In this document: positions 1 to 32,923 of the stretch, piece after piece
Numbering within the stretch: position 1 is the first letter of the stretch
Layout: each line of letters starts with the position of its first letter
NCBI GenBank assembly: GCA_013388555.1
Contig: JACAFD010000172.1
Coordinates: 1 to 32,923, forward strand
Length of the DNA stretch: 32,923 bases
DNA from: Nitrospirota bacterium
Lineage (GTDB): Bacteria; Nitrospirota; Nitrospiria; Nitrospirales; Nitrospiraceae
Reading direction: 5' to 3'
The notes under the pieces: model-generated
Database searches by the model: none
What the model saw: only the letters and a program-made list of their open reading frames with translations
Told to the model about the DNA's origin: nothing
Position numbers and translations under genes: made by a program

Positions 1-1134
1 CGTAACCGTGAATACTTCGAGCAGCGGCTCGTACGCAATATCCAATGGACATTGAAAGACCTCGGCGTCAGACGCGTCGAAAATCTGCGCAGCCGAATTC
101 GTGTCATCCTGCCTGACAGTGTTCCGGACCAGTCCCTGATCGACCGGCTCACCCGGATCTTCGGGATCGCCAATTTTTCAATGGCCCACGGGTTGCCGCT
201 CGACCTGGCCAAGCCGGACCTGGGAACGCTCAGCAAGGCCATCATTGAGTCCCTCGGATCGGAATCCTTCGCTACCTTTCGCGTATCGGCGAAACGAGCC
301 GACAAACGTTTGACCCTAACCTCCATGGAAGTCGCGCGGGACGTCGGCGCAGCCATCTGTAAAGGAACTGGGAAAACCGTCAGCCTGAAGGACCCCGACC
401 TCACGGTCTATCTCGAACTGCTTTCCAAGGAGGTCTATTACGCGATCAAAAAGATTCCGGGGCCGGGCGGGATGCCAGTGGGAGTCAGTGGAAAGGTCGC
501 TTGTTTGATCTCCGGAGGGATCGATTCGCCGGTCGCAGCCTATCGCATGATGAAGCGCGGGTGCCGGGCCCTCTTCATCCACTTCTCAGGCCGACCGCTC
601 GTCAGCCGTGCTTCGGAAGAGAAGGTCCGCGACCTCGTGCAGCTCCTCACGATCCATCAATACACGTCGAAACTCTATGTCATCCCCTTCGGAGAGATTC
701 AACGGGACATTGTAGCGGGCTCGCCGGCTCCCTATCGCGTGGTACTCTACCGCCGCGTCATGATCCGCATCGCACAGGAATTAGCTAGACGCGAGCACTG
801 TTGGGGGCTTGTCACGGGCGACAGCTTGGGACAGGTCGCCTCACAGACACCGGAGAACTTGACGGTCATCGAAGAGGCGGCAGAACTGCCCATCCTGCGC
901 CCGCTCATCGGCATGGACAAGGTGGAAATAACAGACCAGGCGCAACAGATTGGCAGCTTCACCGTTTCGATCGAGCCGGATCAAGACTGTTGCTCACTCT
1001 TCACCCCGCCACACCCCAGCACCAAAACCAGACTCGATGACATTCAGAAGGTCGAACGGATGTTTGATATTGGCGCGCTGGTGAAGCAGGGACTCGACAA
1101 GGCTGAGCTGTCCCAATTCACATTTCCTCTGTAG
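1..1134 (+). CDS. thiI: ThiI, tRNA 4-thiouridine synthase (5' end outside window)
   Basis: The reading frame is open from the first base, and the residues before the TTG at 52 (ending EQRLVRNIQWT) fit the ThiI N-terminal region, so the gene begins left of the window and 52 is not its start. Visible: the end of the ferredoxin-like region, a THUMP domain over about the first 160 residues, then the PP-loop ATP-binding motif SGGIDSPVA near visible residue 171, and a C-terminal part with DQDCCSLFTPPHP before the stop. There is no rhodanese domain, as in the short ThiI form of many bacteria. ThiI adenylates U8 of tRNA and inserts sulfur supplied by a cysteine desulfurase; it can also feed thiazole synthesis. 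The next gene is convergent. Identification is firm; only the extent of the missing N-terminus is unknown. Confidence 0.93.
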   Translation, partial: RNREYFEQRLVRNIQWTLKDLGVRRVENLRSRIRVILPDSVPDQSLIDRLTRIFGIANFSMAHGLPLDLAKPDLGTLSKAIIESLGSESFATFRVSAKRADKRLTLTSMEVARDVGAAICKGTGKTVSLKDPDLTVYLELLSKEVYYAIKKIPGPGGMPVGVSGKVACLISGGIDSPVAAYRMMKRGCRALFIHFSGRPLVSRASEEKVRDLVQLLTIHQYTSKLYVIPFGEIQRDIVAGSPAPYRVVLYRRVMIRIAQELARREHCWGLVTGDSLGQVASQTPENLTVIEEAAELPILRPLIGMDKVEITDQAQQIGSFTVSIEPDQDCCSLFTPPHPSTKTRLDDIQKVERMFDIGALVKQGLDKAELSQFTFPL

Positions 1135-1154
1135 CGTGATATTCGCTATTGTCC

Positions 1155-1718
1155 TCACTGCGGCTGAACCAGTTGAGCCTGTGCGAGTGCCTTTTCCTTC
1201 ACAAGTCGAAAATGCGATTCAAGATCTCTCCTCATCGCTAAAGCGATCACCCAATCCGGCATGGTCGAATCAACCTCGACAAGCAGCTCAAACTCAGCTT
1301 GTGTATGGACCCCTCCATCCATGGGGGAGAGTTTCCAGAACCGGCGGTACTGCTTGAAGTCACCCCCCTTCAATTCCGTCAGCAACCCGCTGGGCGGCAG
1401 GGTCCTCGTCTCACTCAAGAGGCGCCGTTCCCCCGGAAGCAGGGCATGATTGATCCGAATATCCGTGAACACTTTGCCGTCTTCCTCACGTATTTCCGCC
1501 ATCCGCATTCGTACGTCGAAGAGCTCAGGCCAATGGGCATAGTCGGTCAGGATTCGCCGAATGATCGCCGGTTCCACTGGGAAGAGAATCGTCGCAGTCG
1601 CCCGCACGCCGCCGGTGGGTTCTGTACGAACATCCAACACGACCGGCTCAGCTGCACGACTCCATCCGGTCCACGCAAGCACTAGGCAGCTCATGACGAT
1701 CATCGCACGCCACAACAT
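1155..1718 (-). CDS. Exported START/SRPBCC-like domain protein
   Basis: About 187 residues from the ATG chosen here. The N-terminus (MLWRAMIVMSCLVLAW then a W-S-R-AA-EP junction) looks like a signal peptide, so the protein is probably periplasmic. The remainder has the pattern of the SRPBCC/START fold: a strand-rich start, FPVEPAIIRRILTDYAHWPELF as the helix-turn that opens the lipid/polyketide cavity, and a long C-terminal helix (DWVIALAMRRDLESHFRLVKEKA). Proteins of this type bind hydrophobic ligands, but no ligand can be named. The frame stays open to 1820, but that extension runs through a 7-bp repeat array and is unlikely to be coding; ATG codons at 1739, 1703 and 1694 are alternatives. 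No clear Shine-Dalgarno was found. It is convergent with thiI, 20 bp apart. Confidence 0.72.
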   Translation of the reverse strand: MLWRAMIVMSCLVLAWTGWSRAAEPVVLDVRTEPTGGVRATATILFPVEPAIIRRILTDYAHWPELFDVRMRMAEIREEDGKVFTDIRINHALLPGERRLLSETRTLPPSGLLTELKGGDFKQYRRFWKLSPMDGGVHTQAEFELLVEVDSTMPDWVIALAMRRDLESHFRLVKEKALAQAQLVQPQ

Positions 1719-1762
1719 GGCGCAAGTATATAGACTCATTGAGTGCCAGGCGAGGACTATCA

Positions 1763-1853
1763 GTGAGACGTGAATTGTTAAATGCGAAACGTTTCGGAGG
1801 AAACGCGTTGGGCTGTCCACGTTTCACTTTTCACCTTTTACCTTTCACGGTTC
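1763..1853. repeat. Inverted array of degenerate 7-bp repeats
   Basis: From 1763 the sequence reads in exact 7-bp steps: GTGAGAC, GTGAATT, GTTAAAT, GCGAAAC. From 1819 it reads ACGTTTC, ACTTTTC, ACCTTTT, ACCTTTC, ACGGTTC, again in perfect register. The second block is roughly the reverse complement of the first (consensus GTGAAAC on one strand), so the two blocks of about 29-35 bp could form a hairpin around a 28-bp centre. It lies between the START-like gene and the secreted cysteine-rich gene. Confidence 0.7.
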
Positions 1854-1925
1854 TTGGGAGCATCCTGCTCATGCGTCGGACTCTGATTGACTCATCCAAA
1901 CATCTCTGTGCTACGATGCATCGTG

Positions 1926-2291
1926 ATGAAATATTGGTCCTTCCTGTTGCTCATGCTCATCGGGGTGTCCAGTCTCTCAGGAGCGGCTCACGCACAGCCT
2001 ATGGAAGATTCACGCGCCACGACGGAACAGTCTTGTAGTTTCGGCATGGCAAAGGGAGAGGGTTCGCAGAGCTGCCTCGTCCATTTCCCTACAGGCTGCC
2101 TTGTGGCTCATATCCCCGGAACCAACAAACCCTGGACGACCATCTCCAAGGGCGGAAAAACATCCTGCCGATTTGATGACAGGGCTACAGACTGGAAAAG
2201 CAAGATCACCGGTTCATGCGACCGTTGCCAATCTGACCATTGCTCGGTCCAGTTTGTCGTCCGCTTTGACTGCTCCCAGCAATCGCACTGA
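1926..2291 (+). CDS. Small secreted cysteine-rich protein, unknown function
   Basis: A 121-residue protein starting at ATG 1926; an upstream start at 1887 would only add residues ahead of the signal peptide. Residues 1-24 (MKYWSFLLLMLIGVSSLSGAAHA) form a standard Sec signal peptide with an AHA/QP cleavage site. The mature part of about 97 residues has eight cysteines, enough for four disulfides, including C-x2-C (SCDRC) near the end. No family is recognised. The pattern suggests a stable extracytoplasmic protein. It precedes queG by 58 bp on the same strand, but a repeat fragment lies between them, so co-transcription is uncertain. The start is chosen because it places the charged residue and hydrophobic core correctly for export. 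Confidence 0.6.
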   Translation: MKYWSFLLLMLIGVSSLSGAAHAQPMEDSRATTEQSCSFGMAKGEGSQSCLVHFPTGCLVAHIPGTNKPWTTISKGGKTSCRFDDRATDWKSKITGSCDRCQSDHCSVQFVVRFDCSQQSH

Positions 2292-2292
2292 C

Positions 2293-2318
2293 AGGATGCT
2301 GAAAAAGTCCGCCAGCGT
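2293..2318 (+). repeat. Fragment of the palindromic repeat family
   Basis: CAGGATGCTGAAAAAGTCC followed by GCCAGCG matches the end of the 128-bp element at 4814 (AGGTTGTTGAAAAAGTTC then GCCAGCG) with few changes. Only one end is present here, in the gap ahead of queG. Confidence 0.6.
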
Positions 2319-2349
2319 TAGAGGAAGGTTAAGGTTGAGGCTGGCCATC

Positions 2350-3378
2350 ATGTCCTTAGCTGAAACGATCAAGGCCGAAGCTCGATCCCTGGGTTTTGAG
2401 TCCGTAGGAATCAGCCGAGTCACCGATAGCGGGACACCTTCAGCCTTCAGCCTTCAGCCTGACTCTTCCCTTCCCGACCCCGCCGCCCCGTTATCCCATC
2501 GCTTGTTCAGCCGTCTCACAGAATGGCTCCGGCTGGGCTATCACGGCACGATGGCCTGGATGACACGCGATCCCAATCGTCGAAGCGATCCGCAATTGGT
2601 ATTGCCCGGATGCCGATCGATGGTATCTGTCGGCATGAACTACTACACAGACAACCGTGCGAACGAACAGCCTGGAATGGGGCGCATCGCCCGCTACGCC
2701 TGGGGAAAGGATTACCATACGGTGATGAGTAAGCGGCTCGCGCAACTCGAAGTAAAGATCGCAACCCTGGCACCAGGCGTCACCACGCGTGCCTACGTCG
2801 ATACAGGTCCGATTATGGAGAAGGCCTGGGCGCAGCAAGCCGGCCTCGGCTGGATCGGAAAACATTCCAATCTCGTATCGGCCGAATGCGGCTCATGGCT
2901 CCTGCTCGGGGAAATTCTGACGACTCTGGATCTGGAACCGGATGAGCCGGGCACAGATCTGTGTGGAAGTTGTACCCTTTGTATTCAGGCCTGCCCGACC
3001 GGCGCCATCGTCGAACCTTACGTCGTCGATGCCCGACTCTGTATCTCTTACTTGACCATCGAACTGCGCGGCGACCGCGCGGCTATCCCTGACGATCTCG
3101 CTTCTCAAATGGGCAATCGCATTTTCGGCTGCGACGATTGCCTGGATATCTGTCCCTTCAACCTTCGGGCAGACGCGACGAATGAACCAGCCTTTACCCC
3201 TACCCCTTTGTCCCTCGCTCCCAGCCTCAACACTCTGGCCGAGGTCAGCGATGAAAACTTTGCCAGTTCGTTCAGGGAGAGTCCCCTCAAACGAGCCAAA
3301 CGGAACGGTCTCCTTCGAAATGTGGGGATTGCAGAGGAAAACCTCCGCCGACAGACAGGGGGCCGAGCCTCCCAATAG
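2350..3378 (+). CDS. queG: QueG, epoxyqueuosine reductase
   Basis: A 342-residue protein. QueG is the cobalamin-dependent iron-sulfur enzyme that reduces epoxyqueuosine to queuosine at position 34 of GUN-anticodon tRNAs, in the cytoplasm. The N-terminal DUF1730 part includes YVDTGPIMEKAWAQQAGLGWIGK, which carries the conserved Asp and substrate-pocket residues. It is followed by two [4Fe-4S] cluster motifs, CGSCTLCIQACP near residue 208 and CDDCLDICPFN near residue 261. The ATG at 2350 is chosen because homology begins with LAETIKAEARSLGFESVGI; the frame is open back to 2101 but that part overlaps the previous gene. Oddity: residues about 30-36 are encoded by a 7-bp tandem repeat and seem to be an insertion in the N-terminal region. 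The length is typical of shorter QueG proteins. Confidence 0.92.
   Translation: MSLAETIKAEARSLGFESVGISRVTDSGTPSAFSLQPDSSLPDPAAPLSHRLFSRLTEWLRLGYHGTMAWMTRDPNRRSDPQLVLPGCRSMVSVGMNYYTDNRANEQPGMGRIARYAWGKDYHTVMSKRLAQLEVKIATLAPGVTTRAYVDTGPIMEKAWAQQAGLGWIGKHSNLVSAECGSWLLLGEILTTLDLEPDEPGTDLCGSCTLCIQACPTGAIVEPYVVDARLCISYLTIELRGDRAAIPDDLASQMGNRIFGCDDCLDICPFNLRADATNEPAFTPTPLSLAPSLNTLAEVSDENFASSFRESPLKRAKRNGLLRNVGIAEENLRRQTGGRASQ
2437..2460 (+). repeat. 7-bp tandem repeat inside queG
   Basis: CCTTCAG occurs three times in succession plus CCT. Because the unit is not a multiple of three, loss or gain of one unit would shift the queG frame about 30 codons in. Confidence 0.85.
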
Positions 3379-3458
3379 CCCCCCCTTCTTTCTTGCCGGG
3401 AAGAGGAGTACGCTGTTTCCAATACTTAGGGTGGTTCGCGCAGGGAGGCTTGAACAAC

Positions 3459-4814
3459 ATGCGCCCTCCGATCTTGCTGCTCATCTCGGCCGATCCGTTG
3501 GCCAGACCGTTGCTCGAGCAAGCCCTCGACCAGCGCCGCGCCACAATCCTCGCTGCTACCACGACCGAAGAGGGTCTGCGCATCCTGAAAGACCAGGCAG
3601 ACATCGTACTCGTCCTGTGCGATGAAAGCCAAGGACGGATTGCCAGCCAGGTGATCCTGTCTCAGGCCCGACGTGTCACTCACAATCTTCCTGTGATTAT
3701 CCTCGCAACAGACGGATCAGCAAAAGCCGCGGTCGAGGCGTTACACCGAGGTGCCAGCGACTACCTTGCGCAACCGGTCACGGCAAAAGACCTCCGGACT
3801 GCTATCCGCAACACCCGCGCGTTAGAAGCGCCAGAGTCCCCAATTCGGCTGGGGCAGCCCTCAGCATTTAACCAAATTATCAGCCAGTCGCCTCAGATGA
3901 AACTACTGAAACATCTGGCAGCCGAAGTCGCCCAAACCGAGGCGACTGTACTCATCACCGGCGAAAGCGGCACCGGGAAAGAACTGTTTGCCCAGGGCAT
4001 CCATGCCTCCAGCCCCCGGTCCCAAGGCCCCTTCGTGGCGCTCAATTGCGCCGGTATTCCCGAGCACCTCATCGAATCTGAATTGTTCGGCTATCAGCGC
4101 GGCGCTTTTACCGATGCGAAGCGGGCCAAACCGGGACGATTCCAGCTCGCGGAAGGAGGCTCGCTCTTCCTTGACGAAATTGGTGAACTGAGCCCTTCTG
4201 CGCAGGCGAAACTCTTACGCGTCCTGGAGAGTCGGCAGGTCGATCCGCTAGGCGATACTCACACCATCCATGTCGACATTCGTGTGATTGCAGCTACCAA
4301 CGAAGATTTGCCGGCACAGATCAAAGCCGGGCGATTCCGTCTGGATCTCTATTATCGGTTGAACGTTTACCAACTGCGCATCCCTCCGCTCCGCGAACGA
4401 CCCGAAGATATCGAACCGATCCTGATATCGTTCCTGGAGATCGCCCGACGAGATCATGGTTGTCGCATCAAGGGCATTGCCCCGGCCGCGCTGACCATCT
4501 TGCAGAATCACGACTGGCCGGGCAATGTGCGCGAGCTGCACAACGTGGTCGAAGGGCTCACGATCACCTGCAAGGATGAGACGATACAATCGGACCACCT
4601 CCCTGCCTTTCTGCGAAACACCCCTTCGGCGGGATCGAACAGAGAGATTGATCACACCTCGCTCTTGGCCTTCGGCCTCTCGGCTCAGGAGCTGGAAAAG
4701 AAACTGTTACAGGAAGCGCTGCAACGCACAGGCGGCAACATATCCGAAGCCAGCCGACTCCTCAAGATTACCCGCAACACACTCAGATATCGCATGGCGA
4801 AGTACCACCTCTAG
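3459..4814 (+). CDS. Sigma-54-dependent transcriptional activator with degenerate receiver
   Basis: A 451-residue NtrC-type regulator. The start at 3459 has GGGAGG about 10 bases upstream. Residues 1-125 have the receiver-domain shape, but the residues needed for phosphorylation are missing: the acidic pair region reads ILLLISADP, the site where the phosphoacceptor Asp is expected falls in VLVLCDESQG out of register, and the conserved KP reads AQP. The central AAA+ domain is complete: Walker A GESGTGKE (about 168), the sigma-54 contact loop GAFTDA (about 215), Walker B SLFLDEIGEL (about 236) and a DWPGNVREL sensor segment. The C-terminus has a Fis-type helix-turn-helix (ISEASRLLKITRNTLRYRM). 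It should open sigma-54 promoters without conventional phosphorylation. No partner kinase is adjacent and the target genes are unknown. Confidence 0.92.
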   Translation: MRPPILLLISADPLARPLLEQALDQRRATILAATTTEEGLRILKDQADIVLVLCDESQGRIASQVILSQARRVTHNLPVIILATDGSAKAAVEALHRGASDYLAQPVTAKDLRTAIRNTRALEAPESPIRLGQPSAFNQIISQSPQMKLLKHLAAEVAQTEATVLITGESGTGKELFAQGIHASSPRSQGPFVALNCAGIPEHLIESELFGYQRGAFTDAKRAKPGRFQLAEGGSLFLDEIGELSPSAQAKLLRVLESRQVDPLGDTHTIHVDIRVIAATNEDLPAQIKAGRFRLDLYYRLNVYQLRIPPLRERPEDIEPILISFLEIARRDHGCRIKGIAPAALTILQNHDWPGNVRELHNVVEGLTITCKDETIQSDHLPAFLRNTPSAGSNREIDHTSLLAFGLSAQELEKKLLQEALQRTGGNISEASRLLKITRNTLRYRMAKYHL

Positions 4815-4941
4815 CAGGTTGTTGAAAAAGTTCGCCAGCGGCGTTCTCAGCTCGCAAGAATCCTCAACGTACCCCAGAGGGTACGCCTCCGGTTCTTGCT
4901 CCGCCTGCGGCCTTGCTGAACGATCTTTTTGAACAGCCTGC
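4814..4941. repeat. Palindromic intergenic element, copy 1
   Basis: Ends are inverted repeats: GCAGGTTGTTGAAAAAGTTCG on the left and, read on the other strand, GCAGGCTGTTCAAAAAGATCG on the right. At the centre is a hairpin CGTACCC-CAGA-GGGTACG (4868-4885). The reverse complement matches the element at 16715-16837 in the segments CAGCAAGGCCGCAGGCG, GAGGCGTACCCTCTGGG and TACGTTGA. It has no coding capacity and begins at the stop of the sigma-54 regulator, so it may also end transcription. It resembles a MITE or large REP-type element. Confidence 0.8.
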
Positions 4942-5147
4942 CCATGAAAATGTTGAAACAGGCCCCCAACTTTGTTCTCGACTCGACACAATCATCAACA
5001 TCATCAGATTCCTTTGGCCTTCACCTAAGCTAAGCCTCAGCCTTCCATGATAGCCGGCAACTTTTTCAGCATTCTGTTGGGGGTCGCCCTTGTCTTCCAC
5101 TGTCTGCTTATCTAAAATGATCCATCTTGCAGGGCTGAGGGGGGAAA
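4942..5147. other. Non-coding gap with two more repeat fragments
   Basis: No gene is supported here. The segment 4950-4986, read on the minus strand, contains GAGTCGAGAACAAAGTTGGG then a TGTTTCAACAT end, which matches the right half of the element copy at 16715 (GAGCCGAGAACGAAGCTGGG, then TTTTCAGCATCC). The segment 5053-5076 contains CGGCAACTTTTTCAGCATTC, again an element end. Together with copy 1 this makes a nest of element remnants. Confidence 0.55.
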
Positions 5148-5420
5148 ATGGTGAAGGGTCTACGGTTCGAGCGAATCGGAAAAAACCGCTACTATAATGT
5201 GGTTTTCCATATGGGGAGCAGCTATGTGCCAGTCAGCGACGAAACGCTGGAAGAACTCAAAGCCCAAAGTCTACTCCCGGTCGAGCGGTTTCTCGACTTC
5301 TTGATCGACCGCGTCGGCTACTCCTCCTACCTCAAAGAGCAGATCCGTGCAGAACTCAAAGCCTCCGGCGATCCGGTGACGCAGATAACAGTGCTTCAAG
5401 GCGCCATCCGCGACCTGTAA
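5148..5420 (+). CDS. Hypothetical protein, 90 aa
   Basis: Preceded by a purine-rich ribosome binding site (GAGGGGGGAAA directly before ATG). The protein is soluble and charged, with a short strand-rich N-terminus (RFERIGKNRYYNVVFHMGSSYVPV) followed by helices (VERFLDFLIDRVGYSSYLKEQIRAELKAS) and no cysteine clusters, signal peptide or membrane segment. I do not recognise a family. Codon use and the good ribosome binding site argue it is real. It is isolated between repeat fragments, with the next gene convergent. Confidence 0.6.
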   Translation: MVKGLRFERIGKNRYYNVVFHMGSSYVPVSDETLEELKAQSLLPVERFLDFLIDRVGYSSYLKEQIRAELKASGDPVTQITVLQGAIRDL

Positions 5421-5422
5421 TC

Positions 5423-5459
5423 GGTTGCTGAAACAGGCGCCCAACTCGCTCTCGTCTCC
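5423..5459. repeat. Half copy of the palindromic element family
   Basis: GGTTGCTGAAACAGGCGCCC then AACTCGCTCTCG closely follows the segment at 4950-4986 (TGTTGAAACAGGCCCCC then AACTTTGTTCTCG), so these are two related half-elements flanking the 90-aa gene. Confidence 0.6.
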
Positions 5460-5492
5460 ACCAGCTTTTCCAAAGTCAGCTCGACGCGGATG

Positions 5493-6041
5493 TTAGATTC
5501 GTTTACAACGCCACCATGATTGCACACTCAATGGATTCGTGTGGTGTGGCGCAGTCACTGGCTTTGCACCCTTTGGGATACCACGGCTAGTCCAATAGGC
5601 CAACGGTTTCATGAGCTTCGTTGTGCCAGAAATGTTGGAAAGTCTTTTCCAAAACTTGTGATCGTAGGTCAGCGCGAAATCCAATCTAAGCTCTTCCGCC
5701 TCGGCAAGAATCCGACAATCATCGGGGTTCGGATGATACGCCTCGAATTGCGCGGCTCTGGCTTGAACAGCGGCCAGGTCTCGAACGGGATATTCAAGAA
5801 ACAATGTACTCATGAAACTCTCGTGAAATTCACGCCGATCGATATTTCGAATGTTGCTTACTTCAGAGATAACGGTCTCCGTAAGAATGAAAGTCCCCGG
5901 TGTGTAGAACCAGGACCGTAGAAGCGCCTTCTTCTCCTCTGCCAGCAAATCGGTTGGTTCACTAATGCCCGCTATTGCGTCAAGTAGGTATGAGAGACAT
6001 TGCGAGTCGAGGCCTACGTGCGGTCCGTTTGTACGCTTCAT
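5493..6041 (-). CDS. PIN-domain-like protein (putative ribonuclease)
   Basis: About 182 residues from the ATG at 6041; the frame extends to 6095 without a better start. The pattern of a PIN domain is visible: GLDSQCLSYLLDAI supplies the first acidic residue after the first strand, TETVISEV the conserved Glu, and NPDDCRILAEAEELRLDFALTYDHKFWKRL the later two Asp residues. PIN domains are Mg-dependent RNases, often VapC-type toxins. No antitoxin gene is seen on either side, so this may be an orphan or a protein with another RNA-processing role. The C-terminal tail of about 35 residues after LMKPLAYWTSRG is not typical of VapC. The N-terminal region is 14-20 residues longer than minimal PIN toxins. 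Confidence 0.6.
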   Translation of the reverse strand: MKRTNGPHVGLDSQCLSYLLDAIAGISEPTDLLAEEKKALLRSWFYTPGTFILTETVISEVSNIRNIDRREFHESFMSTLFLEYPVRDLAAVQARAAQFEAYHPNPDDCRILAEAEELRLDFALTYDHKFWKRLSNISGTTKLMKPLAYWTSRGIPKGAKPVTAPHHTNPLSVQSWWRCKRI

Positions 6042-6210
6042 GGCGAATTTAGCTACTGAACATACGGACCGACATATCCGGCTCCATGAATCCAAACAGA
6101 ATTGGCTCGAGACTTCCTACAAATATTCCTTCCAAGCTCGCTTGTATCTCCCCTCAAGGGGTGGCCTGGCTTGGTCCCCGACTGCGCGCCTTCTTCTTTC
6201 CCCCACCACA

Positions 6211-6307
6211 GAGGGTCTGAGGCTTCCTTCTTCGACTGCGCGCATCGAGGGACCACCGTTTCATCGTGGGGCCTCTGCGAGCAAGGAAGAAGGAGCCTCA
6301 GACCCTC
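6211..6307. repeat. Long imperfect hairpin at the end of the TPR gene
   Basis: The arms GAGGGTCTGAGGC plus TTCCTTCTTC (6211-6233) and their reverse complement (6283-6307) pair over about 23 bp with one bulge. Inside, CGCA/TGCG, GAGG/CCTC and CCAC/GTGG pair in order, giving a stem-loop of 97 bases that reaches the TPR stop codon. There is no clear U-tract, so it may act as a terminator, an RNA-stabilising hairpin or a REP-like element. Confidence 0.7.
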
Positions 6308-7343
6308 AATCCGCCATTTGGCCTTCTTGGAAAAGCTGATTCAGAATCGCGTTTTTCATTTCGGGATCTTTGTAGTACTTGAGCGCCTTTGTAAAATTGT
6401 CCATTGCACTCTCTCGTTTCCCCTTTTGGGAATAATACTCGGCAATGCCATGGTAGGCCCGAGGATCTTCGGCGTTGGATTTGAGGGCGCGATTGAAGGA
6501 TTCGTAGGCGGTCTGCATCTGTTGTTTGCCCAGCGCCAGCCAGCCGATCGCCGAGTGCGCCGGACCGAAATTCGGATCGGCGATAAGAGCCGCGTCATAC
6601 TCCTTCTGTGCAAGATCCTGACGGCCTCTCGTTTCGTAGAGGCCCCCCAGCGCAAAATGTACTGCTGCGTCCTTGGGGTTCAGGCGCAGTGCCTCCTTGT
6701 AGGATTGCAAGGCAGGCTCCAACTTGCCCTGCTCGACGAGCGCGCAGGCGAGGTTGGCATGCGCCACCGGGTCGTTGGGACGCAACTTGATCACTTCGCG
6801 ATATTGGGGAATCGCCATCTCCAGTCGTCCTTGCTCTTGATAGGACACACCCAAATTAATCCGCGCAGGCGCATAGGAAGGATCGAGTTGCACGGCCTCG
6901 CGGTATTCCTTGACAGCCATTTCACGGTGGTTGGCCCGCTCGTGAATCTGGGCAAGAAAATAATGAGGGTGGGCGGACTCCGGGCCGAGGTTGATCGCCT
7001 TCTTGTAACATGCAATCGACTGTTCCGACTGGCCTGATTGGGCGAGGAATAACCCCATCACGAGATGGGCGTTGGCCCGCTCAGACTGCCGAGAGACAAA
7101 TCCCTCAATCCATGCTTTGATTTGGGCAATGTCTTCTGATTCTTGCAGGCACTTCGCGTGCGTGTTCCAGGCTTCGGCGAACTCCCCACGGAGCAGATGG
7201 ATCACGTTCAGAGCAAACTGGGGTCGAGGATCCCTGTCTGTGCCGCTGGGGAGATGGCGGGCCCAGGCCAGTGCTGCCTGTTGCGCCCGATCCCACTGGC
7301 CTTCCAACAGCGCTGTTTCACACTGTGCTTGGTAGTCGATCAT
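6306..7343 (-). CDS. Tetratricopeptide repeat protein
   Basis: 345 residues from the ATG at 7343 (MIDYQAQCETALLEGQWDRA). From about residue 105 onward there are seven or so consecutive 34-residue TPR units, e.g. AHLVMGLFLAQSGQSEQSIA, PHYFLAQIHERANHREMAVK, ARINLGVSYQEQGRLEMAIP, AHANLACALVEQGKLEPALQ and VHFALGGLYETRGRQDLAQK. TPR arrays are protein-binding scaffolds; no catalytic domain is present, nor a signal peptide from this start. It begins 19 bp after the thyX-like stop and is probably co-transcribed with it. The frame is open upstream to 7439 inside thyX, but the shorter start fits the repeat boundary. No convincing Shine-Dalgarno is visible. The partner protein is unknown. Confidence 0.85.
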   Translation of the reverse strand: MIDYQAQCETALLEGQWDRAQQAALAWARHLPSGTDRDPRPQFALNVIHLLRGEFAEAWNTHAKCLQESEDIAQIKAWIEGFVSRQSERANAHLVMGLFLAQSGQSEQSIACYKKAINLGPESAHPHYFLAQIHERANHREMAVKEYREAVQLDPSYAPARINLGVSYQEQGRLEMAIPQYREVIKLRPNDPVAHANLACALVEQGKLEPALQSYKEALRLNPKDAAVHFALGGLYETRGRQDLAQKEYDAALIADPNFGPAHSAIGWLALGKQQMQTAYESFNRALKSNAEDPRAYHGIAEYYSQKGKRESAMDNFTKALKYYKDPEMKNAILNQLFQEGQMAD

Positions 7344-7362
7344 CGGGATCGGTCGTTGCTGA

Positions 7363-8850
7363 TTATCTCGTGAGGGTGTCCTCAATGTCCGGCGAGGTCG
7401 CCTGGATGCGATTTCCAAGTGCAGGATAGCGAGCCGCAAGTTTTTGTTTCATCAACCAGGCTACCGTCCGGTACGACCAGTGCCCCTTCACACCGGAGCG
7501 GAGTCTGGCGATGTACTCGGCTTCTGCATAGTCCATCTTGAAGAGGCACCGCACCTTGAATCCGAACGGCGTTGCGTAGAGCGACCCCTCCGCGCTCGTT
7601 TTCTTCAGCTGCTCGATGTCCGAACGGACCGCGTCCATCGCCTGTCGGTACTCCTGATCCAATCCCGCCTGCACGAGCGGCGGCGGCACTTCATAGCCGT
7701 GCACAGTCGTAAAGTTCTGTTGAACCTGCTGACAACGCCGATGTCTATGCATGTCGCGCCAGCCTCCGATGTCCATCAGCACATCGAACGTCAAGGCATA
7801 ACCGCTGCGGAATTCTTTGATAAGCTCGTCGTAGGGCCCTCGTGCGCTCATCGCCACGTCGACAGCCTCCTGTTTTTGCTTTTCTGTCCAGGAACGGACG
7901 ACTGCGAGAATGTTCCGATAGGGCGCGTGCGAGACACGGTACAGCAAGGTGGTGACGATTTCGTCCAATGGATCGTGGAAGTCGATGAGGTCTACCGGTT
8001 CCGGCGCCCCCCAGGCTGTCGGTTGATCCAATCCGGTTCCCCTGAGTACTTCCTTCGCGTATGTGGCGAGGTCCTGGTAGACCGAGGCCTGATAGTCGTT
8101 CGACTTCGCATGGCGGGCGAGCGTCGGTGCGAGGGGTTCATACGCTCCAACCGGCTGACCGCACAGCTCGCCCCAGAGGTTGACAGGTGACCGTTGACAG
8201 GCATCTTTCAGTTCGTCTCCGATCGCACGAAGCTCCGGCAGCTGTGACGACAACAGTCTGGTGATTTGCTTCTCCAACGTCCTGATACTGACGACTTGCC
8301 CGACATTCGTTCTGGCCGAGAGGGGCAACAGATACCGCGTCACATCGAACGCACGGGCGGCAATCGTCCGTTGATAGTCGGCCGGTGTCATCGACTCGGG
8401 GCGCGGCTCACGCTCCGAAATAAATTGGGCCAACGGTTGGTGTAAGAGCCGATAAATCTCGGCAAGGCTGCGGAGAATGCCGTAGTAGGCGCCTTCTGTC
8501 TCTGACCCCCGGACGGAATCCGGAATGAACCACCCACCGGACGCGAAATTCTGATACCGGCTCGATTTTGCCTGGCCATCCCACAAGGGCTCGTCTTCGA
8601 GTCGAATCGCGGCGAGTTCGGAGATGTTTTCGAAGCAGATGATGACATGACCAAGGTCGGCAATCGACGCATGGCCGTAGTCGAAGTAGAACTGATCCCA
8701 GAACTTTTCCGATGAATGTCCATGGACCCAGCGGAGGCTGCTCTCGATAGAGTCGGGCGAACGGCTGTAGCGGGCCAGGGCGTATGCGGATTTCTCGGGC
8801 GGCAGCGGCGCGAGCGCGATGACGCGGCGAGTCGATTGGTCTCCACTCAT
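7363..8850 (-). CDS. ThyX-like flavin-dependent thymidylate synthase family protein, two-domain form
   Basis: 495 residues, about twice the usual ThyX length. The first half has the ThyX layout: GHASIADLGHVIICFENISELAA, then a motif region ending QAKSSRYQNF, then ARAFDVTRYLLPLSARTNVG and SIRTLEKQITRLLSSQLPELRAI. The second half repeats a weaker version with DIGGWRDMHRHRRCQQVQQNF. ThyX makes dTMP from dUMP using FAD and methylene-tetrahydrofolate. The canonical RHRxxSxxxxSxRY signature is not intact in either half: the first keeps the SxRY end but lacks RHR, the second has RHR but lacks the SxRY end. As far as I recall, long two-domain forms are also annotated in Chlamydia. Activity therefore needs proof. 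The start has GAGGAAG upstream, and a promoter lies at 8882-8910. Confidence 0.75.
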   Translation of the reverse strand: MSGDQSTRRVIALAPLPPEKSAYALARYSRSPDSIESSLRWVHGHSSEKFWDQFYFDYGHASIADLGHVIICFENISELAAIRLEDEPLWDGQAKSSRYQNFASGGWFIPDSVRGSETEGAYYGILRSLAEIYRLLHQPLAQFISEREPRPESMTPADYQRTIAARAFDVTRYLLPLSARTNVGQVVSIRTLEKQITRLLSSQLPELRAIGDELKDACQRSPVNLWGELCGQPVGAYEPLAPTLARHAKSNDYQASVYQDLATYAKEVLRGTGLDQPTAWGAPEPVDLIDFHDPLDEIVTTLLYRVSHAPYRNILAVVRSWTEKQKQEAVDVAMSARGPYDELIKEFRSGYALTFDVLMDIGGWRDMHRHRRCQQVQQNFTTVHGYEVPPPLVQAGLDQEYRQAMDAVRSDIEQLKKTSAEGSLYATPFGFKVRCLFKMDYAEAEYIARLRSGVKGHWSYRTVAWLMKQKLAARYPALGNRIQATSPDIEDTLTR

Positions 8851-8881
8851 GACTCTTCCTCAAATGGTACGTAGGCCGCGA

Positions 8882-8910
8882 ACTATACGCTCGCACGCCG
8901 GTCGGCGCAA
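8882..8910 (-). promoter_or_regulatory. Sigma-70-type promoter of the thyX-like gene
   Basis: On the minus strand TTGCGC (-35) and TATAGT (-10) are separated by 17 bp. The start codon follows about 30 bp downstream of the -10 box. Confidence 0.5.
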
Positions 8911-8975
8911 GAAGGCATGGCGACTCTCACGGTACGACATTCGCGGCGTGCAGGAATCTCAGCACTCGTCGTGCG

Positions 8976-9004
8976 TTGACTTGCCGGTACCCCGCCGCTA
9001 TAGT
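8976..9004 (+). promoter_or_regulatory. Sigma-70-type promoter of hisS
   Basis: TTGACT (8976-8981) and TATAGT (8999-9004) are 17 bp apart, a near-consensus pair. The hisS ATG lies 30 bp after the -10 box, giving a short leader. Confidence 0.65.
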
Positions 9005-9034
9005 CCCGATTTTTTGCTATTGCCCCTGAATAAT

Positions 9035-10300
9035 ATGGATTCGATCAAAGGCATCAAGGGCGTCAAGGATATCCTTCCCGAGGAGACACCTCGGTGGCGC
9101 CTTATTGAAGATACCGTGAGGCGCTGGGCACTCTCCTACGGGTATCAGGAGATCCGTATCCCCATTTTTGAACTGACTGCCCTCTTCGCCCGGAGTATCG
9201 GTTCGGCGACGGACATTGTCGAAAAAGAGATGTATACCTTTCCTGACCGAGACGGGACCTCACTGACTTTGCGCCCGGAAGGGACAGCGGGCACGGTCCG
9301 CTCCTTCATCGAGCACAATCGTGCGGCTGATCCACTCCCACAGAAGTATTTCTACATTGGTCCGATGTTCCGCCACGAGCGGCCGCAGGCAGGGCGCCTG
9401 CGGCAGTTTCATCAATTCGGTGTGGAATTCTTCGGTACTTCGGACCCTCGCGCAGACGTCGAGGTCATTGCGCTACTGTGGCGCCTCCTATCAGATCTGG
9501 CTCTTCCAGACCTGACCCTCGAGATCAATAGCCTTGGAAGCTCCGATGACCGCGCTGCTTACAAACCATTCTTGCGCTCCTTTCTCTCACAACAACAAGC
9601 TCTTCTCTGTGAAAACTGTCATCGTCGTATGGACACCAACCCCCTACGGGTATTGGATTGCAAAGTGCCTAGCTGTCGAGCTGCGACCGAGTCGGCTCCC
9701 AGACTGACGGACCACCTTTCTACTGAAGCCCGTCAACATTTCGACCAGGTCCTCTGCGGTCTTGTCGCTCTTGGAGTCCCTTATCAACTCAATCCTCGGC
9801 TAGTCCGCGGGCTGGACTACTACTGTTTAACAAGTTTTGAAATTACGTCCACCCATTTAGGAGCTCAGAACGCGGTAGGGGCAGGTGGTCGCTACGATGG
9901 CCTCGTAAAGACGCTTGGAGGTCCCTCTGTTCCTGCTGTAGGATTCGCGCTTGGGCTTGAGCGTGTGTCGTTAATGTTCCAGAAGACTTCCTCTCCCTTA
10001 CGCGACGAGTGCCTCTATTACGTTGCAGCGTTCGGAGAAGAAGGGAAGAAGTGCGGGTTGGTCCTTCTCGATGAACTCAGACGAGCTGGGATTTCCACCC
10101 AGTGTGACTATCGCGCCACCACTCTCAAGGCTCATCTCCGCCAAGCCGATCGCGCAAAGTGTCGTTATGCTATTCTCCTGGGCGATGATGAAGCATCTCT
10201 TGGATCGGTCATCCTCCGTAATCTCGAATCGAAGGCTCAGGAAGTTCTCCCTCTCGAAGGGCTTGCATCGATTCTTAAAACTCGGACGTTTCCTGCATAA
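9035..10300 (+). CDS. hisS: Histidyl-tRNA synthetase
   Basis: 421 residues. Class II aminoacyl-tRNA synthetase that charges tRNA-His. Motif 2 is seen in YFYIGPMFRHERPQAGRLRQFHQFGVE; the histidine-specific segments LVRGLDYYCLTSFE and GAGGRYDGL follow, then motif 3 in VGFALGLERV. The C-terminal anticodon-binding domain runs from about residue 325 to the end. The start at 9035 is set by homology (MDSIKGIKGVKDILPEE); no Shine-Dalgarno is visible in the short leader, and the open frame upstream to 8819 overlaps the divergent thyX promoter. The second half of the gene is richer in A/T and T-ending codons than the genes to the left, a trend that continues into the early part of dnaA. Confidence 0.96.
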   Translation: MDSIKGIKGVKDILPEETPRWRLIEDTVRRWALSYGYQEIRIPIFELTALFARSIGSATDIVEKEMYTFPDRDGTSLTLRPEGTAGTVRSFIEHNRAADPLPQKYFYIGPMFRHERPQAGRLRQFHQFGVEFFGTSDPRADVEVIALLWRLLSDLALPDLTLEINSLGSSDDRAAYKPFLRSFLSQQQALLCENCHRRMDTNPLRVLDCKVPSCRAATESAPRLTDHLSTEARQHFDQVLCGLVALGVPYQLNPRLVRGLDYYCLTSFEITSTHLGAQNAVGAGGRYDGLVKTLGGPSVPAVGFALGLERVSLMFQKTSSPLRDECLYYVAAFGEEGKKCGLVLLDELRRAGISTQCDYRATTLKAHLRQADRAKCRYAILLGDDEASLGSVILRNLESKAQEVLPLEGLASILKTRTFPA

Positions 10301-10403
10301 GAAGCTCACTTTTTAGTATTGACTTTGGAATTGAAACCTCGTAGTCTCCCCCATGGTTTTATTCATAACTAATTGATTGTATTGAATTGTTTTATTTATA
10401 ACT
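10301..10403. other. AT-rich gap between hisS and the sulfur-relay genes
   Basis: About 100 bp, clearly richer in A/T than the surroundings, with TTGACT near 10318 and TTATAACT immediately before the next start codon. No gene is seen. A perfect DnaA box (TTATCCACA, 10431-10439) lies just inside the next gene. Confidence 0.45.
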
Positions 10404-10724
10404 ATGGCGGATCGAAAGCTGGGCCTTCTGTTATCCACACCCCCGTCTCACCCGAGTGTTGAGACTGTCGTTGAGTTGGCTCAGGCTGCGTTACGTCGAG
10501 GAATTGAGGTCTATCTCTATCTGATTGATGAAGGGGTGAAGACGGCTACGGACCAGCGCTATCTTAACTTGATTGATGCTGGAGTGAAGATGTCTGTCTG
10601 TGCTTATGGCTGTCAGCGGCACGGAATTCCAACGGTTGTTGTCGATTCAAGAGCCTCTTTATCCGGGCTCGTCGTATTGTCCGGGATCATTGATGGCTGC
10701 GATCGCTTTCTTGCCTTTACATAA
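10404..10724 (+). CDS. DsrE/TusD-like sulfur carrier protein
   Basis: 106 residues, a full DsrE-fold protein. The strands LGLLLSTPP and EVYLYLIDEGV are typical. SVCAYGCQRHGIP aligns with the TusD/DsrE active-site segment (VC in E. coli TusD, with Cys carrying the persulfide). In known systems TusD, TusC and TusB form a heterohexamer that passes sulfur to TusE and MnmA for 2-thiouridine in tRNA, or as DsrEFH take part in dissimilatory sulfur metabolism. Gene order here (D-like, C-like, then a possible B-like) is that of tusDCB. No Shine-Dalgarno is visible; the start codon is directly preceded by an AT-rich stretch. Confidence 0.78.
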   Translation: MADRKLGLLLSTPPSHPSVETVVELAQAALRRGIEVYLYLIDEGVKTATDQRYLNLIDAGVKMSVCAYGCQRHGIPTVVVDSRASLSGLVVLSGIIDGCDRFLAFT

Positions 10725-10753
10725 ACCGTCTTTCCTATGCGGCTGGTCTTTCT

Positions 10754-11095
10754 ATGTCAAAACGGATTGTTGTCGTGATTTCCGAAGATCCCCGCTCGAC
10801 GGCTCGCCCCGTTGAAGCACTCCGAATTGCGTTGGGACTTTATGCTGGTGACCATAAGATGACTGTTGTTCTCCTTGGTGATGCTCCGCTTCTCCTGAAG
10901 GAAGACACAGACGATATCATTGACGTCGATATTCTTGAAAAATATCTTCCTTCCTTTAAACACCTCTCTATCCCTTTTGTCGTGGAGCCAGGAACTGCGG
11001 TGGATACTGGAGGTAATGGCTTTTCCGTGACAACTCTTCCGGTAGATGACATACGACAGTTAGTGAGGTCGGTTGATAGAAGTCTCGTTTTTTAA
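10754..11095 (+). CDS. DsrF/TusC-like protein
   Basis: 113 residues. The start SKRIVVVISEDPRSTARPVEALRIALGLYAGDHKMTVVLLGDAPLLL has the TusC/DsrF layout: first strand, a loop, a long helix and a second strand ending in a GDA/GDG turn. There is no cysteine at all, so it would be a structural rather than sulfur-carrying subunit, as proposed for TusC. It is 29 bp downstream of the DsrE-like gene and overlaps the next gene by 23 bp, so the three genes form an operon running toward dnaA. The family call is by pattern only. Confidence 0.65.
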   Translation: MSKRIVVVISEDPRSTARPVEALRIALGLYAGDHKMTVVLLGDAPLLLKEDTDDIIDVDILEKYLPSFKHLSIPFVVEPGTAVDTGGNGFSVTTLPVDDIRQLVRSVDRSLVF

Positions 11096-11357
11096 ACGAC
11101 CTGGCTGTGATTTTATGGGTGCAACACTCTATCTTCTTCGACAACAGCTTGAAGATATATCTCCATCACTCTTTCGAGTAAGTGATACGGAAAAGGATTT
11201 TGTATTTGTTGAGCACTTAGTATCGGCGACCCCTTCTTCTAGAAAAGAAGTCGTGATGAAACCTGAGAGGATGGAGGGTGGTAATGCTCGGCAAATATTG
11301 ACATATGACGATCTTGTTGAACAAATTTTTTCATCGGATCATGTCATTGTCATATAG
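11073..11357 (+). CDS. Possible DsrH/TusB-like protein
   Basis: 94 residues from a TTG at 11073 with TGAGGT just upstream; it overlaps the preceding gene by 23 bp in another frame. The protein ends ILTYDDLVEQIFSSDHVIVI, the kind of C-terminal helix and strand seen in DsrH/TusB, and its position as third gene after TusD- and TusC-like proteins supports that. One cysteine is near the N-terminus (RPGCDF). An ATG at 11115 is a shorter alternative and would drop that Cys. The assignment rests mainly on context and size; similarity is weak. Confidence 0.45.
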   Translation: MIEVSFFKRPGCDFMGATLYLLRQQLEDISPSLFRVSDTEKDFVFVEHLVSATPSSRKEVVMKPERMEGGNARQILTYDDLVEQIFSSDHVIVI

Positions 11358-11690
11358 GTGCGTTACTGGCTCTTCTCTTAGGTTATTGTGTAATAAACGA
11401 AGATCGTCGTAGGAGTAGGAGTAGGAGTAGGTTTCGTGGATACTGTGGATTGGAATTAAGATATTGAATTCATTTGACTATCGCGAGGCTACGCCTGTGG
11501 AGAAAATTGGGGGTTGACTCTGGGTATTCATTGTATGCAGAGTTCCCAACCTGTGGCGATCCAGGCAGGAGGTAGGATCATAATCTCCTGTAGTCTGCCA
11601 ATTCTTCATAATTTTGAACGAAAGATCATCAGAAGTCCCAGGTTATCAACAGGTGTGAATAAATCTGTGCATGAAAAATGATGTGAAATT
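11358..11690. other. Probable replication origin (oriC)
   Basis: A 333-bp gene-free stretch directly upstream of dnaA. It holds several near-matches to the DnaA box TTATCCACA: TGTGGATTG (11444), TGTGGAGAA (11496), TTATCAACA (11643) and TGTGAATAA (11654), each one or two changes from consensus, plus weaker TGTGGCGAT (11552) and TGTGCATGA (11666). An AT-rich run (about 11450-11478) could be the unwinding element. The tandem repeat GTAGGA lies at 11409-11431. Position beside dnaA-dnaN-gyrB is the common bacterial arrangement. Confidence 0.72.
11409..11431 (+). repeat. GTAGGA tandem repeat in the origin region
   Basis: GTAGGA occurs three times followed by GTAGG. It contains TAG every six bases and lies 12 bp before a DnaA-box-like site (TGTGGATTG), so it could be an origin-opening motif of the DnaA-trio kind. 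Confidence 0.75.
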
Positions 11691-13037
11691 ATGAGCATGA
11701 CAAGCGAATGGCAGGACGCCTTGGCCTATATACAAGGGAAGGTTCCGAAGCAAGTGTACGATACGTGGTTTACACCGATTCACCTTGAGCGAATTGAGGG
11801 ATCTACAGCTCAACTTGCTGTTCCCAATAAATTTTTTGGCGACTGGTTAAGTCAACACTACGGACCTCTCTTGGCCGAAGCCATTTCTCACACTCGAGGT
11901 GGAGAAGAGACTGCTATCACCTTCGTCATCTCTCAGAAACAGACACACAAACAATCTGAGGCCGGTGGGGATACCTCGACTACGGGTCGTCAGAACACAG
12001 GGGTAAGGCCAAAGCGGGGAATGCTGCTCAACCCCAAGTATTCATTCAAGAATTTTGTAGTAGGTGCGGGAAATCAATTTGCCCATGCTGCCTGCATGGC
12101 GGTCGCCGAACAACCAGCGAAAGCCTATAACCCGCTTTTTATCTACGGGCAGACTGGGCTAGGGAAAACGCACCTCTTAAATGCCATCGGAAATTATGTC
12201 GCTGAGCGGAGTGATCTGAGGATTGCCTATTTGACGACAGAGCAGTTTACAAACGAGGTTATCAACTCCATTCGATACGACAAAATGCCGGATCTGCGGA
12301 AGCGATATCGTCATATCGATATGCTGATGATCGATGACATTCATTTCTTGGCAGGAAAAGAACGCACGCAGGAGGAATTCTTTCACACGTTCAATGCCCT
12401 CTATGAAGCGCATAAACAGCTGGTGCTCTCAAGCGATCGCTTTCCGAAAGACATGCCCGATATCGAGGAGCGGTTGAGGTCACGGTTTGAATGGGGATTG
12501 ATTGCCGATCTCCAGCCGCCGGACGTTGAGACACGAATTGCCATCTTGCGGAAAAAGTCCGAGGACGAGGGCGTCACGTTGCCGGAAGATGTCATCCAGT
12601 TTCTTGCCACAACGATGAAGAGCAACATCCGCGAGCTCGAGGGTTCGCTGGTGCGTCTCAGTGCCTATGCCTCGCTCACCGGCCAGACGATTACACTGGA
12701 GATGGCAAAGAACGTCCTCCGGGATCTGATCGGCAGCAAGAAAAAGATCGTGTCGATGGACGATATTCAGGAGACAGTGGGTGCGCGCTTCCACGTGAAA
12801 ATCACAGACCTGAAATCCCGCCGTAGGAGCAAGACGCTGGTACACCCGAGACAGATTGCCATGTATCTCTGTCGGGAGCTCACGGATTCCTCGTATCCCG
12901 AGATTGGGCGGCAGTTCGGAGGCAAAGACCACACGACGATCATCCATGCCTGCAAGCAGGTGATTAAAGCGAAAGACAGCGACAGTACATTGTGTGCCAC
13001 CTTGGACAGCTTGAGGGAGCAGATCCTGCGAGCGTGA
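11691..13037 (+). CDS. dnaA: Chromosomal replication initiator DnaA
   Basis: 448 residues with all four DnaA domains. Domain I (residues 1-80) opens EWQDALAYIQGKVPKQVYDTWFTPI. A short linker follows. The AAA+ domain carries Walker A GQTGLGKTHLL (about 153), Walker B MLMIDDIHFLAGKE and an RFEWGLIADLQPPD segment. The C-terminal DNA-binding domain has the signature GRQFGGKDHTTIIHACKQV. DnaA binds DnaA boxes at oriC, unwinds the duplex and helps load the helicase. The ATG at 11691 is preceded by AT-rich DNA without a strong Shine-Dalgarno. dnaN follows 23 bp downstream. Confidence 0.98.
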   Translation: MSMTSEWQDALAYIQGKVPKQVYDTWFTPIHLERIEGSTAQLAVPNKFFGDWLSQHYGPLLAEAISHTRGGEETAITFVISQKQTHKQSEAGGDTSTTGRQNTGVRPKRGMLLNPKYSFKNFVVGAGNQFAHAACMAVAEQPAKAYNPLFIYGQTGLGKTHLLNAIGNYVAERSDLRIAYLTTEQFTNEVINSIRYDKMPDLRKRYRHIDMLMIDDIHFLAGKERTQEEFFHTFNALYEAHKQLVLSSDRFPKDMPDIEERLRSRFEWGLIADLQPPDVETRIAILRKKSEDEGVTLPEDVIQFLATTMKSNIRELEGSLVRLSAYASLTGQTITLEMAKNVLRDLIGSKKKIVSMDDIQETVGARFHVKITDLKSRRRSKTLVHPRQIAMYLCRELTDSSYPEIGRQFGGKDHTTIIHACKQVIKAKDSDSTLCATLDSLREQILRA

Positions 13038-13060
13038 GCGGTGTTGCTAGAGGGGAAGAG

Positions 13061-16697
<3,637 letters not shown>

Positions 16698-16714
16698 TGA
16701 AAAATTGGCTTGTT

Positions 16715-16837
16715 AGGATGCTCAAAATTATCATCCAGCAAGGCCGCAGGCGAGCGAAGATCTGAGGCGTACCCTCTGGGTACGTTGAAGGTTTTCACGA
16801 GCCGAGAACGAAGCTGGGGATCATTTTCAGCATCCTT
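16715..16837. repeat. Palindromic intergenic element, copy 2
   Basis: Ends: AGGATGCTCAAAATTATCATC on the left (first 20 bases shared in pattern) and, on the opposite strand, AGGATGCTGAAAATGATCCC on the right. The centre is CGTACCC-TCT-GGGTACG (16768-16784). It is the same family as 4814-4941 in the opposite orientation. It ends ten bases before the gyrA start codon and right at the gyrA ribosome binding site (TTGGAGAA). Confidence 0.8.
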
Positions 16838-16847
16838 GGAGAACGAG

Positions 16848-19310
16848 ATGCCACCTGATGAACGATTAGGACAGATCGCCATCGAAGACGAGATGCGCTC
16901 ATCGTACCTGAGTTACGCGATGAGTGTCATCGTTGGCCGGGCGCTCCCCGACGTCCGTGACGGGCTCAAGCCGGTCCATCGCCGGATTCTTCACGGCATG
17001 AACGAAATGGGCCTCGCGTCGAACCGGGCCTACCGAAAATCCGCCAAGATTGTCGGCGAAATCATGGGGAACTATCATCCCCACGGTGACAGTGCAATCT
17101 ACGACACGCTCGTTCGGATGGCTCAACCCTTCAACATGCGCTATATGCTCGTGGACGGTCAGGGCAACTATGGATCGGTCGACGGTGATCCGCCGGCGGC
17201 CATGCGGTACACCGAAGCCCGCCTGACCAAGGTTGCCGAAGACATGCTTGCCGATATCGACAAGGAGACGGTTGATTTCGGACCGAACTACGATGAGTCG
17301 CTCGTCGAACCACTGGTGCTCCCTTCGAAAATCCCGAATCTTCTCGTCAACGGCGCCGGCGGTATTGCGGTGGGCTATGCCACCAACATACCGACCCACA
17401 ATATCGGCGAAGTGGTCGAGGGGCTCCTCCTGTATCTGGAGAACCCGGACATCACGCTTGCCCAGCTGATGAAAAAAATCCCAGGCCCCGATTTTCCGAC
17501 CGCGGGATTCATCTATGGAACGGCCGGCATCAAGTCTGCCTATGAGAGCGGGCGGGGTCTCCTCACCTTGCGCGCAAAAGTGAAGACTGAATCAGATGAA
17601 CGCACGGATCGTGAACGGTTGATCGTTACGGAGCTACCCTATCAGGTTAATAAATCCAAGCTGATTGAAAAGATTGCCGAGTTGATCAGGGATGAACGGA
17701 TCAAAGGGATTTCCGATCTGCGTGACGAATCCGATCGGGAAGGCATCCGTGTTGTCATAGAGCTCAAACGAGGGGAAATCCCGCTCATCACCTTGAACAA
17801 TTTGTATAAGCTCACGCAACTCCAGACGACCTTCGGGGTCATCATGCTTGCGCTGGTGAATAACCGGCCGGAAGTGTTGACTCTCAAGCAGATCCTGCAT
17901 CATTTCATCGAGCACCGGCGCGAGGTCATTGTCCGTCGGACCGCGTTCGAGCTACGCAAGGCTGAAGAGCGAGCCCATGTCCTCGAGGGTCTCAAAATCG
18001 CGCTTGATAATCTGGATGCGGTGATTGTCTTGATCCGGCGGGCGCAATCGCCCGATGAAGCCCGAGTCGGCCTGATGCGGCAATTTGCGCTGAGTGAAAT
18101 CCAGTCGAATGCCATTTTGGATATGCGGCTCCAGCGGCTCACGCAATTGGAGCGCAATAAACTCATCGAGGAATATAAAGAGGTCTTGAAGCAGATCGAG
18201 CGTCTCAAGTCTATCCTGGGCAGCGACGCCCTGGTTCGTTCGATCGTCAAAGACGAGTTGATCGAGGTGCGTGAGGCCTACAAGGACAGCCGCCGCACGC
18301 AGATCGTGAAGGAAGAAGCGGAGATCACACTGGAAGACATGATCGCGAATGAAGAAGTGGTCGTGACAATCTCGCACGCCGGGTATATCAAGCGTAACCC
18401 GGTTACCCTATATCGGGCACAGCGGCGTGGCGGCAAGGGCAAAATCGGGATGGGGGTCAAGGAAGAGGATTTTGTCGTGACCCTTTTTACCGCGTCTACG
18501 CACGAGTCGCTTCTGTTCTTCACGGACGCCGGGAAGGTCTATTGGTTGAAAGTCCATGAGATTCCTGACGCCGGGCGGGCGGCCAAAGGCAAAGCGCTGG
18601 TGAATCTGCTGGCGCTGTCAAACGATGAGCAGGTCACCGCAACGGTGCCGGTCAAAGAATTCCGCGAAGACCAGTTCGTTGTGATGGCGACCGCCCAGGG
18701 CATCGTCAAGAAGACCGAGCTCTCGGCCTATAGCAATCCACGCCAGGGCGGCATTATTGCGTTGTCGTTGGATAAGGGGGATCGGCTCATTAGTGTGCAT
18801 GTCACCGACGGCCAGCGGGAAATCCTGTTGGGTACGAAGAAGGGCATCACAATCCGCTTTAAGGAAGACGACGTCCGTCCTATGGGGCGTACGGCGCACG
18901 GGGTGCGCGGCATTACGCTGGAGGAAGGCAATGAAGTCATCGGCATGGAGACGATCACCCCGGACTCGACCACCCAAATCCTCACGGTTACGGAGGGCGG
19001 CTACGGAAAGCGCACGCCGGTGAACGAGTATAGGGTTCAGGGGCGCGGAGGGAAGGGCATCATCAGCGTGAAAACCACGGAACGCAACGGGCTGGCCGTT
19101 GGGTTTCTTCAAGTCCGAGACGGCGATGAGATCATGCTGATGGCCGCTCACGGCAAGGTGCTTCGGTGCAAGGTTGATGAATTTCGTGAGATTGGCCGTA
19201 ACACTCAGGGAGTTCGCATCCTCGAACTTGAAGGCACAGGCGATCGGGTTGTGGCCGTTGCCCGGTTGGCAGAAAGTGTTGAGGTGCTTCCCGAGGAAGG
19301 CGGCGGGTAA
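16848..19310 (+). CDS. gyrA: DNA gyrase subunit A
   Basis: 820 residues. Opens [48 protein letters not shown]. The quinolone-determining segment [19 protein letters not shown] has the usual Ser and Asp of sensitive enzymes, and [10 protein letters not shown] carries the catalytic Tyr that forms the DNA-protein link. The C-terminal beta-pinwheel, with the GyrA box [12 protein letters not shown] and a second similar repeat (VQGRGGKGI), wraps DNA and marks this as gyrase rather than topoisomerase IV. The frame is open upstream to 16710, but that extension reads through the repeat element; the ATG at 16848 with TTGGAGAA upstream is the real start. Confidence 0.98.
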
Positions 19311-19358
19311 CAGACACTCGCGAGATCGCCCGCTTTGTTCGTTGAGCGCAGGCCTTCC

Positions 19359-19961
19359 ATGCACGAGACGGATTATTCCTCCCCAACGCCCCATCTTCGA
19401 TCCAGGCCCAAAAAGCCCATGGACACGGTCGTCAAGTTGGGCCTTGGTGTGCTAGTCGGATGTTTTACCCTGATTTGGGGCGGGATGTATCTGACCCGTC
19501 CCGATCGATCGATCCCTCCTTTTAGCGTCGGAGCGCAAGAAGAGACAGCCGTCGCGATTCATGTTCCCGACGAGACGAGCGACGAGGAGATTGAAAAGCT
19601 GATCGAGCGTTTTCGCAAAGTCGGTCACGAGGGGAGAGCATTCGAGCCGATGAAGATCCATCCAACGACGCCCAACAATCCAGGTGATCACTACCGCCGC
19701 CTTACCATCTACATATTTTCCGATAATGCCTGGACAGAGCCGGTAACGCTGCACAAGTACCTGACCGGGGAGGACCGTGGCGGATTTCAAAGGTCCTTGC
19801 GTGGCTTGTACCGGCTGACCGAATCGGAAGAAGAAGGGCGTATTGGTCCGTTGCCGGATGGTCCGGAGACACAGGCGATGCAAGCGGATGTCCGCCAACT
19901 CTTTAAGGGACCGCTCAGCCGGCCTTTGGCCCCTGTGGTTGAGCCAACCACTGCACCATGA
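19359..19961 (+). CDS. Hypothetical single-pass membrane protein
   Basis: About 200 residues from ATG 19359. After a short charged N-terminus there is one membrane segment (VVKLGLGVLVGCFTLIWGGMYL, about residues 23-44), then a soluble region with acidic helix DETSDEEIEKLIERFRKVG and a Pro/Thr-rich tail. No family recognised. The likely topology is N-in with the rest outside. It starts 49 bp after gyrA on the same strand and its end overlaps the opposing DUF721 gene by 47 bp. ATG 19419 is a shorter alternative. Its presence immediately downstream of gyrA may be incidental. Confidence 0.6.
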   Translation: MHETDYSSPTPHLRSRPKKPMDTVVKLGLGVLVGCFTLIWGGMYLTRPDRSIPPFSVGAQEETAVAIHVPDETSDEEIEKLIERFRKVGHEGRAFEPMKIHPTTPNNPGDHYRRLTIYIFSDNAWTEPVTLHKYLTGEDRGGFQRSLRGLYRLTESEEEGRIGPLPDGPETQAMQADVRQLFKGPLSRPLAPVVEPTTAP

Positions 19962-20403
19962 GCTGTGCGAGGCGATCCCGGAGCAGCGGGTCCTGGATGG
20001 TGGTCACATGCGCAGAAATTTCCGCTATCAGTGCTTCGCTCGGTGGTGAAATGGTTGCACGAGGGATTTCGGGTGACGCGGACCGATGTCCGGCCTCCGG
20101 TAGCTCCCCCACCCGCAACACAATGTCGGTGATAAATTCGTTGCCGGCCAGATCGTTGAGTTTGTGAATGAGTGACGGTTTGAGGAACGTGAGCTGATGT
20201 AGCCAGACACTGTTGTGGACAAGGAGATAGAGTTTCTTATAGCGAATCTGATCGGGCCATGTATTTGAGGCGATAGGTTCTCCGACGATAGAACCCCAGT
20301 TTCGACGCAATCGGTTCTCAACCAACTTGGATTCGAGACCCAAGCGACGAGCCAACCCTTCAAGGATGCTGGATACAGAATCGATGCGACCAATGCCGCG
20401 CAT
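19915..20403 (-). CDS. DUF721/DciA-like protein
   Basis: 162 residues. The N-terminal part has the DUF721 pattern: a helix (SILEGLARRLGLESKLVENRLRRNWGSIVGEPIASNTWP) with the conserved W-x-x-IVG motif, then a KH-like strand-helix (KKLYLLVHNSVWLHQLTFLKPSLIHKLN). DUF721 includes DciA, which in bacteria lacking DnaC helps load the DnaB helicase at the origin. Its place near dnaA-dnaN-gyrBA fits that role. The C-terminal 60 residues are not conserved. Its 3' end overlaps the opposing membrane protein gene by 47 bp. The function is inferred from the family, not shown. Confidence 0.75.
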   Translation of the reverse strand: MRGIGRIDSVSSILEGLARRLGLESKLVENRLRRNWGSIVGEPIASNTWPDQIRYKKLYLLVHNSVWLHQLTFLKPSLIHKLNDLAGNEFITDIVLRVGELPEAGHRSASPEIPRATISPPSEALIAEISAHVTTIQDPLLRDRLAQLMVQWLAQPQGPKAG

Positions 20404-20520
20404 AGGGGCATCATAGCAAAAGCCAGTTGGAAAGTCTGAAGGTCATCAAGTCAAAGCTCTCCGAAGATCTGAAGACTTTGTGACGTGACGACGTTAAGAC
20501 TCCGGTGGCGAGACGGACCA

Positions 20521-20997
20521 ATGGTGCAGCAACAAAAAGAGAAGAGCGAAAAAGCCGTCGTTACGAATCGCAAGGCCTACCACGACTATTTCATTGAAGA
20601 AAAGTTTGAAGCGGGCATTATGCTCCAGGGGACCGAGGTCAAATCCATCCGAGAAGGGCGCGTGAACCTCCAAGACAGTTACGCCAGTGTGAAGGGCGCT
20701 GAGGTCTTCCTCCACCACTGCCACATCAGTCCCTACAGCCACGGCAACATCATGAATCACGACCCCCTCCGAACGCGGAAACTGCTCCTCCACCGCAAGG
20801 AGATCAATAAACTGCTCGGGAAGACGCAACAGCAAGGGCTCACACTCATCCCGCTCCGCATTTATTTCTCCAAGCATGGTCTTGCCAAGGTAGAACTTGG
20901 GCTGGCCAAAGGTAAGAAGCAGCATGATCGACGAGAGTCCATCAAGACGCGCGAAGCCAGCCGTGAAGTTGAGCGGGCGATGAAAGAACGAAAGTGA
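20521..20997 (+). CDS. smpB: SsrA-binding protein SmpB
   Basis: 158 residues from ATG 20521, the standard SmpB length; the GTG at 20485 would add 12 poorly conserved residues. Characteristic segments: [48 protein letters not shown], and the basic tail [26 protein letters not shown]. SmpB binds tmRNA and the stalled ribosome so that incomplete peptides are tagged for degradation. No tmRNA gene is seen next to it here. The Shine-Dalgarno is weak (GGTGGCGAGACGG). Confidence 0.95.
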
Positions 20998-21241
20998 AGC
21001 AGGCCGGTCCTCTCACCGATTGTGGGGACAGGGGGTGGACACAAGTGACGCGCGCGCCGTCAGAAGGGCCTCGCTCGACGGGCCCAATTGAGCAATCCTT
21101 GGCCACCTCGTGAACGAGTGACGGCAATCCGACAGCCTCCATTAAGCTAAAGCTGACAGGAGAGAGTGGCGCCGGTTGCCGCGCTCCTGATGGTAGGGAG
21201 TGGAAAAAGGTGAATTGAGGACGGGATCGATCGGGAGATGA
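20998..21241. other. Gene-free stretch after smpB
   Basis: No supported gene. I looked for a tmRNA because ssrA often follows smpB, but found neither the tRNA-like ends nor a tag reading frame. GC-rich patches such as GACGCGCGCGCCGTC occur without a U-tract. Confidence 0.4.
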
Positions 21242-21778
21242 TTAGCCGATGGCTCCTGCGCTGCCACGGCTCTCTGCGACATTCCCAAAGAGAGTGAGCA
21301 CGGTGCCAATGCGGCAGTAATGTGGGCTGACCGTAACCAATTCGCCTTTATGGGTGAAGAAGTTCCCTGCGGTTATGCGAACTTTTCTCCGTTGCATGAG
21401 GCAGGCTTCGAACACCGTGCGTCCAGTCCTTCGGTCTGCCACGGTGACCGAAGGAGGGTCGTCGTGGGTTGCCGCGTCGCTGGTCTTTACGTTGATAGTG
21501 AAACGGTTCGCACTATTTGCCGAGAGTGTATTCCGTCTGATATGGCCGACGCGGGTTCCCTGCTCATCATACAGGTCCATCGTCAGGATCAACACCAATG
21601 GATCGGGTTGCGCTTCCAACACCAACTGCTCCTTACCTTGTAACTTGACGACGCCGTTTGTATTTCGAAACACATTTGAGCCGACGTGTAGCTCAAGGCC
21701 CTGTTCAGGCTTCTCGATGTCAATCAGTTCCGGGGAGTCTGCGGTGCCGATGGTTTTGATTTGGAGCGGATTGTTCAT
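21242..21778 (-). CDS. Hypothetical protein, 178 aa
   Basis: From ATG 21778 (MNNPLQIKTIGTADSPELIDIE), preceded by GGTGGA, to the stop at 21242. The frame is open to 21904 but the shorter start has the better ribosome site. The protein is strand-rich and has no signal peptide or membrane segment. A first part (ELHVGSNVFRNTNGVVKLQGKEQLVLEAQPDPLVLILTMDLYDEQG) and a second (TVADRRTGRTVFEACLMQRRKVRITAGNFFTHKGELVTVSPHYCRIG) suggest beta-sandwich or barrel modules. No family recognised. It stands alone upstream of the tRNA gene. Confidence 0.6.
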   Translation of the reverse strand: MNNPLQIKTIGTADSPELIDIEKPEQGLELHVGSNVFRNTNGVVKLQGKEQLVLEAQPDPLVLILTMDLYDEQGTRVGHIRRNTLSANSANRFTINVKTSDAATHDDPPSVTVADRRTGRTVFEACLMQRRKVRITAGNFFTHKGELVTVSPHYCRIGTVLTLFGNVAESRGSAGAIG

Positions 21779-21947
21779 GTTCCACCATGTGCCTATAGAC
21801 GAGAAGAAGAACCGACGACCGAAGAATCCTCTTTCCTGGTGGCCCGTCGACTTGTTTTCCGAAAGGTTGGATATAGGGTCGTCTCTGTCAAGTCGTGTGT
21901 GCACAATGGGTGCACGGCCCGAATGCTCCTCCCGGACTCGTTAGTAA

Positions 21948-21977
21948 TTGAAAACCGAAAAGTCCTTGTGCTACCCT
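21948..21977 (+). promoter_or_regulatory. Possible promoter of tRNA-Glu
   Basis: TTGAAA and TACCCT are 18 bp apart, and the tRNA begins 31 bases after the second box. The -10 match is weak. Confidence 0.3.
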
Positions 21978-22007
21978 GCTAGGTCAATCCCGCGTCATGA
22001 GACAGAT

Positions 22008-22085
22008 GGTCCCATCGTCTAGCCTGGCCTAGGACGGAGCCCTCTCAAGGCTTAAACACGGGTTCAAATCCCGTTGGGACCACCA
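22008..22085 (+). tRNA. tRNA-Glu (anticodon CUC)
   Basis: A 78-base cloverleaf including an encoded CCA. The acceptor stem pairs GGTCCCA with TGGGACC. The anticodon arm is GAGCC, loop CTCTCAA, GGCTT, giving anticodon CTC. The T arm is CGGGT / TTCAAAT / CCCG. The D-arm region (TCGTCTAG...CTAGGACG) resembles other bacterial tRNA-Glu. A tyrosine recombinase gene ends 55 bp downstream, so the 3' half of this tRNA may be the attachment site of an integrated element. Confidence 0.93.
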
Positions 22086-22113
22086 CCTTGTTTTTGTTAC
22101 GTATTTTGCCTCC

Positions 22114-22147
22114 CGGTTTAAGGAACATCCGGATGTTCCTTAAACCG
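22114..22147. repeat. Perfect 34-bp palindrome between tRNA-Glu and the integrase
   Basis: Two 17-base arms (22114-22130 starting CGGTTTAAGG, 22131-22147 ending CCTTAAACCG) are exact reverse complements with no spacer. It includes the last codons and stop of the integrase. No U-tract follows on either strand. Confidence 0.9.
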
Positions 22148-23105
22148 CTTTCTGCTCTGTGAGCGGTAAGCTCAACAATCGGTTCGCGCGCTCTTCATAA
22201 AACGACACCACCTGCTTCAACCGCGTAGGCCGAATCATGGTGTAAATTTGGGTCGTGTCGATGCGCGCATGCCCGAGCAAGGCCCGAACCTGTTCCAAGT
22301 CATGCTGTTGCTCTAGGACCTCCATCGCGACCCCATGACGCAGATCATGGGGTTTCAGCATCGGATACCCAATGAGCCGCCCATAGGTTTTGCAGAGCCG
22401 CCAGATATTTTTGCCTTGCATCGGTGCTCGACTCTTCCCAACGGTTCGCCGTCCCCACAGAGACCAGAACAGCGGGGTCTCCGGCCCGATCTGACCCATC
22501 GCGAGCGCCAACCGTTCGACGTAGGCATGGAGATACGTCATCACGCTTTCCGGCAACGGAATGTCCCGTGTCTGCCCGCCTTTCACGCGTACCCGCCGCA
22601 AGCCCCAGGTGGCGTCGAGGTGTTGCACCTGAAGTGTTGCCACGGACTCGCGCCGCATCCCGGTGTACCGCATGATCAGAAAGATCGCGATATCACGAGG
22701 CCGCTGGCGTTGCTGGGCCGCGGCGATCAACGCATCCATGAGGGCCGGTGTCGGCACTTGTCGCGGTGGTTCCATTCGATGCGGTGGTCGGTCCATGGTC
22801 GCGATGGGATTCGCCTGCAGCACGCCCCGCTTCACGAGCCAAGCACAGAAGCTTGACAGCGTGGATTGTCGTGAGCGCATCGTACTCAGGGCAAGATCAC
22901 CGCTAGCCATCTCGTCCATCCACATCTGAATCGAGGACACCGTGAGATCAGTGGCGCGGGCCACCCGTCCCTGTTGGGATTTGACGAACATCAAAAACTG
23001 TACGAGCACCCAGCGATAGCTTTGCACCCCTCCTTCCGTTTTGCCGCGCTGTTTGAGTTGGTACAGACAAAACTGCTCCACGAGATCCACTAACGGTTGC
23101 GTCAT
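22140..23105 (-). CDS. Tyrosine recombinase/integrase
   Basis: 321 residues from ATG 23105, which has GGAGAGG about 7 bases upstream. A SAM-like core-binding domain (residues 1-95, EQFCLYQLKQRGKTEGGVQSY...STLSSFCAWLVKRG) precedes the catalytic domain, whose residues are R in GMRRES (about 151), K175 (VKGG), H253-x-x-R256 (HDLRHG), H279 (LLGHARIDTT) and Y288 (IYTM). It should cut and rejoin DNA at specific sites; XerC/D-like or transposon recombinases have the same layout. The frame is open to 23660, but the extra part has Arg/Gly-rich composition and no domain. It is the third gene of a minus-strand module after an HTH and a zinc-ribbon gene, next to a tRNA. Confidence 0.9.
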   Translation of the reverse strand: MTQPLVDLVEQFCLYQLKQRGKTEGGVQSYRWVLVQFLMFVKSQQGRVARATDLTVSSIQMWMDEMASGDLALSTMRSRQSTLSSFCAWLVKRGVLQANPIATMDRPPHRMEPPRQVPTPALMDALIAAAQQRQRPRDIAIFLIMRYTGMRRESVATLQVQHLDATWGLRRVRVKGGQTRDIPLPESVMTYLHAYVERLALAMGQIGPETPLFWSLWGRRTVGKSRAPMQGKNIWRLCKTYGRLIGYPMLKPHDLRHGVAMEVLEQQHDLEQVRALLGHARIDTTQIYTMIRPTRLKQVVSFYEERANRLLSLPLTEQKAV

Positions 23106-23461
23106 GGCATTGCCTCTCCGGCCCCTGCCACGACCACGACTTCGCCGGGGGAGAGTATGCGGAGGTACCATCCACCCGTCAAGCGGGGTCGGGAGCCATT
23201 CGCAACGGTCTTGTGTGAGCGATTCCGTGTCCATCATCCGTTCTCTGGCCGTATGCGAAATCGGGGGAGTCTGACGACACCCCCGAACCCCCTTCTGCGC
23301 TCGCGTCAGCACGCCAGCGTCTCTTTGGTGGCAGCGCGGCGCGACAGAGCATCGGGCCAGCCTTCCTGCAACCTTCCAGGCCCGCCCGCTGCGAGGTGCG
23401 CCGCCCCGCGACTCGGATTGCTCCCTGCCCCGGAGGTGGTGGGGGGCAGGGAATTGAGTGT
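23106..23461. other. GC-rich spacer inside the integrase module
   Basis: 356 bp between the zinc-ribbon stop and the integrase start. The frame of the integrase is open through it, with alternative starts at 23237 and 23660, but the predicted residues are low-complexity and basic. I see no RNA gene or separate ORF with support. It may be an untranslated leader of the integrase. Confidence 0.4.
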
Positions 23462-23911
23462 TTATCGGACGAGCGCTTTCAGTTGCTCCTTCTCCAGACT
23501 TGCGCCGAATTCCCGTTCCATGCGGTCTCCCATCTCCTGCCAGGTCCTTCCGGCTCCCTTCATCTCCTTGAGCACGTGAAGTGCCTTTGCCAAGGAGCGG
23601 TCCTCGGTATCTTTCCCGCGCTCGTTCCCTCCCCCAAGGGTCCTTGCTATTTTCCGACATACAGACGTCACCAGTGTTCCTTGGTTCAAGGGTTCTTTCA
23701 AGGGCATGATTGGGTGTTTCAGGCGGCGGGGCCTATCCCAGTAGGGACTTTTGCAACCGGGACATCGGGCTGGTTTTTTGGGGCGACGAGGCCACCAGGC
23801 CTTTCCGCACCGATGACAGACGTGCTGGCGCAGTGCTACGGATGTCGCATGTCCCGATGCGAGTACTCTCTGAGGAGCAGGATTGCTGTCTAATCGGTTG
23901 GAAATAGTCAT
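23462..23911 (-). CDS. Zinc-ribbon protein of the integrase module
   Basis: 149 residues. A four-cysteine zinc ribbon is clear: C32-x2-C35 (VCHRCGK) and C50-x2-C53 (RCPGCKS), with a basic aromatic linker (AWWPRRPKKPA). After it comes a linker and a helical C-terminal part (EDRSLAKALHVLKEMKGAGRTWQEMGDRMEREFGASLEKEQLKAL) that could be DNA- or protein-binding. The start ATG overlaps the stop of the upstream HTH gene by four bases (ATGA), so translation is coupled. No known family name comes to mind. The setting suggests an accessory factor of the recombinase, which is inference. Confidence 0.65.
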   Translation of the reverse strand: MTISNRLDSNPAPQRVLASGHATSVALRQHVCHRCGKAWWPRRPKKPARCPGCKSPYWDRPRRLKHPIMPLKEPLNQGTLVTSVCRKIARTLGGGNERGKDTEDRSLAKALHVLKEMKGAGRTWQEMGDRMEREFGASLEKEQLKALVR

Positions 23912-24189
23912 GATCCGTTGCCTGGAAATTGCGCCCCCGTTTTACCAGCCGGGGGCTGGTCGGCCTGCGCGCGGCCGGCAGTGCCGCCCGGCGCGCGAGT
24001 CGAGCGTGCCCCAAACCTAGCCTTTGCGTTTCGCTGCATATAGGTGCTGACTTCCTGTAGATCAAACCGTAACGCGGTCCTGACCCTTGTCGACGGAATC
24101 TCGCCGTTGCGAACCGCTCGCCGGATGGTGTCCGTACTCACGCGAATGTAGGCGGCGAGTTCTTTGATCGACAAATCCGATGTCTTCAT
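23908..24189 (-). CDS. Small helix-turn-helix protein, excisionase-like
   Basis: 93 residues from ATG 24189, preceded by a perfect AAGGAGG seven bases upstream. Residues about 6-50 form a winged-HTH of the excisionase/MerR kind (LSIKELAAYIRVSTDTIRRAVRNGEIPSTRVRTALRFDLQEVSTYMQ). The C-terminal 35 residues are Ala/Gly/Pro-rich and probably disordered. Excisionase-type proteins bend DNA to steer the recombinase or act as regulators. It is the first gene of a three-gene minus-strand operon ending with the integrase. Two tandem 10-bp repeats lie 25-45 bp upstream, a possible self-regulatory operator. Confidence 0.78.
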   Translation of the reverse strand: MKTSDLSIKELAAYIRVSTDTIRRAVRNGEIPSTRVRTALRFDLQEVSTYMQRNAKARFGARSTRAPGGTAGRAQADQPPAGKTGAQFPGNGS

Positions 24190-24215
24190 AGGCCCTCCTT
24201 GGTTCACACGTTCTC

Positions 24216-24235
24216 CCACCCTACGCCACCCTACA
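24216..24235. promoter_or_regulatory. 10-bp tandem repeat upstream of the HTH operon
   Basis: CCACCCTACG and CCACCCTACA are adjacent, spaced by one helical turn, 27 bp upstream of the HTH start. This is a plausible operator or recombinase-arm site. Confidence 0.45.
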
Positions 24236-24252
24236 CCGGAGATTCTGCCCCG

Positions 24253-24389
24253 GGAATTAGGCAGACGTATGCTGATGTATCCAGATGTGCTCTCTCGTGC
24301 GCATGCCATCGCGCTCAGGTGATCAAGCCTGCATCCGCTTAGCGTGAATACGAGCGTAAGGCAAAGAAGAGGAAAATGGAATTAGGCAG
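24253..24389. repeat. 12-bp direct repeat pair GGAATTAGGCAG
   Basis: The identical 12-mer occurs at 24253-24264 and 24378-24389, 125 bp apart in the gap between the divergent HTH operon and the AbrB gene. Possibly protein-binding sites. Confidence 0.6.
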
Positions 24390-24392
24390 TAG

Positions 24393-24428
24393 AGGACAGC
24401 TGGGGACAGTACAGGACAAATAGTCCTC
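24393..24428. promoter_or_regulatory. Helically phased hexamer repeats (candidate operator)
   Basis: AGGACA (24393), GGGACA (24403) and AGGACA (24413) are spaced exactly 10 bp, followed at 24423 by GTCCTC, the inverse orientation. Spacers are GCTG, GTAC and AATA. It lies between divergent promoter regions of the HTH operon and the AbrB gene. Confidence 0.6.
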
Positions 24429-24538
24429 TCTTCTGTAACGGATCGTTGATTTTGTGAGACAGCGGAGGAATGTGGTTGCCTCGACTCGCAGCGTACAACG
24501 AGACGAAGATCGCTCATGCATGAGCAAGGAGGCCTGCA

Positions 24539-24748
24539 ATGGTTATGACGACGATTTCATCGAAATTTCAAATTGTGATTCCCAAGGAAGTGCGGGAAAA
24601 GCTGCGTCTCACTCGGAAACAGCGGCTTCACGTCATGGCGAAAGGCGGGATCATCACCCTGGTGCGGGAAGTCCCCCTCAAGTCACTCCGTGGAGCGCTC
24701 AAAGGGTTGTCCAAAACCGACTTGCGGGAGAAGAAGGACCGATCATAA
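24539..24748 (+). CDS. AbrB/SpoVT-type antitoxin-like protein
   Basis: 69 residues, with AAGGAGG eight bases before the ATG. The swapped-hairpin AbrB fold is seen in TTISSKFQIVIPKEVREKLRLTRKQRLHVMAKGGIITLVRE. The tail LKSLRGALKGLSKTDLREKKDRS is the type that binds a PIN toxin in VapB antitoxins. No VapC-type gene follows directly; the next genes are a separate DUF433/DUF5615 pair. It may therefore be an orphan antitoxin or have lost its toxin. Confidence 0.75.
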   Translation: MVMTTISSKFQIVIPKEVREKLRLTRKQRLHVMAKGGIITLVREVPLKSLRGALKGLSKTDLREKKDRS

Positions 24749-24831
24749 CGGTACTGTTGAGATCCCTTTTTCATGGAAGGGGATGCTCCTCTAGCTTATA
24801 ATGCAGTTATTTCCTTCTGCGGAGGGCTACC

Positions 24832-25131
24832 ATGGACATTATGACGGCACCCCATATCGCGATTTCACAAGACGTAGCCGGCGGGAAACCTCGGATCGCA
24901 GGACACCGCATTACCGTGCAGCACATCGTCATCTGGCATGAGCGCATGGGGATGAGTGCAGATGAGATCGCCTCCAACCAGGGATTGACCTTAGCCGATG
25001 TCTATGCCGCGCTGACGTACTACTACGATCACCGCCAGGAGATTGATGAGGCCATCTTGGCTGATGACTCGTATGTCGTCGAACTTCGCAAGGGGATCAA
25101 GTCCAAGCTGAGCGGCAAGATCGGTGGCTGA
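24832..25131 (+). CDS. DUF433 protein, probable antitoxin
   Basis: 99 residues, GGAGG ahead of ATG. The DUF433 pattern is clear: HIAISQDVAGGKPRIAGHRITVQHIVIWHERMGMSADEIASNQGLTLADVYAALTYYYDHRQEID, a short winged/HTH fold that binds DNA in regulation of such pairs. The C-terminus carries the acidic-basic tail expected to wrap a partner. It overlaps the DUF5615 gene by 8 bp. A -10-like TATAAT sits at about 24796, without a clear -35. Confidence 0.85.
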   Translation: MDIMTAPHIAISQDVAGGKPRIAGHRITVQHIVIWHERMGMSADEIASNQGLTLADVYAALTYYYDHRQEIDEAILADDSYVVELRKGIKSKLSGKIGG

Positions 25132-25456
25132 GCGGATCAGGTTTTATATGGACGAGCATGTGGCGAAGTCTGTAACAGAGGGATTACGCAGGCGCGGCGT
25201 CGATGTGATTACGGTGCAAGAATTGGGGTTACAGGCAGCTGAGGACCAACAACACCTGCAGCGAGCGACTCAAGAAGGCCGCGTTGTGGTCACACAGGAT
25301 ACGGACTTTCTTCGTCTGCATGCAGCAGGGGTCTCTCATCGAGGCATTGTATACGCGCCTCAGCAGACACCGGTTCCCCATATGCTGAGAGCACTCATGC
25401 TGGTCCATGATGTCTTGACCGCCGAAGACATGATTCAACACGTCGAATTTCTGTAG
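25124..25456 (+). CDS. DUF5615 PIN-like protein, probable toxin
   Basis: 110 residues from GTG 25124; the internal ATG at 25148 would cut off the first strand. The DUF5615 family is a Mut7-C-like PIN relative: FYMDEHVAKSVTEGLRRRGVDVITVQELGLQAAEDQQHLQRATQEGRVVVTQDTDFLRLHAAGVSHRGIVY, with conserved acidic residues at MDEH and TQDTDF. It is usually paired with DUF433, as here, and predicted to be an RNase toxin. The two are translationally coupled. Confidence 0.85.
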   Translation: MAERIRFYMDEHVAKSVTEGLRRRGVDVITVQELGLQAAEDQQHLQRATQEGRVVVTQDTDFLRLHAAGVSHRGIVYAPQQTPVPHMLRALMLVHDVLTAEDMIQHVEFL

Positions 25457-25542
25457 CAGCAGTCGGAAAACTCTTTCTTCTCACCCGAAAAAGCACAGGG
25501 TTCCAGGCACCAGGTTCATCACATAGACAAGCGGAAAACCGA

Positions 25543-25776
25543 ATGAAATTTGAGCTCTACACGGATGTGGCGCTAAAGTGCGATGTGCCAGAGCATCGTC
25601 TCCGTCGTGGCGACATCGTGAAACTCGTGGACCATCACGTGGCTCCTGATGGAACAGAGGGGTACTCTATCGAAGTCTTCAACGCACTGGGCGACACGAT
25701 TGCCGTCACCAGCGTGCCCGCCTCCGCCCTCGAAGTCCTCCGCCAAGACGAAGTGCTCTGTGCCCGCCCCCTCTAG
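25543..25776 (+). CDS. DUF4926 protein
   Basis: 77 residues, a small all-beta protein with the DUF4926 pattern (ALKCDVPEHRLRRGDIVKLVDHHV, GYSIEVFNALGDTIAVTSVPASAL). In many genomes DUF4926 genes stand next to a DUF6883 gene in a putative toxin-antitoxin set. Here an IS3-family element begins ten bases after the stop, and no partner gene is left on the other side. The ribosome site is weak (AAGCGGAAAACCG). Confidence 0.8.
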   Translation: MKFELYTDVALKCDVPEHRLRRGDIVKLVDHHVAPDGTEGYSIEVFNALGDTIAVTSVPASALEVLRQDEVLCARPL

Positions 25777-25860
25777 GGGGCTGGTTGACCTTCCCCCCGA
25801 AAACTAGACCATTGGCTTGGAAGTGCCACTGTGCTGAGATGGGGCCCACAGGAGGGGGCC

Positions 25861-26127
25861 ATGACACGGAAACGGCACACGGAGGAACAGATTATTGCAG
25901 TGCTCAAGGATGCCCAGGCGGGCATTGGAGTCCCAGAGCTCTGTCGCAAGCACGGCATCTCGGATGCGAGGTTCTATAAATGGCGAACGAAATATGCCGG
26001 GCTCGAAGTCAGCGATGTGAAGAAACTCCGCCAGCTGGAACACGAAAATCGGCGCTTGAAGCAGATGGTGGCTGAGCAAGCGCTGGACATCCAGGCGCTG
26101 AAGGCCCTTACCGCAAAAAACTGGTAA
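25861..26127 (+). CDS. IS3-family OrfA
   Basis: 88 residues with AGGAGGGGG before the ATG. An HTH_Tnp_1 domain (RKRHTEEQIIAVLKDAQAGIGVPELCRKHGISDARFYKWRTKY) is followed by a leucine-zipper-like helix (VKKLRQLEHENRRLKQMVAEQALDIQALK). It binds the element ends. The slippery heptamer A AAA AAC lies at 26115-26121, six bases before the stop, in the correct register for a -1 shift into OrfB. Confidence 0.9.
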   Translation: MTRKRHTEEQIIAVLKDAQAGIGVPELCRKHGISDARFYKWRTKYAGLEVSDVKKLRQLEHENRRLKQMVAEQALDIQALKALTAKNW

Positions 26128-26987
26128 GGCCCAAGGCGAAGAGGGCGGCAGCTCAGGAGGTTGTCGCACGCTTTGGGCTCAGTCAACGACGGGTGTGCCA
26201 GTTGGTGGACGTCGATCGGAATACGCTACGCTACCAGAGCCGCCGATCAGACGACCAGAGACTTCGGGCGAGGGTGCGCGAGATGGCCGAGGCCAAGCGC
26301 CGGTATGGCTGTCCACGGATCTATGTGTGGCTACGTCGGGAGGGGTGGTCCGTCAATCACAAGAAGGTCGAGCGGCTTTATCGGGAAGAAGGGCTCTCGC
26401 TGCGGCGCCGGGCGCGAAAGAAGGCCACGGCGGTCCCCCGCATCGAGCGACCGCTGCCCACCGAGCCGGGACGCTGGTATGCGATGGACTTTGTGCATGA
26501 CCGGCTCGTCAATGGTCGGCGCTTCAAATGTTTGACGATGACCGATCCGTACTCGAAAGAGGTGCCGGTGATTGAAGTGGATATCTCCATTGGGGGTGCC
26601 CGGGTGTGTCGGGTTCTAGATCGGCTGTTTCTCACGCGACCATTGCCGGAGACCGTGATGCTCGACAACGGCCCTGAATTCGCTGGCACCGCCTTGGATG
26701 CATGGGCCACTCAGCACGGCGTGCACCTGCAGTTCATCCAGCCGGGAAAGCCGGTGCAGAATGCATTTATCGAGAGCTTCAACGGCACGTGTCGGGATGA
26801 ATGTTTGAACGAGCACTGGTTTCTGACGCTGCAGGAAGCCCAGCTTGTGATTGAAGCCTGGCGACAGGAATACAATAAAGAGCGGACGCACAGCTCCATC
26901 GGGGATGTAACGCCCATGGAATTCATCAACCACCATCATAACCGGCCCCAGGCAGTACAGGAATCAACTTCGTTGGCCGTGGTGTAA
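26121..26987 (+). CDS. IS3-family OrfB transposase (made by -1 frameshift)
   Basis: After the -1 shift the frame runs without stop to 26987; a separate start at 26193 (GTG) is possible but has no good ribosome site. The rve integrase domain has the DDE residues: D in WYAMDFVHDRL, D in VMLDNGPEF and E in NAFIESFNG, with the usual spacing. Segments RYGCPRIYVWLRREGWSVNHKKVERLYREEGL and KERTHSSIGDVTPMEF are standard for the IS3 family. No internal stop or frameshift is seen, so the element may be active. The OrfAB fusion is the likely transposase. Confidence 0.9.
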   Translation: MVRPKAKRAAAQEVVARFGLSQRRVCQLVDVDRNTLRYQSRRSDDQRLRARVREMAEAKRRYGCPRIYVWLRREGWSVNHKKVERLYREEGLSLRRRARKKATAVPRIERPLPTEPGRWYAMDFVHDRLVNGRRFKCLTMTDPYSKEVPVIEVDISIGGARVCRVLDRLFLTRPLPETVMLDNGPEFAGTALDAWATQHGVHLQFIQPGKPVQNAFIESFNGTCRDECLNEHWFLTLQEAQLVIEAWRQEYNKERTHSSIGDVTPMEFINHHHNRPQAVQESTSLAVV

Positions 26988-27004
26988 CAAACGGGGGAAG
27001 GTCA

Positions 27005-27318
27005 GGATGACGCATCTTCTAAAGAATCTCTTAAAACTCGGTAAACTATTTGTGTGGAATCGCGTAGGACGATCTCGAGGACCCCACATATGATTCCGAT
27101 AAGACAGCAGTCGTCATTCAACGCCCGCTGAATGACCTGCAGTTTGTTAGAAATCCGGTCTCGATACAGAGATGTGACTTGCGGGTCAGGTCGACCACCC
27201 TATTCTAATCCTTCGATCGGCTTGCCTTTCGGCGCTTCCATCTTCTGCAAGTACTTTCCGCAGGCTAGGCCCAAATGATATCATATGGATCGTGATTCGA
27301 TGATTGAAGGAGCGGTTA
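27005..27318. other. Degraded stretch downstream of the IS
   Basis: 314 bp without a supported gene. On the minus strand 27208-27280 reads HLGLACGKYLQKMEAPKGKPIEGLE then stop, in protein-like composition, but is preceded by a stop; it may be the tail of a broken gene. A repeat-like segment TTAGAAATCCGG is present near 27148. I see no tRNA or promoter of note. Confidence 0.35.
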
Positions 27319-27687
27319 ATGATTGCGATAGTAATAGGAATGGTAGGTGTAGTGCTTATCGTAACAACTAGTTTGAGTCATGCCTGCGACTGTGTGGAAC
27401 CTCACATGGACGTAAACTACTCCCGCGCAACTCACGTCTTCTACGGCGAAGTCACGGATGCTGGGACATACGGGACGCCGAGGAAAGGAGCAACCTTCAA
27501 AGTTTCCCAGTGGTTTAAAGCTCCCAAGCAAGATCCCTTAGCCATTTCTCTTGCTGCGGGAGAAACGGATTGTGATCTCTACTTTCGTGTTGGAGATAAG
27601 TGGCTTATTTTTGCGAGTGGTACACCTCTGAAAGCAAGGCAGTGCAGTGGCTCCCGACTTCTCGAGCAGAGTACAGAAAAGAAATGA
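27319..27687 (+). CDS. Secreted NTR/TIMP-like domain protein
   Basis: 122 residues from ATG 27319, with AAGGAGCGG upstream. A signal peptide (MIAIVIGMVGVVLIVTTSLSHA) is followed directly by CDC, then VNYSRATHVFYGEVTDAG, TFKVSQWFKAPKQDPLAISL, ETDCDLYFRVGDKWLIFASG and a C-terminal ARQCSGSRLL. This is the pattern of bacterial netrin/TIMP-like domains, an OB-fold with disulfides linking the N-terminal CxC to later cysteines. Function in bacteria is unknown. It lies alone, and 18 bp after the stop begins a sequence that resembles half of an integron attC site, so it may be a former gene cassette. Confidence 0.7.
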   Translation: MIAIVIGMVGVVLIVTTSLSHACDCVEPHMDVNYSRATHVFYGEVTDAGTYGTPRKGATFKVSQWFKAPKQDPLAISLAAGETDCDLYFRVGDKWLIFASGTPLKARQCSGSRLLEQSTEKK

Positions 27688-28036
27688 GCCCTGGGAAGGT
27701 CGCTGCCTAACCAGCGGGTGCAGCCAACGTGGTTCTCTGCTCTGTCCTCACGGGCGCGCGTCCGCATAAGCGCGTGGCCGTGCAGCCCAATTCTATCTTC
27801 CGGTCAAGTACATCATCTGAAGTGGACGTCATGCTAATGTCGAGCTTTCTTAGATTCGGGAGCTGTTCAGGATCGTACTCATAAAATTGACAGTCCTACG
27901 AGTGACATCACGCTTCAGGTGGAGTAAGTTACTTTCTTCACTATCCAAAACATTCGCACTCGCTTGGCGTTCGCTCTAACGCATCGCGCGCGTTTGTACC
28001 AATTGTTCCTGACGTCAAACAATTCGGGGCGGTAGT
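27688..28036. other. Gap upstream of the GH3 operon with an attC-like half site
   Basis: 349 bp. At 27705-27729 is GCCTAACCAGCGGGTGCAGCC then AACG, which resembles the left part of attC recombination sites of integron cassettes, but no matching right part (GTTAGGC-like) is present. The rest carries the leader of the GH3 gene; a promoter was not recognised with confidence. Confidence 0.4.
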
Positions 28037-29623
28037 ATGGCGAGACGGCTTGCTCATTCGATGTTCTACTGTTTCCAACTCCCAGCTCATCGCAGGTTTC
28101 TGAAGGCCTCAGAACGACTCGAGCTGGTGCAGCGTGCCAAACTTCAAGGCTATCTCCAGGCTAGTCGTCACACCCACTATGGAAGAGCGAAACAGTTCGA
28201 CCCAACGTGGGGCTACGAACGGTTTTCCAGCGAACATCCGATAACCGACTATACCTATTGGGAACCTCACATTTTGCACCAGAGAAAGAGTCGCGAACCT
28301 GTCCTCACGGTGGGGGACACTCCTTTTGAACCAACAAGTGGGTCCACTTCTCCACGGAAATGGATTCCCTTCCCCCCAGCATTTACCCAAGAGCTGTCGC
28401 TTGCCGCGTCAACCTGGTTGGTCGATCTGACACGTCGCTACCCTCGATTGTCTGGAGGGAGACAGTACTGGTCCCTATCGTGGCTGCCAACGGAGCTGCG
28501 CCAATTGGGAGGTTCCACTGACGATACCCGGGTGTTGCCGTTTTGGAAAAGACTGATGCTTTCGACTATACTCGCAGTCCCAGGCGCAGTCGGTACGTTA
28601 CCCAGCAGTGAAGCCAGCCGGTTAGCCACCATGACATACCTGGTCGCATGCCGCGACCTCCGCCTATTGTCGGTCTGGAGCCCTACGTTTCTAACCCAGT
28701 TGATCGATGACATTTCGCGCTACCGGAAGCAGATCGGGTATACACTACGGAAAGGATGTTGGCCCGGCACTCCCAATATGGGTGGCATCTCTCCTCCTTA
28801 CTCTCCCAGTGCTGCCACGTTGCTTGATAATTGGGATACTGCCGTTTCACCAGAGTTTCTGGCGAAACTGTGGCCCGAGTTGACGCTCATCAGTGCCTGG
28901 GATTCTTCAACCTCGGCAACATGGGCGCACGAGGTACGAGGCTTATTTCCTCATGCGTCGTTCCAAGGGAAAGGTCTTTGGGCGACGGAAGGTGCGATAA
29001 CAATCCCGTTCGAAGAGAGGTACCCCTTGGCCTTCATGAGCCATTTCTTCGAATTCCGTCTGCTTGAATCAGAGGAGATCGTGCCTTCATGGCAACTACA
29101 AATTGGTCAAAGGGTTCAACCGATCCTGACCACGGGATCCGGGCTATGGCGATATCAATTGCAGGATCAGCTCGAAGTCTCTGGATTTATGAATGAGGTT
29201 CCCTGTTTACGTTTTATCGGCCGCATCGGGGGATGTGACTTCGTCGGCGAGAAATTGGACACGCAGATTGTGACAACCGTACTGAACCAGCTCTCCGTCA
29301 ATTTTCAGATCAGATGCATCACGCTCGTGGCTTGCAGGGGAGCGGAACGACAACGCCCACGGTACGTTGTCCTGGCGGAGGGGAATGAACAGCTGCAAGC
29401 GAAAGTTGCAAGCACTCTCGAATCCAAGCTATTAGAGCTCCACCACTATCAAGTAGCGCGAGAGCAACACCAGCTCGATCCCGCTGGCGCCATGGTGCGC
29501 AAGGATGCGCTACAAATATACTCACGTCTGGCATCGGTCGCAATCGATGGAAATCGGAAGATAGAGGCCATCCTCCAGATCAAGGAGAACCTCCTTCGTG
29601 ACGAAGCTGTTATCAATACGTGA
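28037..29623 (+). CDS. GH3-family acyl-acid amide synthetase
   Basis: 528 residues. GH3 enzymes of the ANL superfamily adenylate a carboxylic acid with ATP and join it to an amine, best known from plant auxin and jasmonate conjugation. Visible: ATP-binding motif TSGSTSPRKW (about residue 100), the motif LWATEGAITIPFEERYPLAF (about 316), and YQLQDQLEVSGFMNEVPCLRFIGRIG (about 373), the hinge and FIGR segment. A long C-terminal domain follows. There is no signal peptide. The following Rieske gene overlaps by 26 bp, so the two are translated from one mRNA. The acid and amine substrates cannot be predicted. Confidence 0.85.
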   Translation: MARRLAHSMFYCFQLPAHRRFLKASERLELVQRAKLQGYLQASRHTHYGRAKQFDPTWGYERFSSEHPITDYTYWEPHILHQRKSREPVLTVGDTPFEPTSGSTSPRKWIPFPPAFTQELSLAASTWLVDLTRRYPRLSGGRQYWSLSWLPTELRQLGGSTDDTRVLPFWKRLMLSTILAVPGAVGTLPSSEASRLATMTYLVACRDLRLLSVWSPTFLTQLIDDISRYRKQIGYTLRKGCWPGTPNMGGISPPYSPSAATLLDNWDTAVSPEFLAKLWPELTLISAWDSSTSATWAHEVRGLFPHASFQGKGLWATEGAITIPFEERYPLAFMSHFFEFRLLESEEIVPSWQLQIGQRVQPILTTGSGLWRYQLQDQLEVSGFMNEVPCLRFIGRIGGCDFVGEKLDTQIVTTVLNQLSVNFQIRCITLVACRGAERQRPRYVVLAEGNEQLQAKVASTLESKLLELHHYQVAREQHQLDPAGAMVRKDALQIYSRLASVAIDGNRKIEAILQIKENLLRDEAVINT

Positions 29624-30671
29624 GCGCGATGGGGCGCTCATCAACAACTGGTACATTGCATGCTTGGCCGACGAGCTTGGGCCGCGGCGCACGCTGGCCA
29701 GAACGATCTACGATACTCCCCTTGTCCTGTTCCGTGACGAATCGGGGAGGCCGGCATGTTTCCCTGACCGATGTCTTCATCGACATGCCCAGCTCTCCAA
29801 GGGCATCGTGTGTAACGGGACACTTGCTTGCCCGTATCACGGTTGGACCTACGCGGGAGATGGTCGCCTGACGGAAGTGCCTTCGAATGGCCTGTCACAC
29901 CTTGGAGAGGCTTCCTCCTATCGTATTCAGACGTTCCCTGTCGTCGAACAAGACGGGTGTCTATGGGTGTGGATGGGTGAAGGAGCTCCAGACCCAGCCT
30001 CACCCCCTTTTCGGTTTCCCCACCACAATGACCCTGCCTGGTGTCAGTATTTCATGATTACCGACTTTGAGAACGAGGTGCTGAATCTTGTCGAGAACTT
30101 CATGGACGTCCCCCATACGGTTTTTGTCCACTCAGGCTGGTTTCGCCGGAGAAGCCGCCAACCGGTCCCTATTACAGTGGAGATGGAGAACGGGTCGGTT
30201 CTTGTGACCTATCAACAACCTGGAGACCGTATTGGGTTTAGCAGTTATGTATTGAACCCCACCAAAGAAGCGATGCTGCACACGGATCGATTTATCTTCC
30301 CCAATATCACACGAGTCGACTACACCTTTGGCCCGTCAAGTGGCTTTCTCATCATCAGTCAGTGCACGCCAATTGGGACGCTCGCCACACGCGTCTACAC
30401 GCGTATTCTCTATCGCATATTGAACCAGCGCTGGCTCGCCACAGCGCTGAAATGGTTCATGCAGTTCTACACTCGCCAAGTCATCGAACAAGATGTTCGC
30501 ATCATGGCAAACCAAGGTGCCAACTTACGGCAATGCCCCGATTACCAGTTCCACCATACCGAAGCTGACATCCCTCACAGAGCCATTGAAGAACTTCGTT
30601 GGCGAGGCGCAACAGACCCCTCATCCGTCTTCATCGCTTCCTCTATTACCAAAGGCACGCTGTGGATTTAG
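29598..30671 (+). CDS. Rieske non-heme iron oxygenase
   Basis: 357 residues from GTG 29598, with AAGGAG about 10 bases upstream. The Rieske [2Fe-2S] site is CLHRH (about residue 59) and CPYHGW (about 77). The mononuclear iron site is ENFMDVPHTVFVH (about 166-178), and the third ligand is likely D in EQDVRIM (about 298). These enzymes hydroxylate, desaturate or demethylate small molecules with electrons from a separate reductase, which is not encoded nearby. It overlaps GH3 and the next gene, so the three are one operon. The substrate is unknown; the product is presumably processed by GH3 and the GNAT-like partner. Confidence 0.88.
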   Translation: MTKLLSIRERDGALINNWYIACLADELGPRRTLARTIYDTPLVLFRDESGRPACFPDRCLHRHAQLSKGIVCNGTLACPYHGWTYAGDGRLTEVPSNGLSHLGEASSYRIQTFPVVEQDGCLWVWMGEGAPDPASPPFRFPHHNDPAWCQYFMITDFENEVLNLVENFMDVPHTVFVHSGWFRRRSRQPVPITVEMENGSVLVTYQQPGDRIGFSSYVLNPTKEAMLHTDRFIFPNITRVDYTFGPSSGFLIISQCTPIGTLATRVYTRILYRILNQRWLATALKWFMQFYTRQVIEQDVRIMANQGANLRQCPDYQFHHTEADIPHRAIEELRWRGATDPSSVFIASSITKGTLWI

Positions 30672-31849
30672 CAGAACTGGTAGCCTCCTGGCCGCTAACG
30701 TCGATCGCCTGTAACGCGGACAACCCTGACCTACTGAAATACCTCTCGAACTCTCCGATTTCGGGTCGGACCATTCGTCTTCGATACGATCGTAGTCCAG
30801 ATTTTTTCAAGCTGTTGCACTATCAAGCCGATCGACACGTCACGTTTATTTCGCGGAACTCCGGAGGAACCGTTACCGGAATGGGAAGCGTGTCGGTACG
30901 CGAGGGGTATCTTCACGGCGCTCCAACCCCCGTTGGATTCCTCAGTGATCTTCGCATCAGCCCAGACCGAGGGATTGCTCTCAATTGGCATCGATATTAT
31001 CAACAGCTGCTCGAGCAGAGCCACACCCTCAAAGAGCTCGACGGATGCAGCCACTTCGTGACCGCCGTGATCGACAGCAACGCGGTGGCCCAGCAGTCAT
31101 TGATCGTCCCGAAACGAAAACCCGGCTACACTTATGATCTGCTTGCCAAGTATGTGATGGTGAATATTCTGGGGCCCATCCCTTCTCTCTTCCGTCCAAG
31201 AGACTCGAAACCTCCTCCAGGCTACACCGTGACGCAGGGGAGCGCTGACGATCTCGATGAGCTCACGGATTTCCTTGAGCAACAGCATCGTTGCAGGCCT
31301 TTCGGATACTGTTTTCGTACCGGGGAGCTGGAGAGGCGACTGCGCGTATGGGACAGCCCCTCTGCGAGGTTCGCCCTGAATCAATTCATCATCATGAGGG
31401 GTGCCCGCGGTCGGATTCGAGGCTGTCTGGCTCCTTGGGCGCCAACCGACGCGAAGACCACGTTTGTCGACCGATTTGCTTTCAAAGTTCGATTACTGCG
31501 GCTAATCGGACGAGTCCTCACGGGGATCAAGTTTCCAAAGCACGGACAAGCGCTCAGAATCCTGTACCTCACACACGTCGAGACGGACCTGACGCTTCCT
31601 CTCGCTGAAAGACAGCGCGTATTTCGAGCGATGCTTGATCACGTCGTGGACTCAACGCGCAACCGCGATTGGCATATCCTGGCATTTGCCGACTTTGTAC
31701 AAGATCCGCTGGCTACAGACCTGGCGGAGTATGTGACGTATCGTGTCCCTATGGCTCTCTATCAGGTCCGTTCGAGTCGACCGGAGCCTAGGGGAATCGC
31801 TTCGCCTTTCGGCGCGGTTTCACCGGGATTCGAAATCGCGCTTGTCTGA
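30662..31849 (+). CDS. GNAT-like N-acyltransferase-type protein
   Basis: 395 residues from GTG 30662 (AAAGG upstream), overlapping the Rieske stop by 10 bp; a TTG at 30599 is a longer alternative. The middle of the N-terminal half (VTGMGSVSVREGYLHGAPTPVGFLSDLRISPDRGIALNWHRYYQQLLE) resembles the core strand and acetyl-CoA-binding helix of GNAT proteins. The C-terminal half (DDLDELTDFLEQQHRCRPFGY... IIMRGARGRIRGCLAPWAP) looks like a second GNAT module. No exact family is recognised. A role in acyl transfer within the GH3/Rieske pathway is an inference from context. It ends one base before the convergent desaturase. Confidence 0.55.
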   Translation: MDLAELVASWPLTSIACNADNPDLLKYLSNSPISGRTIRLRYDRSPDFFKLLHYQADRHVTFISRNSGGTVTGMGSVSVREGYLHGAPTPVGFLSDLRISPDRGIALNWHRYYQQLLEQSHTLKELDGCSHFVTAVIDSNAVAQQSLIVPKRKPGYTYDLLAKYVMVNILGPIPSLFRPRDSKPPPGYTVTQGSADDLDELTDFLEQQHRCRPFGYCFRTGELERRLRVWDSPSARFALNQFIIMRGARGRIRGCLAPWAPTDAKTTFVDRFAFKVRLLRLIGRVLTGIKFPKHGQALRILYLTHVETDLTLPLAERQRVFRAMLDHVVDSTRNRDWHILAFADFVQDPLATDLAEYVTYRVPMALYQVRSSRPEPRGIASPFGAVSPGFEIALV

Positions 31850-31850
31850 A

Positions 31851-32822
31851 TCAGAAATAGGTTTTCCTAATGGACGAAAGATCGGCAGGGAGCGGTTCGG
31901 GACACCGAAAGATAAGAAGATAACGGTACCACAGGGGCTGCGTCTCCTTAAGATCTGTGAGGGCGTGGGCGTCTTGCCAGGGAGCGGCAGGATGTCGATG
32001 GTGCGTCAGATTGTAGTTGAAGTTGAGAAACAGCCAGCGAACAAGGAGCGGCGCACGAAGGTTGTAGGCACCCTCGACACGATCCAAGGGGGTTCTGAGG
32101 TGGTAGATCCATTGCAGCGACGACCACGTGAAGGCAAACGCCGCATAGGCCACGCTGAGGACCGTCCAATTCCAATCCAACAATAGAATGGCAGAAACCC
32201 AGACGAGCAGGCCTACAGCCGCTTCTACGCGCAACCGCATCCAGTCGCGAGACGAAAACTCGGCAAACGCCAGAAAGTAGCCGTTCATAGACTTGGCAGG
32301 CCTGTTCAATCCGAGCCGATACCGATAGGGGATAAACGGCAGAAGGATACTGGCGACAAATGCCCCAAGCCAGATGCCGCCCAAAATGGCGAAGTAATAC
32401 AGCAAAATCTTCCTTGTAGGGCTTTCATCCGGAAAGATGTATTCAGCGATTTCGGCGCGCGAACGGTTCCTGACGTGATGCGCCTCATGGTTCACCCTGA
32501 ACAGCGTATAGGCCGTGCCGAAGATGGTTCCCTCGATCACTCCCAGCGTCCAGTTCGCCCAAGACGTTGGATGGCCTTGGTCATGAAAGCATTCATGCAT
32601 GACAGAGAACACGCCTTGCATCATCAGGCAAAACAGGATAAGAACCACACCCTTCCACAGTATGCTGCTTGGCGAATGCAGAAACGAGATCATGATTGCC
32701 CAGGCGAGGACGTGGCCTGTTCCGATCAGGAGGTTCATGGTCCCATAGTTCATTTTCACGGTCAGCTTCTGTTGTCCGACGCCACCGTTGGCGATCGACG
32801 CTGAAAGATTCTGGCGGTTCAT
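31851..32822 (-). CDS. Fatty acid desaturase
   Basis: 323 residues, with GAGAGGTG ahead of the ATG. Three histidine boxes are present: HECFHDQGH (76-84), HEAHH (112-116) and NLTHHRHP (271-278), which bind the diiron centre. Several membrane segments (about residues 31-72, 140-165 and 203-230) fit an integral membrane enzyme that acts on acyl chains of lipids or acyl carriers; related proteins are beta-carotene ketolases and hydroxylases. It is convergent with the GH3-Rieske-GNAT operon with one base between stops. An upstream gene outside the window may be in the same operon, since an open frame on the minus strand runs to the edge and ends overlapping the ATG by four bases. Confidence 0.9.
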   Translation of the reverse strand: MNRQNLSASIANGGVGQQKLTVKMNYGTMNLLIGTGHVLAWAIMISFLHSPSSILWKGVVLILFCLMMQGVFSVMHECFHDQGHPTSWANWTLGVIEGTIFGTAYTLFRVNHEAHHVRNRSRAEIAEYIFPDESPTRKILLYYFAILGGIWLGAFVASILLPFIPYRYRLGLNRPAKSMNGYFLAFAEFSSRDWMRLRVEAAVGLLVWVSAILLLDWNWTVLSVAYAAFAFTWSSLQWIYHLRTPLDRVEGAYNLRAPLLVRWLFLNFNYNLTHHRHPAAPWQDAHALTDLKETQPLWYRYLLIFRCPEPLPADLSSIRKTYF

Positions 32823-32923
32823 GCGACACCTCTCACATCATGACGCCCCCGGTGCAGCGAGGGACCAGTGGCGACCCCACGGGTTCCATGAGTACGCGAA
32901 CGTTTACCCTCAAAGCCCAGACA

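Follow-up and report, generated by a model that had tools for sequence, protein, structure and literature searches.

The four genes near the end of the window (the whole 32,923-nucleotide stretch of Nitrospirota DNA analyzed here) are half of a conserved gene set that elsewhere occurs in predatory bacteria and in a small number of distant groups. The initial annotation had described them as a set of four, coding for a GH3 synthetase, a Rieske oxygenase, a GNAT-like protein and a desaturase that could jointly make a modified acyl amide. Co-occurrence of these families in other genomes supports the idea of a joint pathway, and the cluster is well supported as a unit, but the set appears to comprise about eight genes plus lineage-specific extras. 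We give about an even chance to the reading that this laterally acquired cluster makes an oxidized N-acyl-amino-acid lipid resembling ornithine lipids, the amide of which would be formed by the GH3 enzyme.

All four open reading frames are present where they had first been placed, and the proposed operon of three overlapping genes followed by a convergent desaturase gene holds as well: the GH3 and Rieske genes overlap by 26 bp, the Rieske and GNAT2 genes by 10 bp, and GNAT2 and Des1 converge on a single intervening base (31850). The longest GNAT2 frame runs from a TTG at 30599, with the GTG at 30662 as the alternative start that gives the 10-bp overlap. We preferred the latter because the resulting junction with the Rieske gene, (T/G)TGGATTTA(A/G), is repeated in several Bdellovibrionota loci.

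Table 1. Features of the cluster and its surroundings, on the window contig (C196) unless contig C268 of the same genome (G000:C268, locus L157) is given
Feature	Position	Strand	Size and basis
tRNA-Glu(CTC), left flank of presumed integration site	22008..22085	+	ARAGORN
Tyrosine recombinase adjoining the tRNA	22140..23660	-	PF00589, 84.9 bits
IS-type transposase (rve domains), between integrase and cluster	26193..26987	+	PF13683, 99.3 bits; PF00665, 62.6 bits
GH3-family acyl-adenylating amide synthetase	28037..29623	+	528 aa; PF03321, PF23571, motifs
Rieske non-haem iron oxygenase	29598..30671	+	357 aa, GTG start; PF00355, ligands intact
GNAT2, tandem-GNAT protein with predicted N-myristoyltransferase-like fold	30662..31849	+	395 aa; AlphaFold2 model
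Des1, membrane FA_desaturase-family di-iron enzyme	31851..32822	-	323 aa; PF00487
Overlap with contig C268	32604..32923		320 bp, 98.75% identity
Alpha/beta-hydrolase-like protein	C268, start uncertain, to 1180	+	
OlsC-like acyl hydroxylase (PF05118)	C268 1174-1911	+	Pfam, NCBIfam
Des2, second desaturase	C268 1837-2934	-	Pfam, NCBIfam
GNAT1, second GNAT	C268 2947-3951	-	Profile E 1.8e-61
LemA	C268 3973-4545	+	Pfam, NCBIfam

The family calls for the GH3, Rieske and desaturase proteins were borne out by Pfam scores above the cut-offs, and motif inspection found the catalytic residues of all three intact, with a variant third box in Des1. The GH3 protein scored 86.8 bits against the GH3 family (cut-off, 23.6 bits) and 60.3 bits against GH3_M, also above the cut-off, and has TSGSTS (residue 100) and ATEG (residue 316) as its nucleotide-binding motifs. 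A GH3_C domain was not detected by Pfam in this protein and was weakly detected in a Citrobacter homologue. The identity of the window GH3 to homologues from similar clusters is 36% for Acinetobacter and 33% for Burkholderia; GH3 homologues are common across bacteria (PMC12493201). The Rieske protein (76.3 bits; cut-off, 20.3) retains both the [2Fe-2S] ligands C-x-H...C-x-x-H (C59 to H81) and the mononuclear-iron site N-x-x-D-x-x-H-x4-H (N167FMDVPHTVFVH, with the Asp at 299). Its closest relatives of solved structure, by sequence, are DdmC (6e-30), SxtT and SxtDIOX. A vanillate- or chlorophyll-type pathway was dropped since the corresponding C-terminal Pfam matches were weak. No electron-transfer gene that could serve the Rieske protein was seen near the window, and an RnfD-UnbV fusion is encoded in 25 of 34 related loci. 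UnbV (PF07593) gave no match in the window's own genome, but the control gave none anywhere, so that its absence does not follow. Des1 (91.5 bits; cut-off, 29.7) has the histidine boxes HECFH and HEAHH and a third box reading NLTHH instead of H/Q-x-x-HH. It shares 52% identity with the desaturase of the Burkholderia cluster and 49% with those of Myxococcota clusters, and has no good match to any characterized enzyme; among 72,556 plasmid records it matched two only, both inside GH3 clusters.

GNAT2 was identified by neither Pfam nor NCBIfam, and the motif-based call of a GNAT-like protein finds its support in the predicted structure, an AlphaFold2 model (pLDDT 89, pTM 0.90) with a tandem GNAT fold. 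The model aligned over its whole length with the N-myristoyltransferase (NMT) 4uwi (VIA-align; Z 23.1, 333 residues, 4.2 Å) and gave Z values of 20.8 to 23.1 with many NMTs, from which we predict an NMT-like tandem GNAT fold. This fold is not exclusive to NMT, since the tandem GNAT 7q3a reaches a Z of 21.1, and no NMT sequence match was found for GNAT2 in Pfam or among the PDB profile matches. Complete GNAT2 homologues end at the same C-terminal position and have an acidic residue four before the last.

The window contig stops at 32923, in the middle of the cluster, which appears from the terminal overlap to continue on contig C268; the overlap contains 4 mismatches and the joined contig may represent a strain variant. 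The alpha/beta-hydrolase-like protein encoded there was matched by no OlsI model and has the nucleophile elbow HCKGG, which reads HSKGG in the Burkholderia homologue. The lemA gene at the other end of the set shares just 36% identity with the lemA of its genus and is therefore no marker of a known chromosomal site.

The conservation of the set was assessed at 34 loci elsewhere that carry the same Rieske clade (Bdellovibrionota, Myxococcota and Burkholderia) and at 6 control Rieske loci. GH3 was present at 29/34 clade loci, GNAT2 at 27/34, GNAT1 at 25/34 and FA_desaturase-type desaturases at 19/34, with GH3, Rieske, GNAT and desaturase all together at 13; the control loci had neither GH3 (0/6) nor GNAT (0/6). 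For GH3 this difference gives a Fisher P value of 1.2e-4, uncorrected for relatedness. Nearly the same set (GNAT1, GNAT2, alpha/beta-hydrolase, Des1, GH3, Rieske and Des2) was found in Burkholderia (L017) and in Myxococcota (L175 and L179), and again, minus GNAT2, in Myxococcota L177. The OlsC-like gene is present at just one other clade locus. These data show that GH3, GNAT1 and GNAT2 form a core present in most relatives, in which the GNAT is a constant partner of GH3 and not an accessory, and that the core has conserved partners, the Rieske protein and the membrane desaturases, in Bdellovibrionota, Myxococcota, Burkholderia and the window genome. Far from being rarely together, as the initial annotation had allowed, the genes keep company in several phyla. 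That they are chance neighbours in a mobile island, acting separately, is therefore very improbable: a tRNA, an integrase and a transposase do lie in the region, but the same families stand together across Bdellovibrionota, Myxococcota and Burkholderia, are missing from the control loci, and share a conserved gene overlap.

Synteny of the set is not a trait of Nitrospira: among 296 genomes from the phylum, the window's own is the single one that has the clade Rieske. The window Rieske is nested within a Bdellovibrionota clade (support 100/99), and the window GH3 groups with Bdellovibrionota cluster GH3s. Vertical inheritance of GH3 was rejected, as the remaining GH3s of Nitrospirota fall into a clade of their own; together with the lack of the clade Rieske from the related genomes searched, this leads us to conclude that the cluster was acquired laterally. 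No tRNA-derived attachment repeat was detected at the distal end of the cluster, and the island borders are therefore presumed only. Transfer into a Nitrospira-like genome suggests that the product is useful outside predation.

In the pathway that we propose, GH3 would act as OlsH does, adenylating a long-chain (or N-acyl) carboxylic acid and handing the acyl group to an amino acid amine. A second acyl group could be transferred by GNAT1, GNAT2 or both, GNAT2 in the manner of NMT, its own C-terminal carboxylate perhaps serving as the base, and the alpha/beta-hydrolase-like protein may be an O-acyltransferase, as OlsI is. The OlsC-like dioxygenase would hydroxylate an acyl chain, and desaturation or hydroxylation of the chain or of the amino acid headgroup would fall to the Rieske protein and the pair of FA_desaturase-fold enzymes. 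The result would be an oxidized, acylated aminolipid, exported in the Bdellovibrionota versions by an MMPL protein, which is encoded at 17/34 clade loci (PAP2, 7/34). Of the fatty-acyl or aryl amide first suggested, the precedents (OlsH/OlsI and OlsC) favor the former, as an aminolipid, and not the aryl amide.

A less probable, though still substantial, alternative is that the product is a secreted small-molecule lipoamide, such as a signal, an antibiotic or a siderophore-like amide, assembled by GH3 and the GNATs and decorated by the Rieske protein and desaturases. The core adjoins MFS/HlyD/TolC genes in Acinetobacter, RND-like pumps lie near about 30 of 80 GH3 loci and condensation-like acyltransferases at 32 of the 80, and the patchy, lineage-specific extra oxidases (B12-radical SAM, PF10118 di-iron and several Rieske proteins) resemble secondary metabolism; the Rieske protein is nearest by sequence to DdmC and SxtT. 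Against this, the closely read loci had no recognizable PKS, NRPS or carrier protein, the MMPL, OlsC-like, PAP2 and FA_desaturase genes have lipid-type functions, and an aminolipid enzyme is the closest precedent for the GH3. The conjugation of hormones by plant GH3 enzymes, along with the demethylase DdmC being the closest Rieske by sequence, could point to a catabolic or detoxifying set in which the Rieske and membrane oxygenases open an amphiphile that GH3 and GNAT conjugate and inactivate. We regard this as unlikely given that no transporter, regulator or downstream catabolic gene was seen near the window cluster, that the two GNATs, the OlsC-like protein and the desaturases are biosynthetic in character, and that export genes are conserved in Bdellovibrionota.

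Returning to the aminolipid reading, we consider it a further possibility, with less than an even chance, that these loci represent an uncharacterized class of bacterial aminolipid or lipoamide clusters, widespread in predatory bacteria and moving between phyla, in which a GH3 ligase acts with an NMT-like tandem GNAT using its own C-terminal carboxylate as base and the product is further modified by Rieske and di-iron membrane oxygenases. The conserved GH3-GNAT-GNAT core (Acinetobacter, hydrocarbon-associated marine genera, Myxococcota and Bdellovibrionota) with its oxidative tailoring genes would then be a clonable route to a new lipid class, and the cluster could account for part of the unexplored lipid chemistry in bacterial predators. 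The initial annotation knew of no described pathway with this combination, and our literature search, which had limited coverage of subscription journals, likewise found no paper describing a GH3-Rieske-GNAT-desaturase cluster.

The sole functional precedent found is ornithine-lipid synthesis in the planctomycete Singulisphaera acidiphila by the GH3 enzyme OlsH, the only bacterial GH3 with a described function found in the literature, and the alpha/beta-hydrolase OlsI (PMC12493201). Both systems have in the gene set an alpha/beta-hydrolase-type protein and a GH3, which in the window cluster is predicted to form an amide, but the window cluster has in addition two GNATs, a Rieske protein, an OlsC-like hydroxylase and two enzymes of the FA_desaturase family. 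An OlsG N-methyltransferase was not seen in it, and its GH3 scores 14.9 bits against the OlsH equivalog NF052613, far under the 620-bit cut-off. The PF05118 enzyme is much nearer to OlsC, the ornithine-lipid acyl 2-hydroxylase (NF052565; 243 bits, E 2.6e-72), than to LpxO (129 bits), yet falls under the 450-bit OlsC cut-off. Des2 and Des2-like enzymes have as their best NCBIfam match GntB, the membrane enzyme that hydroxylates arginine in guanitoxin biosynthesis (NF041365), at a weak 34 to 76 bits (Des2, 56.6 bits; cut-off, 380), whereas Des1 has no match to it. GNAT1-GH3-GNAT2 loci in Acinetobacter, Alcanivorax, Aquabacterium, Moritella and Desulfobacterota share a homologous core in the same neighbourhood; unlike the window, they have no Rieske gene and almost no desaturase, and carry efflux pumps or condensation-like acyltransferases. 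Eukaryotic NMT resembles the GNAT2 model in fold over the whole length and in the aligned C terminus, and differs in sharing 8 to 11% identity with a protein that is bacterial and lies in a small-molecule gene cluster; if the proposed role is correct, GNAT2 would be a bacterial counterpart of the NMT fold that works on small molecules.

The four open reading frames that the initial annotation had described as a GH3 synthetase, a Rieske oxygenase, a GNAT-like protein (GNAT2) and a desaturase (Des1) were all found at the positions it gave, and its GH3, Rieske and FA_desaturase calls were upheld by Pfam. Active-site motifs are present in the enzymes. GH3 and Rieske overlap by 26 bp and the probable GNAT2 start overlaps Rieske by 10 bp; the 3' end of the Rieske gene (...WI-stop) contains this start codon in another frame, a junction repeated in several Bdellovibrionota loci. 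A single base separates GNAT2 from Des1.

Features of the cluster and of the region upstream of it
Feature	Position	Remarks
tRNA-Glu	22008-22085	upstream of cluster
MazE-like antitoxin gene (small) and DUF5615 PIN-like gene	24539-25456	inside presumed island; possible toxin-antitoxin pairs
GH3	28037-29623	well over Pfam cut-off
Rieske oxygenase	29598-30671	well over Pfam cut-off
GNAT2	30662-31849	probable GTG start; longest ORF from 30599; no Pfam match
Des1 (FA_desaturase)	31851-32822	convergent; well over Pfam cut-off

A search with the Rieske alignment returned close relatives in Bdellovibrionota (26 in 291 genomes, two seed genomes included) and Myxococcota (7 in 284 genomes). These neighbourhoods and that of Burkholderia make up 34 Rieske-clade loci, several ending at contig edges, with GH3 in 29, GNAT2 in 27, GNAT1 (a smaller GNAT beside GNAT2 in related loci) in 25, an RnfD-UnbV fusion in 25, FA_desaturase in 19 and MMPL in 17. 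The proposed association of all four families was borne out in 13 of the 34, and neither GH3 nor GNAT was found in six more distant Rieske loci taken as controls (0/6 each). Scanning genome contigs with the GH3 alignment gave 80 loci, mainly from Acinetobacter, Alcanivorax, Aquabacterium, Moritella and Desulfobacterota, of which 79 had GNAT1, 75 GNAT2 and 2 Rieske. Genera known for hydrocarbon use (Alcanivorax, Oleispira, Thalassolituus, Alkanindiges, Acinetobacter and Aquabacterium) commonly carry this core of GNAT1, GH3 and GNAT2 with no Rieske; RND-like pumps occur in about 30 of the 80 loci and condensation-like acyltransferases in 32. A sister cluster of conserved gene order in Bdellovibrionota and Myxococcota (L148-L153, L181-L185) holds GH3 and in most cases GNAT1, with as many as three or four Rieske genes, and also encodes ferritin-like di-iron proteins, a 2Fe-2S ferredoxin, a sterol-desaturase-like enzyme and an LbH-type protein.

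Des1 matched only two of 72,556 plasmid records, one from Burkholderia and one from Citrobacter. Tblastn of the plasmid records showed GNAT1, GNAT2, an alpha/beta-hydrolase-like gene (ABH), a PF10118 enzyme, Des1, GH3, Rieske and a second desaturase (Des2) on a Burkholderia arboris replicon, and GNAT1, GH3, five B12-type radical SAM genes, GNAT2, PAP2 and a desaturase on a Citrobacter plasmid, the IncF plasmid NZ_CP134684.1 of a Citrobacter portucalensis gull isolate. Two Acinetobacter baumannii "plasmid" records of ∼4 Mb (NZ_CP104448.1 and NZ_CP064203.1) resemble mislabelled chromosomes. The Myxococcota loci L175 and L179 carry GNAT1, ABH, Des1, GH3, Rieske, Des2 and GNAT2, and L177 most of this set.

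The window is an entire contig (32,923 bp), and a GNAT1 profile found one strong match in the same genome (E 1.8e-61), on a second contig, C268 (4,563 bp). Window positions 32604-32923 match the start of C268 over 320 bp with 98.75% identity (4 mismatches); because this overlap is imperfect, we infer the join, which may involve a strain variant and is backed by gene content conserved elsewhere. C268 carries the Des1 N-terminus, ABH, a PF05118 hydroxylase closer to OlsC (243 bits) than to LpxO (129 bits), Des2 (a second FA_desaturase, best match GntB, 57 bits), GNAT1 and lemA.

The cluster is of lateral origin. The clade Rieske occurs in 1 of 296 genomes of the phylum, the window's own, and is nested inside Bdellovibrionota (27 rows, support 100/99). 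GH3 was absent from all same-genus genomes searched, and the family and order have only a few, distantly related GH3s (22-29% identity), which form a separate clade; the window GH3 clusters with five Bdellovibrionota rows and one proteobacterial row (SH-aLRT 98). Since the closest copies of Des1 and Des2 are from Burkholderia or Myxococcota, the donor history may be mixed. The tRNA-Glu, an integrase adjoining it and a transposase, all upstream, are consistent with a genomic island, for which no attachment repeat was found.

A Pfam search gave the third gene product no assignment. Its AlphaFold2 model (33 relatives aligned; pLDDT 89, pTM 0.90) falls among tandem GNATs and N-myristoyltransferases (NMTs) by Foldseek and VIA-align, with 4uwi as best match (Z 23.1, 333 residues, 4.2 Å, 8% identity). 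The fold by itself does not make GNAT2 an NMT, because 7q3a, a tandem GNAT of a different kind, also reaches Z 21.1. In NMT the C-terminal carboxylate is the base, and the final residue of the model aligns with that of NMT; nearly all complete relatives share this end position, and the residue four places from their last one is typically acidic. The fixed C-terminus is suggestive, though not proof, of an NMT-like carboxylate base. The Rieske-associated GNAT2 branch (alignment A4) departs from the acyl-CoA loop usual in GNATs (RRRGIA in Aquabacterium), which may indicate a different acyl donor. GNAT1 is also modelled as a GNAT (pLDDT 90.9).

The genes form a conserved unit with intact catalytic motifs and a predicted fold. 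In Singulisphaera ornithine-lipid synthesis, OlsH is a GH3 enzyme using fatty acids and ornithine, and OlsI is an alpha/beta-hydrolase (PMC12493201). In the proposed pathway GH3 would, like OlsH, adenylate a carboxylic acid to form an amide, the GNATs would add acyl groups, ABH might act like OlsI, and the OlsC-like enzyme, Des1, Des2 and Rieske would oxidize the chain or headgroup. We put the chance that the product is an aminolipid at about even; a secreted lipoamide is a somewhat weaker candidate. Other lineages substitute or add oxidases (B12-radical SAM, PF10118 di-iron), PAP2 and exporters. Rieske also requires an electron source, and the fusion found near its relatives is possibly the donor; none was seen beside the window cluster. 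It joins an RnfD-like membrane domain to FG-GAP/ASPIC-UnbV repeats (L062, 5085-7874, and 24 other loci) and sometimes overlaps Rieske. In enediyne clusters UnbU and UnbV are separate proteins.

A literature search, with most subscription journals outside its scope, found no description of the cluster. GH3-made aminolipid chemistry has a 2025 precedent (PMC12493201); to our knowledge, this combination of genes is new, as are the NMT-like partner and the oxidative set.
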